Shown here piece by piece: positions 1 through 64,000 of a DNA stretch of 64,000 nt. Every line of letters starts with the position of its first letter. Positions within the stretch are counted from its first letter, which is position 1. Source of the DNA: Hamadaea flava (lineage in GTDB: Bacteria; Actinomycetota; Actinomycetes; Mycobacteriales; Micromonosporaceae); assembly GCF_024172085.1 (NCBI RefSeq), contig NZ_JAMZDZ010000001.1, positions 5,456,001 to 5,520,000 on the forward strand. Direction: 5' to 3'. The notes beneath the pieces were generated by a model that was given only the letters and a program-made list of their open reading frames with translations, did no database searches and was not told the DNA's origin. The translations under genes were made by a program, and so were the position numbers.

Positions 1-1360
1 ACAGATCGCGCGCGCGGTGCGTCGCGGTGATGCCTCGGCGACGCAGGTCGTCGCAGATCACCTCGACTACATCCGGGCGAACGACGACCAGGTCCACGCC
101 TTCCGTGCGCTGCGCGACTCGGAGGCCGCCTTCGAGGCGGCCGAGGTCGACGACCAGCCTGACCTGGGCCATCTGCCGCTTGCGGGCGTCCCGGTCGCGC
201 TGAAGGAGAACACGCCCATCGCGGGCCTGCCGACCTGGCGTGGTTCGGCCGCGGCTCGGTCCGAGGTGGCCGACGCCGATCACGAGGTGGTCCGCCGTCT
301 GCGCGGCGCCGGCGCCGTGATCGTCGGTGTGACCCGCATGCCGGAATTGGGACTCTGGGCGACCACCGACGACGACTCGGCAGTGACCCGGAACCCGTGG
401 AACCTCGAGCGGACCCCGGGCGGTTCGTCCGGCGGTTCCGCGGCGGCGGTCGCGTCCGGGCTGGTCCCGATCGCGCACGGCAACGACGGGCTCGGCTCCA
501 TCCGGATTCCGGCGGCCTGCTGCGGACTCGTCGGGCTGAAGCCGGGCCGGGGCGTGGTGCCGGCGCAGCTGGGCCGGGAGGACTGGTTCGGCCTGGTCGA
601 GCACGGCATCCTCGCCACCACGGTGGCGGACGCGGCGGTCGGTTTCTCCGTCCTGGCCGGGCGCACGCCGGGCAAGCTGGAGCATCCGCCGCGGCTGCGG
701 GTCGCCGTCTCGCTGCGCTCGCCGGTCGCGGGCACGGCCGCCGACGCGGCCAACCGCGAAGCCGTCGCCACCGCCGCGAACCTGCTCGTCGAGGCGGGCC
801 ACGACACCGTCTCGGCCGATCCGGCGTACCCGGTGGGGTTGGGCCTGCGCGGCCTGGCGACCTGGTTCGCCGCGGCCTATCGGGACGCCGAGGACGCCGG
901 GCTGCTGGACGCGAAGCTCCAGCCACGGTCGCGTCGCCATCTGCGGATGGGCCGCTGGGCCTGGAACCGGGGGATGATCCGCGAAGAGGACCGCGAAGGA
1001 TTCCGGGAGAAGTCGATCGCCTTCTTCGGCGACGGGAACTACGACATCCTGCTGACCCCGGCGTTGGCGCGTACGCCGTTGCCGGCCCGGTCCTGGTCGT
1101 CCCGGGGTTGGCTGTCCAATGTCACGGCCTGCCTCCGCTTCGCCCCGTACGCCGCACCCTGGAACATCTCCGGGTTGCCCGCGTTGACCGTGCCGGTCGG
1201 CGTACGCCCCGACGGCCTGCCCGCCGCGGTCCAGCTCGTCGGCCCGCCCGGCAGTGAGCTGACCCTGCTGGCCATCGCCGGCCAGTTCGAACTGCTGCAC
1301 GCGTGGCGCCGGCACGCCCCGGGGTTTCCGATCGCGGCCACCCCCGCACGGGCGCGGTAG
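1..1360 (+). CDS. Amidase, amidase-signature family (5' end outside window)
   Basis: Amidase-signature hydrolase that cleaves a carboxamide bond; the substrate cannot be told from sequence. The frame stays open to the left edge, where the residues before the first in-window GTG (position 17) read like the usual family N-terminus, so the true start is upstream. Counting from that GTG, Lys63 (ALKENTPIAG) and Ser137/138 (GGSSGGS) fit the catalytic Lys and cis-Ser, and Ser161 in GSIRIPA fits the nucleophile. The glycine run before the nucleophile reads GLGS rather than the commoner GGGS. The gene ends 4 bp from the convergent membrane-protein gene. It could be an indoleacetamide-hydrolase-type or broad aliphatic amidase. 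Family assignment is firm. Confidence 0.9.
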   Translation, partial: QIARAVRRGDASATQVVADHLDYIRANDDQVHAFRALRDSEAAFEAAEVDDQPDLGHLPLAGVPVALKENTPIAGLPTWRGSAAARSEVADADHEVVRRLRGAGAVIVGVTRMPELGLWATTDDDSAVTRNPWNLERTPGGSSGGSAAAVASGLVPIAHGNDGLGSIRIPAACCGLVGLKPGRGVVPAQLGREDWFGLVEHGILATTVADAAVGFSVLAGRTPGKLEHPPRLRVAVSLRSPVAGTAADAANREAVATAANLLVEAGHDTVSADPAYPVGLGLRGLATWFAAAYRDAEDAGLLDAKLQPRSRRHLRMGRWAWNRGMIREEDREGFREKSIAFFGDGNYDILLTPALARTPLPARSWSSRGWLSNVTACLRFAPYAAPWNISGLPALTVPVGVRPDGLPAAVQLVGPPGSELTLLAIAGQFELLHAWRRHAPGFPIAATPARAR

Positions 1361-1364
1361 GCGG

Positions 1365-1877
1365 TCAGAACGGCCGGATCACCATCAGCAGGGTGATCAC
1401 GGCGAAGACCAGCAGCACGAGGAAGCCGGCTCCGGCGACGCGTCCGGTGATGGCGTCGAGGCGTTCCTTGAGGCGCAGGTCGTCGGTGGTCGCGGTCAGC
1501 GCCGAGACTTCCGGCTGGGTGTCGATGACGCCTTCGGAGACCATGCGGGCCGCCTTGTGCAGCGCCGGGACGGCGTAGAAGAACACGAGTCCGAGCGCCA
1601 CCACGTACAGCGTCATGGAGATGATCACCCAAGGCGTGGCGAACTCGTACTTGCCGTCGCTTCCGAGGACCGTGAGTATGCCGAGCACGGCGGTGAGCAC
1701 CGTGCCCGCACCGAAGGCCCGGGTCTGCGTGGCTGCCATGCGTACGCCGTCCGCGCTGCGCCGCTGGATCGCCCGGCGGCCGATGAAGGGGGCGGACATG
1801 AGCGGGCCGACCAGCATGACCGCACTGAGCACGTGCAACGCCTTCAGGAACGTCATCACATTCGCGATCATAGGCAT
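1365..1877 (-). CDS. DUF2269-like four-helix integral membrane protein
   Basis: 170-residue protein with about four hydrophobic segments: near residues 7-27 (ALHVLSAVMLVGPLM), 55-72, 85-105 and 150-168. A polar stretch separates the last two helices. The early ALHVLSA...G pattern recalls the DUF2269 / predicted integral membrane family, in which a conserved His sits in helix 1; I assign this from memory of the pattern only. It converges tail-to-tail on the amidase with a 4-bp gap, and its start lies about 95 bp from the divergent threonine ammonia-lyase. No enzymatic motif is visible, and its function is unknown. Confidence 0.6.
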   Translation of the reverse strand: MPMIANVMTFLKALHVLSAVMLVGPLMSAPFIGRRAIQRRSADGVRMAATQTRAFGAGTVLTAVLGILTVLGSDGKYEFATPWVIISMTLYVVALGLVFFYAVPALHKAARMVSEGVIDTQPEVSALTATTDDLRLKERLDAITGRVAGAGFLVLLVFAVITLLMVIRPF

Positions 1878-1971
1878 ACAAAACGCCTGATCAGCGCAAA
1901 TAACCTTTCGAGCCGGGTGAGCTGGTTGAGCCGGTGGAGTACGCCACCGAGCGCGGTGCGACGATCAGGGC

Positions 1972-3183
1972 GTGACACCTCACCTCGTCAGCGTCGACGA
2001 CATCCGGGCCGCTCAGGAGTTGCTGCGGGACATCGCCCGAGTCACCCCGATCGAGCCCTGCCGGCCGCTGTCGGCCAAGATCGGCGGCCAGGTCTGGCTC
2101 AAGTGCGAGAACCTCCAGCGGGCGGGCGCGTACAAGGTGCGGGGCGCGTACACCCGGATCGCGCGGCTGAGCGCCGAGGAGCGGGCCCGAGGCGTAGTCG
2201 CCGCGAGCGCGGGAAATCACGCCCAAGGGGTCGCGGTCGCCGCGACCGCGCTGGGTGTCGCCGCCACCGTCTTCATGCCCGTCGGCGCGCCACTGCCCAA
2301 GGTCGCCGCGACGAAGGGCTACGGCGCGTCCGTCCAGCTCGTCGGGGCGAATGTGGACGAGGCGCTGGTCGCGGCCCGGGAGTTCGCGGAGGCCACCGGC
2401 GCGATCTTCATCCACCCGTTCGACCATCCCGACGTCATCGCCGGACAGGGCACGGTCGGGCTGGAGATCTTGGCGCAGGTGCCGGACGTCAAGACGATCA
2501 TCATGGGCATCGGCGGCGGCGGCCTGATCTCCGGCGTCGCGGTCGCGGTGAAGGCGTTGCGACCCGACGTGCAGATCATCGGCGTCCAGGCGGCCGGGGC
2601 CGCGGCGTTCCCGCCCTCGTTGCGCGCCGGGCACCCCGTCAAGCTCGACCAGCTCAACACGATCGCTGACGGCATCGCCGTCCTCCGGCCCGGCGACCTG
2701 ACCTACCTGCACGTCAGCAAGCTCGTCGACGAGGTCGTGACGGTCACCGATGAGGAGATCTCGAGAGCGCTGCTCATGCTGCTCGAACGCGGCAAGCTCG
2801 TGGTCGAGCCAGCCGGGGGAGTCGGGGTCGCCGCGCTGCTCAGCGGGGTCGTCGAGGTCGAGACGCCGGCGGTCGCGGTCCTCTCCGGCGGCAACATCGA
2901 CCCGTTGCTCATGCTCCGCGTCATCGAGCACGGCCTGTCGCTCGCGGGCCGGTTCCTGCGCTTCACCGTCCGCTGCGCCGACCGGCCGGGCCAGCTCGCG
3001 GAACTGCTCTCGCTCATCGCCCAGCACCGGGCCAACATCGTCGACGTGGCGCATCAGCGCCACGATCCGCAGCTCCGGCTCGGCGAGGTCGCCGTCGCGC
3101 TCTCGGTGGAGACGCGCGGGTCCGAACATTCGGATCGCCTGCTGTCCGCGCTCAGATCCAACGGGTACGCCGTATCGGCGTGA
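1972..3183 (+). CDS. ilvA: Threonine ammonia-lyase (threonine dehydratase)
   Basis: PLP enzyme converting L-threonine to 2-oxobutanoate and ammonia, the entry to isoleucine synthesis or threonine catabolism. The 403-residue protein has the fold-type II lysine at Lys55 in AGAYKVRGAY, the phosphate-binding glycine loop GIGGGGLISG near residue 182, and a C-terminal ACT-like domain from about residue 325 (FTVRCADRPGQLAELL) that would bind an effector. The length fits the single-ACT, TdcB-like actinobacterial form rather than the longer two-ACT biosynthetic IlvA. The start is GTG at 1972. A hairpin follows the stop. No other ilv gene is nearby, so a catabolic role is as likely as a biosynthetic one. 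Confidence 0.9.
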   Translation: MTPHLVSVDDIRAAQELLRDIARVTPIEPCRPLSAKIGGQVWLKCENLQRAGAYKVRGAYTRIARLSAEERARGVVAASAGNHAQGVAVAATALGVAATVFMPVGAPLPKVAATKGYGASVQLVGANVDEALVAAREFAEATGAIFIHPFDHPDVIAGQGTVGLEILAQVPDVKTIIMGIGGGGLISGVAVAVKALRPDVQIIGVQAAGAAAFPPSLRAGHPVKLDQLNTIADGIAVLRPGDLTYLHVSKLVDEVVTVTDEEISRALLMLLERGKLVVEPAGGVGVAALLSGVVEVETPAVAVLSGGNIDPLLMLRVIEHGLSLAGRFLRFTVRCADRPGQLAELLSLIAQHRANIVDVAHQRHDPQLRLGEVAVALSVETRGSEHSDRLLSALRSNGYAVSA

Positions 3184-3200
3184 CCTGAGCCCGGACAGGG

Positions 3201-3234
3201 CGAAGGCCGCCCCGGCGTACCGGAGCGGCCTTCG
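3201..3234. terminator. Bidirectional hairpin terminator between ilvA and the Tat protein gene
   Basis: A perfect 10-bp stem (CGAAGGCCGC with GCGGCCTTCG) around a 14-nt loop lies 18 bp past the ilvA stop and 17 bp past the stop of the convergent gene. There is no T-tract, which is usual for GC-rich actinobacterial terminators. Confidence 0.65.
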
Positions 3235-3250
3235 TCGTGGTGCGTCGGGG

Positions 3251-4138
3251 TCAGCGCCGCGCCAGCTTGGTCTTGCGAGCGTTCAGGGACTTCGCGAGGG
3301 CGGGAGCCTTCGCGCTGACCCCTTCCGGCGCCATGTAGTTGCCTTCGCAGGCCAGGATGCCGCACAGGTCGATGATGATTCGGGACGGCTTGAGGACCTT
3401 GATGTTGATCGTCGCGTTGTCCAGGTCGAGTGCCGTCTGAACGAAGTTCGAGATCGCCTGCGAGTTCGCCGGGGAGTTGAGGCTGCTGGTGCCGGGCCAG
3501 TTGCCGGAGTCCCAGACCGCGGTGTAGCTGGGAACGACGCTCTGCACGGTCAGGTTGAACTGGATGGCGCAGCCCATGAGGTCGCTGTTCTTGTCGAGCG
3601 CCCAGCTGAGGTCCACCACCATGTCGATTCCGGTGGCGAGGCCGCGCGGCTTGATCCGGCCCGAGCTGCCGTCGAGCGCGTAGGCCGAGCAGGCGAACCG
3701 GCCGTCGGCCGTAGCGGTGTCGACGATACGGATCGGCGTGAACACGTTGGTGAACGGGATGTAGCTGCTGTCGTAGACGCGGGCCTGCAGGCCGCCGCCG
3801 AAGGCGTAGTTCAGGTAGCCGCCCTCGTCGACGACCAGTGCGCCGTCGGGCGCGCCCGCCGGCGGGAACCCCTGCGGGGCCAGGGTCAGGGGCACGCCGG
3901 CGGCAAGAGTGTTGGCCATCTTCGTGTTGGCCAGCGTCAGCGTGGAGGACGCGTTGCTGCTGATCGACGTCGTGAGCGTGCCGGTGTTGTCGGTGCCCTG
4001 AACGATCGGCTGGCCGTCGGTCGCCGACGCCGGGCTGGCGGCCACGGCGGTCGCGACACCGGCCGCTCCGATGCCGGCCGCGACGGTGCCGGCGCGACGG
4101 AGCAGCTTGCGCCGGTCGACGGCGTTTTCTCCAGACAT
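3251..4138 (-). CDS. Tat-exported protein of unknown function
   Basis: 295 residues beginning with a clear twin-arginine signal: DRRKLLRR at about residues 8-15, an Ala/Gly/Val hydrophobic stretch, and an ASPASA site near residue 38. The mature part is beta-rich and contains single Cys residues but no lipobox, nuclease, protease or carbohydrate-binding motif that I recognise. The C-terminus is basic (LARSLNARKTKLARR-like). Proteins with this type of Tat leader and an unknown mature domain recur in streptomycetes and relatives. It lies downstream of greA, but a hairpin separates them, so it is probably transcribed on its own. The product should be folded before export and act outside the membrane. 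Its function is unknown. Confidence 0.7.
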   Translation of the reverse strand: MSGENAVDRRKLLRRAGTVAAGIGAAGVATAVAASPASATDGQPIVQGTDNTGTLTTSISSNASSTLTLANTKMANTLAAGVPLTLAPQGFPPAGAPDGALVVDEGGYLNYAFGGGLQARVYDSSYIPFTNVFTPIRIVDTATADGRFACSAYALDGSSGRIKPRGLATGIDMVVDLSWALDKNSDLMGCAIQFNLTVQSVVPSYTAVWDSGNWPGTSSLNSPANSQAISNFVQTALDLDNATINIKVLKPSRIIIDLCGILACEGNYMAPEGVSAKAPALAKSLNARKTKLARR

Positions 4139-4225
4139 AAAGGGGGATCCTCCCGTGGAAGGCTCGCTTCGTACGCGAGCGGCAAGCCAGCCTGCCAGGA
4201 AGATCCCCTGAGCTTCAATGGGCCG

Positions 4226-4249
4226 AAGGGATGAGACGGATCATCCCTT
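4226..4249 (-). terminator. Hairpin terminator after greA
   Basis: A 9-bp stem (AAGGGATGA with TCATCCCTT) and a 6-nt loop begin 9 bp past the greA stop codon on the minus strand. It separates greA from the Tat-protein gene downstream. Confidence 0.6.
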
Positions 4250-4257
4250 GCCGGCGC

Positions 4258-4749
4258 TCAGCCTGCGAAGGGTTCGAATTTGACGATGCTCACGGTGATC
4301 GTCGCGCCACTGGGCGCCGTGTAGCTCACCGACTGACCGGTCTTAGCGCCCATGATCGCCGCGCCGAGGGCCGACTCGGGGCTGTAGACGGTCAGGTCGG
4401 TGGTGGCAGCGATCTCCCGCGAGCCGAGCAGGAAGGTCTCGGTGTCGTCGGCGTCGTCGTCGAACTGGATCGTCACCACCATGCCGGGGGAGACGGCGTC
4501 GGCCGTCGGCGCGTCGCCCACCCGGGCCGTCCGCAGCAGTTCCTGCAACTGCCGGATGCGTGCCTCCTGTTTGCCCTGCTCCTCACGGGCGGCGTGATAT
4601 CCGCCGTTCTCCCGGAGGTCGCCCTCCTCGCGGCGGGCGTTGATCTCCGCCGCGACCGCGGGCCGGGCCGCGATCAGCTCGTCGAGCTCACCCTGCAGCC
4701 GGTCGAACGCTTCCTGGGACAACCAGGTGTTGGTCTCGGTCGATGGCAC
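4258..4749 (-). CDS. greA: Transcription elongation factor GreA
   Basis: Binds the RNA polymerase secondary channel and stimulates transcript cleavage in backtracked complexes. The 163-residue protein shows the N-terminal antiparallel coiled coil (about residues 10-80) with the acidic tip EEGDLRENGGYHAAREEQ, matching the GreA loop GDLxENxxYHAAxE. The C-terminal FKBP-like domain follows from about residue 85. Length and motifs are standard. In actinobacteria greA commonly neighbours a DUF4307 gene and mca, exactly as here. The start ATG at 4749 has a purine-rich stretch upstream (AAGGAGTCC on the minus strand). Confidence 0.96.
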   Translation of the reverse strand: MPSTETNTWLSQEAFDRLQGELDELIAARPAVAAEINARREEGDLRENGGYHAAREEQGKQEARIRQLQELLRTARVGDAPTADAVSPGMVVTIQFDDDADDTETFLLGSREIAATTDLTVYSPESALGAAIMGAKTGQSVSYTAPSGATITVSIVKFEPFAG

Positions 4750-4810
4750 GGCGGACTCCTTGATTAGATCGGACAGAAGTTCAAACTTAACAGCGTACGC
4801 CCACTGCGGG

Positions 4811-5242
4811 TCAGCTGCTGGTTTCCGCGTCGTGGGGGTAGCAGCGCTCGACTTCGCCCGTCACCGGCCGCCCGTTAGTCGCCAAGTGGTACTCGACGAC
4901 GGTCTGGCTCGGCTCGGCGCCGGCGGTCACGGCGACCGTCGCCCGGCCGACTTCGGCCCCGTCCTCGCCCCGGGCGCGCACGATGCACTCGGCCTGGCCG
5001 CCGTCGGGCAGCCGGACGACGAACTGCACGTCGACCGCGTTCTCGCCGGTGGTGAACCGGGTCACGTCGGCGCTGTAGTCCTGTTCGCCGTAGGCCCGGT
5101 ACAGCCGGAACCCGACAAATGTCATGATCACCAGCAGCGCGACGACGCCGGCCGCCAGCACCGGCCGGGGTACGCGCCGCGGCGTCCGCTGCCGCCCGTA
5201 GCGGCCGGACGGGAATACTGGGTGGGTTGTCTGAGCTGTCAC
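4811..5242 (-). CDS. DUF4307 membrane-anchored protein
   Basis: 143 residues: a cytoplasmic basic N-terminus (about 1-27), one hydrophobic segment (residues 29-47, VLAAGVVALLVIMTFVGF) and an extracytoplasmic beta-type domain with two Cys (in AECIV and ERCYP) that could form a disulfide. This architecture and its place next to mca and greA match the DUF4307 family found in actinobacteria. No activity is known for the family. It is divergent from mca across about 130 bp, so the two could share regulation. Confidence 0.8.
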   Translation of the reverse strand: MTAQTTHPVFPSGRYGRQRTPRRVPRPVLAAGVVALLVIMTFVGFRLYRAYGEQDYSADVTRFTTGENAVDVQFVVRLPDGGQAECIVRARGEDGAEVGRATVAVTAGAEPSQTVVEYHLATNGRPVTGEVERCYPHDAETSS

Positions 5243-5371
5243 AGTGCGGGTCCTCGTGGCGCCAGGTCACCCGCGCCGAGGCCGGTGACCGCGTTGTCGG
5301 TGGTCGGAGTCAGAATGGCTGAGAACCATCATCGCACTGGACCGAGTGCTGAAACCGCAGAGGGAGATCTG

Positions 5372-6262
5372 GTGAGTGAGCAGCTTCGCCTGATGGCCGT
5401 GCACGCCCATCCCGACGACGAGTCGAGCAAGGGCGCCGCCACCATGGCCCGTTACGTCCGCGAGGGCGTCGACGTGCTGGTGGTCACGTGCACCGGCGGC
5501 GAGCGCGGCGACATTCTCAACCCGAAGCTGGCCGGAGACGCGGAGATCCTGGCCAACATGGCCGAGATCCGGCGGGCCGAGATGGCGCGGGCCCGCGAGA
5601 TCCTGGGCGTACGCCAGGAGTGGCTGGGCTTCGTCGACTCGGGCTGGCTGGAGGACTACCGGCCGGAGAACGCCGACAAGCTGCCCGACGGCAGCTTCGG
5701 CCGCGAGGACGTGGCGACCGCAGCGCAGCCGCTGATCAAGCTGATGCGCGAGTTCCGCCCGCACGTCGTGATCACCTACGACGAGGAGGGCGGCTACCCG
5801 CACCCCGACCACATCCAGTGCCACCGGGTCAGCGTCGCCGCCTTCGACGTGGCCGGCGACGCGGAGGTGCACCCCGAGTTGGGCGCGCCTTGGCAGCCGC
5901 AGAAGCTCTACTACCACGTCAGCTTCACCCGTTCGCAGTTCACCGCGCTGCACGAGGCCTGCCTGGCGGCCGGCCTCGAGAGCCCGTACGCCGGGATGCT
6001 GGCCGACTGGCCGGCTGCCCGCGACAAGGGCGACCGGGTCACGACGCGAGTGGAATGCGGCGATTACTTCCCGATCCGGGACGACGCGCTGCGGGCGCAC
6101 GCCACCCAGATCGATCCCGACGGCGGCTGGTTCCGGACGCCGCTGGCAATCCGCCGGCAGGGCTGGCCGACAGAGGACTACCAGCTCGCGAAGTCGCTGG
6201 TGGACAGTCCGACGCCGGAGACCGACCTGTTCGCGGGCGTCCGTAAGGAGGGGCTGGTCTGA
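5372..6262 (+). CDS. mca: Mycothiol S-conjugate amidase
   Basis: Zinc amidase that cleaves mycothiol S-conjugates to release a mercapturic acid for export, part of thiol-based detoxification in actinobacteria. The 296-residue protein carries the AHPDDE zinc motif (His13, Asp16) and a distal HPDH (residues 144-147), as in the Mca/MshB family. Its length and the insert after YYHVSF favour Mca over the deacetylase MshB. I chose GTG at 5372 because GGGAG lies just upstream and the protein then begins MSEQLRLMAVHAHPDDE like its homologues; the open frame further upstream has no homology. Its stop overlaps the next gene by one base. Confidence 0.93.
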   Translation: MSEQLRLMAVHAHPDDESSKGAATMARYVREGVDVLVVTCTGGERGDILNPKLAGDAEILANMAEIRRAEMARAREILGVRQEWLGFVDSGWLEDYRPENADKLPDGSFGREDVATAAQPLIKLMREFRPHVVITYDEEGGYPHPDHIQCHRVSVAAFDVAGDAEVHPELGAPWQPQKLYYHVSFTRSQFTALHEACLAAGLESPYAGMLADWPAARDKGDRVTTRVECGDYFPIRDDALRAHATQIDPDGGWFRTPLAIRRQGWPTEDYQLAKSLVDSPTPETDLFAGVRKEGLV

Positions 6263-6531
6263 TGCTGGCCGAGTTCTTGTCCGACAACAATTTCGGGGAC
6301 ACCCGATCGGGCGGTCTGGCCGGGCCGATGGGCCTGCTTCTGATCGTCGTGCTCGGCATCGCGATCGTGCTGCTCATCCGCAATATGAGCAAGCGCATCA
6401 AGCGGCTCCCGGCCTCGTTCGACGGCGAGCCCGCCGAAGGATCTCCCGTTCAGGAGCTCCGGTACGAGAAGTCCTCCAGCTCTGCTGACCTGGTTGAGGA
6501 GGTCGAGCCGGGCCGGGACAATTCTCGATGA
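6262..6531 (+). CDS. Small single-pass membrane protein coupled to mca
   Basis: 89 residues with one strong transmembrane segment (about residues 22-42, GLLLIVVLGIAIVLLI) and a charged cytoplasmic tail. The ATG overlaps the mca stop (TGATG), so the two genes are translationally coupled. A small membrane protein in this position is a recurrent neighbour of mca in streptomycetes and relatives. It may help place the amidase near the membrane, but that is inference. Its function is unknown. Confidence 0.75.
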   Translation: MLAEFLSDNNFGDTRSGGLAGPMGLLLIVVLGIAIVLLIRNMSKRIKRLPASFDGEPAEGSPVQELRYEKSSSSADLVEEVEPGRDNSR

Positions 6532-6647
6532 TCCATGCGGTTTTTCAGCCGCGGACACTGTCGCCCGCCGAGATAACGCCGTAGCCTTCCCAGCGGGATT
6601 CGCGTCAGCGTGCCAATCAGCCGGAACCCACGAAGAGGGGGTGCGGT

Positions 6648-9188
6648 GTGCTGATGAACAGCGTGGTTCACCGCATTTCTGAGGGCTTTCGGTCCGCTAT
6701 GGACTATTTGCGGGCCGCGCTGCGACGGGCGTACCTGGCCAGCGGCGCACCCGAACTGCCCCGGCGTGCCCGGACGTTCGCCGCCTTCGCGGTCGGTGTC
6801 GCGCTGGTCGTCTCGATCGGCGGAGTGGTCTTCTCCCCAGTGGACGACTGGGTGCGGTTCGCCATCGTGGTCGGCATGGTGGTGGTCAGCCACCTCGGTC
6901 GGCTGCGCGTTCGGATCTCCGGCTCCAACTTCGCCACCGCCTGGGGCGACGCCGCCTTCATCGTCGCGGTCTGGGTCGGGCCCGACGGCTGGCTGCCCGC
7001 CGCCATGGGCCTCGGCGTCCTGCTCGCCAATCTGTTGTTGCAGGCGTTCGCCGACGAGTGGAAGCCGTTCGTCGAGATCATCCGGCGCTCGGCCAGCCTG
7101 GCGATCGCGGCCGGTCCGGCGGCGCTGGTCGCGCATCTGCTGGTCCAGGGCGAATACAAGGAGATGGTCACCCCGGACGACGGCTTCGCCCTCGCCGCGA
7201 CCGCGCTCGGCTATTCGCTGCTGACCGTCGTCATCACCTGCGTCTACACCTCGCTGCGCGACGGGCACAAGTTCAGCACGCTGATGCGGCGGGCGCTGAG
7301 CAGCATCTGGATGATGACCCTCGGCAACCTCGCGGTGGGCCTGGGGATCGTCGGCCTGCTCGGCGTGGACCTGCGCTGGCTCATCGCCCTCCCGCCGGTG
7401 CTGTGGCTGTTCCAGCAGGCGTACACGCATCGGCTGCTCGACTCGCAGGAGCGGCAGGGCTGGAACCGCTACGCCGACGCGATCCGGGCGCTGCGCCGCC
7501 ACGGCGACATCGCGGGCATCGCCAACGCCGGAGCTCGCAGCGCGCTGAGTCTGTTCCGCGCCAACGAAGTCGTCGTCGAGCTGCTGAACTCGGACGGCCC
7601 CACAATGCGATACACCGCCGGCGGCGGTCCGTTGCGCCGCAACGCGGGCGTCATCGCGTCGGTGACCCGGCCGCTGGAGGTCGCGGGCGAACAGGTCGGC
7701 ACGCTGACCCTGCATTTCGCCGGGACGGTCGGCCTTCGCAGCCGGGATCGGGCCGCGCTCGCGGCGTACGCGGACGCGCTCGGCGTCGCCTTGCACGACT
7801 CGGCGACGCACGCCGCGCTCCGGCACGCCACCGAACGCGCGGTCGACGAGGCCGTCCGTGACCCGCTGACCAAGCTCTTCAACCGGGAAGCGCTGCTGCG
7901 CCGCGGCGACGAGACGCTGCGTGGTCTCGACCGGTCGGCCGCGGTCGCCCTGCTGATGCTGGACGTCGACAACTTCAAGGAAATCAACAACACCCTGGGC
8001 CACGTCGCCGGTGACCAGTTGCTGCAGATCGCGGCCGGTCGGCTCAGCGATCTCGTCTCCGATGTGGAGCTGCTGGCCCGGCTCGGCGGCGACGAGTTCG
8101 GCCTGCTGTTGTTCGACCTTCCCGAAGACGGCACAGAACAGGCCATGCGTCAGGCCGAGCGGCAGGCGCTGCGCCGGGCCCGGCGGCTGGCCGCCGCGCT
8201 CGCCGAGCCGACCGAGATCGCCGGGGTCACCGTCTCGGCGGAGACCTCGGTGGGCGTCGTCGTGGCGGCTGCGGGCCGGGTCGACATGCCGGAACTGCTG
8301 CGTCGCGCGGATGTCGCGCTCTACCAGGCCAAAGACGGGCAGTCCTCGGTCGTCGCGTACGACCCGTCGCACGACGGCGCGAGCACGGATCGGCTGGCCC
8401 TGGTCGCCGAGATGCGTACCGCGCTCAGCCTGGACGACCAGCTGCTGGTCGCGCTGCAACCCGCGATCGACCTGTCGACCGGGGCGCCTACCGGTGTCGA
8501 GGCGCTCGCCCGCTGGGAGCATCCCCGTCGCGGCCGGTTGCACCCCAAGGACTTCGTCCGCGCGGTCGAGGCGAGCGAGCTGCTCGCACCGTTCACCCGG
8601 TACATCGTGGACAAGGCGCTGACGGCGGCCGCGTTGTGGCAGGCCGAGGGCATCGACGTGCCGGTCTCGGTCAACCTCTCGGCCCGCAACCTGCTCGACG
8701 CTGAACTGCCCGCCGACATCGGGAGGTTGCTGGACAAGCACCGCATCGAGCCCGCGCGGCTGGTTTTGGAGATCACCGAGACGGTCGTGATGAGCGACCT
8801 CCGGGTGATCGACGAAGTGCTCAACGACCTGCGGCAGCTGGGCGTACAGCTGTCCGTGGACGACTTCGGCACCGGCTACTCCTCGCTGACCTTCCTCACC
8901 CGCATCGCCGTCGACGAGGTCAAGGTGGACCGCAGCTTCGTCCGGGCCATGGGCGATTCGCCACAGGCCGCCGCGATCGTGCGGACCACCGTCGACCTCG
9001 GGCGGCAGCTCGGCTTGCGGGTGGTCGCCGAGGGCGTGGAGACCCACGAGCAGCGCCGGGTGCTCACCGACCTGGGCTGTACCGCCGCCCAAGGCTTCCA
9101 CTTCTTCCGGCCGATGCCCAGCGAAGAGATCACCGCGGCGCTGCGGAGTCTTCCAGAGCCGCCGGCCGCGCTGGCGAAACTGGCGTGA
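6648..9188 (+). CDS. Membrane GGDEF-EAL cyclic-di-GMP turnover protein
   Basis: 846-residue signalling protein. The N-terminal region (about residues 40-260) has six to eight hydrophobic segments and looks like a MASE-type sensor. A GAF-like region (about 280-395) follows, then GGDEF (active-site GGDEF at residues 480-484) and EAL (EAL at 618-620). The EAL domain keeps NLSARN, EITET, DDFGTGYSSL, KVDRSF and AEGVET, so phosphodiesterase chemistry looks intact. The GGDEF signature is also intact, but no RxxD inhibitory site precedes it, so product feedback is unlikely. The start is GTG at 6648 behind GGGGG; ATG at 6654 is possible. Its last 59 bp overlap the tail of the convergent membrane-protein gene. 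Confidence 0.93.
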   Translation: MLMNSVVHRISEGFRSAMDYLRAALRRAYLASGAPELPRRARTFAAFAVGVALVVSIGGVVFSPVDDWVRFAIVVGMVVVSHLGRLRVRISGSNFATAWGDAAFIVAVWVGPDGWLPAAMGLGVLLANLLLQAFADEWKPFVEIIRRSASLAIAAGPAALVAHLLVQGEYKEMVTPDDGFALAATALGYSLLTVVITCVYTSLRDGHKFSTLMRRALSSIWMMTLGNLAVGLGIVGLLGVDLRWLIALPPVLWLFQQAYTHRLLDSQERQGWNRYADAIRALRRHGDIAGIANAGARSALSLFRANEVVVELLNSDGPTMRYTAGGGPLRRNAGVIASVTRPLEVAGEQVGTLTLHFAGTVGLRSRDRAALAAYADALGVALHDSATHAALRHATERAVDEAVRDPLTKLFNREALLRRGDETLRGLDRSAAVALLMLDVDNFKEINNTLGHVAGDQLLQIAAGRLSDLVSDVELLARLGGDEFGLLLFDLPEDGTEQAMRQAERQALRRARRLAAALAEPTEIAGVTVSAETSVGVVVAAAGRVDMPELLRRADVALYQAKDGQSSVVAYDPSHDGASTDRLALVAEMRTALSLDDQLLVALQPAIDLSTGAPTGVEALARWEHPRRGRLHPKDFVRAVEASELLAPFTRYIVDKALTAAALWQAEGIDVPVSVNLSARNLLDAELPADIGRLLDKHRIEPARLVLEITETVVMSDLRVIDEVLNDLRQLGVQLSVDDFGTGYSSLTFLTRIAVDEVKVDRSFVRAMGDSPQAAAIVRTTVDLGRQLGLRVVAEGVETHEQRRVLTDLGCTAAQGFHFFRPMPSEEITAALRSLPEPPAALAKLA

Positions 9189-10539
9189 TCCGGTCCGCGC
9201 GGGCGGCCGGACCGGCGACGACCGCCCAGACTGCCGCGCTTGTCATGGCCAGCAGAACGACCGGAAGCAGGACCCGCCGGGCCGACGTGCCCAGGTGCCA
9301 GCCCAGGTCGTAGGGCGTGATCAGGTAGGTGAAGGTCAACACGAGCAGCTGGGCTGCCAGGACGATCCAGAGCCAGCCGTCGGAACCGAGGTCCAGCCGC
9401 CGTCGCGCCGGCCGGAGGAACACCGCTCCGGCGACGGCCACCACGACCGCCAGCAGCACCGTGACGCCGATCAACGGCTCGTACGCGGTGACGATGCTGC
9501 CGAGGCGGTGCCGGACCCCGAGGTCTCCGCGGAGCAGGTCGTCGAACCGGCCCTGCGACGCCAGATCGGACTGGCCGCCGAGCGCCCGGACGATCACCAT
9601 CCAGCTGAGCCCGGCCGCGACGGGCCACCACAGGAGCGCGACGCGACCGAGGTGGCGCCGGCCTTCCGGCGTACGCCATCGCAGGAGTCCCCGGCCGTTC
9701 CGGAGGGTCGCCACGCCCGCCACGATCAGAACCGCGACCAGGCCCTCATTCTTGGTCAGAGCGGCGACCGTCATCAGCAGCATCGCCAGGCCAGGCCGGG
9801 CGAGCGGGTCCCGGCCGAGCAACAGCAGCACAGCGGCGGCCACGACGGAGACCGAGCAGAGCACGTCGCTGTAGCCGTCGGTGGCGCCGTAGGGAAGCAG
9901 CGCCCAGGTGGCTAGGGCGACGCCGGTGGCGGCGATCCAGGACACCACCGCGTTCCCGCGTACCGTGACCGTGCGGACCGCGTACGCCGACAGCACGATG
10001 GCGGAGAAGTTGAGCACCGCCACGATCAACTGCGCCACCCGGAAGTCGACCTGGCCGAGGATCGACCAGACCGCAGCGACCGTGCCGGAGGTGAGAGGTG
10101 GATAGTCGACGTGCGAGAAGGCGTACGCCGGATTGGCGATCGCTTGCCGGGCTGCCTCGCCTCCGTGCCGGAAGTAGCCGGCGTGCAACCACCAGATGGA
10201 ATGCGAGTCCCATCCGGTGGGCTGCTTCTTGATCGTGAGGAAGGGCAGGAGCAGGACGCCGGCGACTACCGCCGACACCCACCAGGGGTCGACGAGGAAG
10301 ACCGGCCGATCGCGGCGCGACAGCCCGTATGCCAGCGCCAGTTGTCCAGCGAGAGCGATACCGCACCACAGCAGCAGCGGGCCGCCGGCGAGGAGCATGA
10401 GTCCGACCGCGGCGCTCCCGGTCAGGGCCGCGGCGAGGGGGGCCAGGAGTACGGCCGGGAGAAGCTGCCGGGTCAGGGCGAACGCCAACGGCAACCCGCC
10501 CAGGAAGAGACAAACGAGGACGACCAGCGCGTTCAGCAT
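9130..10539 (-). CDS. Polytopic membrane protein, GT-C glycosyltransferase-like
   Basis: 469 residues with roughly 11-12 hydrophobic segments. An early extracytoplasmic loop reads GWDSHSIWWLHAGYF and then HVDYPPLTS. An acidic residue in the first large loop followed by a YPP element is typical of GT-C enzymes that transfer sugars from polyprenyl-phosphate donors (GT39/GT83-like), which is my inferred class. LTKNEG near residue 265 is another pattern seen in such proteins. It starts 4 bp after the small gene at 10544, so the two are co-transcribed. Its 3' end runs 59 bp into the GGDEF-EAL gene on the other strand. Substrate unknown. Confidence 0.65.
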   Translation of the reverse strand: MLNALVVLVCLFLGGLPLAFALTRQLLPAVLLAPLAAALTGSAAVGLMLLAGGPLLLWCGIALAGQLALAYGLSRRDRPVFLVDPWWVSAVVAGVLLLPFLTIKKQPTGWDSHSIWWLHAGYFRHGGEAARQAIANPAYAFSHVDYPPLTSGTVAAVWSILGQVDFRVAQLIVAVLNFSAIVLSAYAVRTVTVRGNAVVSWIAATGVALATWALLPYGATDGYSDVLCSVSVVAAAVLLLLGRDPLARPGLAMLLMTVAALTKNEGLVAVLIVAGVATLRNGRGLLRWRTPEGRRHLGRVALLWWPVAAGLSWMVIVRALGGQSDLASQGRFDDLLRGDLGVRHRLGSIVTAYEPLIGVTVLLAVVVAVAGAVFLRPARRRLDLGSDGWLWIVLAAQLLVLTFTYLITPYDLGWHLGTSARRVLLPVVLLAMTSAAVWAVVAGPAARADRITPVSPARPAALEDSAAPR

Positions 10540-10543
10540 GCCG

Positions 10544-10963
10544 TCACCGGGCGGCTTCGAGTACGAGGCGGACCTTCAGCGGTGCGCTGGTGTCGGCGAC
10601 GACCGTCGCGATCAGATCGGCTTGGGCCGGGTCGGCGGTGACAGCGATATCGCCGATCGCCGCGAACTCCAGCAACCGCTGACCCCACAGGGTGCCCGGT
10701 CCGGGCACGTAGACGACCTCTCGGGGCGGCACCCCGGCGATCAGGTCGGCCTGAATCCGCTCGAACTGCCGCCGGGTCTGGTTCTCGCCGCGTACGTCGG
10801 CCCGGCTGGTGCCGGCGGTCACCCGATCGATGCCGTCCTTGGCGGCATCGAAGGCGCCGCGTGCGGAGAGGATCAGCAACAGCGCGGCGAGCGCCGTCAC
10901 ACCGACGCGGATCGGCATCATGCGGGCGCCCGCAGACCTGGCCGCAGCAGGGCGATCGGACAA
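10544..10963 (-). CDS. Small membrane-anchored protein, partner of the GT-C-like protein
   Basis: 139 residues with one hydrophobic segment (about residues 19-35, VGVTALAALLLILSARG) and an extracytoplasmic alpha/beta-looking domain. I chose TTG at 10963 because GGGAAGGG lies 8 bp upstream; ATG at residue 15 is the alternative. It ends 4 bp before the GT-C-like gene, and together they resemble glycosyltransferase / accessory pairs. I recognise no domain, and its function is unknown. Confidence 0.6.
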   Translation of the reverse strand: MSDRPAAARSAGARMMPIRVGVTALAALLLILSARGAFDAAKDGIDRVTAGTSRADVRGENQTRRQFERIQADLIAGVPPREVVYVPGPGTLWGQRLLEFAAIGDIAVTADPAQADLIATVVADTSAPLKVRLVLEAAR

Positions 10964-10994
10964 CTTGGCGACCCTTCCCGAGGGGACGAACGCG

Positions 10995-11846
10995 CTATTG
11001 TAGCGACGCGCTCGCCGGTCCCGTGGGGTCCGTCACGGCGGCTGGTCGGCGCAAGACTACCAGCAGGTCCGCGTGCTGTCGCCGCACAGCCGCGTGTACG
11101 CGAGCCCCGAAGCTGATCCGGGCCACTCCCAGGGCGGCTAGTTCCGCGACGCTCGGTGGACCGTCCAGGCGGCCGAGGATGTTGACCGCGCCACCAGCCT
11201 CACCGACGAAAGCACCGACCGTCGCCGGATCGTCGAGCAGGATCGGAAATACGCAGTCCGCGCCGGCGGCGAGGTATCGCCGCGCCCGGTCGACCGCGTC
11301 GGTCAGTGCGTCGTGCGTACCAGTTGATCTGAGGAAGACGTCGATTCGTGCGTTGACCACCAGATCGACCCCCGCGGACCGGGCCGCCGCGCGGATCGCG
11401 GACAGGAAGTCGGCCTGGCGGGCCGAATCAACCATGGCGCCGGTCGCCGGGTCCGAGTCCTCCAGATTGCAGCCCGCGACCCCGGCGGCCGCGAGGCGTT
11501 CGACCAGCTCCGCGGGGGACAGCCGGAAACCGCGTTCGACGTCTGCCGTCACCGGTACGCCCACCGCCCGCACGATCCGGGCGATGGCGTCGAGGATCTC
11601 CCCGACGGGTGCGGTCTCGCCGTCGGCGTGGCCGAGCGTCTCCGCGAGCGCGGCGCTGCTGGTGGCCACGGCGGGGAAGCCGGCCGCCTCGACGGCTCGG
11701 GCCGACGGCACGTCCCAGACGTTGGGGAGCACCACGGGATCGCCCGGCCGGTGCAGCGCCCGGAGCGTCGCCGCCCCGGTGACCAGGTCCGGCCCGGCGC
11801 CGGACCACTCGCCGGCGCCGGGGGCCCAGGAGGACGGGGGAGTCAC
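10995..11846 (-). CDS. Isocitrate lyase / PEP mutase superfamily protein
   Basis: About 283 residues with the ICL/PEP-mutase TIM-barrel signature: LPNVWDVPSARAVEAAGFPA near residue 40, then TSSAALAETLG, TADVERGF and NLEDSD. These acidic positions bind Mg in the superfamily. The isocitrate-lyase loop KKCGH is absent, so it belongs to the carboxyPEP/oxaloacetate-type group common in actinobacteria, whose reaction is unsettled. The stop of the upstream AhpD-like gene overlaps GTG at 11846 as GTGA; I use that start rather than GTG four codons earlier. The N-terminal 25 residues before the core are low in similarity to typical members. It is followed at 31 bp by the small membrane-protein gene. 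Confidence 0.85.
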   Translation of the reverse strand: MTPPSSWAPGAGEWSGAGPDLVTGAATLRALHRPGDPVVLPNVWDVPSARAVEAAGFPAVATSSAALAETLGHADGETAPVGEILDAIARIVRAVGVPVTADVERGFRLSPAELVERLAAAGVAGCNLEDSDPATGAMVDSARQADFLSAIRAAARSAGVDLVVNARIDVFLRSTGTHDALTDAVDRARRYLAAGADCVFPILLDDPATVGAFVGEAGGAVNILGRLDGPPSVAELAALGVARISFGARVHAAVRRQHADLLVVLRRPAAVTDPTGPASASLQ

Positions 11847-12283
11847 GACAGCGACCACGGGTGGGCGGTCGCGCCGAGCCGGTTCCAGGCGTTGATCACC
11901 GTGACGGCCCAGATCAGCTCGGCCAATTCGACCTCAGTGAACTGCGCGGCGGCGCGGGCGAAGACCTCGTCGGTCACCGGTCCCTCGGTCAGCCGGGTGG
12001 CGGCCTCGGTCAGTTCGAGCGCCGCCCGCTCACGGTCGGTGAAGAACGGGGTGTCCCGCCAGACCGTGATGGCGAACAGCCGGCGCGGATCCTCGCCGCC
12101 CTTGACGGCGTCGGCGCTGTGCTGGTCGACGCAGTACTCGCAGCCGTTGAGCTGCGAGGCCCGCAACCGGACCAGCTCCAGCAGCGGAGCCTCCAGCCGG
12201 GTCTGCCGCGCGGCGGCGTCCAGGGCGTTCATCGCCTTGTTGATGTGGGGGGCCAGGGTGTCGACTGCGAGACGAGTGTTCAT
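11843..12283 (-). CDS. AhpD-like carboxymuconolactone decarboxylase family protein
   Basis: 146 residues with the AhpD core motif CEYCVDQHS (residues about 48-56): the Cys-x-x-Cys-x-x-x-His of peroxidase-linked AhpD proteins. Family members reduce peroxides or act as disulfide reductants. The gene diverges from the MocR-type regulator across 47 bp and overlaps the PEP-mutase-like gene by 4 bp (GTGA), so it heads that operon. The divergent layout suggests that the MocR regulator controls it; this is inference. Confidence 0.88.
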   Translation of the reverse strand: MNTRLAVDTLAPHINKAMNALDAAARQTRLEAPLLELVRLRASQLNGCEYCVDQHSADAVKGGEDPRRLFAITVWRDTPFFTDRERAALELTEAATRLTEGPVTDEVFARAAAQFTEVELAELIWAVTVINAWNRLGATAHPWSLS

Positions 12284-12330
12284 GTCGTTGACTTTAGGAG
12301 CGGATTGGCTCTGCGCTAAGGTCCAATACC

Positions 12331-13695
12331 ATGGCGATTGACTGGTCCAATTTCGGTGTCGACCTGCACCTCGACCTCTCCGCGTCGGCCACCCGCCGGA
12401 CCGCGCTGGAGGAGGCGCTGCGCGACGCGATCCGGTCCGGCCGGCTCGCGCCGCAGACCCGCCTGCCCGCCACGCGTACGCTCGCCGCCGAGCTGGGCCT
12501 CGCCCGGGGGACGGTCAGCGCGGCGTACGACCAGTTGGTGGCGGAGGGATATCTGACCGCCCGCCAAGGGTCGTTCACCGAGGTCGCGGCGCTTCCGCCG
12601 ATCGTGCTGCCGACGGCGGTTCCGGAGATGGTCACGACACCCCGGTACGACCTGCGTCCGGGCAGTCCCGACGTGTCCACCTTCCCAGTCGCGGCCTGGA
12701 CCCGCGCCGTACGCCGGTCGCTGTCCCGAGCGCCGGTGACCGCGTTCGACTACGGCGATCCCCGGGGCAGCCTGGCGCTCCGGAGCGTGCTCGCCGACTA
12801 CCTCGGCCGGGCGCGCGGCGTACTGGCCAGCCCCGATCGGATCGTCATCACCTCGGGCTACGTCCAAGCGTTGGCCCTCCTCGCCACCGTCTATAGGGGA
12901 CGGACGATCGGCCTCGAAGATCCCGGGCTGGACTTCCATCGCGACGTCGTCCGGGAGGCGGGCGCATCCGTCGTACCCGTCCCCGTGGACTCCCTCGGCG
13001 CGGTGCTTCCGGTCGCGTCGGCCGACGCCGTCGTGCTGACCCCGGCGCACCAGTACCCGATGGGCGTCACCCTGCATCCGGAACGACGGCGTACGGCGGT
13101 GGAATGGGCTCGGTCCGGCGATCGGCTCATCATCGAGGACGACTACGACGGGGAGTTCCGCTACGACCGGCAACCGGTCGGCGCGCTGCAGGGAACCGCG
13201 CCGGAGCACGTCGTCTACATCGGAACGGCGGCGAAGACGCTGAGCCCGGCGCTGCGACTGGCCTGGATGGTGCTTCCGGCGTACCTGGTCGAGCCGGTCG
13301 TGCGGCTCAAACGGCTCACCGACGTGCACACCGAGACCATCGGTCAGCTGGCGCTCGCGGACCTGATCGCCGAGCACGCGTACGACCGGCACATCCGCGC
13401 CTGCCGGCTGCGGTATCGCCGACGCCGGGACCAACTCGTCGACCGGTTGCCCGGGGCCGACCTCGGCGGCATCGCGGCCGGACTCCACGTCGTGCTGGGC
13501 CTGCCGGCCGGGCTGTCCGAACGCGACGTCCTGGACGCGGCGGCCGCCCGGGGATTGGCGCTCGGGGCGCTCGGCACGCACTGGCACGAACCTGGGGCGC
13601 GCCCGCAGGGACTCGTGGTCGGGTACGGGACTCCGCGCGAGGGCGCCTATCCCGCCGCCGTGGACATGCTCTCCCGGGTTCTCCGCTCCTTCTGA
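12331..13695 (+). CDS. MocR/PdxR-type regulator (GntR HTH fused to aminotransferase)
   Basis: 454 residues. The N-terminal winged helix (about residues 20-85, LPATRTLAAELGLARGTVSAAYDQL) is GntR-like. The remainder is a fold-type I aminotransferase domain with PLP lysine at Lys302 in GTAAKTLSPALRLAW and DDYDGEFRYD just before it. Such regulators sense PLP or an amino compound; family members control vitamin B6, GABA, taurine or ectoine genes. No pdxST, gab or tau genes are nearby, so the closest candidate targets are the divergent AhpD/PEP-mutase-like genes. Length and motif order are complete. Confidence 0.9.
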   Translation: MAIDWSNFGVDLHLDLSASATRRTALEEALRDAIRSGRLAPQTRLPATRTLAAELGLARGTVSAAYDQLVAEGYLTARQGSFTEVAALPPIVLPTAVPEMVTTPRYDLRPGSPDVSTFPVAAWTRAVRRSLSRAPVTAFDYGDPRGSLALRSVLADYLGRARGVLASPDRIVITSGYVQALALLATVYRGRTIGLEDPGLDFHRDVVREAGASVVPVPVDSLGAVLPVASADAVVLTPAHQYPMGVTLHPERRRTAVEWARSGDRLIIEDDYDGEFRYDRQPVGALQGTAPEHVVYIGTAAKTLSPALRLAWMVLPAYLVEPVVRLKRLTDVHTETIGQLALADLIAEHAYDRHIRACRLRYRRRRDQLVDRLPGADLGGIAAGLHVVLGLPAGLSERDVLDAAAARGLALGALGTHWHEPGARPQGLVVGYGTPREGAYPAAVDMLSRVLRSF

Positions 13696-13754
13696 CCTTT
13701 ACCTCACGTGCCCGGCGGCCTTGCCCAGCAGCGCTTCGCGGCGGCCTACCCCGG

Positions 13755-13811
13755 CAGATCAGGGATATGCCTGGGATCTTGAGCCAAGATCCCAGGCATA
13801 TCCCTGATCTG
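13755..13811. terminator. Perfect 27-bp inverted repeat, bidirectional terminator
   Basis: Arms at 13755-13781 and 13785-13811 are exact reverse complements with only a 3-nt AGC loop. It lies between the converging MocR gene and TIGR03086-type gene, 60 bp and 31 bp from their stops. The outer end (CAGATCAGGG) resembles the outer ends of the hairpins at 25964 and 41354. Confidence 0.75.
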
Positions 13812-13841
13812 GTGCCTAACGGTGTGCTTACCGAGAGCGGG

Positions 13842-14420
13842 TCACGGCTTCCACTGCGGGTCACGGCCGAGGTGCCGCAGCAGCTGAGCGGCCGCGTCGT
13901 CGCTCTCCTGGCCGGCCAGGGCGTCGGCGTACGCGAAACCGCGCAGCGGGTCGGCGGTGGCGTGCGCGATCGGCAGGAGCGCCTGCGACAGCTCCGGCGT
14001 GAGCGGCGACGGCTGCCCGGTGGCCACCGCGATGTCCCAGGCGTGCACCGCGGCGTCCAGGGCGGCCGCCGCCACGACGTCTTCGGCCGACATCGGGGGC
14101 AGCGGGAGCGGCTTGGGCACGTCCTGCGCTCCGGGTTCGACCGCGGCGAACGCCGCCGCCGAGGCGGCCAGCGCCTGCTCGGTGAAGGCGGCGGGGTCCT
14201 CGACCGGCTCGCCGGACGGCGCGAACGGGTTGTACGCCGGCCCGGTGCCGACTCCCAGCGTGCCGGCGTAGCCGAGTTGGTCGCCCGCGGCGTGCTGGAG
14301 GACCTGGGTGACCGTCCACTGGTCGCACGGGGTGGCGAGCTGCCAGCTGTCCGGGCCGAGTCCGGCGATCGCGGTACGCAGAGCCTGGTGGGCGTTGTCG
14401 AGCAGAGTCCAGGTGGTCAT
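13842..14420 (-). CDS. TIGR03086-like DinB/mycothiol-dependent metalloprotein
   Basis: 192 residues of the DinB / maleylpyruvate-isomerase-like four-helix fold: an N-terminal helix with WTLLDNAHQAL, then ATPCDQWTVTQVLQHAAGDQ, where the family has a metal-binding His, and later ALDAAVHAWDIAVATGQ with another His. Members use mycothiol or bind metal; the specific reaction is unknown. I start at ATG 14420 because GGAGGTACC lies immediately upstream, and the longer frame adds a basic stretch without homology. The gene follows the oxidoreductase gene by 43 bp on the same strand. Confidence 0.85.
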   Translation of the reverse strand: MTTWTLLDNAHQALRTAIAGLGPDSWQLATPCDQWTVTQVLQHAAGDQLGYAGTLGVGTGPAYNPFAPSGEPVEDPAAFTEQALAASAAAFAAVEPGAQDVPKPLPLPPMSAEDVVAAAALDAAVHAWDIAVATGQPSPLTPELSQALLPIAHATADPLRGFAYADALAGQESDDAAAQLLRHLGRDPQWKP

Positions 14421-14463
14421 CGGGTACCTCCGGTATTTTCGTGGAGCGGAACGTTCCATTCCA

Positions 14464-15423
14464 CTATAGCTCCAGGACGAGCTTCCCCGCAACCCTTCCC
14501 GCTTCCAACGACCGGATGGCTTCGGCGGCGTCGGCGAGCGGATAGGTCCGGTCGACCGGCGCGACCAGGTCACCTGCGGCGAAGAGCGCGGCGAGGTGCT
14601 CCAGATCCTCGGTCCGGGCGATCGAGAGGGGAGCCTTGAGGCGCTGCTTCACCCATGGGTCGAGTGCCTTCGCGTGGAGGTTACGACTCAGTCCGCCGAA
14701 GACGGCGCCACCGTTCTCCGCACCGACGAGTACCAGCGTCCCCGTCGGCGTCAGCAGACCGCGCAGCAGCGGCAACGGCCGGTTTCCCGCGATGTCGAGG
14801 ATCGCGTCATAGCGCCCGGACAACGGCGTACGCGTGTAGTCGATGACCGTCTCAGCGCCCAGGGAACGGACGAACTCCGCTTTGCCGCCGCTGCATACGG
14901 CGGTGACTGTCGCACCGGCGAGGCGGGCGAGCTGGACGGCGTACGCCCCGACGCCGCCACCGGCTCCGATGACGAGCACGGACTGTCCCTTCCGGACATT
15001 CGCCGTACGTGTCGCCAGGTGCGCCGTCGCTCCCGAGACCGGCAGGGCGGCCGCTTGCACCGCCGTCATCCCGGCCGGCCGCCGAGCCAGCTTGTCCGGC
15101 TTGGCCGTGGCGTACTCGGCGAAGGCGCCGGTGCCGCTGCCGAAGACCTCGTCGCCGACGGCGAACTGCGTCACCCGCGCGCCGACCGCCACGACCACCC
15201 CGGCCAGATCCATGCCCAGCGCGTACGACCTGGGTCGCCGCAAGCCGGTGACCAGCCGCATCACCCGCGGTTCGCCGGTCATCATGTGCCACGCGCCGCG
15301 ATCCACCCCGGCCGCCTCGACGCGGATCAGGACCTCCTTGTCGCCGGCCACGGGCCGGTCGACCTCGCGCAGGGTGAGCACCTCGGCGGACCCATACCGC
15401 TCGCGGACGATTGCCTTCATCAC
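14464..15423 (-). CDS. Zinc-independent MDR oxidoreductase (quinone-reductase-like)
   Basis: 319 residues of the medium-chain dehydrogenase/reductase superfamily: GroES-like N-terminal part with GMDLAGVVVAVG, then a Rossmann domain with VLVIGAGGGVGAYAVQLA (about residue 148). The catalytic and structural zinc Cys residues are missing, as in NAD(P)H:quinone-reductase-like members. It should reduce quinones or enones with NADPH, but the substrate is unknown. The upstream regulator gene's stop overlaps the start as GTGATG (GTG at 15423 or ATG at 15420), so the two are translationally coupled. Confidence 0.88.
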   Translation of the reverse strand: MMKAIVRERYGSAEVLTLREVDRPVAGDKEVLIRVEAAGVDRGAWHMMTGEPRVMRLVTGLRRPRSYALGMDLAGVVVAVGARVTQFAVGDEVFGSGTGAFAEYATAKPDKLARRPAGMTAVQAAALPVSGATAHLATRTANVRKGQSVLVIGAGGGVGAYAVQLARLAGATVTAVCSGGKAEFVRSLGAETVIDYTRTPLSGRYDAILDIAGNRPLPLLRGLLTPTGTLVLVGAENGGAVFGGLSRNLHAKALDPWVKQRLKAPLSIARTEDLEHLAALFAAGDLVAPVDRTYPLADAAEAIRSLEAGRVAGKLVLEL

Positions 15424-15650
15424 TCCTCCTCGGAGCCGTCGGGGTAATGGAAGACCGAGTCGAGCGAGACCCCGAAGACCCGCGCGATCTGGAAGGCCAT
15501 CTCCAGCGACGGCGAATACCGCCCCTGCTCGATGGCGATGACGGTCTGACGGGTCACGCCGATCCGGTCGGCCAGCTCCGCCTGCGTCATCTCACCGTGC
15601 GCGAACCGCAGCGCCCGGATCGAATTGGTCACCTTGGTCGGTTTCACCAT
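15420..15650 (-). CDS. Small XRE-family HTH regulator
   Basis: 76 residues, nearly all of it one helix-turn-helix domain: MTQAELADRIGVTRQTVIAIE (about residues 21-41) is the classic HTH_3 pattern. Stand-alone regulators of this size, next to a small membrane protein, are common in Gram-positive bacteria and usually repress their own operon. The gene lies between that membrane protein (7-bp overlap) and the oxidoreductase. The 41-bp dyad at 16080-16120 is its probable operator; this is inference from position and symmetry. Confidence 0.9.
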   Translation of the reverse strand: MVKPTKVTNSIRALRFAHGEMTQAELADRIGVTRQTVIAIEQGRYSPSLEMAFQIARVFGVSLDSVFHYPDGSEEE

Positions 15651-16072
15651 GTCTGGAAGGCCTTGTGGTACGCGAAGACCTTGGCGGCCGAGCCGACTGT
15701 CGCGGAGAGGAAGAACCCCAGGTAGATCACGTTGGCGATCCAGAAGTAGTCGGCCTTGGCCAGCGCGAGCAGCATCGCCGCGAGGCCGCCGACGACGATG
15801 AACGACTGGCCGATGCGGTCGCCGAGGTAACCGATCTCGCGGTCACGCTCGTCGACGCGGTCCCGCGTACGCGGGGAGAAGATCCCGGCCACGATGCTGA
15901 CCAGGATGGTCGTGGCGATGGCCGCCCCGATGGTCGCCAGCATAAGCCCGGCGTACGGGACCTCGGTGAGGGATGAGCCGGCCGAGCGGCCCAGGACCAC
16001 CGCCACGTAGACGGCGTACGCGACCGCGCTGACCACGCCCATGATCCAAGCGCGCTTCTCCTCGTATGGCAT
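15644..16072 (-). CDS. Four-helix membrane protein paired with XRE regulator
   Basis: 142 residues from ATG 16072, with hydrophobic segments near residues 10-30, 42-65, 92-110 and 115-133 and a basic/acidic loop (PRTRDRVDERDREI) between helices 2 and 3. The pairing with a small XRE regulator is a recurring arrangement, but the membrane protein's role is not known. I choose 16072 because a TTGACA-17-TACATT promoter ends at 16079, which would place the transcript start on or beside this ATG, giving a leaderless mRNA. The longer frame starting at 16099 would begin inside the promoter. Confidence 0.75.
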   Translation of the reverse strand: MPYEEKRAWIMGVVSAVAYAVYVAVVLGRSAGSSLTEVPYAGLMLATIGAAIATTILVSIVAGIFSPRTRDRVDERDREIGYLGDRIGQSFIVVGGLAAMLLALAKADYFWIANVIYLGFFLSATVGSAAKVFAYHKAFQTW

Positions 16073-16079
16073 GCGATCA

Positions 16080-16120
16080 ATGTAAAGCGATCTTGACACG
16101 GTGTCAAGAATTCTTTACAT
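16080..16120. promoter_or_regulatory. 41-bp symmetric promoter/operator for the XRE operon
   Basis: Two nested inverted repeats share one centre at 16100: outer ATGTAAAG (16080-16087) with CTTTACAT (16113-16120), and inner CTTGACAC (16092-16099) with GTGTCAAG (16101-16108). Minus-strand reading gives -35 TTGACA at 16107-16102, a 17-bp spacer and -10 TACATT at 16084-16079, ending 7 bp before the ATG at 16072. Because the site is symmetric, an equivalent TTGACA-17-TACATG faces right, where no gene starts. Confidence 0.8.
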
Positions 16121-16140
16121 GCCGCGCTGTCGGGTACGAG

Positions 16141-17910
16141 TCACCAGCGGCTGGGCGGCCGATACACCAGGCCGAGCCGGGCCGGTCCGTCCTTGGTCCC
16201 GCCGACCATCTCGGCGATCTCCTTCGGATCGCCGGCGATGAGCGACGCGACGACCGTCTCGGCCACCTCCGTGGGGTCGCGGTCGTCGAGGTCGATCACC
16301 AGGCCGAACTGCACCGAAGGGTCGGTCGGAGCGCTCGACCGGGCGGCCGGATGCTGGAAGGTGAGGCGTACGGTGTCGTATTCGCGCAGCCAGGCCGCGC
16401 ACCACCCGGGGCGGCAGTCCCATCGGCCCAAGATCTCCGGCTCGGCCCGGAGCCGCTCGATCACCAGCCGCGCCACGCTCCGGGCGGGCCACTCCCACGA
16501 CTGGTCGCGCTCGGCCCGGCTTACCTCCAGGTCGTACGCGACGGCGTCGAACCTGACCTCGGCCGGCAGATCGTCCGCAGTGGACGATGACCGCCAGTTC
16601 CGCCAGACCACCTCGGTGCCTTCCCGCACGATCGTCACAGAGAGCCCGCCACAGCAGCCCTCTGTGCAGTACGCCTCGGCGAGGCGTACCTCGTGCGGCT
16701 CCTCGGTGGCGCGCAGCCGGCCGGTCGTCAGCAGACCCTCCGGGCTGTCGGCCGGACCTTTGTCGAAGTACCGGGCGACGACGGGCATCCCGTCGACGAC
16801 GATCCGAGCTTCGACTTGCCCAGAACCGGTGGGACTCGGGTCGCCGACGACCACTCGGATGGCGAAACCCTTGGCAGGCACCGGTTTCAGTCCACCCTGA
16901 CGGATGACCCAAGATGCCCGCCGTGCAACGACCGGATCGGCCTCGGCGGCGTTTTCACCGAGCATGTCCCGCCATTCCGGAGCGGCGAGCACTGCTCCGA
17001 TCCGGGCGACCAGTTCACCGCGCGCCTCGCCGACGACCGGCGCGGCCGACCCCGTACGCAGATTCTCGGCGACCAGCGTCAGCAGAACCGCCCGTTCGAG
17101 ACTGGGCTGCCGGGTCGGTGCGAGGGCCACCCATCGCTCGTAGACGGCTTCCGTGTGGGCGTACCGGTGGATCTCGGACACGTAGTTCTCGGTGGAGGCC
17201 ATCGCGAGCAGGAGGTTGGCCACCTGATCCCACGGCTCATCGTCCACTTCGGAGCTGTCCAGCAATCCCGGCAGATCCTGCCGTTCAGCGATCTTCCGGG
17301 CCAGGTCGCTCGTCAGCACGTCGCGCGGGGTCGACCGGACCCAGCGCCGGATCTCCTTGGCCCGGCGACCAGCCAGGGCGGTGACAGCCGCGGTGCGTAC
17401 GCGCCGCCGGGAGCGTTCCGCGAGCCAGATCAGCTGCGGTTCAGCGCCCCGAATCCGGGCCAGCGCCTCGACGGCGAGCAGATCAGCGAAGCACAGCAGC
17501 CCGATGGTCTTGATGATCTCGGCGTCCGCGCGTTCGCCGTTGCGGATCAGCAGGCCCAGCCCGACCAGGACCGCGCCCTTGTCAGTGCCGTGGCGGATCA
17601 GCCACCTGCCCGCGTGACGGGTGCGCTCATCCACGCTGAGTCGAAGCCGACTCAGCACCTCGGAAACATCGGTCGAGCGGATCGCCAGGGCGGCACACCG
17701 ATCGTGCAACTCTTGCGGCGACTGCGCGGGATCTTCGAGGAAGTCTCGGAGGAGGGCCGTCAGGGCGTCTCGACGCTCTCGGAGCGGCGCGTCACGGCGT
17801 ACGCCGTCGTCGGGAGCCGGGCCGGTCGGTGTGCCGTCGAGCAGCTGTAGCGCGTAGGCGTACCAGGAGACCGGTCGGTCGAGCGCACTGCGCTCGGGGG
17901 CCGTGCTCAC
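16141..17910 (-). CDS. Large HEAT-like protein of unknown function
   Basis: 589 residues, soluble, with no signal peptide or membrane segment. The N-terminal half (about 30-330) is mostly helical with repeated Ala/Leu/Arg-rich pairs, consistent with HEAT-type repeats. The C-terminal part (about 345-589) is beta-containing and carries a Cys cluster (YCTEGCCGG, near residue 430) and further Cys in RWDCRPGWC, plus a run rich in Trp (QSWEWPARSVARL). I recall similar C-terminal regions in other actinobacterial hypothetical proteins, but know no function. The six Cys could bind a metal. It starts 76 bp downstream of the ECF sigma gene and ends next to the dyad at 16.1 kb. No function is assigned. 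Confidence 0.6.
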   Translation of the reverse strand: MSTAPERSALDRPVSWYAYALQLLDGTPTGPAPDDGVRRDAPLRERRDALTALLRDFLEDPAQSPQELHDRCAALAIRSTDVSEVLSRLRLSVDERTRHAGRWLIRHGTDKGAVLVGLGLLIRNGERADAEIIKTIGLLCFADLLAVEALARIRGAEPQLIWLAERSRRRVRTAAVTALAGRRAKEIRRWVRSTPRDVLTSDLARKIAERQDLPGLLDSSEVDDEPWDQVANLLLAMASTENYVSEIHRYAHTEAVYERWVALAPTRQPSLERAVLLTLVAENLRTGSAAPVVGEARGELVARIGAVLAAPEWRDMLGENAAEADPVVARRASWVIRQGGLKPVPAKGFAIRVVVGDPSPTGSGQVEARIVVDGMPVVARYFDKGPADSPEGLLTTGRLRATEEPHEVRLAEAYCTEGCCGGLSVTIVREGTEVVWRNWRSSSTADDLPAEVRFDAVAYDLEVSRAERDQSWEWPARSVARLVIERLRAEPEILGRWDCRPGWCAAWLREYDTVRLTFQHPAARSSAPTDPSVQFGLVIDLDDRDPTEVAETVVASLIAGDPKEIAEMVGGTKDGPARLGLVYRPPSRW

Positions 17911-17986
17911 CGGCGGGGGAGGGACTCGATTCCGTTCGTCATGACCCGAACCCTATCCACGCCGTCAAGCGAATCCGGACAGTCGG

Positions 17987-19219
17987 CTAGCCCAACTGGT
18001 CGCGGCGACGGGTCAGGTACGCGATCTCGGCCGTGTTCCCCGCCAGCTCGATCGCCTGGTCGTACGCCGCCCGCGACTCCCGGCTCCGGCCCAGCCGGCG
18101 CAGCAGGTCGGCCCGAGCCGCGTGGTACGCGTGATAGCCGCCCAACGGGTCCCCGAGCCGATCGACGGCTGCCAGGGCGACCTCGGGACCGTCCAACTCG
18201 GCCACGGCGACGGCTCGGTTGAGCGCGACGATCGGGCTGGCGTCGAGGCGTACGAGCTGGTCATAGAGCGCGACAATCTGCGACCAGTCGGTATCGCGTA
18301 CGTCGTGGGCGGAGGTGTGGACGGCGCCGATCGCGGCGAGGATCTGATAGCGACCGGGCGCCACCCGCGCGGCCAGCCGTTCGCGTACCAGTCGGTGGCC
18401 TTCGGCGATCAGCGCGACGTCCCAAGCCCCCCGGTCCTGCTCGCCGAGGCTGACGAGTTCGCCGCTCGCCGAGATGCGGGCGGCGCGGCGGGCCTCGGTG
18501 AGCAGCATCAGCGCGAGCAGCCCGGCCACCTCGCCATCGGCCGGCAGAAGTTCGCGGATGAGACGGGTGAGCCGGATCGCCTCAGCGGTGAGGTCGTGGC
18601 GCACGGGGTCGGTGTCGGGGCCGGTCGCCAGGTAGCCCTCGTTGAAGACGAGGAACAAGACCGAAAGTACGCCGGAGACCCGCGCCGGGAGATCTTCGGC
18701 GGCCGGGACGCGATAGGGGACGCGAGCCGCCTTGATCTTGGCTTTCGCGCGGGTGATCCGCTGCTCCATGGCGCTCTCGCGGACGAGGAAGGCGCGGGCT
18801 ATCTCGGACACCGTCAGCCCGCCGAGCATCCGGAGAGTCAGCGCCACCCGGGTCTCCATCGCGAGCGCCGGGTGGCAGCACGTGAAGATCAGCCGGAGCC
18901 GGTCGTCCTCGATGGCGCCGAGAGGCTCAGGCGGTCCGTCGTCGAGCACCATCTGCGCCTCCTTGTGCTTGTCGTCGCGCTTGTTCTCCCGGCGGATCCG
19001 GTCGATGGCCTTGCGCTGGGCGGTCGTGGTCAGCCAGCCGCCCGGATTCGGCGGTACGCCGTCCACCGGCCACCGCTCGACAGCGGTCGCGAACGCCTCG
19101 GCCGCCGCCTCCTCGGCGACATCGAGATCGCCGAACCGCCGAGTCAGGGCGGCGACCACCCGAGCCCACTGCGCACGATGGGCCTGAGTGATCGCCGCCC
19201 GGACGTCGACCACGGTCAC
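17987..19219 (-). CDS. ECF42-type RNA polymerase sigma factor
   Basis: 410 residues. The sigma2 region (about 15-80, DVAEEAAAEAFATAVERW then PNPGGWLTTTAQRKAIDRIRR) and sigma4 region (about 125-175, GGLTVSEIARAFLVRESAMEQRITRAK) are followed by a long TPR-like C-terminal extension (about 190-410), the hallmark of ECF42, which has no anti-sigma factor. ECF42 genes typically sit beside DGPF proteins and drive them, as here. The GTG at 19219 overlaps the DGPF gene's stop (GTGA), which fixes the start. The extension is thought to hold the factor's activity control. Confidence 0.9.
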   Translation of the reverse strand: MTVVDVRAAITQAHRAQWARVVAALTRRFGDLDVAEEAAAEAFATAVERWPVDGVPPNPGGWLTTTAQRKAIDRIRRENKRDDKHKEAQMVLDDGPPEPLGAIEDDRLRLIFTCCHPALAMETRVALTLRMLGGLTVSEIARAFLVRESAMEQRITRAKAKIKAARVPYRVPAAEDLPARVSGVLSVLFLVFNEGYLATGPDTDPVRHDLTAEAIRLTRLIRELLPADGEVAGLLALMLLTEARRAARISASGELVSLGEQDRGAWDVALIAEGHRLVRERLAARVAPGRYQILAAIGAVHTSAHDVRDTDWSQIVALYDQLVRLDASPIVALNRAVAVAELDGPEVALAAVDRLGDPLGGYHAYHAARADLLRRLGRSRESRAAYDQAIELAGNTAEIAYLTRRRDQLG

Positions 19220-19581
19220 TGGTCGGAACCCTGGCCGGGGAGCGACTCCAGATCGACGCCGAGGAACGGTCGCAACTCGACCTTCCGATTGCAGTGCTTC
19301 GAGCCGTCGGCGGCGAGCTTCAGGGCCACATCGAGATCCTCGGCCTCGATGACCCAGAAACCGGCGAGGTACTCCTTCGTCTCCACGTACGGGCCGTCGG
19401 TGAAAATGGCCTGCCCGCCGCGGTTGTCGATGACGGTCGCGGTGCTGGGCGCGGCGAGCCCGCCCGCGAAGACCCAATGGCCCTCGGTCTTGAGCCGGTC
19501 GTTGAACACGTCGATGGCGGCCATCTCCTCGTCGGTCGCGAGTCCGGCGGTGTCGTCGACGACGGAAACCAGGTAGTGCAT
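19216..19581 (-). CDS. DGPF/YCII-family protein partnered with ECF42
   Basis: 121 residues with the defining run FTDGPYVETKEYLAGFWVIE (about residues 62-81) of the DGPF/YCII fold, a small dimeric ferredoxin-like protein. Its biochemical role is unknown; these genes are the usual regulon of ECF42 sigma factors. It lies between the RibD-like reductase gene (32-bp gap) and the sigma gene (4-bp overlap), so the three probably form one operon. Confidence 0.9.
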   Translation of the reverse strand: MHYLVSVVDDTAGLATDEEMAAIDVFNDRLKTEGHWVFAGGLAAPSTATVIDNRGGQAIFTDGPYVETKEYLAGFWVIEAEDLDVALKLAADGSKHCNRKVELRPFLGVDLESLPGQGSDQ

Positions 19582-19613
19582 CTCAGCTCTTCTCTCTCGT
19601 TCGGTCGGTCGGG

Positions 19614-20216
19614 TCACTCGGCGTACTGCGGCTGCCCGGCCGGCCGATAGACCTGCAGGGTGATGCCCTTCGGGAAGTCCCGCGACTCGATCAGCTCGAG
19701 CGCGATGTCCGGACCGGCCTCCGGGAACAGTCGCATCCCCTGGCCGACGATCACCGGGACCACCATGAGGCGCATCTCGTCGACGAGATCGTTCGCCAGC
19801 AGCCACCGGACGAGTGTGCCGCTGCCGTGGACCTGCAAGTCGCCGCCCGGCTTGGCCTTCAGCTCGCGGATGGCCGCCGCGAGGTCGCCGGACAGCATGG
19901 TCGTGTCCGCCCAGTCGGCTTCGGCGAGGGTGCTCGACGCGACGTACTTCGGCTTGGTGTTCAACGCGTCGGCGATCGGGCCGCTGCCCGGCTCCATGAC
20001 CCCCCAATACCCGGCGAAGAGGTCATAGGTGCGGCGGCCGAACAGGAACGCCTCGGCACTCTGGTAGACCTCGCCGATGTACCCCGCGGACTCGCTGTTG
20101 AAGTAGGGCCGCGCCCAGCCGCCCCGCTCGAACCCGCCGCTGCGGTTCTCGTTCCGCCCGCCGTTTCCCTGCACCACGCCATCGACGGTGATCTGCGTCA
20201 TGGTCGTCAGCTTCAT
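19614..20216 (-). CDS. Dihydrofolate-reductase-like (RibD C-terminal) protein
   Basis: 200 residues of the RibD C-terminal / DHFR-like superfamily: ITVDGVVQG near the start, FLFGRRTYDLFAGYW, DLQVHGSGTLVRWLL for NADPH binding, and LVDEMRLMVVPVIVGQGMRLF. It should be an NADPH reductase of an unknown small molecule and is not a housekeeping DHFR. ATG at 20216 is preferred over 20222 because AAGGA then sits 9 bp upstream. It heads the operon with DGPF and ECF42, and a possible ECF-type promoter lies at 20275-20298. Confidence 0.85.
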   Translation of the reverse strand: MKLTTMTQITVDGVVQGNGGRNENRSGGFERGGWARPYFNSESAGYIGEVYQSAEAFLFGRRTYDLFAGYWGVMEPGSGPIADALNTKPKYVASSTLAEADWADTTMLSGDLAAAIRELKAKPGGDLQVHGSGTLVRWLLANDLVDEMRLMVVPVIVGQGMRLFPEAGPDIALELIESRDFPKGITLQVYRPAGQPQYAE

Positions 20217-20271
20217 GATCATGGTTCCTTGTCCGCGGTGGCGCCCCTCGTGGGCGGCCTCTCACCCGTAC

Positions 20272-20298
20272 CACGAACTCCACTGCCCCGATCCGACA
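20272..20298 (-). promoter_or_regulatory. Possible ECF42-dependent promoter of the RibD-like/DGPF/ECF42 operon
   Basis: Minus-strand TGTCGG (20298-20293), a 17-bp spacer and CGTG (20275-20272) lie about 55 bp before the operon's first gene. ECF42 promoters are reported to have a TGTCGA-type -35 and a short CG-type -10; the match here is partial (5 of 6 in the -35). Confidence 0.35.
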
Positions 20299-20338
20299 CG
20301 GCCACGCGGATTTCTTTCCAAGAACTTCGAGACCGCTT

Positions 20339-21814
20339 CTACTCGAGCGGCGGCGCATACAGTTGCTGAAGATCCACCAGCAGGACTCGGGGGTCCTTCG
20401 CGGCCGTGGCGAGCACCTCTGGCGTGAATCCAGCGCCCCCGTAGCACGCCAGGACCGTGTCATCGGTGAAGTAACCCTTGAGCGTCAACAACTCGCGGGC
20501 CCGGGCCAGGCGATCGAGGTGATGATTGCCGATCACCTCGCCCCATTTCGCTTCGCCGAGCGACAGAATCCGTCGTGAACCGTTCGATTCCTGTGCCGCG
20601 AGTACTGCGACATCGATCTCGATCTGGGTTCTGTTGGCCGGATCGTTGACGACGCCGGAACCCACCTCGGCGGGGAAGCCGCCGAACAGCGCCGCTCCGC
20701 TGTCGATCGCGTACGCCCGGCAGAGTGCCTCGAAATGCGGGCCGACGACCTGGGTGAGAAACGTCGGACGCATCGAGCTCCAGACCGCCTCGCCGCGGTG
20801 GATCTCCAGCTCGGACCAGCGTCTCCGCATGATCGCCTCATAGAACGTGATCAGCGGTTCGACGATGGAATAGCGCGAGCGACCGGGACGGAAGAGGTCG
20901 GGCTCCCGGCGGATGAGGGCGCAGTCCTCCAGCACGTTCAGCGGATGGGTGATCTGATCCGACTTGCGGCCGATGAAATTGGCGATGCCGCCGTTCGTGG
21001 TGTTGCCGGTGGCGATGGCGGCCAATACCGAGTGGTAGAGCGCGGGGTCGCGGATGTCCGTCTCCTCGGCCAGGAGATATCGCGCCTCGCGGAAGAGGGG
21101 AGTCTGCGGGTTCAGGACCGTCCGGATGATCCAGGGGTCGAAGTCGTCGAGGCCGGCGGGCGCATCTCCTTGAGTGAACTCGTACCGGTAGGCGGGAGTG
21201 CCGCCCAGGACCGAGTGGACCAGGACCGCCAGGCGATGATCGGTGATGCCCCAGAACTCGGCCGCGTCGCGGTAGCGGAACGGCTGGATGACAAGCTCCA
21301 GGCCGGCTCGGCCGCGCAAGGGCGACTGGCCGGACAGGAGGCCGCCCATCACCGACATCGCCGAGCCGCAGAGCACCAGGCGTACCGAACTTTCCTGCCC
21401 ACTGCCACCGGGACCGAGCTCCCGCTGAATGATCGACGGCAGGGCCGGTGACACGCGGGTGATGAAGGGGAACTCGTCGATTACCACCAGAGTCGGCTGG
21501 TCGCGAATGGACTGGAACATCTGCCTGATGGCTCCGTTCCAGTCCTGGGCCGCGGAGTCCCAGCCTGCCCGCGTGAACCGGGCGAGTGCGTCACCGAAGA
21601 GCCGGAGCGTTTCGGCTTCGGTGGCCTCGGTCGCCGCGAAGTACATCCCGCCGGTGGCCTCGGTGAGCGCCTGGAGGAGGAAGCTCTTGCCTTGGCGTCG
21701 CCGGCCGCTGACGACGCCCAGCGTCGCGCCCGGGCGGGCAGGCGGTCGCGTGGCGAAGGACGACAGCCCGGCCCACTCGCGCGTGCGGTCGAATACGTGT
21801 CCTGGTTTATCCAT
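20339..21814 (-). CDS. AAA ATPase with C-terminal DUF234 nuclease-like domain
   Basis: 491 residues. Walker A GRRRQGKS (37-44) and Walker B LVVIDEFPF (109-117) mark an archaeal-type STAND/AAA ATPase. A winged-helix middle section follows (about 270-330), then a C-terminal DUF234-type domain with the PD-(D/E)xK pattern EIDVAV (Asp401) and GEAKWG (Glu421, Lys423). Such proteins occur sporadically in bacteria and archaea. A DNA-processing, defence or mobile role is often supposed but not shown. The gene stands alone, with a perfect palindrome 43 bp upstream of its start. Confidence 0.85.
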   Translation of the reverse strand: MDKPGHVFDRTREWAGLSSFATRPPARPGATLGVVSGRRRQGKSFLLQALTEATGGMYFAATEATEAETLRLFGDALARFTRAGWDSAAQDWNGAIRQMFQSIRDQPTLVVIDEFPFITRVSPALPSIIQRELGPGGSGQESSVRLVLCGSAMSVMGGLLSGQSPLRGRAGLELVIQPFRYRDAAEFWGITDHRLAVLVHSVLGGTPAYRYEFTQGDAPAGLDDFDPWIIRTVLNPQTPLFREARYLLAEETDIRDPALYHSVLAAIATGNTTNGGIANFIGRKSDQITHPLNVLEDCALIRREPDLFRPGRSRYSIVEPLITFYEAIMRRRWSELEIHRGEAVWSSMRPTFLTQVVGPHFEALCRAYAIDSGAALFGGFPAEVGSGVVNDPANRTQIEIDVAVLAAQESNGSRRILSLGEAKWGEVIGNHHLDRLARARELLTLKGYFTDDTVLACYGGAGFTPEVLATAAKDPRVLLVDLQQLYAPPLE

Positions 21815-21856
21815 CTCATTCCCTTCATCCGCTATAGCCGCGTGCGCTAAGCCACA

Positions 21857-21883
21857 GAACTATACTTCTCAGAAGTATAGTTC
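21857..21883. promoter_or_regulatory. Perfect 27-bp palindrome upstream of the AAA-DUF234 gene
   Basis: 13-bp arms GAACTATACTTCT and AGAAGTATAGTTC around a single C at 21870. It is AT-rich in a very GC-rich region and sits between the start of the minus-strand ATPase gene (21814) and the plus-strand DUF255 gene (21952). TATACT and TATAG-type elements inside it could be a -10. I read it as an operator or promoter; an insertion or attachment site is the alternative. Confidence 0.65.
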
Positions 21884-21951
21884 CGTTATTCTGATCAGCG
21901 GAAAGGACGTCCGCTGACGCCGAGTCCCGCCGGACGTGGGAGAGTTTGGGG

Positions 21952-23964
21952 GTGAACCGGCTCGGCAGTTCGACTTCGCCCTATCTGCGCCAGCACGCGG
22001 CCAATCCGGTGGACTGGTGGCCGTGGTCCGACGCGGCTCTCGCCGAGGCCCGGGACCGGGACGTCCCGGTGCTGATCTCGGTCGGGTACGCCGCTTGCCA
22101 CTGGTGTCATGTGATGGCGCACGAGTCCTTCGAGGATCCGGTGATCGGCGCGAAGATCAACGCGAACTTCGTCGCGATCAAGGTGGACCGGGAGGAGCAT
22201 CCCGACGTCGACGCCGTCTACATGGCGGCTACGCAGGCGATGACGGGGCAGGGCGGCTGGCCGATGACCGTTTTCGCCACGCCGGACGGTGAGCCGTTCC
22301 TCTGCGGGACCTACTTCCCGCGCGACAACTTCGACCGGCTGCTGGACGCGGTCGCCGAGGCGTGGCGGGATCAGCGTGACGCCGTGCTGCGGCAGGGTGC
22401 GGCGGTGGTCGAGGCGATTGCGCCGCAGCGGCTGGGCGGCGCGGGCGGTACGCCGATCACACCGGACCTGCTCGCGCAGGCGGCTCAGCGGTTGGTGGCC
22501 GCGCATGACGTCGCGTACGGGGGATTCGGGGAGGGCGGACCGAAGTTTCCGCCGCACCTGGCGCTGCTGTTCCTGCTGCGGCATTACAAGCGGACCGGTG
22601 ACAAGGACGTCCTGGAGGTCGTCCAGCACACTGCCGAGGCGATGGCCCGGGGCGGGATCTATGACCAGGTCGGCGGCGGCTTCCACCGGTACGCGGTCGA
22701 CGGCCACTGGGTGGTGCCGCACTTCGAGAAGATGCTTTACGACAACGCGCTGCTGCTGCGGGTCTACACCGATCTGTGGCGGCTGACCGGGGACGCGTTG
22801 GCCGGCCGGGTCGCGCGGGAGACGTACGAGTGCCTCGTCCAGGACTTCTCGACGCCCGAAGGCGGGTTCCGGTCGGCGTACGACGCGGACACCGAAGGTG
22901 TGGAGGGCCTGACCTATGTGTGGACTCCGGACCAGCTTGTCGAGGCGCTCGGCGAGGAAGACGGCCGGTTCGCCGCCGACGTCTTCGGGGTGACCGCGGC
23001 CGGCAACTTCGAACACGGGGCCACCGTGCTGACCTTGGCTCGGGACGTCGACGACGCCGACCAAGCCGTACGCGATCGGTGGCGACAGGTCAAGGCGAAG
23101 CTCTTCACCGCTCGGCAGGACCGTCCGCAACCCGCGATCGACGGCAAGGTGGTGGCGGCCTGGAACGCGCTGACGATCACCGCGATCGGCGAGTACGCCC
23201 GAGTCGCCGAGGCGCTGGGCGAAGACCCCGGCGACGCGGCCGACCGGGCCGAACGGGCGGCGACGCTGCTGGCTGAGCGGCACGTCGACGCCGACGGCCG
23301 GCTCCGGCGGGTGTCGCTCGACGGCATCGTGGGGGAGCCGGCCGGCGTACTGGAGGACTATGGCTGTGTGGCCGAGGCGTTCGCCTTGATCCATCAGCTC
23401 ACCGGGGCGGCGGTCTGGCTGGAGCGCTCCGGTGCGCTCGTCGACACCGCGCTGGCGAAGTTCGTCGAGGACGGTCGGGTGTTCGACACGGCGGTGGACG
23501 CGCAGCGGCTGGTCACCCGGCCCGCCGACCCCACGGACAACGCCACGCCCAGTGGGGCTTCCGCGTTGGCCGGCGCTTTACTGGCGTACCACGCGTTGTC
23601 GGGTGAGCCGTCCTATCGCGACCGGGCCGCGGAGATCCTCGGCCAGGTCGCCGAGGTGATCGCCAAGCATCCCCGGTTCGCCGGATACAGCGCCGCCGCG
23701 GCCGAGGCGCTGCTCAGCGGCCCGGTCGAGATCGCGATCGCCACGCCCGACGCCGACCAGGCCATCGAACTCACTCGGGCGGCGATCCGGAACGCGCCGG
23801 GCGGTGCGGTCCTCGTGGTCGGCGAACCCGACCGGCCAGGGGTGCCGCTGCTCGACGGGCGTCCCCTGATCGAGGGCCGGCCGGCGGCGTACGTGTGCCG
23901 TGGGTTCGTCTGCGATCGGCCGGTCACCGACCCTGTCGGTTTGTCGACAGTACTTACCGTATAG
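21952..23964 (+). CDS. DUF255 thioredoxin-fold protein (YyaL / SPATA20 family)
   Basis: 670 residues. The N-terminal thioredoxin-like domain opens with SSTSPYLRQHAANPVDW and carries CHWCHVM (a Cys-x-x-Cys pair at about residues 46-49), then an alpha/alpha-barrel region resembling glycoside-hydrolase folds (about 190-600) including YDQVGGGFHRYAVD and PHFEKMLYDNA. This is the full YyaL/SPATA20 architecture; its activity is unsettled. GTG at 21952 follows GGAGAG at a good distance, so I prefer it to TTG at 21946. A hairpin terminator follows the stop. Confidence 0.9.
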   Translation: MNRLGSSTSPYLRQHAANPVDWWPWSDAALAEARDRDVPVLISVGYAACHWCHVMAHESFEDPVIGAKINANFVAIKVDREEHPDVDAVYMAATQAMTGQGGWPMTVFATPDGEPFLCGTYFPRDNFDRLLDAVAEAWRDQRDAVLRQGAAVVEAIAPQRLGGAGGTPITPDLLAQAAQRLVAAHDVAYGGFGEGGPKFPPHLALLFLLRHYKRTGDKDVLEVVQHTAEAMARGGIYDQVGGGFHRYAVDGHWVVPHFEKMLYDNALLLRVYTDLWRLTGDALAGRVARETYECLVQDFSTPEGGFRSAYDADTEGVEGLTYVWTPDQLVEALGEEDGRFAADVFGVTAAGNFEHGATVLTLARDVDDADQAVRDRWRQVKAKLFTARQDRPQPAIDGKVVAAWNALTITAIGEYARVAEALGEDPGDAADRAERAATLLAERHVDADGRLRRVSLDGIVGEPAGVLEDYGCVAEAFALIHQLTGAAVWLERSGALVDTALAKFVEDGRVFDTAVDAQRLVTRPADPTDNATPSGASALAGALLAYHALSGEPSYRDRAAEILGQVAEVIAKHPRFAGYSAAAAEALLSGPVEIAIATPDADQAIELTRAAIRNAPGGAVLVVGEPDRPGVPLLDGRPLIEGRPAAYVCRGFVCDRPVTDPVGLSTVLTV

Positions 23965-23972
23965 GGGCCACT

Positions 23973-24000
23973 TATCCGGCTATGTCGGAATAGCCGGATA
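23973..24000 (+). terminator. Hairpin terminator after the DUF255 gene
   Basis: A perfect 11-bp stem (TATCCGGCTAT with ATAGCCGGATA) and a 6-nt loop lie 8 bp past the stop codon and 11 bp before the next start. The next gene's transcript would have to begin within or across it. Confidence 0.65.
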
Positions 24001-24011
24001 GCATCGGGCGC

Positions 24012-25910
24012 ATGGCCGGCCTAGGCGCACTGATCTCCTGTCCTCCGAGCGCGGCCGACGCGCTCGCCGACGCGCTCGCCGCCCGTGGCTCCGACGTCGC
24101 GCGCCACCGCGCCGGCTCGGCGACCCTGATCGTCCGGGCCGCCCTGCCCATCGTCCATGAACTGGACGGATGTGTCGCGGTCGTCGACGGCGTCGCCGAA
24201 CTCAGCGCGCTGCTTTCGGCGTATCGCCAGAAAGGCCCGAGCGGGCTGCTCGGCGGTCCGGACCCCTACGCGTTGATCTTGCGTGATCCGAAGCGCCATG
24301 GCCTCATGCTGGCTCGCAACGGTGACGGGCCGCCGCTCTACTACGCACAGACCGTGACCGGCATTCTGGTGGCCTCGGAGCCCGAGGCCCTGCTCGCGGC
24401 CGGCGTGCCCGCGGTCCCGGACCAGCAGGTGGTGGCCGATTTCCTCGACACCGGCGCGTGCGACGCGAGCGACCGGACCTTCTACACCGCCCTGCGTCGC
24501 GTGCTTCCCGGCCAGGTCCTCGCGTTGGACATCGAGGTCACCGACCACACGCCCGCGGTCTCGCGCAGACCGCGGGCGATGTCCGCGCGCATGGCGCTGC
24601 GGTGGGCGATCACTCCAGGACGCCTAGGGGTACGCCTGACGCAGGGCCCGGTTTCGGCGGCCGTCTATGGCGCGACCGAGGCCGCGGAGATCCCCGTGAA
24701 GGTGATCGCCGAGTCGGCGCAGGCGCCGCTGGCCGGCAAGCTCGATCTCGCCGAATATGTCGCCGACGTCGGTGAACCGCTGCCCGACCTGGAGAGCTAC
24801 CTGATCTGGGACACGGCGCGGCGCGTCGCGGGGGAGATCGACGCGTTGCTGGACGCCGCCCCGCCCGGTACGCACCTGGCCCGGCTCGCCGACCGGGTGG
24901 GCAGCCGATACGGCGTCGAGCTGCGGTTTCCCCGATGCGACGCGGCCGCCGACGCCGACTGGTCCGAGCTGGCCGTGTCCATGCCGCCGGTCGCGCCGCC
25001 TCCGTCCACTGCGGACGTGCTGCGGCGGATCGGCCCGGATCTCGCGGCCTCCGTGCTGCACGGCGCGCCCTCGGTCGCGGCGGTCGGCCAGCTCGGGGCC
25101 CTGCTCGACGGTGACCCGTCGGCGGCCGAAGCGCTGTTCCGGCGGCATGTCCTGGCGTACTGGCTGGCGCGGCACGCTCCGGCGACGCCGGCCGAGCCGC
25201 CGCCCGACGACGTCGTGGCGGGCGGGCGGACCTGGCGGCGTACGCCCGTCGAGACGGACATCCTGCAACCCGGCGATCCGCTGCCGGAGAAGCTCGCCTG
25301 GTACGTCGCCGAGACCGCGTCGGGTGCGACCGAACCCTGGTACGTCCTCGTCTCGGCGAAGGCGGTCGCCGTCACGCAGGGCCGGGTGCGCCCGGTCTGG
25401 GAGATCACCCCGGGCATCGCCGCCCGCTGCGTCTCAGCGCTGACCGGCGAGCCGCCCTGGCTGGCGCAGTCGGCGATCGCGTACGGCTCCGGGAGTCGGG
25501 CGATCATGGCCGCGTTCTGCGGACGACTCCGCCTGGCCCGGTTGGCCGACCGGTTCGTCACCGCTCCGATGCGGGCCGTACGCCCACCTCGGGACGCGGC
25601 GGCCGGAGCGGGCCGGATCGGCGTCACCGGGCCGCCCCGATACGGCGACGACGTCGCCCAAGAAGTGCTCGACACCCTCGCCAAAGTCCTCACCGAAGCC
25701 GAGTACGCCCAGCTCGCGGGCTGCGCCGTCGTCGGACCCACCGGACTGTGGGGCTGGGCCGGACCGGGTACACCCGACCTCGTGAGCGCCCTCGGGACAG
25801 GTGACCCCTTCGGGGATCGGCGTACGCCGGTCGTGCTCGCCTTCGCTCAGCCCTTGCGGGCTGCGCGTACGCCCGCCGGGCGCAAGCCCTCGCGCCGCCC
25901 GCGCCGCTGA
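24012..25910 (+). CDS. Pseudo-asparagine-synthetase fused to F420 gamma-glutamyl-ligase-like domain
   Basis: 632 residues in three parts. Residues 1-200 align by pattern with the class II glutamine amidotransferase half of AsnB (GPDPYALILRDPKRHGLMLARN and a proper LPG motif), but the catalytic Cys2 is replaced by Ala. Residues about 200-330 resemble the AsnB synthetase half, but the SGGLDSS ATP loop reads TQGPVSA. Residues about 413-615 (TDILQPGDPLPEKL, YVLVSAKAVAVTQGR, and the C-terminal DPFGDRRTPVVLAF) resemble the F420-0:gamma-glutamyl ligase-like family (PF01996). So two degraded catalytic halves are joined to a possible ligase domain. It sits just upstream of purK. Function unknown; the third-domain call is from pattern memory. 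Confidence 0.6.
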   Translation: MAGLGALISCPPSAADALADALAARGSDVARHRAGSATLIVRAALPIVHELDGCVAVVDGVAELSALLSAYRQKGPSGLLGGPDPYALILRDPKRHGLMLARNGDGPPLYYAQTVTGILVASEPEALLAAGVPAVPDQQVVADFLDTGACDASDRTFYTALRRVLPGQVLALDIEVTDHTPAVSRRPRAMSARMALRWAITPGRLGVRLTQGPVSAAVYGATEAAEIPVKVIAESAQAPLAGKLDLAEYVADVGEPLPDLESYLIWDTARRVAGEIDALLDAAPPGTHLARLADRVGSRYGVELRFPRCDAAADADWSELAVSMPPVAPPPSTADVLRRIGPDLAASVLHGAPSVAAVGQLGALLDGDPSAAEALFRRHVLAYWLARHAPATPAEPPPDDVVAGGRTWRRTPVETDILQPGDPLPEKLAWYVAETASGATEPWYVLVSAKAVAVTQGRVRPVWEITPGIAARCVSALTGEPPWLAQSAIAYGSGSRAIMAAFCGRLRLARLADRFVTAPMRAVRPPRDAAAGAGRIGVTGPPRYGDDVAQEVLDTLAKVLTEAEYAQLAGCAVVGPTGLWGWAGPGTPDLVSALGTGDPFGDRRTPVVLAFAQPLRAARTPAGRKPSRRPRR

Positions 25911-25914
25911 CCGC

Positions 25915-25956
25915 TTCGAGCTGACGCCCGCCCCCTTCGAGCTGACGCCCGCCCCC
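25915..25956. repeat. Exact 21-bp tandem duplication
   Basis: 25915-25935 and 25936-25956 are identical (TTCGAGCTGACGCCCGCCCC plus C). It lies right behind the stop of the fusion gene and before the hairpin at 25964. No open frame uses it. Confidence 0.85.
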
Positions 25957-25963
25957 TTTGGGC

Positions 25964-26024
25964 TGCAGATCACGGTTACGCATGCCAAATCCGGCACGGG
26001 AAGCATGCATAACCGTGCTCTGCA
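25964..26024. terminator. Hairpin repeat, copy B of a dispersed family
   Basis: Arms 25964-25985 and 26003-26024 pair over 20 of 22 bp. The left arm (TGCAGATCACGG then TTACGCATGCCAAA) shares 24 of 26 bases with the left arm at 41354. It lies 53 bp past the fusion gene's stop and 69 bp before purK, so it may end the upstream transcript. Confidence 0.6.
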
Positions 26025-26093
26025 CCTATCGGGGGTGGGCGGGGCGGAGCCCAGGCGGAGGGGTGAAGGGGCAGGTCGGTAGGCTTGCGCGCG

Positions 26094-27251
26094 ATGGACA
26101 CCCGGACTGGACTGCCGGTGGTCGGCATGATCGGCGGCGGACAGCTCGCCCGCATGACCCACCAGTCGGCGATCGCCCTCGGCCAGTCGTTGCGCGTACT
26201 GGCCACCTCACCCGACGACGGCGCCGCCCTGGTCGCGGCGGACGTGCACGTCGGCTCACACCTCGACCTGGCCGCGTTGCGCGACTTCGCCAAGGGCTGC
26301 GACGTGGTCACCTTCGATCACGAGCACGTCCCGGGGGAGCACATCCGGGCGCTGGCCGCCGACGGGGTGGCCGTCTACCCCTCCGCCGACGCGCTTCAGT
26401 ACGCCCAGAACAAGCGCCTGATGCGGGAACGCCTGACCGCGATGGGCGCACCGATGCCGCGCTGGCGGCCGGTGAACCGGATCGAGGACGTGCGCGACTT
26501 CGGCGACGAGGTCGGCTGGCCGATCATCGGCAAGGCCGCGACCGGCGGTTACGACGGCAAGGGCGTCTGGGTGCTGACCGGCCCGGAGCCGGCGGCCGAG
26601 CTGCTCGCCCAAGGCGTCGAGCTGATCGTCGAGGAGAAGGTGACCCTCGATCGGGAACTCGCCGTCCAGGTCGCCCGATCGCCGTTCGGGCAGGTCGCGG
26701 CGTACCCGGTGGTCGAGACGGTGCAGGAGGACGGGATCTGCGTCGAGGTCCTCGCGCCCGCCCCCGGGCTGGGTGAGGAGCAGGCCGCCGAGATCCAGCA
26801 GCTGGGCATCCGGATCGCGACCGAGCTGGGTGTCGTCGGCATGCTCGCCGTCGAGCTGTTCGTCGACGCGGACGGCCGGTTCAGCGTCAACGAGCTGGCG
26901 ATGCGCCCGCACAACTCCGGGCACTGGACCATCGAGGGCGCCCGGACCAGCCAGTTCGAGCAGCATCTGCGGGCCGTCCTGGACTACCCGATGGGCGACA
27001 CCTCGGCCGCCGCGCCCGTGGTCGTGATGGCGAACGTGCTAGGCGGCCCCGACGGCGGGATGCCGATCGACGAGCGCCTGCACCACTTGTTCGCCGCCGA
27101 GCCCGGCGTCAAGGTGCACCTCTACGGCAAGCAGGTCCGGCCCGGCCGCAAGATCGGCCATGTGACCGCGCTCGGCCACGATCTCGCGCAGACTCGGGCT
27201 CGGGCCGCGCGCGCCGCCCATTGGCTGACCTACGGGGAGGAACCCAAGTGA
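26094..27251 (+). CDS. purK: N5-carboxyaminoimidazole ribonucleotide synthase
   Basis: ATP-grasp enzyme that converts AIR and bicarbonate to N5-CAIR with ATP hydrolysis, in purine synthesis. 385 residues from ATG 26094. [16 protein letters not shown] at the N-terminus, [33 protein letters not shown] for the ATP lid, and [20 protein letters not shown] are all typical. The GTGA overlap with purE shows translational coupling, so the two enzymes are made together. The start ATG is preferred to TTG at 26085. Confidence 0.96.
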
Positions 27252-27745
27252 CGGTCCAGGTCGGGATCATCATGGGCAGCGACTCGGACTGGCCGACGAT
27301 GCAGCCGGCGGCCGAGGCGCTCGACGAGTTCGGCGTGACCTACGAGGCGCACGTCGTCTCGGCCCACCGCACCCCGGTCAAGATGATCGAGTACGGGCAG
27401 GCCGCGGCCGGCCGGGGCATCCAGGTCATCATCGCGGGCGCGGGCGGGGCCGCCGCGCTGCCGGGCATGGTCGCCTCGGTGACGCCGTTGCCGGTGATCG
27501 GCGTACCGGTGCCGTTGAAGCACTTGGACGGCATGGACTCGCTCATGTCCATCGTGCAGATGCCGGCCGGCATTCCGGTCGCCACGGTCTCCATCGGCGG
27601 CGGCCGCAACGCCGGCCTGCTCGCCGTACGCGTGCTGGCCGCGAGCGATCCGGCCTTGCAGCGCCGCATCGAGGCGTACCAGCGGGATTTGATCGAGCTG
27701 GTGGAGCAGAAGGACGCGACGCTGCAGGACCGCCTGCGGAGCTAG
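27248..27745 (+). CDS. purE: N5-carboxyaminoimidazole ribonucleotide mutase
   Basis: Class I PurE, which moves the carboxyl group of N5-CAIR to give CAIR. 165 residues from GTG 27248, behind GGGGAGGA and overlapping the purK stop by 4 bp. [12 protein letters not shown] opens the protein, and [27 protein letters not shown] and the catalytic His in SAHRTP are present. The stop shares its CTAG with the stop of the convergent thioesterase gene. Confidence 0.96.
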
Positions 27746-28257
27746 TCGAGGTGGGGGGCGCGGTGCTGAGCGATCGCGCGGCGCCGGGCGAGGCGGTGTT
27801 CCCGCCGGATGATCGCCTCCTGGAAGCGCCGCTGGTCGGTGTCGCTCTCGGGCTGCACCGGCGGCACCACGCGGGGCTTGCCCTCGGCGTCGACGCCCAC
27901 GAAGACCAGGTACGCCGTCGCGACCCGTTCCGGCGTGCGACCGGCTTCGTTCCAGCGCTCGGCGAGCACCGTGACGCCGATCTCCATCGACGTGACGCCG
28001 GTCCAGTTGACCTGGGCCTTGGCGTGGACGAGGTCGCCGACCCGCACAGGGACCAGGAGTTCGATCTCGTCGATCGCGACGGTGACCGCGTTGAACCCGC
28101 AGTGGCGGGCGGCGGCCGCGCCGGCCGCGTCGTCGACGAACTTCATGATGACGCCGCCGTGGACGGTGCCGTAGAGGTTGACGTCCAGGGCGGTCATGAT
28201 GCGGCTCAGCGTTATCTGGGAGTACGCCGTCGGCCGGCCGGGGGCGGTGTCGTTCAC
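27742..28257 (-). CDS. Acyl-CoA thioesterase, YciA/BACH hotdog type
   Basis: 171 residues with one hotdog domain: [34 protein letters not shown] carries the HGG turn and catalytic Asp typical of the cytosolic acyl-CoA thioesterase group, followed by [19 protein letters not shown]. It hydrolyses fatty acyl-CoA. It converges on purE with a shared 4-bp CTAG (both stops are TAG). Chain-length preference cannot be read. Confidence 0.88.
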
Positions 28258-28325
28258 GCTGCTCAGGCTAGAGCCTGAGGATTCGCTGGGTTGCGGGGCG
28301 GCCGGAAATCTATAGGGTGCCTCAC

Positions 28326-28940
28326 ATGCGTCATTTATGGAGTCTGATCGCCGGAGTAGTCATCGCTCCGCTCGCGTGGGCGGTCGTGGCCTTCGGCCAG
28401 ACTGTCATGGGCGAGGTGTACACGGCGGGCGCGCCGACGGGATATTCCTCGAAGGTGCTGCTCGGTGCGGGCGTTCTGGTCGGTGCGGGCCTCATCGTGG
28501 GCCTGATCGCCTCCCTCCGGGTCTCCCCGGTGGGTCCCCTGCTTGTCGCCCTGCTGTACCTCGGCAGCTCCGCGCTGCTGATCTTTGCGCCGAAGACCGG
28601 CGTGGACGTGTTCGACCGGGTCCAGAAGGACGTCCTCGGTCATGACGTCATGACGATCACGCCGTTGAAGTCGGGAATCATCCCGGTGCTCGGCGGTGTG
28701 CTGTTGATAGCGGTGTTCAGCGGTGGGCGCTGGCGGGTCTGGCCGGGCACCGAGACGGTCGACGCGACGGCGACCACGACCACGACGACCGACTGGACGG
28801 CGACTCCGGTCCCGGCGGTCATGACCGCCGACGCCAGCGCCACCACGACGGAGTCCACCAGCTCGTTCACTCCGGTGAGCCCGGCCGGCACCACGACGGA
28901 GACGCCTGCCTCGCCGTGGGGACCGCCGCCGAGCCGCTGA
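28326..28940 (+). CDS. MRH-type membrane protein, paralogue 1
   Basis: 204 residues starting MRHLWSLIAGVVIAPLAW, with about four hydrophobic segments (residues 6-27, 44-63, 70-88, 118-135) and a Thr/Pro/Ala-rich C-terminal tail (about 150-204, many TTTT and TESTS runs). Two further genes at 43580 and 44181 start the same way and share SLL/ALLxxPxxP and S-P-V-G-P elements. So this is a paralogous family in the window. No domain is recognised. The tail may be cytoplasmic or extracellular. Function unknown. A hairpin ends the gene. Confidence 0.7.
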   Translation: MRHLWSLIAGVVIAPLAWAVVAFGQTVMGEVYTAGAPTGYSSKVLLGAGVLVGAGLIVGLIASLRVSPVGPLLVALLYLGSSALLIFAPKTGVDVFDRVQKDVLGHDVMTITPLKSGIIPVLGGVLLIAVFSGGRWRVWPGTETVDATATTTTTTDWTATPVPAVMTADASATTTESTSSFTPVSPAGTTTETPASPWGPPPSR

Positions 28941-28952
28941 GCCCCGACGCCT

Positions 28953-28988
28953 GAAATACCCGGGACGACCGATCGTTCCGGGTATTTC
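28953..28988. terminator. Bidirectional hairpin terminator
   Basis: An 11-bp stem (GAAATACCCGG with CCGGGTATTTC) lies between two converging stops (28940 on plus, 28988 on minus). The right arm ends at the stop codon of the minus-strand gene. Confidence 0.7.
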
Positions 28989-30031
28989 TAGGTAGTGCCG
29001 AACCCGTCGATCTCGGCCGCGAGGTGCGGTCGCCGTCCGGCGAGCAGCATCGTGGCGACGATCCCGACGACGGCGTACGCCGCGAGCACGAGCAACGGCA
29101 TCAGCAGCTTCGAGTTTCCGAAGTAGACGATGGAGCGGAACGCCGACAGCCCCGCCCCGGGGGGCAGCCAGGGGCCGATGGCCCGCCAGAAGCCGGGCAG
29201 CAGCGGCCAGGCGTACGCGCCGCCGGCGCTGGGGTTGCCGAGGATGACGAACAGCAGCACGGCCAGCCCGATGCCGACGATGCTGGAGACCACCTGCAAA
29301 GCCATGGTGGCCGCACCTACCCCGAAGACGAGCAGCGCGCCCAGCGCGGCCAGCCCGACGTAGTGGTGCGGCATCCCGCCGACGATCGCGTAGCTGATCC
29401 AGGCGCCCACGATGCCCGAGACGACGGCATACGCCGCCAGTGCGCCGAGGCGGACGACCGCCCGTTGCCGGGTCGAGGGACGCGCGCCGAGGCTGACGCT
29501 CAGTGCCGACGCGACCAGGTACCCGCCGACGGTCCAGCCGACGACGAGGTAGAACCCGGACAGGCCGCGGGGATCGCCGCTGGGCAGCGGTTTGACGTCG
29601 GTGACCGTGAACTTCCGGCCGGTCTGCGCGGAGATCTGCTGGAAGATCTGCTCCAGCGTGGTCACCACGGCGACGCCGGCCGCCGAGGCGACGATCAGCT
29701 CGTCGCTCTGCTGGCCGACCACATACGCCCCGTACGCGTCCTGGTCGTCGATCCGCTGGACGGCCGCCGCCCGGTCGGCGACGACGGTTGCCTTGAGCGG
29801 GTCGCCGGACAACCCGTCGAGCTGCTGGGCGACCTGGTCGTTGGTGGTCGCCACGGCGATCTCATGCGGCTTGGGCTCGTGGAACGCGGCGAGGTAGCTC
29901 GCGATGAAGCCGGCCTGTAGCAGCAGGACGCCGATGACCAGGGCGACCGACCGGGTCGACACGCCCCGGTCGGCCAGCCACCGCACCCAGCGCCACTGGG
30001 GCCACGAATCGCGTTGGTGCCGTCCCGCCAC
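28988..30031 (-). CDS. ABC-2/DUF3533-like membrane protein
   Basis: 347 residues. An N-terminal transmembrane segment (about 29-50) is followed by a 120-residue extracytoplasmic domain and then about five more hydrophobic segments (residues 160-330). This matches the SNG1/YhgE/ABC-2-type permease architecture, in which the large loop faces outward. No ATPase gene is adjacent, and no substrate can be inferred. The start is GTG at 30031. Confidence 0.6.
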   Translation of the reverse strand: MAGRHQRDSWPQWRWVRWLADRGVSTRSVALVIGVLLLQAGFIASYLAAFHEPKPHEIAVATTNDQVAQQLDGLSGDPLKATVVADRAAAVQRIDDQDAYGAYVVGQQSDELIVASAAGVAVVTTLEQIFQQISAQTGRKFTVTDVKPLPSGDPRGLSGFYLVVGWTVGGYLVASALSVSLGARPSTRQRAVVRLGALAAYAVVSGIVGAWISYAIVGGMPHHYVGLAALGALLVFGVGAATMALQVVSSIVGIGLAVLLFVILGNPSAGGAYAWPLLPGFWRAIGPWLPPGAGLSAFRSIVYFGNSKLLMPLLVLAAYAVVGIVATMLLAGRRPHLAAEIDGFGTT

Positions 30032-30065
30032 GGCTCTGAGCGTACTGTCCTAAATGCCGGAATGA

Positions 30066-30725
30066 TTACGAACGGCGGAGGACGACGCCGAACTCGTTCC
30101 CCTCGGGATCGGCATAGACGCCCGGCCCGACCGGACGCGCGCCGGCCGCCTCCAGCTCGTCGTACGCCGGCACGGAGATCTCCCAGCGCACCCGGTTGGG
30201 GACGGTCTTCGGCTCGGGCACCGGGTTGACGGAGATGCTTCGCATCGGCAGGTCCGGCACCTCCTCCACCGCCGACCAACCCTCGTCGCTGTGCTTGACG
30301 GGCACGCCGAACAGGTCGCCCCACCACTGGGCGGCCGTCCGGGGATCGGCGGCGTCGACCACCAGCCCGGCCACCCGGTCCTCAGGCAGCTCGTCCCGGA
30401 CGAAGGCGCAGAACTCGTTGCCCTCCGGGTCGGCCATCACCGTCCAGGTACGCCCATCGCCTTGCGGCAGCAGGATGGACGCGCCCAGCACCTCCAGCCC
30501 GGCCACGCTCAGGGCGTACACGTCGAGGTGGACGCGGTTCTTGACGGTCTTCGGCTCAGCGGTACGCGTGAGCCAGATCGTGTGCCGTGGAGTCGGGCCG
30601 AAGACACCACCGGAGTCGGCGTCGTACGCCTTCCAGGTGCGGCCGAGCACGTCAGCCCAGAACGCCCCGACCCGTTCGGGATCCCGGCATTCCATCGTGA
30701 CTTTCTTGAAGCGGGCGATCGCCAT
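30066..30725 (-). CDS. Tandem VOC (glyoxalase-like) protein
   Basis: 219 residues with two repeated vicinal-oxygen-chelate domains, each with the pattern ...DPERVGAFWADVLGR... and ...VMADPEGNEFCAF / VYADPEGNEFGVV. Proteins of this kind often confer resistance to or modify a small molecule. It lies 9 bp past the TetR gene on the same strand, so it is probably in its operon. ATG 30725 is preferred to GTG at 30731. Confidence 0.85.
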   Translation of the reverse strand: MAIARFKKVTMECRDPERVGAFWADVLGRTWKAYDADSGGVFGPTPRHTIWLTRTAEPKTVKNRVHLDVYALSVAGLEVLGASILLPQGDGRTWTVMADPEGNEFCAFVRDELPEDRVAGLVVDAADPRTAAQWWGDLFGVPVKHSDEGWSAVEEVPDLPMRSISVNPVPEPKTVPNRVRWEISVPAYDELEAAGARPVGPGVYADPEGNEFGVVLRRS

Positions 30726-30734
30726 GGGCACACC

Positions 30735-33255
<2,521 letters not shown>

Positions 33256-33263
33256 GTACGCGA

Positions 33264-33291
33264 CGGGCCGGGCGCTTCAGCGCCCGGCCCG
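33264..33291 (+). terminator. Hairpin terminator after the xylanase gene
   Basis: A perfect 13-bp stem (CGGGCCGGGCGCT with AGCGCCCGGCCCG) with a 2-nt gap in the loop, 9 bp past the stop; it also faces the convergent acyl-CoA dehydrogenase gene. Confidence 0.75.
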
Positions 33292-33313
33292 GTTCCGTCA
33301 CCAGACGTACGTT

Positions 33314-34471
33314 TTAGATGACGCCCTTGAGGAGTTGGCGGGCCATCACGATCCGCTGCACCTGGTTCGTGCCCTCGTAGATCTGGGTGATCTTGGCGTC
33401 CCGCATCATGCGCTCGACCGGGAAGTCCTTCGTGTAGCCGTATCCGCCGAGCAGTTGCACCGCGTTCGTCGTGATCTCCATGGCGGCGTCCGACGCGAAG
33501 CATTTCGCGGCCGCGCCGTAGTAGGTGAGGTCGGGCGCGTTCCGCTCGGAGCGTGCGGCGGCGGAGTAGGTCAGCTCCCGGGCGGCGGTGAGCTTCATGC
33601 CCATGTCGGCCAGCATGAACTGGAGTCCCTGGAACTCGGCGATCGGCTTGCCGAACTGCTTGCGCTCCTGCATGTATGCCAACGCGGCGTCGAGTGCGCC
33701 TTGGGCGATTCCCAGTGCCTGGGCGGCGATGGTGACCCGGGTGTGGTCGAGCGTACGCATCGCGGTGGCGAAGCCGGTGCCCTCTTCGCCGATGATGCGG
33801 CCGAGCGGGATGCGTACGTTGTCGAGGTAGACCTCGCGGGTCGGGGAGCCCTTGATGCCGAGTTTGCGTTCGGGTGCGCCGAAGCTGACTCCGGCGTCGG
33901 ACTTCTCCACGACGAACGCCGAGATGCCGCGGGTGCCGGCCGCGGCCGAGGTCTTGGCGAAGACGGTGTAGTACTCGGAGACGCCGGCGTTGGTGATCCA
34001 GCGCTTGACCCCGTTGAGCACCCAGTGGTCGCCGTCGCGTTCGGCGCGGGTCGTCATGCCGGCCGCGTCGCTGCCCGCCTCCGGTTCGGAGAGGCAGTAG
34101 GAGAACATCGCGTCGCCTCGGGCGACGGCGGGCAGGTACTGCTGCTTCAGCTCGGCCGAGCCGGCGAGCATCACCGGGAGGCTGCCCAGCTTGTTCACCG
34201 CCGGGATGAGGGAGCTGGACGCGCAGGCTCGCGCCACCTCTTCGATCACGATCGCGGTGGCGAGCGCGTCCGCGCCGGCGCCGCCGTATTCGGCCGGGAT
34301 GTGCGGGGCGTGGAAGTCGGCGGCTCGCAGCGCGTCATAGCTGGCCTGCGGGAACTCGCCGGTCTCGTCGGCGGCGGCCGCGTGCGGGGCGACCTTGTCC
34401 GCGCACAGGTCGCGCACGGCCTCGCGGATGGCGACGTGCTCCTCGGAGAGCTGGTAGAGATCGAACGACAC
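33314..34471 (-). CDS. Acyl-CoA dehydrogenase
   Basis: FAD enzyme of fatty acyl-CoA beta-oxidation. 385 residues with the FAD/acyl motifs MFSYCLSEPEAGSD and WITNAG in the middle, the DHTRVTIAAQALGIAQGAL region, and the catalytic base Glu366 in QIYEGTNQVQRIVMAR. The last segment (RMMRDAKITQIYEGTNQ) is the family signature. It is a short/branched-chain-type member; chain length cannot be told. GTG at 34471 behind GGAGG is preferred to the TTG at 34495. It starts about 230 bp from the divergent ugd gene. Confidence 0.93.
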   Translation of the reverse strand: MSFDLYQLSEEHVAIREAVRDLCADKVAPHAAAADETGEFPQASYDALRAADFHAPHIPAEYGGAGADALATAIVIEEVARACASSSLIPAVNKLGSLPVMLAGSAELKQQYLPAVARGDAMFSYCLSEPEAGSDAAGMTTRAERDGDHWVLNGVKRWITNAGVSEYYTVFAKTSAAAGTRGISAFVVEKSDAGVSFGAPERKLGIKGSPTREVYLDNVRIPLGRIIGEEGTGFATAMRTLDHTRVTIAAQALGIAQGALDAALAYMQERKQFGKPIAEFQGLQFMLADMGMKLTAARELTYSAAARSERNAPDLTYYGAAAKCFASDAAMEITTNAVQLLGGYGYTKDFPVERMMRDAKITQIYEGTNQVQRIVMARQLLKGVI

Positions 34472-34700
34472 GATGCCTCCGTGAGGTCTTCCCAAGGGGT
34501 TTGCTTCTGTTACTCGTGGGTAGCTTGGTCGCCACTAGCCTAAACGAGGACTCAGGTTTCCGGCGAACCCACCCGTCCCGTAGGCTTCCTCGGGCGTCGG
34601 GGCGGGCGTACGCTCGCAACGGCCTGGAAAACGGCAACTTTCGGCGTTCCTCGCGACGTCTAGCGATGCAGTGTGATGTTGGAGACGGGAGAATGAAGGC

Positions 34701-36131
34701 GTGACGAACCCAGTTCAGGGCACGTATGTGCCGACGGTCACAGTCACTCCGCCCTCGGGTGCCGCACGGCCACGGCTGACCTTCATCGGCGTCGGCTACC
34801 TCGGCGCCACGTACGCGATCTGCTACGCCGAACTCGGCTACGAGGTGCTGGCCGTCGACGTCGACCCCAAGCGGGTCGAGGACCTGTCGCGCGGGGAGAT
34901 GCCGTTCCACGAGCCCGGACTGGACGAGCTGCTCAAGCGCAACCTGGCGGCCGGCCGCCTGCGCTTCACCACGTCCTACCAGGAGGCCGCCGACTTCGGC
35001 GACGTCCATTTCATCTGTGTCGGCACCCCGCAGCGCCTCGACGGGATGGGCGCGGACCTGCGTTACGTCGAGTCCGCCGTGGTGCCCCTGGCGCAGAACC
35101 TGACCCGCAAGGCGCTCATCGTCGGCAAGTCCACCGTCCCGGTCGGCACCGCCGAGTGGGTTGAGCGCCTCGTCGAGAAGCACGCCGACCCGGAGCTGGG
35201 CATCGAGGTCGCCTGGAGCCCGGAGTTCCTGCAGGAGGGCTACGCCGCCGACGACGTCATGCGGCCGAACCGCATCGTGTGGGCGGCGAAGACCGAGTGG
35301 GCGACCGCCATGCTGCACGCCGCGCACAAGGGCGTCTTCGACCTCGCCTCCACCGAGGACCGTGAGGTTCCCGTGGTGGCGACCGACTTCGCGACCGCCG
35401 AGCTGGTCAAGGTGGCGGCCAACGCCTTCCTGGCCACCAAGATCTCGTTCATCAACGCCATGGCCGAGGTCTGCGAGGTCGCCGGCGGCGACGTCACGCA
35501 CCTGGCTCGCGCGCTCGGCTTCGACCCGCGTATCGGCAACCGGTTCCTCCAGTCGGGCGTCGGCTTCGGCGGCGGCTGCCTGCCGAAGGACATCCGGGCG
35601 TTCCAGGCCCGCGCGCAGGAGCTCGGCGCGGGCGAGGCGTTGCGGTTCCTGCACGAGGTCGACCTGATCAACCTGCGCCGCCGGGCCAAGGTCGTCCAGC
35701 TCTCGGCCGAGCTGCTCGGCCGCCGGCCGGGCCCGGCCGGTCCGGACCTGTCGGGCGCGCGGATCGCCGTGCTGGGCGCGACGTTCAAGTCCAACACCGA
35801 CGACGTCCGGGACTCGCCGGCGCTCGCGGTCGCCGGGATGCTCGCCGAGGCCGGGGCCGACGTGCGCGTCTACGACCCGCAGGGCGCCGAGAACGCCCGC
35901 AAGGTGCACCCGGAGCTGGCGTACGAGAAGTCGCTGGCCGAGGCGGTCACCGAGGCCGAGCTGGTGTGCGTACTGACCGACTGGGCGGAGTTCCGCAACG
36001 CCGACCCGGTGTCGCTCGGCGCGCTGGCCGGTCAGCGCAAGATCATCGATGGCAAGAACTGCCTGGACGCCGCGACGTGGACGGCGGCCGGTTGGACTTA
36101 TCGCGGTCTCGGCCGTCCGGCCGTCGGCTGA
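34701..36131 (+). CDS. UDP-glucose 6-dehydrogenase
   Basis: Two-step NAD oxidation of UDP-glucose to UDP-glucuronate, a precursor of cell-surface polymers. 476 residues with an N-terminal extension (about 1-25) before LTFIGVGYLGATYA, EVLAVDVDPKRV, the catalytic Cys293 in GFGGGCLPKD, and the C-terminal TFKSNTDDVRDSPAL. The last two features are the family signatures. GTG at 34701 is used. Its hairpin terminator lies 37 bp past the stop. Confidence 0.93.
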   Translation: MTNPVQGTYVPTVTVTPPSGAARPRLTFIGVGYLGATYAICYAELGYEVLAVDVDPKRVEDLSRGEMPFHEPGLDELLKRNLAAGRLRFTTSYQEAADFGDVHFICVGTPQRLDGMGADLRYVESAVVPLAQNLTRKALIVGKSTVPVGTAEWVERLVEKHADPELGIEVAWSPEFLQEGYAADDVMRPNRIVWAAKTEWATAMLHAAHKGVFDLASTEDREVPVVATDFATAELVKVAANAFLATKISFINAMAEVCEVAGGDVTHLARALGFDPRIGNRFLQSGVGFGGGCLPKDIRAFQARAQELGAGEALRFLHEVDLINLRRRAKVVQLSAELLGRRPGPAGPDLSGARIAVLGATFKSNTDDVRDSPALAVAGMLAEAGADVRVYDPQGAENARKVHPELAYEKSLAEAVTEAELVCVLTDWAEFRNADPVSLGALAGQRKIIDGKNCLDAATWTAAGWTYRGLGRPAVG

Positions 36132-36167
36132 ACGGTGCGCCACCGGTAACAGTTTGATCACTCAGCG

Positions 36168-36200
36168 CAGAGTCGCCCCCCAGATTGTGGGGCGGCTCTG
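36168..36200 (+). terminator. Hairpin terminator after the UDP-glucose dehydrogenase gene
   Basis: A 12-bp stem (CAGAGTCGCCCC with GGGGCGGCTCTG, one G-T pair) around a 9-nt loop, 37 bp past the stop and 90 bp before the next start. Confidence 0.65.
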
Positions 36201-36289
36201 TCGCATTCATGGCTAAAAGGGACTGTACAGCCCTCGCTAAGACCGGGCATGCTGGCTTCAACCGGCATGACCGCTTCGGAGGTGTTCCC

Positions 36290-39200
36290 TTGGAACAGTC
36301 CCCATGCTCGATGTGTGGCAGGCTGCGGGATCCCCTCCAGCGCTGCCCGCACTGCGGCAACACCGCCGAAGTGCTGGAGGCCGAGCTCGCCAGGGTCAAC
36401 AAGGCGATCTCCGACCTGAACACGCAGGACATGGGGCTGGTCTCCCAGCGCAAGAAGCTGAGCCAGCAGCTCCAGGCCGCGATGCACCAGCGCAACCTGC
36501 TGTCGCATGCCGTCCAGAAGCAGCAGGCCAAGGCGCAGGCTCCGCGCCAGCGGCGCTTCGGGCGCAAGTCCGCGGAGCCGGCCGCCGCGCCCACTACGCC
36601 CCAGACGACCCCGACCACCTCGGCGACCCAGACGACTTCGCCAGGGCAGAAGGCTGCGCCTGGTCGCCCATCCGGTGGTACGCCCAGCCGCCCACCCGGC
36701 GCGGCGACTTCGCGCCCGGCCGGGGCCGCCGCCGGCGGCCGTCCGCCGGGTGCTCCCCGGCAGCGGGTCGCGCCGTTGCAGACCCCGCCGCCGGAGACCT
36801 CGCCGCGTACGGTGCAGAACGTTCTGCTGGTCCTGGGTGGACTGATGATCGGCGTCGCCGCCGTCGTGTACGCCGCCTTCGCCAGCGGTCTGCGCGCCGG
36901 GGGCGGCCTGCTCGTCCTCAGCCTCGTCACGGTCGCCATGCTCGTCTCGGCGTTCCTGCTCATCCGCGTACGCCTGGTGTCGACGGCGGAGACGCTGACC
37001 ACGGTCGGGCTGCTGCTCCTGCCGGTGGACGGATACCTCCTGGCCCAGCTGCCCCCGATCGCCACCGCGGCGGCGTCCTGGTCGCAGATCGCCGGAGCGG
37101 TGTTCGCCGTCACCGCCCTCGTCTCTCTCGTGATCCACCGCGTCACCCTGCTCAGTTCGGCTCGGTACGGCGTCGTGCTGTTCTTCCAGCCCGTGTTGCC
37201 GCTTCTGGCGTACGACTGGATCAAAGGCCCAGCCGGCCTGGCGCTGATCTTCGCCGTCCTGGCCTTGGGCAACGCGATGGTCGCGCGGGCAGTAGAGCTG
37301 TCGCACCGCGAGCCGCTCCAGATCGGCGGCGAGCACCCGATCCGCCACCCGCAGGTGCTGGAGGGCGCGTGGTCGAGTTTCTGGCTGCGCGAGCTGGCCT
37401 GGGGCCTGCACGGCGTGGCCGTGCTGGCCGGTGTCTCCTATGGACTGGTGGCCACCTGGCAGGCGACCGACGCGCCATCGGCCGCGCGCGGTGGGGCGAT
37501 GCTGCTGCTCTCGTGCGCGGTCGGGCTGCTCGGCGCGCTGATGCTGCGGACCAAGCCGTTGCCGGACGTCGCCGCCGGTGCGCTGACGCTCGCCTGGATC
37601 GTCGTGGCGGGCCGGGTGGCGGCACTGGCCGCGCCGGGGCAGACGCTGCTCGTGCTGGCGGGCGCGCTGGTGGTGACTGGACTGGCGATCCGGGTGATCC
37701 CGGCGTCGGCGCGACGCGGACCGCAGATCGCGTCCACAGTGGCCGTAGCCGCCGTCGGCGCGTTCGTTCTGGGTCAGGCGCTGCGCGCCGCGCTCGGGCC
37801 GATCCGCGCGGGTCTGCCGATCTGGAGTGGCCGTACGCCGGAGGAGTACCAGGCGATCCTGCACAGTGCCGGTTCGGGCGCGGGCCCGTCGCTGGTAGGG
37901 ACGGTCGCGCTCGCCGCCGTCGCGGCCGGGCTGGCCTTGCCGCCGTCGTTCCGTCGCGAGGTCGCGGTGGGCGGAGCGGCCCTGGCCGGGCTGGCCGCGC
38001 CAGCGTCGCTGCTGCTGACCCCGTCGGCCACGCTGTGGGTGCTGACGGCCGTCGCGATCGGCATCGCGGCGGTCGGCATCGGAGTCGGATCAGTGCAGGT
38101 GTCGTCCCGGCCCGAGCGACCGCTGACATCCGATGTGGAGGAAGAGGAGCCGCCGCCGGTTCAGCCGGATCCGCGCTCCCAGAACGTGTTCACCCGGTTC
38201 CTCGCACCGCGGAGCGGGAAGTTGGCGGACCAATGGTTCGGCGCGCCCGAACCGCAGCGGGCGATTCCGGGCGGTGGGCTCGGCGCGACGACCCCACGGT
38301 CCGCTCGGGCGCACGCGATCGCAGCAGCGGCGGTCGGCCTGGTGGCGATCCTCGCCTCGCTGAACGCGCCGGGCGCGTCGGCCGGAGTGCTCGCCGCGAT
38401 CACGTCTGCCGGGGTGATCCTCGCGCTCGCGCAGCGAGTCCTGCCGACCCCGGAGGCGCGGGCCGGCCGGCCGGTGCCACGCCGGCCGGTCACCCAGATC
38501 ATCGGCGACACCTGCGCCGGAGCCGCGGCCTTCGCCGCGCCGTCTGCCGTCGCCGCCACCATCGTCACGCTGGCGCCGGGCGTACTGCCGTCGGTGCCGC
38601 TGATCGCGGCGGCGCTCACCGCCAGCGGCACCCTCGGCTACGTCGCGATCCGTCAGGTGGCACACCGCGAGATCGGCCTGCCGATCGCGATCGGCAGCGG
38701 CCTCGGCGCGCTGGTCATCACGCTGGCGACGTTCGGAGCCGAGGGCGCCGGGTTCGCCGACACGCTGGTCGCGACCTTACTGCTGGTCGCGGCGGTGCTG
38801 TTGATCCTGAGTTCGTCGATCGACACCGGCATCCGGGCCGACCGCATGTACGACGGGGCCGACTACGCCGCCGCCATGGTGGTCGCGGGCGCGATCGCGG
38901 CGGTCACCCGCGGGGTGTCCCTCGTCTTACCGGACAGCTGGCTGGTCGCCGCGGCATTGATGGTCCTCGCGGCGGCGGCCGGAATCCGGTCGATGCCACC
39001 GGACTGGCGGCGCGGGCCGGTGCTCGGCGCCAGCGCGGCGGGCCTGGTGGTGCTGCTGATCGCGGGGTACCCGGCGCTGATCGGCGGGCTCCAAGCCGTC
39101 ACCGTCGAAGGTGGACTGTGGAGCGGTGATCTCGCCTCGACCGCGGTGACCGAGTCGGAGCTGGGCTGGCAGGGGCCGCTCGCGCTGCTCGCGCTCGCGG

Positions 39201-41338
39201 GCGCGGCGGCCATCGGAATGCCCCGGCCCCGCAACTACGACGCCGCGGCCGTCTGCGTCGGCCTGGCCACCGTCGGCACCCCGGCCGCATTGCACTGGCA
39301 GTGGTGGTCCCCAGTCGTCCTCGGGCTGCTCATCGCGGCCGCGTACGCGATCTCGGCGCCGGTCGCCAAGGACCCCCGAGCCGGGTACGCCCGGATCGCG
39401 GTCGCCATCGCGCTCGCGTTCTACGCCGTCGGGGCGGCGCTCGTACGCCCCTGGACGACGGCGGCGGCGTTGGGCGTACTGGGGTTGGTGAGCCTGGTCG
39501 TCCTGGCGTTGGCGGCGTATCAGAACGCGGACATGGCGCCGGGCGACCGCCGGACGTCGCACCTCGGCACGGTCGGCGGCATCGGCGCGGTCGGCGTCCT
39601 GCTCGCCGCCCCGGCGGCGGTCGCGGTCCTGGCGTACATGGTCCACGGGGGACGGTCCGACACCCGGCAGATCGTGCTGACCGCCGCCCTCGCGACCGTC
39701 TCAGTAGGACTCGCGCTGGCCGGTGCGGCCCGGAACGTCATCGCCGGTTACCTCGGCTGGGTCACCGTCGGCGTCAGCGTCGCGGGGACCGCCATCGCGA
39801 TCGGCGAGGTGACCGGTCCGCGGCCCACCGGCGTCTTCGCCGCCACGGCGGTATTGCTGGCGGTTCTGTCCGAACTGTTGCGTGCGCCCACCGTCACCCG
39901 GGAACGCCCGCTGTCGAGGCTCTGGAGCCAGGCGCGCGACCGCTGGCGGCTGCCCGACTATCCGGCCGCCGGCGCGTTCGCCGCCGCGGCGCTCCCGGCC
40001 CTGCTCGCGATCGTCGCGCTCTGGCCGCTACTCGTGGCCGCGCTCACCAAACCGTTCCAGACCATCGGGCACATCTGGGAGGGCGTACCGGAGGCCACCG
40101 CGAACGCGGCGTCCGCGACCGGTCCCAGCGCCGCGCTGACCGCCCTGCTGCTCACCGCCGCCGCCGGCCTGGCCGCGATCGGCTTCGGCGGCGGGGCCAA
40201 CCGTGCCGTCGCCCGGGTCACGCCGGTCTTCGCGCTGGCACTGCTCATCATCCCGTACGCCATGCGCCTGAGCTGGAATTCGGCGGTCCTCGCGGGGCTG
40301 ACCGTGTTCACCGTGTGCATGCTGGGCGTAGCGCTCACCGAACCGCCCACCGAGGCGGAGAGCGACCGCTCCCTGCGTACGGCGCGCGTGGCGATCGTCC
40401 TCATGGGACTGATCGGCGGGAATGCCGGGCTCGCCGGTGCGCTGGCGACCCCGGAGATGACGATCTTCACCTTCGGCGGCGCGGTCGCCGTCGGTGCGAC
40501 CGCCGCGCTCGGCGGGAAGACGCAGCTGGCCCGCATCCTGGGCTGGCTCGGTGCGGCCGTCGCGGGCGAGCTGTTCATGATGTCGATCAGCCTGCACCTG
40601 GGACTCACCCGGTTCTGGACGGCGCTCGGCGTACTCGCCGTCGGTGCGGTCCTCATCATCGGCGCGGCGCTGCTGCCCCGGTTCGCCAAGCGGGAAGCCC
40701 GGCCCGAGGCCGCCGCGGTCGAATGGGCGGGCCAGTTCGCGGCGCTCATCGCGCTCGCGCTCGCCCTGGAGTCACCCGTCACCGTCGGAGTCCTCCTCGC
40801 GGCGTGGAGCGCCGTCCTCGGCATCGCCGCGGGCCGCCCGACACACACCGAGAACCAGCGGCGGGCGTACTTCTGGGCCAGCGCGGGTTCGGCGATCGCC
40901 GCGTGGTGGTTGTTCGCACAGAACGCTCAGGTGGCGCAGCCAGAGGCGTACACGTTGCCGTTCGCCCTGGTCGTGCTGCTCGTGGGGGCGATCGAGCTGC
41001 GGCGGCGGCCGGACCTGGGCTCGCGGGCGGCCTTCACCCCGGGGCTGGTCGCGGCCTTCGGGCCGACCCTCGTCCTGGTGCTGGTGAAGACCGACCCCGT
41101 CCGGGAGGGCATCCTCCTGGTGGCGGCGGTGGCGACCGTCATCTACGGCTCGATGAAACGCGAACGGGCCCCGATCGAGGTCGGCACGATCGTCGCGATC
41201 ATCACCGCCCTGCATGCGCTGACGCTGGCCTTCAGCGCCTGGGTCATCATGATCCCGCTCGGCATCCTCGCCCTGGTGCTGGGCGCCAACAGCGAGCGCC
41301 GCCGACGCCTCAGCGAAGGCCTCCAAAAGATGCGCTAG
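36290..41338 (+). CDS. Giant zinc-ribbon polytopic membrane protein (SCO7613-like)
   Basis: 1682 residues from TTG 36290, which follows GGAGG at 7 bp; the longer frame begins 105 bp upstream inside the ugd terminator region. The N-terminus has a C4 zinc ribbon (Cys6, Cys9, Cys19, Cys22 in CSMCGRL...CPHCGN), a coiled coil (about 28-75), and a Pro/Thr/Ala-rich linker (about 80-175). The rest is dominated by hydrophobic helices, very roughly 40 or more, with a second Pro-rich loop near residues 600-660. Large actinobacterial membrane proteins with this layout are named after SCO7613. Nothing in it is catalytic that I can see. It is flanked by hairpins and so is probably monocistronic. Function unknown; a scaffold, sensor or transporter are all possible. 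Confidence 0.7.
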   Translation: MEQSPCSMCGRLRDPLQRCPHCGNTAEVLEAELARVNKAISDLNTQDMGLVSQRKKLSQQLQAAMHQRNLLSHAVQKQQAKAQAPRQRRFGRKSAEPAAAPTTPQTTPTTSATQTTSPGQKAAPGRPSGGTPSRPPGAATSRPAGAAAGGRPPGAPRQRVAPLQTPPPETSPRTVQNVLLVLGGLMIGVAAVVYAAFASGLRAGGGLLVLSLVTVAMLVSAFLLIRVRLVSTAETLTTVGLLLLPVDGYLLAQLPPIATAAASWSQIAGAVFAVTALVSLVIHRVTLLSSARYGVVLFFQPVLPLLAYDWIKGPAGLALIFAVLALGNAMVARAVELSHREPLQIGGEHPIRHPQVLEGAWSSFWLRELAWGLHGVAVLAGVSYGLVATWQATDAPSAARGGAMLLLSCAVGLLGALMLRTKPLPDVAAGALTLAWIVVAGRVAALAAPGQTLLVLAGALVVTGLAIRVIPASARRGPQIASTVAVAAVGAFVLGQALRAALGPIRAGLPIWSGRTPEEYQAILHSAGSGAGPSLVGTVALAAVAAGLALPPSFRREVAVGGAALAGLAAPASLLLTPSATLWVLTAVAIGIAAVGIGVGSVQVSSRPERPLTSDVEEEEPPPVQPDPRSQNVFTRFLAPRSGKLADQWFGAPEPQRAIPGGGLGATTPRSARAHAIAAAAVGLVAILASLNAPGASAGVLAAITSAGVILALAQRVLPTPEARAGRPVPRRPVTQIIGDTCAGAAAFAAPSAVAATIVTLAPGVLPSVPLIAAALTASGTLGYVAIRQVAHREIGLPIAIGSGLGALVITLATFGAEGAGFADTLVATLLLVAAVLLILSSSIDTGIRADRMYDGADYAAAMVVAGAIAAVTRGVSLVLPDSWLVAAALMVLAAAAGIRSMPPDWRRGPVLGASAAGLVVLLIAGYPALIGGLQAVTVEGGLWSGDLASTAVTESELGWQGPLALLALAGAAAIGMPRPRNYDAAAVCVGLATVGTPAALHWQWWSPVVLGLLIAAAYAISAPVAKDPRAGYARIAVAIALAFYAVGAALVRPWTTAAALGVLGLVSLVVLALAAYQNADMAPGDRRTSHLGTVGGIGAVGVLLAAPAAVAVLAYMVHGGRSDTRQIVLTAALATVSVGLALAGAARNVIAGYLGWVTVGVSVAGTAIAIGEVTGPRPTGVFAATAVLLAVLSELLRAPTVTRERPLSRLWSQARDRWRLPDYPAAGAFAAAALPALLAIVALWPLLVAALTKPFQTIGHIWEGVPEATANAASATGPSAALTALLLTAAAGLAAIGFGGGANRAVARVTPVFALALLIIPYAMRLSWNSAVLAGLTVFTVCMLGVALTEPPTEAESDRSLRTARVAIVLMGLIGGNAGLAGALATPEMTIFTFGGAVAVGATAALGGKTQLARILGWLGAAVAGELFMMSISLHLGLTRFWTALGVLAVGAVLIIGAALLPRFAKREARPEAAAVEWAGQFAALIALALALESPVTVGVLLAAWSAVLGIAAGRPTHTENQRRAYFWASAGSAIAAWWLFAQNAQVAQPEAYTLPFALVVLLVGAIELRRRPDLGSRAAFTPGLVAAFGPTLVLVLVKTDPVREGILLVAAVATVIYGSMKRERAPIEVGTIVAIITALHALTLAFSAWVIMIPLGILALVLGANSERRRRLSEGLQKMR

Positions 41339-41353
41339 CCCGCTCCTATTGGT

Positions 41354-41414
41354 TGCAGATCACGGATACGCAGGCCAAAACGGCCCGGCGACGCCTGCGT
41401 ATCCGTGATCTGCA
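41354..41414. terminator. Hairpin repeat, copy C of a dispersed family
   Basis: A perfect 21-bp inverted repeat (arms 41354-41374 and 41394-41414) between converging stops at 41338 and 41426. Left arm starts TGCAGATCACGGATACGCAG, matching the repeat at 25964 over 24 of 26 bases. Probably a bidirectional terminator. Confidence 0.75.
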
Positions 41415-41425
41415 CCGAACCGGGG

Positions 41426-43420
41426 TCAGTGGGGGCGGTCGCGGGCGAGCTTCTCGAACGCGCTCAGCGACTCGGGGTTGGCCAACGCACCCTTCGCCGC
41501 CGCGCGGTCGACCGGCGTACCAGTGAGGATGCGTTTGACCGGGACCTCGAGCTTCTTCCCGGACAGGGTGCGCGGCGCGGCTGTGACCTGGTAGATCGCG
41601 TCCGGAATGTGTCGGGGCGAGAGCGCGGTACGCAGCTCGCGCGCGATCTTGGCGCGCAGCGCGTCGTCCAGCTCCAAGCCGTCCGAGAGCACGACGAAGA
41701 GCAGCAGTTCGCCCGCACCGCCCTCGGTGTCCTCGAGATGGACCACGACCGAGTCGACGACCTCGTCCAGCGCCTCGACCACGGAGTAGAACTCGGCCGT
41801 GCCGAGCCGGACCCCGCCGCGGTTGAGGGTGGCGTCGGAGCGCCCCGTGATGACGCAACTGCCGTGGTCGGTGATGGTGACCCAGTCGCCGTGCCGCCAC
41901 ACGCCGGGGAAGACGTCGAAGTACGCCTCCCGGTAGCGGCTGCCGTCGTCGTCACCCCAGAACCCGACCGGCATGCTCGGCATCGGCGCGGAGATCACCA
42001 GTTCACCCAGCTCGCCGAGCACCGGATGCCCCGTCGGGTCGTACGCCTCGACCCGCGACCCGAGGCAGCGCGCCGCGATCTCGCCCTCGTAGACCGGGTT
42101 GAGCGGCGTGCTGCCGACGAAGCCGGTGCAGACGTCGGTGCCTCCGGACAACGACTGCAACTGGAGCGTGTCGGACACGTCGGAGTAGACCCAGCGGAAG
42201 CCCTCAGGCGGGAGCGGGGCGCCGGTCGAGCCGAGTCCCTTGAGCCGGCTCAGGTCCGCTTCGTCCTTCGGCGACAGCCCGGCCTTGCGGCAGGCCAGCA
42301 GGAACGGGGCGGACGTGCCGAAGAACGTCGTCTGAGTCTGCTCCGCCATGCGCCAGAGCGCGCCGAGATCGGGCCAGCCGGGGTTGCCGTCGAACATCAC
42401 GATGGCGGAGCCGACCGCCGGGGCGGAGACCAGGTAGTTCCACATCATCCAGCCGGTCGTGCTGAACCAGAACATCCGGTCGCCTGGACCGAGATCGTGG
42501 TGCAGCGCCAGCATCTTGAGATGCTCCAGCAGGATGCCGCCGTGCCCGTGGACGATCGGCTTCGGCAGCCCGGTCGTGCCGGACGAGTAGAGGATGTAGA
42601 GCGGCTCGTCGAACGCGACCGGGGTGAAGCTCAGCGGCTCGTCGGTGTCGGCGGTCAGCTCGGCCCAGCTCAGATCGGCGTTCAGGCCCTGGCCGGCGTA
42701 GTCGAGCCCGACGGTGGCGCGTACCGACGGGAGGGCGGCGCGAATCCCGGCCACCTCGGCCCGGCGATCCACGAGCTTGTCGCCATAGCGGTAGCCGTCC
42801 ACCGCCACGAGCACCACCGGCGAGATCTGGGTCCATCGATCGGTCACGCTCCGCGTGCCGAACTCCGGCGCACACGAGGTGAAGATCGCCCCCAGACTCG
42901 CGGTCGCCAACAGCAGGACGAGCGCCTCCGGCACATTCGGCAGGTACGCGGCCACGCGGTCACCGGGTTCGACGCCCAGTCGGCGCAACCCGGCGGCGGC
43001 CCGGCGGACCTGGTCACGGAGCTGGTCGGCGGTGTATTCGATCGGCTCGCGGCTCTGGGACCGCCCCAGGACGATCGGGGCGTCGCCGGCCACACCCGGC
43101 ATCCGCAGGACGTTCTCCGCATAGTTCAGCCGGGCGCCCGGGAACCACGTCCCGGTCGGGCCGAACGGCGTACCGGGGCCGAAGGGAGCGCCCATGGTGT
43201 AGCCGCCCGACAGGATCTCGGTGGGTTCGCTGTGGGCCACGACGTCGAAGTAGTCCCAGATCGACCGCCAGAACCCGGGCAGATCGTCGACAGACCACTG
43301 CCACACATCCGCGTACGCCTCGAACTCCCAGGCCTGCCCGGCCGACAGCCACCGCAGATAGTCGCCGATCCGGGACGTCTGCCGGACGTCCGCAGGCGGC
43401 CGCCACAGGATCGTGGTCAT
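41426..43420 (-). CDS. Acetoacetyl-CoA synthetase
   Basis: ATP-dependent ligase activating acetoacetate to acetoacetyl-CoA, linking ketone bodies to PHB/isoprenoid or leucine metabolism. 664 residues with the adenylation motifs ILYSSGTTGLPKPIVH (about residue 270), GSTGAPL, SGGTDVC and GRSDATLNRGGVRLGTAEFY, and the catalytic Lys in SGKKLEVPVKRIL near the C-terminus. The N-terminus starts with W-R-P like others of this family. GGAGG lies just upstream of ATG 43420. It converges on the giant membrane protein gene. Confidence 0.9.
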   Translation of the reverse strand: MTTILWRPPADVRQTSRIGDYLRWLSAGQAWEFEAYADVWQWSVDDLPGFWRSIWDYFDVVAHSEPTEILSGGYTMGAPFGPGTPFGPTGTWFPGARLNYAENVLRMPGVAGDAPIVLGRSQSREPIEYTADQLRDQVRRAAAGLRRLGVEPGDRVAAYLPNVPEALVLLLATASLGAIFTSCAPEFGTRSVTDRWTQISPVVLVAVDGYRYGDKLVDRRAEVAGIRAALPSVRATVGLDYAGQGLNADLSWAELTADTDEPLSFTPVAFDEPLYILYSSGTTGLPKPIVHGHGGILLEHLKMLALHHDLGPGDRMFWFSTTGWMMWNYLVSAPAVGSAIVMFDGNPGWPDLGALWRMAEQTQTTFFGTSAPFLLACRKAGLSPKDEADLSRLKGLGSTGAPLPPEGFRWVYSDVSDTLQLQSLSGGTDVCTGFVGSTPLNPVYEGEIAARCLGSRVEAYDPTGHPVLGELGELVISAPMPSMPVGFWGDDDGSRYREAYFDVFPGVWRHGDWVTITDHGSCVITGRSDATLNRGGVRLGTAEFYSVVEALDEVVDSVVVHLEDTEGGAGELLLFVVLSDGLELDDALRAKIARELRTALSPRHIPDAIYQVTAAPRTLSGKKLEVPVKRILTGTPVDRAAAKGALANPESLSAFEKLARDRPH

Positions 43421-43579
43421 GATCTACTCCTCCCGCCCGAGGTCATCGTTGACCTGGCCCGCCCATCTTGCCGCATCCTTCCACCCAGCCGCACGGTGGT
43501 GAGATGGCTCCGCCATACATCGCCATGGGCCGACTTATGTGGGATGTTCGGCGCTCGAACGCGCGAGTAGCCTGCGCGC

Positions 43580-44155
43580 ATGCGTCACGTCTGGAGCCTC
43601 CTCGCCGGGTTGATCGTCGCGCCCATGCTGGTCGAGCTGGCCTCGATCCACTTCCACGTCGAGGTCTGGGCTGACACGACCGGGGTCCAGACTGGGATCT
43701 ACTGCGCGATGGGACTCCTGCTCGGTGCGCTGGCCTGCCTGCAGACCTCTCCCGTCGGTCCGATCGTCGCCGGGCTCCTGCTCGTCGCACCCCGCCTCCT
43801 GGCCACCCTCTTCGGCGTCGGAGTACCTCTGGACTCGCTCGGATTCCGGTTGGCCGAAGGCGTGACCGTCGTGCCCTGGGTCGGCGTCTACTCACCCGTC
43901 CTGTTCATCAGCGGAGTCGCACTGCTCCTGGCGGCGGCGAGCCCGAGCCGGTGGCGTGGACGCCCGAAATTCCCTCCAGCGGCGTCTCCCGTTGAACCAG
44001 TCGTCGACACTGGACGTATCGACGCGGTCGCGGCCTGGCGGCCGTTCCCCGCCGACACCCCGGCCACGGCCGTCCCGGCCGCGTCGCCGACGACGCCCGA
44101 ACCTCCGGGCTCGCCGCCGCTGACGGGACCGTGGGCGCCGCCGCCGATCCGCTGA
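43580..44155 (+). CDS. MRH-type membrane protein, paralogue 2
   Basis: 191 residues starting MRHVWSLLAGLIVAPMLV, about four hydrophobic segments and a short Pro/Ala/Thr-rich tail ending PWAPPPIR (compare PWGPPPSR at the end of paralogue 1). The TSPVGPIVAGLLL segment matches the VSPVGPLLVALLY segment of paralogue 1. It lies 25 bp upstream of paralogue 3. Function unknown. Confidence 0.7.
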   Translation: MRHVWSLLAGLIVAPMLVELASIHFHVEVWADTTGVQTGIYCAMGLLLGALACLQTSPVGPIVAGLLLVAPRLLATLFGVGVPLDSLGFRLAEGVTVVPWVGVYSPVLFISGVALLLAAASPSRWRGRPKFPPAASPVEPVVDTGRIDAVAAWRPFPADTPATAVPAASPTTPEPPGSPPLTGPWAPPPIR

Positions 44156-44180
44156 CCACACCCGACCTGGAGGCCCGAGC

Positions 44181-45722
44181 ATGCGTCATCTCGGTTCGTT
44201 CCTGCTCGCCCTGATCCTCGCGCCGATCGTGTATCTGCTGACCGGCCTGGGACTCAGCGCTTTCGGGCAGGCGACCCAGCGCGGCGTGGACGCGCGACCG
44301 CTGGCCATCGTGCTGGCCCTGGCCACCCTGGTCGTCGGCGGCATCGTGTACGCCGTCCTCGTGATGGCCCGGCTGTCCCCGGTCGGCCCGGCGCTGGCTG
44401 GATTCTTCTTCCTGGGCATGCCGGCCTGGCCGCTGGTGGACCCGGTCAGCTACCAGCGGGTCCTCGACGACATCGGAGCCCGGTTCAACCTGCTCGGTGT
44501 GGAGATCCTCGGCATCGACGTGATCGGCAGCTCCGGGCTCGGCGTACTGCTGGCCGTCCCATTGCTCGCGACGTTGGCCAGCCCCCGGCGCTGGAGCCGT
44601 TACGACATCCGGCCCGCTGCGCAGGTGGCGTACCAGGCGTATCCGCCCCAGCAACCGCCGTCCGCGTACGCCCCGACCCGGTACGCCACGCAACCCGAGC
44701 CGGTGACCGAACAGATGCCGGACGTGTCCCCGCCGACGCTCCACTACCCCCGGTACGCCGCCCCAGTCGCGGTGCCACAGCCGCCCGTGGCTTCTCCGCC
44801 GCCCGTGGCTTCTCCGCAGTCGGTGATGCCGACACCGCCCGTTTTGCCGACGGCGTCCGCCGCCGCGACCGTCGTGATTCCGGCCGCCGCGGCTACTCAG
44901 CCCGTGCCCCCGGGCCCGGTGGCGCCACCCGCCGCACCGTCTGCTGCGCCCGCCGCCGCGACCGTCGTGATTCCGTCCGCCGCGGCTACTCAGCCCGTGC
45001 CCCCGGGCCCGGTGGCGCCACCCGCCGCACCGTCTGCTGCGCCCGCCGCCGCACCGTCCGCCCAGTCCGCTCAGTCCGCTCGGTCCACGCCGTCTGCCGT
45101 GCCCGTCGCACCCGCTGCGGCGATGCCTCCTGCGGCACCCGCCAGGCCCGACGCGCCATCCGTATCCGTCGCGCCAACACCTGCGATGCCTGCCGCCTCG
45201 ACACCTGTTGCGCCTGTCGTCGTGCCGCCGGTCCTGGCTACGCCGATGTCGCCCGCGCCCGCCGCGCCAGACGGGTTAGCTGCAGCCGCCGCTCCGACGG
45301 CCCCCGCTGCCGTTGCGCCGACGCCGGCCGCCGCAGCCGTTGCGCCGTCGGCTCAGCCCGCATCGACGCCCGCCGCGTCGCCGTCTGTGTCTGCTGGGCC
45401 GGTCGCGGCTACGCCCGCCGCGTCGCCGTCTGTGCCGCCTGCTCAGTCCGCGCCGACGTCTCCAACGCCGCCTGCCGTTGCGTTGACCACGCCGCCGGTG
45501 CCGACGCGGGATCGGGCCGCCGACCAGGAGATCTCGATTCCGCGCCTTGAGGAGGAGCTCACGGAGTCCGCGCCGACCCCGGAGCCTCCGAAGGCTGAAT
45601 CGCCCAAGGCTGAGTCGCCCAAATCGGCGACTCCGCAACCTGGGCTGCCGGAGGCTGAGTCGGCGAAGCCGGGCGAGGAGCCGACCGTGCTGATCGACCC
45701 GGACACGCTGAAGCCGCTCTGA
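44181..45722 (+). CDS. MRH-type membrane protein, paralogue 3 with long Pro/Ala tail
   Basis: 513 residues. The first about 140 residues start MRHLGSFLLALILAPIVY and have four hydrophobic segments with LSPVGPALAGFFFLG. The remaining about 370 are a Pro/Ala/Val/Ser-rich low-complexity tail; it holds two copies of a 31-residue unit (DNA period 93 bp, near 44859-45052) containing ATVVIPxAAATQPVPPGP. The tail ends in an acidic segment (EEPTVLIDPDTLKPL). RBS GGAGG is 11 bp upstream of ATG. The tail could span the wall. Function unknown. Confidence 0.75.
   Translation: MRHLGSFLLALILAPIVYLLTGLGLSAFGQATQRGVDARPLAIVLALATLVVGGIVYAVLVMARLSPVGPALAGFFFLGMPAWPLVDPVSYQRVLDDIGARFNLLGVEILGIDVIGSSGLGVLLAVPLLATLASPRRWSRYDIRPAAQVAYQAYPPQQPPSAYAPTRYATQPEPVTEQMPDVSPPTLHYPRYAAPVAVPQPPVASPPPVASPQSVMPTPPVLPTASAAATVVIPAAAATQPVPPGPVAPPAAPSAAPAAATVVIPSAAATQPVPPGPVAPPAAPSAAPAAAPSAQSAQSARSTPSAVPVAPAAAMPPAAPARPDAPSVSVAPTPAMPAASTPVAPVVVPPVLATPMSPAPAAPDGLAAAAAPTAPAAVAPTPAAAAVAPSAQPASTPAASPSVSAGPVAATPAASPSVPPAQSAPTSPTPPAVALTTPPVPTRDRAADQEISIPRLEEELTESAPTPEPPKAESPKAESPKSATPQPGLPEAESAKPGEEPTVLIDPDTLKPL
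44859..45052 (+). repeat. 93-bp direct tandem repeat within the paralogue 3 gene
   Basis: Two near-identical units, offset by 93 bp; the DNA around GCGACCGTCGTGATTCCG occurs at 44865 and 44958. They encode the repeated 31-residue unit of the tail. The frame is kept, so the repeat expands or shrinks the tail without disruption. Confidence 0.75.
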
Positions 45723-45730
45723 GGCGACTG

Positions 45731-45884
45731 CAAGATCGTCGGCAGCCGACGATTACCGCACGAATACACCCACGAACGTCGGCCACCGACGATCTTGGAC
45801 GTTGGAACGCCCACGAACGTCGGCCACCGACGATCTTGGACGTCGGGACACCCAAGAATGTCGGCCACCGATGATCTTGGGCGT
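45731..45884. repeat. Array of hairpin-forming intergenic repeats
   Basis: Three 34-bp units at 45769-45802, 45810-45843 (identical to the first) and 45851-45884 (diverged), with period 41 bp. Each contains CGTCGG-CCA-CCGACG, a 6-bp stem, followed by ATCTTGG. A fourth, inverted element, CAAGATCGTCGG, sits at 45731. The array fills the gap between paralogue 3 (stop 45722) and the TIGR03089-like gene (stop 46008). Confidence 0.8.
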
Positions 45885-46007
45885 GCAGCGGCGAGGCGCG
45901 GCGAGCGCGGGGTGACTGCCGGCGCGGCGAGGCGAGCGTGGGTGAGCGGAGCGGCGCGAAGCAAGGTAACGGGGCGAAGCCCGGCGGAGCTGCAAAAAAA
46001 ACATGAG

Positions 46008-46691
46008 CTAAGGCCGCGAAACGAGGACCGCTCGTTCCACCACCGCCCGCTTCTCCAAAGTGGATGACTCGGTGTGGGCGGACAGCACGAGGGTGCAGCC
46101 GGCGACGAGCGGGGCCACGAGCCAGTCGACCACGTCGGGGTGGTCGTCGATGGCCAGCAGCACGCGGGATCCGGCGGTGAGTCCCATTGCTGCGGCCCGG
46201 GTGGACGCGAATGAGACGAGTGAGTCGTGCGTGAATGTGCCGAGGGCGAGATCCGTGCCGGCCGGGCGTGGTCCGCTGTAGTGGTCGCCGTGGACACGCG
46301 CGGACGACACCCAGTCTTGTACGCCCGGGGCCAGGTCGCGTACGGGCAGGGCGAAGGGGTGCAGCCCGACGGCGAAGACGTCTGGCGCGTCGGCGGTCTC
46401 ACCTGGGCCGACGAAGGCGACGTCCAGTGGCGACTCGGCCGAGATGGAGAGTCCAGCCGTCCACACGCTCAGGTAGAGCGCCGCGGTCTGCCAGTGCGGG
46501 GGCAGCTCGATCGCCGCATTCGCCCCGGGGCCGAGGCCGCAGCCGTCGACCAGCAGGTTCGCGGTCTTGGACACCCAGTTGGCGAGGGTCGCACCGGAGA
46601 GTTCCGTCCGTTCGCCGGTGGCGTCGTCGTACCACGTGAGCAGGGGACGCGCCGGATCGGCGGAAACGGCTGCCAGGAAGGCGGAGGACAT
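46008..46691 (-). CDS. TIGR03089-like truncated AMP-binding protein
   Basis: 227 residues from ATG 46691 (GTG at 46700 is the alternative). The fold resembles the N-terminal part of an AMP-binding (acyl-CoA synthetase) protein: LLTWYDDATGERTELSGATLANWVSKTANLL and LVAPLVAGCTLVLSAH. The C-terminal catalytic portion with the SGTTG and GRSDD motifs is absent, which is normal for the actinobacterial TIGR03089 group. These are often found near cell-envelope sugar genes, as here. Its function is unknown. Confidence 0.8.
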   Translation of the reverse strand: MSSAFLAAVSADPARPLLTWYDDATGERTELSGATLANWVSKTANLLVDGCGLGPGANAAIELPPHWQTAALYLSVWTAGLSISAESPLDVAFVGPGETADAPDVFAVGLHPFALPVRDLAPGVQDWVSSARVHGDHYSGPRPAGTDLALGTFTHDSLVSFASTRAAAMGLTAGSRVLLAIDDHPDVVDWLVAPLVAGCTLVLSAHTESSTLEKRAVVERAVLVSRP

Positions 46692-46852
46692 CGTCGACAC
46701 ATGGTCACGCTAACTCACGCACTTCAGCCAGGTGTCGCGTCGCGGACCCGCAACCGTCGACGTGCGGGCGTAAGGTAGAGCCGACATCTGTGATGCGGCG
46801 CACAGCGATTGCCAACACAGCGATTTCATAGCGCCGCGGCGAAGGAGTGACA

Positions 46853-47971
46853 GTGGCCCGCGTGCTCGTCGACGCCACCAGCGTTCCAGCCGACCGGGGC
46901 GGGGTGGGGCGCTACCTGGACGGTCTGCTCGGCGCCCTGGTCGACACCGAGGGCATCAGCGTCGTCGCCCAGCGCACCGACGTGGAGCGATACCAGCGGA
47001 TGTTGCCGCTCGCCGACGTCGTCGGCGCGCCGGCGGCGGTCGCGCATCGCCCGGCCCGGCTGGCCTGGGAGCAGACCGGCCTCCCGCTGCTGGCTCAGCA
47101 GCTCGGCGCCGACGTCCTGCACTCACCGTTCTACACCTGCCCGTTGCGCGCGACCTGCCCGGTCACGGTGACGGTGCACGATGCGACCTTCTTCACCGAG
47201 CCGGAGCACTACGACGCCGCGAAGCGGACCTTCTTCCGCAGCGCGATCAAGACGTCGCTGCGCCGAGCGGCCCGGGTCATCGTGCCGAGCAAGGCCACCC
47301 GGGACGAGTTGATCCGGCTGCTCGACGCCGATCCCACCCGCATCGACGTGGCGTACCACGGGGTCGACCCGGAGGCGTTCCACGTGCCGTCGGAGTCCGA
47401 GAAGGCTCGCGTACGCGCCCGTCTGGGGCTCGGCGCGGGTGACTATCTCGCCTTCCTCGGCGCGAAGGAGCCGCGGAAGAACGTGCCGAACCTGATCCGC
47501 GGCTGGGTGCTGGCGGTGAAGGAGCTGCCGAACCCGCCCGCGTTGGTGATCGCCGGCGGTTCCGGGCACGACGACGAGATCGATCGGGCCGTTGCCGAGG
47601 TGCCGGCCCACCTGCGCCTGCTGCGTCCCGGCTATCTCCGGTACGCCGACCTCCCCGGTTTCCTGGGTGGGGCGGCGGTGGCGGCGTACCCGAGTCATGG
47701 TGAGGGCTTCGGCCTGCCCGTGCTGGAGGCGATGGCCTGCGGGACGCCGGTGCTGACCACGCCGCGGCTCTCCCTGCCCGAGGTCGGCGGCGACGCGGTG
47801 GCGTACACCGGTGAGGATCCGGATCGGATCGCCAAGGATCTGCTCGCGTTGCTGGAGGACCAAGCTCGCCGCGTTACCCTGGCGCAGGCCGGGCTCGCCC
47901 GGGCCAAGGAGTTCACCTGGGCGGCGAGCGCCGAGGCGCATCTGGCCGCTTGGTCCCGAGCTGCGAGATAG
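46853..47971 (+). CDS. GT4-family glycosyltransferase
   Basis: Retaining GT-B glycosyltransferase, probably using a nucleotide sugar. 372 residues. The N-terminal domain (about 1-190) includes DATFF and RVIVPSKATRDEL; the C-terminal domain includes FLGAKEPRKNVPNLI and the E-x7-E motif of the sugar donor site in GEGFGLPVLEAMACGTPVL. GTG at 46853 is preferred because AAGGAG is 5 bp upstream (GTG 46847 overlaps the RBS). It diverges from the TIGR03089-like gene and is followed by the mannose-1-phosphate guanylyltransferase gene. A mannosyl- or other envelope transferase role is inferred. Confidence 0.9.
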   Translation: MARVLVDATSVPADRGGVGRYLDGLLGALVDTEGISVVAQRTDVERYQRMLPLADVVGAPAAVAHRPARLAWEQTGLPLLAQQLGADVLHSPFYTCPLRATCPVTVTVHDATFFTEPEHYDAAKRTFFRSAIKTSLRRAARVIVPSKATRDELIRLLDADPTRIDVAYHGVDPEAFHVPSESEKARVRARLGLGAGDYLAFLGAKEPRKNVPNLIRGWVLAVKELPNPPALVIAGGSGHDDEIDRAVAEVPAHLRLLRPGYLRYADLPGFLGGAAVAAYPSHGEGFGLPVLEAMACGTPVLTTPRLSLPEVGGDAVAYTGEDPDRIAKDLLALLEDQARRVTLAQAGLARAKEFTWAASAEAHLAAWSRAAR

Positions 47972-48121
47972 GGCAAAACCGCGTAAATTGTGGGCCACGA
48001 CGCGAATGCCGTCTCGCGCCGAGCGCTGTGCAGCGGCCGCGAGCTGGTGAACGCGCCGGTGGGGGAGGCCGTTCGGCGCTGCCCACCGTGAGGCGAAGAT
48101 TACTGCCCTGGAGGGAGCCGC

Positions 48122-49264
48122 ATGGCGGATGGTCGAACCACGGAGAATGGCGCGATGTTGCATGCCGTCATCCCCGCCGGGGGCAGTGGAACTCGGTTGT
48201 GGCCCCTGTCGCGGGCGGCGAACCCCAAGTTCCTGCACCCGCTGACCGGGACGGCCGCGACGTTGTTGCAGGCCACCGTGTCGCGGCTCGCGCCGTTGTC
48301 GCCGCCCGCGGACACCCTGGTCGTCACCGGGGCCGCGCACGCCACATCGGTCGCCCGCCAGCTCCCGGACGTGCCCGAGGCCAACATCCTCGTGGAACCG
48401 TCGCCACGCGACTCGTGCGCGGCGATCGGGCTGGCCGCCGCGGTGATCCAGCTCCGCGCGCCCGGTGCAGTGATGGGTTCCTTCGCCGCCGACCATCTGG
48501 TACGCGATGAGGCGGTCTTCGTCGACGTCGTGCGGCAGGCAGTGGCCGGGGCTGAGCAGGGTCTGCTGATGACGGTCGGCATCCAGCCGACCCATCCCGA
48601 GACCGGCTACGGCTACCTGCACTGTGGCGAGGTCGTCTCCGGTTCGATCAGCCGAGTCGTCGAGTTCAAGGAGAAGCCCTCACAGGAAGTGGCCGAGGAG
48701 TACGTCGCCTCCGGCCGCTACTTCTGGAACGCGAGCATGTTCGTCTGGCGTACCGACGTGTTCCTGGCGGAGCTGAGCCGGCAGCAGCCGCAGCTGCACG
48801 CGGGCCTGACGAAGATCGCCGCCGCTTGGGACACCGACGACCGGGAGCGGGCGCTGCTCGAGATCTGGCCGGAGCTGCCGAAGATCTCGGTGGATTACGC
48901 GGTGATGGAGGGCGCGGCGGCGCAGGGCCTGGTCGGCACGGTGCCGGGCGACTTCGGCTGGCATGACGTCGGCGACTTCCACACCTTGTGCGAGGTGCTG
49001 CCGCCGGACGGGGACGGCAACGTGATCCTGGGTGAGCGCAGCGACGCCGACGACGACGTGACGGTCAAGGAAGGCGTGATCCTGCACGATGTGGCGGACA
49101 GCCTGATCATCCCGACCACTGGCCGGATCGTCGCCGCGCTCGGCGTACGCGACATGATCATCGTCGACACCCCGGACGCCGTCCTGGTGTGCCCCCGGGA
49201 TCGGGCGCAGGAGGTCAAGAAGCTGGTGGACTCCCTCAAGGAGCGTGGCTCCGAGGTGCTCTGA
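48122..49264 (+). CDS. Mannose-1-phosphate guanylyltransferase
   Basis: Makes GDP-mannose from mannose-1-phosphate and GTP. 380 residues with the nucleotidyltransferase signature GGSGTRLWPLSR (about residues 20-31), NPKFLH, the sugar site KEKP, and NASMFVWR. The C-terminal short extension lacks the isomerase domain of the ManC fusion. The GDP-mannose could feed the GT4 gene just upstream or cell-wall mannan pathways. In mycobacteria the equivalent gene (manB region) is also near whiB2 and fbiAB, as it is here. Confidence 0.9.
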   Translation: MADGRTTENGAMLHAVIPAGGSGTRLWPLSRAANPKFLHPLTGTAATLLQATVSRLAPLSPPADTLVVTGAAHATSVARQLPDVPEANILVEPSPRDSCAAIGLAAAVIQLRAPGAVMGSFAADHLVRDEAVFVDVVRQAVAGAEQGLLMTVGIQPTHPETGYGYLHCGEVVSGSISRVVEFKEKPSQEVAEEYVASGRYFWNASMFVWRTDVFLAELSRQQPQLHAGLTKIAAAWDTDDRERALLEIWPELPKISVDYAVMEGAAAQGLVGTVPGDFGWHDVGDFHTLCEVLPPDGDGNVILGERSDADDDVTVKEGVILHDVADSLIIPTTGRIVAALGVRDMIIVDTPDAVLVCPRDRAQEVKKLVDSLKERGSEVL

Positions 49265-49454
49265 CGCCAGCGTCGCGGGCAGGTTCACGAGCGAGCGGTG
49301 TTCCCCCGAATCACCGATCGCCCGTGTCCCCGCCGTCCCGACATCCTGCCGTAAGGGTTCCTGTCAGATCACCGTCTTTCAGTCCTGGCCGAAACACCCT
49401 GGTCGGGTGGGTGGGTAGAGTCTTTCTTCAACGCCCCCGTCCGGCTGGTGGAAG

Positions 49455-50420
49455 ATGCTGCGAATCCACTTCACCGGCGCCGACCTCGCGCGTACGCGGC
49501 TTGCCTCGGCGCCGGACCCGCTGTGGGAGCTCAGTCTGAGCATCCACTTGCTGCGATCGCGCCGTCCGGACCTTACTCTGGGTGATTGGCGACGAACTGT
49601 TGGTGATCGTCTGGTGATGGGTGGACAGGATCGAGCCGAAGTCGATCTGCTGCTCGAACTGAACCCACCGGTCGGCTACTTCCCCGACTTCCTCACCCCG
49701 GCCGAGGGCCGGACCGGGTTCTCCGCCGGCGTCGACGCCCTGCTCCGTACGTCCCGTCGGCTGGTCCGGCGCGACCTCGACCTGCTCGCCCGGCACGCCC
49801 GGCCGTCACCGGCGGCGACCGACCTGGTCGGAGCCGGTGGGATGAGCGGGCTGCGCCGGTCGCTCGTCCGCTATCGGGAGGTCGCCCTCGACCCCATCTG
49901 GTCCCGCGTACGCACAGCGGTCGAATCCGACCTCGTCCAGCGTCGCCGACTGTTGGCCCACGAGGGGGTCGACGGGCTCCTGGCCGGGCTGAGCGCGGGC
50001 GCCCGCTGGACCGGCGACGCGATCGAGATCGAGTCCTACCGGGGTGAGCGCGAGCTGCATCTGAACGGCCGCGGCCTGACGTTGGTCCCGTCGTTCTTCA
50101 AGGCGCCGGGTCGCCCGATCACCCTCGTCGACGAAGCCCTGCCGCCCGTGCTCGTCTACCCGATCGACCGGGCGGGCGGCGAGCTGGGCCGGCCGAAGGC
50201 GCTGAGCGAGCTGATCGGGCGTACGCGAGCCGCCGTGCTCGAGGCGATCGCGCACGGCTCGACGACCGGCGAGGTCGCCAAGAAGCTGGCCATCTCGCCC
50301 GCCTCGGCCAGCCAGCACCTCACCGTGCTGCGGGACTCCGGCCTGGTGATGAGCGTCCGGGAGGGCAACCGCGTCCGGCATCTGCCGACCGTGCTCGGCC
50401 GCAGCCTCCTCGAAGCCTGA
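49455..50420 (+). CDS. ArsR-type transcriptional regulator with DUF5937
   Basis: 321 residues. The C-terminal winged-helix domain (about 245-315) contains TTGEVAKKLAISPASASQHLTVLRDSGLV, an ArsR/MarR-like HTH. The N-terminal about 230 residues match the actinobacterial DUF5937-type sensory domain by layout. The ligand is unknown. It converges on the fbiB gene (115 bp apart, with an inverted repeat between). Confidence 0.8.
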   Translation: MLRIHFTGADLARTRLASAPDPLWELSLSIHLLRSRRPDLTLGDWRRTVGDRLVMGGQDRAEVDLLLELNPPVGYFPDFLTPAEGRTGFSAGVDALLRTSRRLVRRDLDLLARHARPSPAATDLVGAGGMSGLRRSLVRYREVALDPIWSRVRTAVESDLVQRRRLLAHEGVDGLLAGLSAGARWTGDAIEIESYRGERELHLNGRGLTLVPSFFKAPGRPITLVDEALPPVLVYPIDRAGGELGRPKALSELIGRTRAAVLEAIAHGSTTGEVAKKLAISPASASQHLTVLRDSGLVMSVREGNRVRHLPTVLGRSLLEA

Positions 50421-50457
50421 CGGACATTCCGCGTCGCCCTCCGCGCCCGTTTTGTCC

Positions 50458-50522
50458 GCGCTGGATCAGGGTTCCGGGTCGGATCCTGGACCAAGATTCG
50501 ACCGAGATCCGTGATCCAGCGC
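50458..50522. terminator. Imperfect hairpin between converging regulator and fbiB
   Basis: GCGCTGGATCA (50458-50468) pairs with TGATCCAGCGC (50512-50522), a perfect 11-bp stem, enclosing a second inner imperfect repeat (GGATCCTGGACC). It is between converging stops at 50420 and 50535. The outer word resembles the ends of the hairpin at 13755. Confidence 0.5.
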
Positions 50523-50534
50523 CGAAGGCGACCG

Positions 50535-51305
50535 TCAGGGGAGCGGGGTGGTGCGGCCGAGTTCGATCGCCTCGGCGGTGCCGAGCGAGAAGAGGTCGTT
50601 GGCCGCGTCCCGGACGAGCGTCGGCACCACCGGTGCGGCGTCCGCCGTAGTGGCGGTCAGGTAGCCCCGGATCACCGCCACCGGCACCTGGTCGATCTTG
50701 CCCTTGACCAGCTCGGCCGCGGCCGCCAGCTCGTCCACCACCGCCATCTGGGTGATGTGCAGCTGGTTGCCGTGCGGATCGGTCTCGCCCCGGTGGTCGC
50801 GCAGCGGCTCCAGCCCGGCCGAGCCGAGGGCGACGTCCGTGAGGCCGTTCCGCCACGGGCGGCCCATCGTGTCGGAGACGATCACGGCGACGTCGAGCCC
50901 GCGTTCGAGCAGGTCGGACCGCAGTGAGCGGGCGGACGCGTCCGGGTCCTTGGGTAGCAGCACCAACTGTGAGCGCTCCACATTGGAGGCATCGATACCG
51001 GCGCTGGCCATGACGAAGCCGTGGTGGGTCTGCACGATCCGGGTATGCCCACGGGTGGCGACGACCCGCGCCGTCTGCGATTGCAGCGCCGCCTCCCGGG
51101 CGGCTTCCCGGTCGGGCCCCTCGGTCGGGACGGGGACGAGCGCACCCTCGGCCTTCGACACGATCTTGCTCGTGACCACCAGCACGTCGTTGTCCTGCAA
51201 CCAGGGCGCGGCCCGCATGATCAGCGCGGCGAGGTCGTCACCGGGGCGTACCTCGGGAATGCCGCGAATCGGGAGAACGGCGTAACCGCCGTCGGGGAGG
51301 GTCAC
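50535..51305 (-). CDS. fbiB: F420-0:gamma-glutamyl ligase, single-domain FbiB
   Basis: Adds L-glutamate to F420-0. 256 residues from GTG 51305, which overlaps the fbiA stop (GTGA). PIRGIPEVRPGDDLAALI, VLVVTSKIVSKAEGAL, SNVERSQLVLLPKDPD and VAVIVSDTMGRPWRNG are CofE-family elements. Mycobacterial FbiB is about 448 residues with a C-terminal FMN-binding nitroreductase-like domain that reduces dehydro-F420-0. That half is missing here, and no separate copy lies in the window. The reductase must be elsewhere, or the substrate differs. Confidence 0.85.
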   Translation of the reverse strand: MTLPDGGYAVLPIRGIPEVRPGDDLAALIMRAAPWLQDNDVLVVTSKIVSKAEGALVPVPTEGPDREAAREAALQSQTARVVATRGHTRIVQTHHGFVMASAGIDASNVERSQLVLLPKDPDASARSLRSDLLERGLDVAVIVSDTMGRPWRNGLTDVALGSAGLEPLRDHRGETDPHGNQLHITQMAVVDELAAAAELVKGKIDQVPVAVIRGYLTATTADAAPVVPTLVRDAANDLFSLGTAEAIELGRTTPLP

Positions 51306-52312
51306 GCGACACCTCCGGCGGTCAGGGCGGCGCGGACCATGGCGGCGGTGGCGTCCTCGTCGGTCATCCATAGCGGAGCCGATCGGACCGTCACGCCGGG
51401 GACGACGATCCCGGCGTCGCTGGTGTCGACCAGCCAGGCGTCGAGGATGCCGCCCGAACCCCGGGCGCCGTACGCCCCGCCCACGGCCTGGGCCGTGCAG
51501 TCGACCCCGATCGCGGCGAGGCACTTGTCGGCCATGCCCCGGACGGGCGCCCCGGCGATGATGGGGGACACCCCGACCACCGGACCCCGGGCGGCCAGCA
51601 GCGCCGCGCGTACGCCGGGGATGGCGAGCACCGGTGCGACGGAGACCACCGGGTTGGACGGCGCTATCAGGACGACGTCGGCGTCGGTCAGCGCGTCGAC
51701 CACGCCGGGCGCGGGCGCGGCCTGCTCGGAACCCACGAAGACGAACTTCTTCGCCGGGATGCCGGCCCGATAGCGGACCCACCACTCCTGGAAATGCATG
51801 GCGTACTCGCCGCCCTCCAGCGCGGCGGTGGCCGTCCCCGAGGTCACCAGCCCCTGGTCGGCGGCGTCGGCGGCGGAGATCACGACATGCGTCTCGACCT
51901 TGTCGTCGGTCGCCGGGATCATCCGAACGCCGGGCTGCCAGCGCCGGTTGAGCGCCTCGGTGACCTGGGACAACGGGTAGCCCGCCGTGAGCATGACGCT
52001 CCGGGTCAGGTGGGTGGCGATGTCCCGGTCGCCGAGCCCGAACCACTCCGGGCCCAGCCCGTACGCGGCCAGCTCCTCCTTGACCGTCCAGGTCTCCTTC
52101 GCCCGGCCCCAGCCGCGTTCGGCGTCGTTGCCGCCGCCCAGGGTGTACATCACCGAGTCGAGGTCGGGGCAGATCCGCAGGCCGTGCAGGGTCACATCGT
52201 CGCCGACGTTGACGATCGCGGTCACCTCGCCGCCGATCGTCCGGGCGTACGCCCGGACGCCCTGAAGGAAACGAGCTCCGCCGATGCCACCGGCGATCAC
52301 CGTCATGCGCAT
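51302..52312 (-). CDS. fbiA: 2-phospho-L-lactate transferase / F420-0 synthase FbiA
   Basis: Transfers the phospholactyl-type (or phosphoenolpyruvyl-type) group from the guanylated intermediate to Fo, making dehydro-F420-0 or F420-0. 336 residues from ATG 52312 (homologues start with MTVIAGGIGGARFLQGV). The N-terminal GGIGGARF, VNVGDD, CPDLDSVMYTLGG and GDRD motifs are typical, as is the C-terminal SPIIAGAPVRGMADKCL. It is coupled to fbiB and diverges from fbiC across 62 bp. Confidence 0.93.
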   Translation of the reverse strand: MRMTVIAGGIGGARFLQGVRAYARTIGGEVTAIVNVGDDVTLHGLRICPDLDSVMYTLGGGNDAERGWGRAKETWTVKEELAAYGLGPEWFGLGDRDIATHLTRSVMLTAGYPLSQVTEALNRRWQPGVRMIPATDDKVETHVVISAADAADQGLVTSGTATAALEGGEYAMHFQEWWVRYRAGIPAKKFVFVGSEQAAPAPGVVDALTDADVVLIAPSNPVVSVAPVLAIPGVRAALLAARGPVVGVSPIIAGAPVRGMADKCLAAIGVDCTAQAVGGAYGARGSGGILDAWLVDTSDAGIVVPGVTVRSAPLWMTDEDATAAMVRAALTAGGVA

Positions 52313-52374
52313 GGTGCCATCCTCTCTCACGTCACCGAATCGGTCGGCCGGGCCTGCACCGGTAGGGGTGCCGA

Positions 52375-54933
52375 GTGTCCAACGGCAGTAGGCTGCTGCT
52401 CGTGGCGCAATCTTCAGGGGGATCCTCAGGCATACGGCGCGCGCTCCATCGGGCGCGCGAGGGGAGGCAGCTCGATCGGACCGAGGCCGAAGTCCTGCTC
52501 GGCGCTCGGGGCGAGGACTTGGACGCCTTGCTGGCCGTCGCCGGGGGCGTACGCGACGCCGGGCTGGCCGAGGCCGGCCGGCCGGGGGTCGTCACGTTCT
52601 CCAAGAAGGTGTTCATCCCGCTGACCCGGCTCTGCCGTGATCGTTGCCACTACTGCACCTTCGCCACCGTCCCGCATCGCGTGCCGAGCCCGTTCCTGGA
52701 GCGCGACGAGGTCCTCGAGATCGCCCGGCAGGGGGCCGAACAGGGCTGCAAGGAGGCATTGTTCACGCTCGGCGACCGGCCCGAGGACCGGTGGGAGGCC
52801 GCCCGGGACTGGCTGCACGAGCGCGGCTACGACTCCACACTGGACTACGTACGCGCGTCGGCGATCGCGGTGCTGGAGGAGACCGGGCTGCTGCCGCACC
52901 TCAATCCGGGCGTACTGAGCTGGGCGGATCTGCAACGGCTCAAGCCGGTCGCGCCGAGCATGGGGATGATGCTGGAGACCACCGCGACGCGATTGTGGTC
53001 CGAGCCGGGCGGCCCGCACTACGGCTCGCCCGACAAGGAGCCGGCCGTCCGGCTGCGCGTCCTGGAGGACGCCGGTCGGGTCGGTGTGCCGTTCACCACG
53101 GGCATCCTCATCGGGATCGGCGAGACGCGGGAAGAGCGCGTCGACGCGATCTTCGCCATGCGCCGCGTCGCCCGCGAGTACGGCCACATCCAGGAACTCA
53201 TCATCCAGAACTTCCGCGCCAAGCCGGACACCGCCATGCGGTCCGCGCCGGACGCCGAGATGCTCGACCTCGCCGCCACCATCGCGGTCACGCGGCTGGT
53301 CTGCGGCCCCAAGACGCGCATCCAGGCCCCGCCCAACCTGGTCGAGGCGGCGGGCGACTTCGAGCTGCTGCTGCGGGCCGGCATCGACGACTGGGGCGGC
53401 GTCTCACCCGTCACCGCCGACCACGTCAACCCGGAACGCCCGTGGCCGCTCATCGACACACTCGCGCGGCACACGGCCGCGGCCGGCTTCCAGCTCCGCG
53501 AGCGCCTGACCATCTACCCCGGGTACGCACAACGAGGGTTGGCCGGCGAACCGTGGCTGGATCCGCGCCTGCACGGTCACGTGGCCGCGTTGGCTGATCC
53601 GGCGACCGGGCTCGCCCGGGAGGAAGCCCTCCCGATCGGGCGGCCGTGGCAGGAGCCGGAGGAGGTCTTCTCGGCCGGCCGCACCGACCTGTACGCGGCG
53701 GTCGACGACGAGGGGCGCACCGGCGACCGTCGGTCCGACTTCGACAGCGTGTACGGCGACTGGACTGTGCTGCAAGAAACGGTGCTGCGCGACGGTCCCC
53801 AGCCCGTGCCACTGCTTTCGGCGTACCCGAAGTTGGCGGCGGGACTGAAACGGGCCGCGAGCGACCCCGCGAGCCTGCTGGACCCGCGGAATCAGAGCGA
53901 GGCCCTGGCCTTGTTCGCCGCGGAGGGTGAGCGGCTGGACGAGCTGGCCGCGATCGCGGACGGCTGGCGGCGCGAGGCCGTCGGCGACGACGTGACCTAT
54001 GTGGTCAACCGGAACATCAATTTCTCCAACGTCTGCTACGTCGGCTGCCGGTTCTGCGCGTTCGCGCAACGGGAGCGCGACGCCGACGCCTACCGGCTCA
54101 GCGTGGACGAGGTCGCGGACCGCGCCGAGGAAGCGGCCCGGCTCGGCGCGACCGAAGTCTGCCTGCAAGGCGGAATCGACCCGAGACTTCCGGTGGAGAT
54201 CTACCCGAACCTGATTCGAATGATCAAGGAACGGGTACCAGGGTTGCATGTCCACGCCTTCTCCCCGATGGAGATCGTCACCGGTGCCGCCAAGGCCGGC
54301 GTGTCCGTCCACGACTGGCTGGCGCGGTTGCGCGAGGCTGGGCTCGACACCATTCCCGGCACAGCCGCCGAGATCCTCGACGACGAGGTCCGATGGGTCC
54401 TGACCAAGGGCAAGCTGCCCGCGGCGGCCTGGATCGACGTCGTCTCCACCGCGCACCGGCTGGGCATCCGCAGCTCGGCCACGATGATGTACGGGCATGT
54501 CGACCACCCTGGACACTGGCTGGGCCATTTCCGTGTGCTGGCCGGGATCCAGGACGACACCGGCGGCTTCACGGAGTTCGTGGCGCTGCCGTTCGTCCAC
54601 ACCAACGCCCCCATCTACCTCGCCGGCATCGCCCGCGCCGGAGCGTCCTGGCGGGAGAATCGCGCGGTCCACGCGATGGCCCGGATCCTCTTGCACGGTC
54701 GGATACCCAACATTCAGTGTTCGTGGGTCAAGCTCGGCGACGAGGGCACCGCGGCGATGCTTCAGGGCGGCTGCAACGACCTCGGCGGAACGCTGATGGA
54801 GGAGACCATTTCGCGAATGGCCGGGTCTGAGCACGGCTCCGCGCGTACGGTCGAGCAACTGCACGCCATCGCGGCCGCAATCGGACGTCCCGCGCGTCAA
54901 CGGAACACCACTTATTCGTTGACTCCTATGTAA
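52375..54933 (+). CDS. fbiC: Fo synthase (CofG-CofH fusion) FbiC
   Basis: Bifunctional radical SAM enzyme that makes the Fo chromophore from tyrosine and a flavin intermediate. 852 residues. The CofG half has the 4Fe-4S Cys triad Cys87, Cys91, Cys94 (CRDRCHYC); the CofH half has Cys554, Cys558, Cys561 (CYVGCRFC). Length and layout match the actinobacterial fusion. GTG 52375 is used; GTG 52402 is a shorter alternative. The gene diverges from fbiA, so both directions may share control. It is the first enzyme of the pathway; FbiA and FbiB follow. Confidence 0.95.
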
Positions 54934-55225
54934 GGTGCGCCAGTTTGCGCCGCCGGATCAGAATTTCTTGGTACGACACGCCGAGAGGGCGTAACCAATC
55001 GGGTCGGCGAACCGATAGGGCAGTGGCGGGATGCCCCGGTACGAACGGCCCTGAACGGACCGTTGTCCTTGACGATGCCGACGCGAACTGCGTGTAATTC
55101 TCAGGGGTTGTTCTGGGGCGACCACCAGACCACGGCTTCCAGTTCGTGGTACGAGTGGATCACCGCAACAGGGCAAGAGGGGGGATGCGCCGGCCGGTCC
55201 GGCGCAGGTGAAGGAGGCTGGTGCG
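54934..55225 (+). promoter_or_regulatory. whiB2-type leader and promoter region
   Basis: 292 bp with no gene. -35 TTGACG at 55069-55074 and -10 TGTAAT at 55093-55098 with an 18-bp spacer give a candidate transcript start near 55105 and a leader of about 120 nt before the whiB gene. No known riboswitch pattern was recognised. Confidence 0.5.
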
Positions 55226-55483
55226 ATGGACGGCCGACCCGTCGTCGCCGATCTGCTCGGCAATGCGCCGGAGTGGCAGGAGCGTGCACTGTGCTCGCAG
55301 ACCGATCCGGAGGCTTTCTTCCCGGAGAAGGGCGGGTCGACGCGCGAGGCGAAGAGGATCTGCTCACGCTGTGAGGTCAAATCGGAGTGCCTGGAGTACG
55401 CACTGGGCCACGACGAGCGTTTCGGTATCTGGGGTGGACTGTCCGAACGCGAGCGTCGGAAGCTGAAGCGCCGCGCAGCTTGA
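55226..55483 (+). CDS. WhiB-family iron-sulfur regulator, WhiB2/WhmD type
   Basis: 85 residues from ATG 55226, with AAGGAGG 8 bp upstream. Four Cys ligands at 23, 46, 49 and 55 (C-x22-C-xx-C-x5-C), the GIWGG turn, and a basic C-terminal tail (RRKLKRRAA) define the WhiB family. Position beside fbiAB-fbiC and a DUF3499 gene matches the whiB2 locus of mycobacteria. WhiB2/WhmD affects septation and sporulation. A 4Fe-4S cluster is expected. Confidence 0.9.
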   Translation: MDGRPVVADLLGNAPEWQERALCSQTDPEAFFPEKGGSTREAKRICSRCEVKSECLEYALGHDERFGIWGGLSERERRKLKRRAA

Positions 55484-55527
55484 TAATCGTCCGGGCCGGG
55501 CGTCCTCGTCATGGGGGCGCCCGGTTC

Positions 55528-55577
55528 GCGTTTCGGTTAAGCGGTCTCGTCAGCGTTTCGGTTAAGCGTTCTCGTCA
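55528..55577. repeat. 25-bp tandem duplication downstream of the whiB gene
   Basis: 55528-55552 and 55553-55577 are identical except for one base (G to T near the middle). The wider 55484-55688 stretch is rich in TTCGTCAG-type words and holds no gene. Confidence 0.8.
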
Positions 55578-55688
55578 GCCGGGCAGGTTCCGCCAGTCGG
55601 GCAGGTCCTGTCAGGCGTGCGGCTTCGTCAGGCTTTGTCAGTTCGGCGGCTTCGTGATTTCGTCGGTTCCGTCGATTCGGCGGTTTCG

Positions 55689-56048
55689 TCAGTTCGGTGG
55701 TGGGACGGCGCGGAGGTGTCCGCGACGACCCGGGGTGGGGGGCAGGGGAGTGCCGTCTTCGGCGATCCGCGTGGCCGGCCGGGCCGCCTCGCGTACCGCC
55801 TCGGCTAGGGCGACCAGGTCATCCGTCGTCGGTGGCGGCGTCTCGAACTCGCCGTCGTGCCGGACGAGTTGCCAGCCGCGAGGTGCCGTCAAGTTCCGCG
55901 CGTGCGTCTCACAGAGGTCGTACGTGTGCGGTTCCGGATTTATCGCAAGAGGCCCGACAACTGCCGTAGAGTCCGAATAGACATAGGTCAGCGTCGCAAC
56001 TGCCTGTCTGGGGCATCCGTTGCGAGAACAGCGTCGCGGTGACCTCAC
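55689..56048 (-). CDS. DUF3499 protein
   Basis: 119 residues from GTG 56048; the start matches the homologues as I recall them (MRS-R-RCSR). CSRNGC near residue 7 and CETHARNL near residue 55 are potential zinc ligands, with PRGWQLVRHDGEF in between and a Pro-rich acidic tail. DUF3499 is conserved beside whiB2 and a zincin-like gene in actinobacteria. Function unknown. Confidence 0.85.
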   Translation of the reverse strand: MRSPRRCSRNGCPRQAVATLTYVYSDSTAVVGPLAINPEPHTYDLCETHARNLTAPRGWQLVRHDGEFETPPPTTDDLVALAEAVREAARPATRIAEDGTPLPPTPGRRGHLRAVPPPN

Positions 56049-56156
56049 GGCCGCTGACGTTAGCGCTTCTCGCACTCCGTCATGGCCCCGACACGCGGAG
56101 AACGCTGTGGGTGAACTCGCTCTCGGTCAGCCGACCGGTCAAGCTAGGGTAGCTGC

Positions 56157-56603
56157 GTGACCGATCCCCGCCATCCCCGCGCCCGCCGCTCGCGTGCGCG
56201 ACGCGATCGGCACGGCCGCGGCCTCCGGGGCCGACTGGTCCCGGCCAGCGTGCCGATGTCCCGGACGAAGGCCGAAATCTTCGACGACCTGGTGCTCGAC
56301 ACGGTCGAAGGTCTCGAACGGCAGTACAGCAAAGAGCTGGCCGGCGTCGAGTTCGCCGTCGAGGACGTGCCGCCAGACCTCAACGTCTACGACTCCGACG
56401 TGCTCGAAGACGGCTCGGTGCCGCTGGCCCGGCTGCTGCCCGGCCGGCCGGGGCGACACGGCGTACCGCCCCGGATCGTCGTCTATCGGCGTCCGCTGGA
56501 GTTCCGGGCGGGCGACCGGGACGACCTCGCAGAGCTGGTCCGCGACGTGGTCGTCGAGCAGGTCGCCAACCTGCTCGGGATGAGCCCCGACGACATCCAG
56601 TAA
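56157..56603 (+). CDS. Metallopeptidase-family (zincin-like) protein without HExxH
   Basis: 148 residues: a basic N-terminal region (about 1-35, many Arg) then a domain (about 36-148) that resembles the zincin-like PF06262 family (TVEGLERQYSKELAGVEFAVEDVP and IVVYRRPLEFRAGDRDDL). Where active members have HExxH, this has VVVEQVANLLG, so the zinc site is gone. The same change occurs in actinobacterial homologues. It is divergent from the DUF3499 gene. Function unknown. Confidence 0.75.
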   Translation: MTDPRHPRARRSRARRDRHGRGLRGRLVPASVPMSRTKAEIFDDLVLDTVEGLERQYSKELAGVEFAVEDVPPDLNVYDSDVLEDGSVPLARLLPGRPGRHGVPPRIVVYRRPLEFRAGDRDDLAELVRDVVVEQVANLLGMSPDDIQ

Positions 56604-56909
56604 CCCCGGCTCGTCCTGGCACCCTTTCCGCGCGTGCCCGCCGACCCCACCCGGTCGGTCCCGGTCGCCCGCCCGGAACTCGCGTGCCCGCCGACCCCAC
56701 CCGGTCGATCATGAACTATCGGCCATGATCGACCGGCGTGTCGCGCACCGGACACCATGATCGATTCCTTAGCGGGCTGATCAACTCGCACGATTGTCGA
56801 TCATGGTCGGCGGGGAATGATCAGGCTGCCCGGGACATGACACGCCGGTCGATCACGCACGTAAGTTCATGATCGCGCGGAAACAACGGGGCGGAAAGAA
56901 CGGGACGGG
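56604..56909. other. Intergenic region with direct and inverted repeats
   Basis: 306 bp without a gene. A 27-bp sequence occurs twice, exactly, at 56631-56657 and 56681-56707 (starting CGCGTGCCCGCC). A 13-bp inverted repeat (CCGGTCGATCATG with CATGATCGACCGG) at 56701-56736 overlaps the second copy. Further CATGATC/GATCATG words occur to about 56880. The adjacent genes both end here (56603 on plus, 56910 on minus). Confidence 0.8.
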
Positions 56910-58259
56910 CTAGAGGAGGGTCCAGGCGTCGGTCAGGACGCTGCGGAGGATCTGCTCCATCTCGTCGAACTGCTGCTGCTCCGCGATGAGCGGCGGGGAC
57001 AGCTGCACCACCGGGTCGCCTCGGTCGTCGGCCCGGCAGTAGAGCCCGGCGTCGTACAGCGCGTGGGACAGGAATCCGCGCAGGATCCGTTCCGACTCCG
57101 CGTCGCTGAAGGTCTCCCGGGTCGTCTTGTCCTTGACCAGCTCGATGCCGAAGAAGTAGCCGTCGCCGCGTACGTCGCCGACGATCGGCAGGTCGTGCAG
57201 CCGGCTCAGGGTGGCCCGGAACGCGTCGCTGGTCGCGGCGACGTGGCCGACGAGGTCCTCCCGCTCGAAGAGGTCCAGGTTGGCGAGGGCGACCGCGCAG
57301 CTGACCGGGTGCCCGCCGAAGGTGATCCCGTGGGCGAACATCTGCTTGTCGCCCAGGAACGGCTCGATCAGCCGGTCTGCCGCGATCATCGCGCCGAGCG
57401 GGGAGTACCCCGAGGTCAGGCCCTTCGCCGTGGTGATGATGTCCGGCTGGTACGCGTACCGCTGGGCGCCGAAGTAGCTGCCGAGCCGGCCCCAGGCGCA
57501 GATGACCTCGTCCGAGACCAGCAGTACGCCGTACCGGTCGCAGATCTCGCGTACGCGTTGGAAGTATCCGGCCGGCGGGGGAAGGCAGCCACCGGCGTTC
57601 TGGACGGGCTCCAGGAACACCGCGCACACCGTCTCGGGCCCTTCCCGGAGGATGGCCCGTTCGATCTCGTCGGCCGCCCAGCGCCCGAACTCCTCCTCGT
57701 CGTCGCGGCAGAATTCGGGGGCGCGGTAGAAGTTGGCGTTGGGCACCTTGATCGCGCCCGGCACCAGCGGCTCGAAGTCCACCTTGAAGGGCGGTACCCC
57801 GGTGAGGCTCAGCGCGCCCATGGACGTCCCGTGGTACGCGACGTAGCGGCTGATCACCTTGTGCCGGAGCGGCTGCCCGACGCGCTTGAAGTACGCCCGC
57901 GCGAGCTTCCAGGCGCTCTCCACCGCCTCGGAGCCGCCGGTCGTGAAGAAGACCCGGTTCAGGTCGCCCGGGGCGAGGCCGGCGATCCGCTCGGCCAGCT
58001 CGACCGCCTTGGGATGGGCGTACGACCAGAGGGGGAAGTAGGCCAGTTCGCTCGCCTGCTTGGCTGCGGCCTCGGCCAGCTCCTGACGGCCGTGCCCGGC
58101 GTTGACCACGAAGAGCCCGGCCAGCCCGTCGAGGTAGCGCTTGCCGTCAGTGTCCCAGACGTAGCAGCCGTCGCCGCGGACGATCGTCGGCACGGCCGAT
58201 TCGGCGTACGCCCCCATGCGGGTGAAGTGCATCCAAAGGTGGTCGGTCGGGTTTCCCAT
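56910..58259 (-). CDS. Omega-transaminase of aspartate aminotransferase superfamily (probably polyamine/GABA)
   Basis: 449 residues, class III PLP transaminase. The PLP lysine lies in ITTAKGLTSGYSPLGA (near residue 287), with FTTGGSEAVESAWKLA, HGTSMGALSLTG and VLLVSDEVICAWGR. It resembles putrescine/pyruvate-type transaminases. Beside the Lrp regulator and potDABC, a role in polyamine catabolism is likely. Substrate remains inferred. Confidence 0.85.
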   Translation of the reverse strand: MGNPTDHLWMHFTRMGAYAESAVPTIVRGDGCYVWDTDGKRYLDGLAGLFVVNAGHGRQELAEAAAKQASELAYFPLWSYAHPKAVELAERIAGLAPGDLNRVFFTTGGSEAVESAWKLARAYFKRVGQPLRHKVISRYVAYHGTSMGALSLTGVPPFKVDFEPLVPGAIKVPNANFYRAPEFCRDDEEEFGRWAADEIERAILREGPETVCAVFLEPVQNAGGCLPPPAGYFQRVREICDRYGVLLVSDEVICAWGRLGSYFGAQRYAYQPDIITTAKGLTSGYSPLGAMIAADRLIEPFLGDKQMFAHGITFGGHPVSCAVALANLDLFEREDLVGHVAATSDAFRATLSRLHDLPIVGDVRGDGYFFGIELVKDKTTRETFSDAESERILRGFLSHALYDAGLYCRADDRGDPVVQLSPPLIAEQQQFDEMEQILRSVLTDAWTLL

Positions 58260-58341
58260 GCGACGGTTATCGCATACCGTTGCCGGTTATGGCAACTGAA
58301 ACCGTGGCAACACACAAAGATCGCCACGAAATCCGAAGGGA

Positions 58342-58818
58342 TCACGCGCCCCAGGTGTAGGTCTGCTTGCGCAGCTTGAGGTAGACGAAGATCTCCGCGC
58401 TGCTGACCCCGTCGACCGCGCGTACGCGCTGCATGATGGCCAGGAGGTGGTCATCGTCCCCCGCCACGACCTCCAGCAGGATGTCGAACGAGCCGCCGGT
58501 GACCACCACGTAGTCCACCTCGTCGATGGCCGCGATCTGGTCGGCGATCGCCTCCAGGTCGCCGGTCGTCTTCACGCCGACCATGGCCTGCCGGCCCAGC
58601 CCCAGCTGGAGCGGGTCGGTGACGGCGACGATCTGCATCACGCCCGCGTCGATCAGGCGCTGGACGCGCTGGCGGACGGCTGCCTCGGAGAGCCCGACGG
58701 CGCGCCCGATCGTCGCGTACGGACGGCGGCCGTCCTCCTGCAACTGGGCGATGATCTGCTTGGCGACGTCGTCAAGCAGCGCGTGGTGGGCGTTGTCGAG
58801 GTGTTGCCGAACCGCCAT
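58342..58818 (-). CDS. Lrp/AsnC-family regulator
   Basis: 158 residues from ATG 58818, with GGAGG just upstream. The N-terminal HTH (LLDDVAKQIIAQLQEDGRRPYATIGRAVGLSEAAVRQRVQRLIDAG pattern, about 12-60) and an RAM/ligand domain with VDYVVVTGGSFDILLEVVAGD are standard. It sits between the transaminase gene and the divergent potD, so it may control both. Ligand unknown. Confidence 0.9.
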   Translation of the reverse strand: MAVRQHLDNAHHALLDDVAKQIIAQLQEDGRRPYATIGRAVGLSEAAVRQRVQRLIDAGVMQIVAVTDPLQLGLGRQAMVGVKTTGDLEAIADQIAAIDEVDYVVVTGGSFDILLEVVAGDDDHLLAIMQRVRAVDGVSSAEIFVYLKLRKQTYTWGA

Positions 58819-59033
58819 CGAACCTCCAGGGCCGAGTCGAACGAAGAAACCGCAATCCCGAACCGAGATTCTCGCGTAATCCGTTGTGGAAGTCGAGAAC
58901 GACGACGGAATCCCGAGGCGGCTTCCGTGCAGGTCAAGCACGTGATGTTGGACATTCGCCGGAGTTACCACCGGGCTGGGGGAGGGCACTATATTTCGTG
59001 AGCCCCCGCACTGCCGTAGAGAAGGAACCTCAG
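58819..59033 (+). promoter_or_regulatory. Divergent Lrp-potD intergenic control region
   Basis: 215 bp between the Lrp gene and potD. A TATATT at 58990-58995 could be the potD -10; no good -35 is 17 bp before it. AAGGA lies 7 bp before the potD ATG. No clear Lrp site was identified by eye. Confidence 0.35.
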
Positions 59034-60266
59034 ATGCGCTCGTCTTCCCGTAAGCCTCTGTCCCCGGAGGCGAAAGCGCTGCTCGACGTCATGCCGACCC
59101 GGCGCGGGTTGCTGCGTGGCGTGGCCGCCGGCGGTGCCTTGGCCCTGACCGGTGGAGCCCTGGCCGCCTGTGGCACCAAGGCCAAGAACCCGACCTCCTC
59201 GGCGAGCAGCGCCGCCCCGGCCTGCACGGTCACCGATGTGTCGGCGCAGGAGCGCAAGCTGGTCTTCTCGAACTGGGTCGAGTACCTGGACCTCGACGAG
59301 AAGACGGGCAAGCACCCCACGCTGGACGCGTTCAAGGCCAAGACCGGCATCGACGTGACCTACCGCGAGGACATCAACGACAACGACGAGTTCTACGGCA
59401 AGATCCGCGCGCAGCTGGCCGACTGCAAGCCGATCGAGCCCGACCTCATCGTCTTCACCGACTGGCTGTCGGCCCGGATGATCAAGGCGAAGCAGGTCGC
59501 GAAGTTCGAGCCGACCAAGGTGGCGACGTTCCAGAAGAACCTCCTGCCGTCGCTGAAGGGCCGCAGCTACGACCCCGACAACGTGTACGCCGCGCCGTGG
59601 CAGTCCGGCTTCACCGGCATCGGCTACAACACCAAGGTCGTCAAGACCCCGGTCAAGAGCGTCGAGGAGCTGCTGACCCGGTCCGACCTCAAGGGCAAGG
59701 TCGCGGTGATGACCGAGCTGAACGACACCATGGGCCTGATCCTGCTGTCGCTCGGCAAGGACCCGGCAAACTTCACCTCGGCCGACTACGACGCCGCGCT
59801 CGAGAAGCTGAAGAAGGCCGTCGACTCCGGGCACATCCGCCGCGTGGCCGGCAACGACTACCTGCAGGACTTGGCCAAGGGCGACATCGCCGCCTGCATC
59901 GGCTGGTCCGGCGACGTGCTCGCGACCGAGGGAAACGTCGAGTACGTCATCCCCGAGGAGGGCCAGCTGTACTGGTCGGACAACATGCTCATCCCGATCA
60001 GCTCGACCCACGCCAGCAACGCGATGTCGTTGATCGACTACTACTACGACCCGAAGGTGGCGGCCGAGGTCGCGGCGTGGGTGAGCTACATCTGCCCGGT
60101 CGCCGGCGCCCAGGAGGCCATGAAGGCCGTCGACGCCGAGCTGGTCGAGGACAACTTCATCTTCCCGACGGACGCCGAGCTGGCCAAAGCGCACCCGTTC
60201 ATGACGGTCGACGACGACGTCCGCAAGGACTACGAGCGTAAGTTCCGCGCCGTGATCGGGGCCTGA
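59034..60266 (+). CDS. potD: Polyamine ABC transporter substrate-binding protein
   Basis: 410 residues. The leader has a twin-arginine motif (PTRRGLLRGV, residues 21-30) followed by a lipobox LAAC (Cys46), so it looks like a Tat-exported lipoprotein. The mature part is a PotD/F-type binding protein (PYVDLDEK..., DLIVFTDWLSARM, AAPWQSGFTGIGYNTKV and the IGWSGDVLA region). It feeds PotABC, encoded next. Specificity for spermidine or putrescine cannot be read. Confidence 0.92.
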   Translation: MRSSSRKPLSPEAKALLDVMPTRRGLLRGVAAGGALALTGGALAACGTKAKNPTSSASSAAPACTVTDVSAQERKLVFSNWVEYLDLDEKTGKHPTLDAFKAKTGIDVTYREDINDNDEFYGKIRAQLADCKPIEPDLIVFTDWLSARMIKAKQVAKFEPTKVATFQKNLLPSLKGRSYDPDNVYAAPWQSGFTGIGYNTKVVKTPVKSVEELLTRSDLKGKVAVMTELNDTMGLILLSLGKDPANFTSADYDAALEKLKKAVDSGHIRRVAGNDYLQDLAKGDIAACIGWSGDVLATEGNVEYVIPEEGQLYWSDNMLIPISSTHASNAMSLIDYYYDPKVAAEVAAWVSYICPVAGAQEAMKAVDAELVEDNFIFPTDAELAKAHPFMTVDDDVRKDYERKFRAVIGA

Positions 60267-60272
60267 GACCGG

Positions 60273-61382
60273 ATGACCGCCCCCGCCACCGGTGGACTCA
60301 CCCTGACCGCGGTGACCAAGCGCTTCGGCGCGGTCACCGCGGTCGACGACGTCAGCCTCCAGATCCCGGAGGGGTCCTTCTTCGCCCTGCTCGGGGCGTC
60401 CGGCTGCGGCAAGACCACCACACTGCGGATGGTGGCGGGGTTGGACGAGCCGACCGCGGGTGCGATCACCTTGGGCGGGCGGGACATCACCCGGCTGCGG
60501 CCTTATCAGCGGCCGGTCAACACCGTCTTCCAGAGCTACGCGCTCTTCCCGCACATGACGGTCGAGCAGAACGTGGCCTTCGGGCTCCAGCAGCGCAAGG
60601 TCAAGCGGGCCGAGATCAAGCCGGCCGTCCAGGCGATGCTCGAGCTGGTGCAGCTCGCCGACTACGGCCACCGCCGGCCGGCCCAGCTCTCCGGTGGGCA
60701 ACAGCAGCGGGTCGCGCTGGCTCGCGCGCTCGTCAACCACCCGCAGGTGCTGCTGCTCGACGAGCCGCTCGGCGCGCTCGACCTGAAGCTGCGCCGCCAG
60801 ATGCAGATCGAGCTGAAGCGGATCCAGACCGAGGTCGGCCTGACCTTCGTGCACGTCACGCACGACCAGGAGGAGGCCATGACGATGGCCGACACCGTGG
60901 CCGTGATGAACGCCGGGCGGATCGAGCAGCTCGGCACGCCCACCGAGATCTACGAGTTCCCGGGCAGCGCGTTCGTCGCCAACTTCCTCGGACAGTCCAA
61001 CCTGCTCACCGCGCGGGCGCACGGCCCTTCGGGGGAGGACGTCGCGGTCGAGGCGCACGGCTCGCGGTTCGCGGTTCCCGCGGCCCGGTCGCGTCTCACC
61101 TCTGGTCCCGCTCTCCTAGGGGTACGCCCAGAGAAGCTGCACTTGACCGTCGACGGCGTACCAGAAGGTCACAACGCGGTGCCCGGGATCATCACGGACT
61201 CCTCCTACGTCGGGGTGTCGACGCAGTACCTCGTGCGTGCGCCGTGGGGCGACGAGCTGGCCGTCTTCGCCCCGAACTCCGGGACGGGCGGCCCGCTGGC
61301 GCCGGGCTCCGAGGTGACCCTGCACTGGCATCCGGCGCACTCGTTCCTGCTCGCACCCGACACCACGCCGGAACCGGCGTGA
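60273..61382 (+). CDS. potA: Polyamine ABC transporter ATP-binding protein
   Basis: 369 residues. Walker [10 protein letters not shown], signature LSGGQQQR, Walker [13 protein letters not shown] and the MalK-like C-terminal TOBE/OB regulatory region ([10 protein letters not shown]). It is 6 bp after potD, and its TGA overlaps the potB GTG as GTGA. Confidence 0.95.
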
Positions 61383-62299
61383 CCGCCGTCATCACCACCA
61401 CTTCGGAGGGCGGCCCGACCTACAAGCCTGCGGCCGAACCGGTGGCGGGCGCGAAACGGCGCTGGTGGGTGCCCTACCTCCAGCTCTTCCCGGGCGGCCT
61501 CTGGCTGGTGATCTTCTTCGCCATCCCGATCGCGATGCTCGCCCAGTCGACCCTGTGGGACCCGGCCGGCAGCCTGGAGAACGGCTACGAGCTGACCTGG
61601 CGCTGGCAGAACTTCACCGACGGCATCAGCACCTACTCCGACCAGTTCGTCCGGTCGCTGGCGTACTCGCTGATCGCGACGGTCGCCTGCTTGGTGATCG
61701 GCTATCCGCTGGCGTACGCGATCGCGCTGAAGGCGGGCCGCTGGCGGAATCTGATGCTCATCGCCGTCATCGCGCCGTTCTTCACGAGCTTCCTCGTGCG
61801 TACGCTCGCCTGGAAGACGATCCTGTCCGATCAGGGCTGGGTGATGGACGCGCTCCGGCTGACTCCGTTCTTCGGCCCGGACGACCGGCTGCTGGCCACC
61901 CCGTTCGCGGTGATCGCCGGGCTGACCTACAACTTCCTGCCGTTCATGGTCCTGCCGCTCTACGCCTCCCTCGGCAAGCTCGATCCCCGGCTGCTCGAAG
62001 CGGCCGGCGACCTGTACGCCCACCCGATCAAGTCCTTCTTCCGGGTGACCCTGCCGCTGTCGATGCCGGGCGTCGTCGCCGGGACCCTGATGACCTTCAT
62101 CCCGGCGGCCGGCGACTACATCAACGCCGAGCTGCTCGGCAGCCCGTCGACGACGATGATCGGCAACGTGATCCAGTCGCAGTACCTGCGGGTCGGCGAC
62201 ATCCCGGTCGCGGCGGCGCTGTCGTTCACCCTGATGGCGGGCATCCTCGTGCTGGTCGGCCTCTACGTCGCGATCTCGGGGACGGACGAGGTGGTGTGA
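61379..62299 (+). CDS. potB: Polyamine ABC transporter permease PotB
   Basis: 306 residues with six hydrophobic segments and the EAA-type loop AAGDLYAHPIKSFFRVTLPLSMPG. GTG 61379 overlaps the potA stop. Its stop overlaps the potC ATG as TGATG. It is one half of the membrane channel. Confidence 0.93.
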   Translation: MTAVITTTSEGGPTYKPAAEPVAGAKRRWWVPYLQLFPGGLWLVIFFAIPIAMLAQSTLWDPAGSLENGYELTWRWQNFTDGISTYSDQFVRSLAYSLIATVACLVIGYPLAYAIALKAGRWRNLMLIAVIAPFFTSFLVRTLAWKTILSDQGWVMDALRLTPFFGPDDRLLATPFAVIAGLTYNFLPFMVLPLYASLGKLDPRLLEAAGDLYAHPIKSFFRVTLPLSMPGVVAGTLMTFIPAAGDYINAELLGSPSTTMIGNVIQSQYLRVGDIPVAAALSFTLMAGILVLVGLYVAISGTDEVV

Positions 62300-63126
62300 T
62301 GCGCCGCTTCCGTCGCTGGGTCGCCGACCGCTGGGTCATGGGCGTCGGGCTGGTCGTCCTGGCGTACCTGGCGTTGCCGATCGCCGTCATCGCGTTGCTG
62401 TCGTTCAACCAGCCGTCGTCCAACAAGACGACCTACCTGCTCGACGACTCCGGCGTGCACTGGACGCTGAACAACTGGGCGAACATCTGCAGCGGGGCCG
62501 ACGACATGTGCGGCTCGCTCGGGGTCAGCCTCCGGATCGGGGCCATCGCCACGGTCATCGCGACGATCCTCGGTACGCTCATCGCCTTCGCGCTCGTGCG
62601 CCACCGCTTCCTCGGGCGCTCCGCGGTGAACGTGTTGATCTTCCTCCCGATGGCCACGCCTGAGATCGTCATGGGGTCCTCGCTGCTGACACTCTTCCTG
62701 GGTACTGGCGTCGACCCCGGGCTGCCGACTATCGTGATCGCACACGTGATGTTCTGTGTGTCGTTCGTGGTGGTGACGGTGAAGGCGCGGTTGGCGGGGC
62801 TCGATCCCCGGCTGCAGGAGGCGGCGATGGACCTCTACGCCGGCCCCTGGGCCACCTTCCGCCGTGTCACGTTACCGCTGGTCATGCCCGGCATCGTCAG
62901 CGCAGCTCTGCTGAGCTTCTCGCTCTCCTTCGACGACTACATCATCACGACCTTCAACAGCGGCCCGGTTCGCACCTTCCCGCTGTTCGTCTGGGGCGCC
63001 AACCAGCGGGGCATTCCGCCGCAGGTCAACGCGATCGCCACGGCGATGTTCGCGGTCGCCTTCGTCATCGTCGCCGTCGGGCAACTGCGCAACGCCCGCC
63101 GTTCGCGGCGCGCCGCCACCAGCTAG
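62299..63126 (+). CDS. potC: Polyamine ABC transporter permease PotC
   Basis: 275 residues, six hydrophobic segments and the EAA loop EAAMDLYAGPWATFRRVTLPLVMPG. ATG 62299 overlaps the potB TGA; the longer frame upstream is out of homology. The other half of the channel. A long hairpin follows the stop. Confidence 0.93.
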   Translation: MRRFRRWVADRWVMGVGLVVLAYLALPIAVIALLSFNQPSSNKTTYLLDDSGVHWTLNNWANICSGADDMCGSLGVSLRIGAIATVIATILGTLIAFALVRHRFLGRSAVNVLIFLPMATPEIVMGSSLLTLFLGTGVDPGLPTIVIAHVMFCVSFVVVTVKARLAGLDPRLQEAAMDLYAGPWATFRRVTLPLVMPGIVSAALLSFSLSFDDYIITTFNSGPVRTFPLFVWGANQRGIPPQVNAIATAMFAVAFVIVAVGQLRNARRSRRAATS

Positions 63127-63137
63127 TCCACTCGTCA

Positions 63138-63186
63138 GCCCGTCCGGCCCTCGCCTGCCACATCCGCGGCGTGGGGCCGGACGGGC
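63138..63186 (+). terminator. Hairpin terminator after potC
   Basis: A perfect 13-bp stem (GCCCGTCCGGCCC with GGGCCGGACGGGC) around a 23-nt loop, 11 bp past the potC stop. Confidence 0.75.
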
Positions 63187-63390
63187 TTACCCATATCCGG
63201 GTGCTGCTTTCGGCGTACCCATAGAAGACTTCGCGGCCCCTGCGCCGAACGCCCGAGGGCGCGCCGCCGGGGAGCCACCGCGAAACCGCAGGTAGCCGCA
63301 CTGCGGGACCCGCCGATCGAGGGGCTCGACCGGCTGACAAAAGAACCACACGCGCGGGCGTGTGCGAGAGAAGGAGAAGGTGATCGGCTC
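63187..63390 (+). ncRNA. Candidate structured leader of the saccharopine-dehydrogenase-like gene
   Basis: 204 bp without a gene but with several short stems: CGCCC-GAG-GGGCG near 63250, CCGCAG with CTGCGG (63286-63306 region), TCGAG with CTCGA (63318 region) and CACACGC with GCGTGTG (63347-63364), the last just before the AAGGAG RBS. The words GCCGAAC and GGGGAGCCACC recall the 5' part of ydaO-type (c-di-AMP) leaders, but the 3' half does not match well. Treat as a candidate only. Confidence 0.3.
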
Positions 63391-64000
63391 ATGCGAGCCA
63401 AAGGATCAAATCTGTGGGCGTCGGCCCTGCGCGAAGCAGCACCGACGCCGCACTCGATGCGAGTACTGCTGGTGGGCGCGGGTGGCGTGGGTAGCGCCGC
63501 CGCAGCCATCGCGGCCCGCCGCGATTTCTTCGACCACCTGGTCGTCGCCGACTACTCCGTGGAGCGGGCTCAACGGGCCGTGTCCGGCCTGGACCGGCGG
63601 TTCACCGCCGCGCAGGTGGACGCCTCGTCGGCCGCCGCGATCGCCGAGCTCTGCCGGGAAAATCGCATCACCCACGTGCTGAACGCCGTGGACCCCCGGT
63701 TCGTCCTGCCGATCTTCGAGGGGGCGTACGCCGCCGGGGCCGACTATCTGGACATGGCGATGTCCTTGTCGCGGCCGCATCCGTCGGCCCCGTTCGAGAA
63801 GACGTGGGTGAAACTGGGCGACGACCAGTTCGCCGCCGATCCACGCTGGGCCGCCGCGGGCCGGCTCGCGCTCGTCGGCATCGGTGTCGAGCCCGGGCTC
63901 TCCGACGTCTTCGCCCGGTACGCCGCCGATCAGCTGTTCGCCGAGATCGACGAGATCGGCGTACGCGACGGGTCGAACATCACCGTCGACGGCTACGAGT
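63391..64000 (+). CDS. Saccharopine-dehydrogenase-like protein (3' end outside window)
   Basis: At least 203 residues, running off the window end. An N-terminal Rossmann fold (MRVLLVGAGGVGSAAAAIAARR) and continuation ITHVLNAVDPRFVLPIFEGAYAAGADYLDMAM match the saccharopine dehydrogenase NADP-binding family. Behind the pot genes it may act in lysine or polyamine/carboxyspermidine-like metabolism; this is inference. ATG 63391 lies behind GAAGGAGAAGG; ATG 63457 (MRVLLVG) is the alternative and matches shorter homologues. Confidence 0.8.
   Translation, partial: MRAKGSNLWASALREAAPTPHSMRVLLVGAGGVGSAAAAIAARRDFFDHLVVADYSVERAQRAVSGLDRRFTAAQVDASSAAAIAELCRENRITHVLNAVDPRFVLPIFEGAYAAGADYLDMAMSLSRPHPSAPFEKTWVKLGDDQFAADPRWAAAGRLALVGIGVEPGLSDVFARYAADQLFAEIDEIGVRDGSNITVDGYE

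Follow-up and report, generated by a model that had tools for sequence, protein, structure and literature searches.

How is a small operon controlled when its promoter is embedded in a symmetrical element with two opposed TTGACA boxes? This question is raised by positions 16080-16120 of the window, as the whole of a 64,000-nucleotide stretch of the Hamadaea flava genome is called here. The original prediction took these 41 bp as a single dyad, covered by the XRE regulator encoded in the same operon and overlying a promoter for a leaderless mRNA. The reading favoured here, with a probability of about 0.82, is negative autoregulation by two XRE dimers bound to paired operators, in which a membrane protein of the operon would be the likely signal input.

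Architecture of the promoter-operator

The plus strand of 16080-16120 reads ATGTAAAGCGATCTTGACAC-G-GTGTCAAGAATTCTTTACAT and contains both of the inverted repeats with a common centre that had been described: the outer arms (16080-16099 and 16101-16120) pair at 17 of 20 positions, and the inner arms, TCTTGACAC and GTGTCAAGA, pair perfectly. Each half also carries, as had been noted, a TTGACA box separated by 17 bp from TACATT in the leftward and TACATG in the rightward direction. The finer structure consists of four TGTMAAG half-sites (M = A or C) with alternating orientations, making two adjacent 18-bp pseudo-palindromes of the form TGTMAAG-N4-CTTKACA, whose centres are 21 bp apart. Specifically, the promoter-distal operator 1 (16102-16119, TGTAAAGAATTCTTGACA on the minus strand) includes the -35 hexamer TTGACA (16102-16107, read on the minus strand from 16107 to 16102), and the promoter-proximal operator 2 (16081-16098, TGTCAAGATCGCTTTACA on the minus strand) overlaps the -10 hexamer TACATT (16079-16084, minus strand), which follows a 17-bp spacer. 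Both operators match the motif exactly, and both hexamers are identified by sequence, promoter scan and conservation. The dyad is real and is better read as two side-by-side operators over one leftward promoter; the symmetry that had been reported is present, whereas the single 41-bp unit resolves into two operators composed of four half-sites.

The motif ATGTAAAG-N4-CTTGACA, with up to three mismatches, has four matches in the window, all within 16080-16120, against 0.09 expected. The leftward promoter is the sole promoter-like site found by the promoter scan in 12000-20000 (0.3 expected), and six bases separate its -10 element from the ATG at 16072.

The operon and its proteins

Three minus-strand genes that overlap at their ends follow the leftward promoter. 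The first encodes a 142-aa membrane protein (15644-16072), a candidate sensor or anti-repressor with four long predicted helices; the second, which overlaps the first by 7 nt, encodes a 76-aa CylR2-like XRE (HTH_3) regulator, the proposed repressor (15420-15650; PF01381, E 1.9e-16); and the third encodes a 319-aa zinc-type/quinone oxidoreductase-like enzyme (14464-15423; PF13602, E 2.1e-21). The HTH_3 domain of the XRE protein scores 60.2 bits against a Pfam gathering cut-off of 23, its residues R34, Q35 and T36 are invariant in 29 sequences, and its predicted model (pLDDT 89.3) superposes on the DR_2454 and CylR2 structures with Z scores of 12.2-12.5 and an rmsd of 1.4-1.5. The protein scores below the curated cut-off for the HipB/HigA-like antitoxins of type II toxin-antitoxin systems, its best score in that comparison being 44.7 bits to TIGR03070, for a cut-off of 71.65.

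The membrane protein has no Pfam family over the cut-off, and the Pfam search returned no match to DUF2178. A relation to DUF2178 is not supported: the membrane protein of a second operator pair in the same genome (see below) matches this family below the cut-off and resembles the family alignment only weakly. The predicted model (pLDDT 86.6) consists of four long helices, residues D74, R76 and D77, of a conserved D-x-R-D loop (residues 74-77), are invariant in 33 sequences, and comparison with known structures returned weak helical-bundle matches (best Z 6.6, rmsd 7.7, 133 aligned), which were taken as uninformative. Since cysteine is absent from the sequences of both the XRE and the membrane protein, direct thiol sensing by either appears unlikely. 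In most relatives, a homologue of the oxidoreductase is found close to the XRE gene, and the oxidoreductase-like nature of the third gene points to a possible electrophile or quinone signal.

Conservation of the operator pair

Relatives of the membrane protein occur in 24 of 61 related genomes, and the homologue set comprises 26 loci, excluding L030, which represents the second half of the L033 gene. Aligning the region across these relatives, a check proposed with the original prediction, bears out the association of site and regulator: at least 11 of the 14 motif positions are present in the upstream 150 bp of all 26 (0.23 of 26 in shuffles and none of 208 control windows), and an XRE gene adjoins the membrane-protein gene on the same strand in 25, the operator being present and the XRE gene absent from the DNA examined in L031. 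Sites 1 and 2 are spaced 21 bp apart in most of the homologue loci, and the promoter scan finds no recognisable 17-bp-spaced promoter in four of the 26 (L016, L020, L025, L029).

The consensus of 22 aligned promoters is GT-AA--A---TTGAC----TGTC-------C--TAC-TT, in which the T, A, C and final T of the -10 element are invariant in 22 of 22, within a set preselected for TA and the final T. The upstream half of operator 2 is degenerate in most relatives, with TGTC and then little, and the conservation of this operator may partly reflect the promoter instead of the operator. As the upstream half of site 2 is variable beyond TGTC in this alignment, the perfect overall 41-bp symmetry is a local elaboration in close relatives, and the conserved core is the operator pair on one promoter. 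The full 41-bp form, with at most two mismatches, is found in one of 396 genomes across the phylum, namely that of the window, and a 41-bp version with the TT of the -10 element is found, with at most three mismatches, in all four genomes of the genus.

The same pattern of conservation bears on the view that the symmetry is mainly structural and serves no dedicated regulator: it would then be a hairpin, an element resembling a terminator, or a dyad that arose by chance around a strong promoter. The promoter/terminator scan does mark the inner arms as terminator-like, and generic 17-of-20 dyads are not very rare, arising at 0.25 per shuffled window and giving five entries in the real one; however, the stem has only three G-C pairs, and what has been kept in relatives is the link to the XRE gene together with the four half-sites and their spacing of 21 bp, not the perfect overall dyad. 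A structural origin is accordingly the least probable of the alternatives weighed here, and a terminator or hairpin role was rejected on the few G-C pairs, the position upstream of a gene and the conserved promoter.

The pattern in other genomes and the predicted regulon

Scanning a genome collection of 84,980 species with the pattern MAAGNNNNYTTGACANNNTGTCNNNNNNNNTTTACMTT returned 44 places, mainly in actinomycetes. The non-actinomycete places are in metagenome-assembled genomes (MAGs) labelled Planctomycetota, Phycisphaerales, Acidobacteria, Gemmatimonadaceae, Thermaceae, Thermoanaerobaculia and Berkelbacteria. A same-strand downstream XRE relative is present at 37 of the 44 places and a membrane protein at 33. 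The seven places without a downstream XRE include four with at most 350 bases of downstream DNA (L047, L055, L064, L074); at L047, an XRE gene starts 19 bp away on the opposite side, at L052 one lies about 850 bp distant, and at L053 and L072 a DUF4386 gene is found downstream instead. The link between site and XRE gene thus favours coverage of the promoter by the XRE protein of the same operon, as originally proposed, in the altered form of two dimers on two operators instead of one protein on one dyad.

The DUF4386 membrane-protein genes of L072 (2753-3473) and L053 (3488-4276) have a full three-operator promoter and no XRE gene nearby. A close XRE orthologue is encoded elsewhere in the L053 and L072 genomes (83% and 87% identity, respectively), with operators upstream of it in the former and more degenerate corresponding sites in the latter, and both DUF4386 genes are predicted to be targets of this XRE in trans. 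Within the family, the pattern (at most two mismatches) occurs in 38 of 121 genomes, against none of 121 for the reversed control. The 30 family loci returned include 20 with an XRE gene, 21 with a membrane-protein gene, eight with a DUF4386 gene, either by itself or following the membrane protein, one with an oxidoreductase-like gene only and two with none of these (L121, L129), so that 28 of the 30 have genes of these kinds downstream. This distribution predicts a small regulon, some targets of which would be controlled in trans.

In the Berkelbacteria MAG (L065, 6369-7034), the same operator-promoter precedes a leaderless-looking ORF that seems, by eye, to fuse an XRE domain and a small-heat-shock-like domain in one frame.

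The rightward promoter copy

The rightward TTGACA-17-TACATG (16093-16121, plus strand) faces no gene, in agreement with the original description: the neighbour at 16141-17910 is on the minus strand and convergent. A bidirectional promoter, whose rightward copy would yield an antisense or small RNA under the same repressor, would make use of the TTGACA, the 17-bp spacer and the TACATG that the plus strand does offer, but this TACATG lacks the final T of a -10 element and there is no gene to its right. Moreover, the promoter tables, which combine the 26 homologue and 44 pattern loci minus the two duplicates identified (L056, L080), comprise 68 loci, or 64 after removal of the four without a promoter in the scan, and an opposite-strand TTGACA (at least 5 of 6 positions)-17-TANNNT is kept in two of these 64, one of which is L047, where the XRE gene lies to that side. 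On this conservation, the idea of a functional rightward promoter was rejected; bidirectional transcription is thus very improbable, and the rightward copy is probably a non-functional look-alike, a by-product of operator symmetry.

Leaderless and leadered forms

The distance between the -10 element and the start codon was compared in 52 loci, with start codons set by homology to the membrane-protein N-terminus; these are the 64 loci minus L028, in which no start was found, and 11 loci without a membrane protein (L047, L052, L053, L055, L058, L065, L066, L068, L072, L074, L086). The distribution is bimodal, with 6-7 nt in 23 loci, 28-73 nt in 29 and nothing at 8-27 nt. In the short class, the -10 element ends 6-7 nt before the start codon, leaving no space for a Shine-Dalgarno sequence; a further operator is found in none of the 23, and the start codons are GTG in 14 and ATG in nine. 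The long class has a third operator (at least 10 of 14 positions) in 24 of 29 loci, located inside the leader 25-26 bp past the second operator, and a Shine-Dalgarno-like tetramer or longer in 25 of 29. The gap is also 6-7 nt in L065, L068 and L086, non-actinomycete MAGs in which the XRE gene comes first and for which binning errors are possible.

The window, with its gap of 6 nt, belongs to the short class. A gap of 6-7 nt makes the transcript start fall on the start codon, and the strict class of such gaps in 23 of the 52 relatives supports the leaderless mRNA that had been predicted, with its 5' end at, or adjacent to, the A of the 16072 ATG (minus strand). When the two classes are placed on a tree of the 52 membrane proteins, they require nine changes, against a mean of 17 when shuffled, and at least two changes are forced by well-supported branches, from which the switch between predicted leaderless and leadered forms is concluded to have happened more than once. 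In Amycolatopsis regifaucium (L084), about 30 nt are inserted between the -10 element and the start relative to a leaderless sister species; the insert is without a third operator or a clear Shine-Dalgarno sequence and is perhaps a recent leader gain.

The short class resembles the leaderless genes of Mycobacterium tuberculosis, in which the transcript start lies at the start codon with no Shine-Dalgarno sequence, a state predicted here from spacing. In the M. tuberculosis study, leaderless genes make up 26% of those with a primary start, they begin with either GTG or ATG, as in the present short class, and the starts were mapped, in contrast to the classes described here, which are predicted from spacing (PMC3898074). 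A further difference from the M. tuberculosis leaderless genes is that orthologues of the present operon alternate between predicted leaderless and leadered forms.

A second operator pair and the ownership of the sites

The exact operator motif occurs at two places in the own genome. One is the 16080-16120 promoter; the other, with sites at 8205386 and 8205414, precedes another small XRE gene, which is followed by a small membrane-protein gene. In this second pair (L003 1500-1547, approximately 8205386-8205431), the sites are 28 bp apart, and about 100 bp separate them from the XRE and membrane-protein genes downstream; inspection by eye reveals no matching -35 and -10 elements between its operators. 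When up to two mismatches are allowed, the own genome has 13 motif matches against 18 for a reversed-pattern control, and the weight given to own-genome sites is restricted to exact matches because the inexact ones do not exceed the control.

These sites raise the alternative that another regulator, such as the XRE at about 8.2 Mb, owns the operators, with the local XRE acting elsewhere or cross-regulating. The two proteins are indeed close, the XRE at about 8.2 Mb being the second-best own-genome match to the window XRE, with a very similar recognition helix (SRQTVNSIETGRY in the former and TRQTVIAIEQGRY in the latter) and the same exact motif upstream; yet the motif tracks the local operon in all of the relatives, and at most of the places found by the motif alone, an XRE gene lies directly downstream. 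Sole ownership by the XRE at about 8.2 Mb is therefore unlikely, and the broader alternative of a foreign owner has a small probability, if the largest among the rivals; cross-talk, or cross-regulation between the two XRE proteins, is possible.

A one-mismatch site at 3505689, adjoining an ArsR-like gene, was left uncounted, as it has no promoter in the same register. Three TTGACG/TTGACA-type half-sites stand there just before the ATG of the ArsR-like gene (L005 1491-1526), which adjoins a divergent peptidase-like ORF, and they are possibly the operator of the ArsR-like regulator itself.

Proposed mechanism and relation to known systems

What is seen in the DNA is the elements, their conservation, the genomic link to XRE and the spacing classes; from these are inferred the binding, repression and cooperativity, the position of the transcript start and the part played by the membrane protein. 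In the resulting scheme of autoregulation by paired dimers, a sigma-70-type promoter would have its -35 and -10 elements embedded in two operators for the XRE of the same operon, each pseudo-palindrome being suited to one XRE dimer. Because the centres lie two helical turns apart, the dimers would lie next to each other on one face of the DNA and block the RNA polymerase; with both hexamers covered in this way, repression is the most parsimonious interpretation, and activation in its place is possible. Upon derepression, transcription would start from or next to the A of the membrane-protein ATG and produce a leaderless mRNA. The four-helix membrane protein would most likely convey the signal for release of the XRE, as in the CylR1/CylR2 pair, and in some relatives the operon and DUF4386 genes elsewhere would be switched together.

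Autorepression by small XRE/HTH proteins over their own promoter is well known. The closest solved relative by sequence is DR_2454 of Deinococcus radiodurans (PDB 9k3w; E 3.7e-15), on which the XRE model superposes with Z 12.4, rmsd 1.5, 64 aligned residues and 45% identity. It is annotated merely as a putative regulator, a search by locus name returned no relevant paper and, to our knowledge, no operator is known for it. The likeness to CylR1/CylR2 of Enterococcus faecalis lies in a small HTH_3-only regulator of the same fold placed beside a small membrane protein. Specifically, the XRE protein matches CylR2 (1utx) with E 5e-8 by sequence and, as a model, with Z 12.2, rmsd 1.5, 66 aligned residues and 32% identity; it is of the CylR2 type in being a stand-alone HTH_3 protein of about 66-76 aa with a predicted CylR2 fold, and the arrangement is of the CylR1/CylR2 type in that a small membrane protein is encoded beside the regulator, in the window as in the relatives. 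According to a review, CylR2 binds an operator and the membrane-bound CylR1 relays the release signal, and CylR1/CylR2 are transcribed divergently from the genes that they control (PMC5454873), whereas here the regulator is inside the operon that it is proposed to control. Unlike the CylR system, the operon includes an oxidoreductase-like enzyme and has no toxin genes in view; in CylR-type systems an extracellular peptide relieves repression by way of the membrane protein, and no peptide gene is seen in the operon.

Literature searches with operator words and XRE, leaderless XRE autorepression, and DUF2178 with helix-turn-helix gave no paper that described the cassette in its title or at the beginning of its abstract, subscription journals being mostly outside their coverage, and a search for DUF4386 returned nothing. 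The kind of control is known, and the operator cassette with its mini-regulon was not found in the literature searched. A more general proposal, which we hold tentatively and at somewhat less than even odds, is that this is a widespread promoter-operator cassette of small XRE/membrane-protein switches, with an actinomycete mini-regulon that includes the quinone oxidoreductase-like enzyme and DUF4386, and with repeated gain or loss of a 28-30 nt leader carrying a ribosome-binding site and the third operator. If true, the mode of translation and the number of operators change together with the leader. The paired leaderless and leadered forms of the operon offer a natural comparison for the joint loss of leader and operator. 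The prediction is precise and widely conserved: it names a regulator and its 18-bp operator, the rules of spacing and a small regulon with DUF4386 genes.

Neighbouring features

Downstream of the operon, a perfect 25-bp inverted repeat with a 3-nt loop (GATCAGGGATATGCCTGGGATCTTG...) lies at 13757-13809 between convergent genes and probably represents a terminator acting in both directions or a small mobile palindrome. On the other side, the 589-aa ORF at 16141-17910 matches no family in Pfam or NCBIfam. The gene directly upstream of the operator in two species of the genus has instead an end that resembles that of the sigma-factor-like ORF at 17987-19477, which suggests that the 589-aa ORF may be an insertion.

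Follow-up and report, generated by a model that had tools for sequence, protein, structure and literature searches.

AsnB-type enzymes, among them E. coli AsnB (1ct9), the hydroxyamidotransferase TsnB9 (7ylz) and beta-lactam synthetase (1jgt), are built from an Ntn domain followed by an ATP-pyrophosphatase domain, and members of this group act on peptidoglycan, where AsnH amidates D-Asp after D-Asp ligation and AsnB1 amidates mDAP (PMC4155827). CofE, the F420-0:gamma-glutamyl ligase, whose fold is shared by the N-terminal domain of FbiB (2phn, 7uld), is an intertwined dimer (PMC8498797), and two metals and GTP are supported for it (PMC10861534). A sequence-only reading of the locus studied here proposed that a dead AsnB half and an F420-ligase-like domain are joined in a single protein, and stated that no protein of this arrangement had been described. 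Our literature searches agree, in that we found no paper describing either an AsnB::CofE fusion or AsnB pseudoenzymes, although the arrangement itself turned out to be common, and intact in many bacteria.

The gene lies in a window of 64,000 nucleotides from the soil actinobacterium Hamadaea flava (contig NZ_JAMZDZ010000001.1, positions 5,456,001 to 5,520,000; Table 1). A frame or start artefact was ruled out, because the M-x-G start and the length are kept in orthologues. The MAGLG start aligns with the MCGIA or MCGLA of intact AsnB relatives, with Ala in place of Cys2, and the N-termini of the clade to which the protein belongs (the window clade) read M-[A/S/P/T]-G. Several orthologues also end in basic tails similar to that of the window protein.

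Table 1. Fusion gene, its domains and its upstream neighbor (positions within the window)
Feature	Position	Strand	Evidence
Gene for pseudo-AsnB::pseudo-CofE fusion, 632 aa	24012..25910	+	open frame, orthologues, dN/dS, AF2 model
Class II glutamine amidotransferase (Ntn) fold, residues 1-180	24012..24551	+	fold, residue and conservation comparisons
Remnant AsnB ATP-pyrophosphatase domain, shortened, residues 181-395	24552..25196	+	residue comparison; fold match up to 390
CofE-like domain, residues 400-614	25209..25853	+	fold match to 2phn, profiles, motif alignment
Short basic tail RAARTPAGRKPSRRPRR, residues 615-632	25854..25907	+	low model confidence
DUF255 (Thioredox_DsbH / YyaL-type), 670 aa, 47 bp upstream	21952..23964	+	Pfam PF03190 E 2.4e-67

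We found that both halves of the protein have the folds proposed for them. In an AlphaFold (AF2) model built from 18 homologues (mean pLDDT 86.6) and compared by Foldseek and VIA-align, residues 2-390 match AsnB-type structures (7ylz, Z 22.6, rmsd 4.0, 373 residues; 1ct9, Z 20.1; Z 18-23 over the AsnB-family entries), and CofE is matched by residues 406-614 (2phn_B, Z 15.1, rmsd 3.1, 179 residues; 7uld, Z 14.1). Similarly, the C-domain of an intact relative matched CofE with Z 13.9, compared to 3.7 for the next fold. Homology to AsnB and CofE is weak by single sequence, such that PF01996 (F420_ligase) gave E=0.05 (13.5 bits against a cut-off of 25), GATase_7 gave E=0.003, below its gathering cut-off, TIGR01916 gave no match, and phmmer with the window protein alone against the PDB returned almost nothing (E 0.49). 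Profiles are decisive: the C-domain of the window clade matches the intact CofE-like family at 1.4e-43, and this family in turn matches FbiB/CofE at 3.5e-8. Against the PDB, the intact family gave good matches only to CofE entries (~1e-7), with one stray weak match (E=0.042), and in intact or stand-alone members the halves are named Asn_synthase and F420_ligase by Pfam and NCBIfam. The profile and fold matches thus rule out that the C-terminus resembles CofE by chance, and the fusion of a dead AsnB to a CofE-like domain is confirmed as real.

Each of the three ancestral sites has been altered. In the amidotransferase half, the glutaminase nucleophile is gone (Ala2, 24015-24017), the oxyanion Asn is Asp59 (NGE reads DGV), the PP-loop SGGLDSS reads TQGPVSA (residues 210-216, nt 24639-24659), and the GQGADE motif is deleted from the ATP-pyrophosphatase remnant. 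The lost Cys2 and PP-loop, both pointed out in the sequence-only reading, were correctly identified, and misalignment of these motifs was ruled out, as intact relatives align position by position. The protein therefore differs from the AsnB family in having neither nucleophile, oxyanion Asn nor PP-loop; beta-lactam synthetase also lacks the nucleophile but, unlike the window protein, keeps its PP-loop. In the CofE-like domain, which is remote in sequence from CofE and FbiB and whose catalytic-type residues we placed by alignment with them, AIDGPT reads AVRPPR, IDAND reads VGPTG and DNPLGQG reads DPFGD (598-602). Two positions at which FbiB and the intact family have Asp, and which are taken to belong to the two-metal/GTP site of CofE, are Arg524 (25581-25583) and Gly575 (25734-25736), and the Asn and Asp of IDAND are missing at 577 and 578. 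Nearly all or most members of the window clade lack the two aligned Asp, the Asn/Asp of IDAND and the Gln of DNPLGQG, while the Lys and Arg of the SEK..QGR motif are mostly retained. Since these metal- and nucleotide-type residues are lost, the window protein appears inactive at all three sites and is not expected to add glutamate, contrary to the earlier proposal of a glutamate-adding domain.

We located intact versions of the protein by scanning the phylum and also named genomes, whereas a collection scan with a wide alignment brought up no conserved stretch. We found 53 fully intact homologues, defined by an MCGIAG start, NGE, SGG(L/I)DSS, GQGADE and the C-domain motifs AIDGPT, IDAND and DNPLGQG, in Micromonosporaceae (L109, L112 and Salinispora L119), Glycomycetaceae, Intrasporangiaceae, Dermacoccaceae, Actinomycetaceae, Dermabacteraceae and Coriobacteriia within the Actinomycetota, and in Patescibacteria. 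These fusions (for example L112, L109, Salinispora L119, Intrasporangium L129 and Roizmanbacteria L142) have the same domain order as the window protein and are homologous to it over the full length, but they have all three sites intact, measure about 840-1000 aa and do not adjoin DUF255. In one genome (G296, L063), each part has a gene of its own; the two genes adjoin and are flanked by a yggT-like and a divIVA-like gene (named by inspection).

Among the 97 homologues in our residue tally, some counts of which include incomplete contigs or the same organism twice, 53 have all sites intact, 14 have glutaminase-site changes or a truncated N-terminus with an intact PP-loop, 14 have both AsnB sites dead and a complete CofE-like site, and 14, the window clade, are dead at all three sites; two rows are atypical. 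When C-domains were placed in a maximum-likelihood tree (67 rows), the members dead at all three sites formed one clade (100/100) with long branches. To account for the AsnB-dead, CofE-intact state, at least five changes are needed, even if only starred branches are used; the lineages concerned are Fodinicola and relatives, Geodermatophilus, Microlunatus, Dermabacter/Helcobacillus, and Intrasporangium flavum. Thus, the AsnB sites have been lost repeatedly, and selection has kept the CofE-like site except in the window clade. Since the CofE-like motifs survive in AsnB-dead lineages elsewhere but are lost here, the window clade is a derived branch, and probably a non-catalytic one. L170 (Terrabacter), L141 (a Patescibacteria group bacterium) and L229 (G472) show odd changes or an in-frame stop, which may be assembly errors, and we have not leaned on these loci, except on L229 for the presence of both motif sets in one genome.

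Other variants were noted in the same scans. Terrabacter, Terracoccus, Humibacillus and related Intrasporangiaceae carry a fusion copy that has Cys2 and most of the PP-loop but in which Asp replaces the oxyanion Asn and the glutamine-binding Arg is missing (L159, L160, L162, L164, L166, L168, L169, L194, L196 and L197); these copies look like an intermediate toward a dead glutaminase, and several of the genomes also carry a fully intact copy. A gene for an AbmR-type ATP-binding transcription factor (L090:11270-11866, + strand; NF058631, 276.6 bits), with similar genes in L085, L086, L092 and L093, adjoins or lies near AsnB-dead members. Finally, in three loci (L073:8684-10093, -; L074:3413-4798, -; L222:8162-9535, +), the CofE-like domain has a different N-terminal extension, which by eye resembles tetratricopeptide-type repeats.

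Orthologues of the window gene were found in 37 of the 301 Micromonosporaceae genomes sampled (15 of 44 genera), and the gene is under purifying selection, with a dN/dS of about 0.2. Compared to its two closest genus members, dN/dS was 0.23 and 0.19 (range 0.18-0.23 overall), with values below 0.34 in each of the three domains within this close trio; compared to the more distant G001, it was 0.46. Constraint in the window clade has moved to the N-terminal Ntn fold. Mean pairwise identities of the Ntn, PPase-like and CofE-like parts are 55/55/53% in intact forms, 41/47/71% in the AsnB-dead clade that includes Fodinicola and 61/58/89 in Dermabacter, compared to 52/39/41% in the window clade. Moreover, 48 of the 100 near-invariant columns of the window clade fall within the first 180 residues, and its new invariant residues include D59-G60, R102, D105-G106, C150-D151 and T156-F157-R162-R163. 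This shift would fit a former glutaminase fold that has become the useful part of the protein, through binding and not catalysis. The genome G472 holds a window-type copy together with a second copy that has intact CofE-like motifs (L229), and thus the window type looks like a paralogue and not like a failing original.

The DUF255 gene is a conserved neighbor of the window gene: in all 14 of 14 Micromonosporaceae members it immediately precedes the orthologue in the same orientation (gap 15-300 bp), and it is also directly upstream of the orthologue in two genomes from other families of the order. The intact fusion copies in Micromonosporaceae are not beside DUF255. Since DUF255 is present in 53 of 61 relatives, many of them without a window-type gene, the pairing may be inherited synteny. 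Titles and abstracts in the literature searched yielded nothing on the function of DUF255. Downstream of the window gene are purK- and purE-like genes (named by inspection); neighborhood genes were called with a simple GC-bias script, and some neighbor frames may be wrong.

Intact and stand-alone CofE-like relatives often have murJ as a neighbor. We found CofE-like genes directly beside murJ at eight loci in six families, a count that takes in related lineages and has no matched background count. Stand-alone CofE-like genes adjoin murJ in L071, L075, L220, L222, L224 and L226 (in L073 murJ is three genes off), and Micromonosporaceae copies with intact CofE-like motifs adjoin it in L229 and L230, the latter being the same contig as L188 and counted with it as one locus. 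The identity of murJ was confirmed by Pfam or NCBIfam in L071, L188, L220, L222, L224, L226 and L230, and the murJ/CofE-like pairs that we checked are convergent, and are not operons. In L070, a single-chain MurT-GatD fusion is directly followed by a stand-alone CofE-like gene (6371-8548 and 8833-9528, +). This placement, repeated for murJ and seen once for murT-gatD, makes it probable that the substrate of the catalytic ancestor was a peptidoglycan precursor, a view drawn from gene neighborhood alone, and the CofE-like genes beside murJ could be an unrecognised family of peptidoglycan-precursor ligases. Our literature search for murJ together with CofE-like proteins returned nothing relevant.

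As AsnB-type enzymes amidate peptidoglycan, a fused ligase and amidotransferase acting on a precursor is plausible. AsnB-type amidation by AsnH, AsnB1 or MurT-GatD offers an analogy only: in L. lactis an acidic residue is ligated and then amidated by AsnH, the logic that a fused ligase-amidase would follow. To our knowledge, the ligase of that system is not CofE-like. Conservation of the genes flanking intact fusions (guaA, gatCAB, LemA/HtpX) does not extend beyond single lineages, and these genes point to no single pathway. Mostly in Roizmanbacteria, the intact fusion has gatCAB (named by inspection) as its neighbor, with LemA- and HtpX-like genes forming part of the same conserved order (L142, L147, L148, L157, L167 and L181).

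We consider it reasonably probable that the window protein is a pseudoenzyme paralogue of an AsnB::CofE-like enzyme, with a non-catalytic binding or scaffold role, the DUF255 protein as its likeliest partner, and an ancestor that acted on peptidoglycan precursors. The ancestor would have been an AsnB-type glutamine-dependent amidotransferase fused to a CofE-like domain of the ATP/GTP-dependent glutamate-ligase type. The window protein itself would carry out neither amidation nor glutamate ligation any longer; its conserved N-terminal Ntn-fold pocket would bind a small-molecule ligand or a partner, most likely the DUF255 protein encoded immediately upstream. The CofE-like part may act as a scaffold for dimerisation, as the intertwined dimer of CofE suggests. 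The scaffold or sensor role suggested in the sequence-only reading is thus still the best one for the window protein, although it must now cover three dead sites and not only the AsnB half. A wider proposal, which we regard as tentative, is that the fusions represent an undescribed family of CofE-like ligases that work on peptidoglycan precursors with an amidotransferase, usually fused AsnB, that the AsnB half died in at least five lineages, and that the window-clade paralogue is a non-catalytic regulator or sensor acting with the DUF255 protein. Because the Ntn-fold pocket is conserved, the altered active site could still catalyse something else, and the strong conservation of this region, with its new invariant residues, would suit an enzyme that has gained a new activity on old folds. 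We think this unlikely, since the N terminus of the clade has no conserved Cys, Ser or Thr (it is A, P, S or T), no nucleotide motif was found in the window protein, and its neighbors suggest no activity.

The CofE-like domain might instead remain an active ligase of glutamate or another amino acid, with a rearranged metal site and the dead AsnB half as scaffold. Indeed, the CofE fold and the SEK..QGR Lys and Arg persist, and five other AsnB-dead lineages that keep all ligase-type residues imply that the domain can work without AsnB; we nonetheless judge this improbable, given the near-general loss of the aligned Asp, Asn and Gln and the fact that the CofE-like third is no longer the most conserved part in the window clade. 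Fast evolution on long branches, the loss of all known catalytic motifs and absence from about two thirds of Micromonosporaceae genera might be expected of a decaying leftover without function, but the low dN/dS, frames intact across genera, the near-invariant columns and the fixed position behind DUF255 make such decay very improbable. Least credible of all is a role in the F420 pathway, as a regulator or alternative ligase of F420 tail length. The genome does have F420 genes, as the sequence-only reading stated, and its own FbiB (CofE domain, PF01996, 186.9 bits) is 25 kb away in the same window (50664-51260, - strand). However, with a normal FbiB in the genome, and with the fusion in a separate, CofE-like family often beside murJ, the F420 link is unsupported. 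This family is remote from CofE/FbiB in profile comparison, and a stand-alone member scored only 24.2 bits against TIGR01916, compared to a cut-off of 180.65. As far as can be judged, the live CofE-like relatives are not F420 enzymes, and family members annotated as F420 ligases may be misnamed.

These proteins form a graded series, in which one fused protein exists in living bacteria in live, half-dead, and fully dead but selected forms. The first step of decay has been replicated independently in at least five lineages, and the series amounts to a natural experiment on the origin of pseudoenzymes and on the question of which domain is responsible for the function. Moreover, the series points to an uncharacterised family of CofE-like ligases, probably not for F420, encoded beside the gene for the lipid II flippase in several actinobacterial families.
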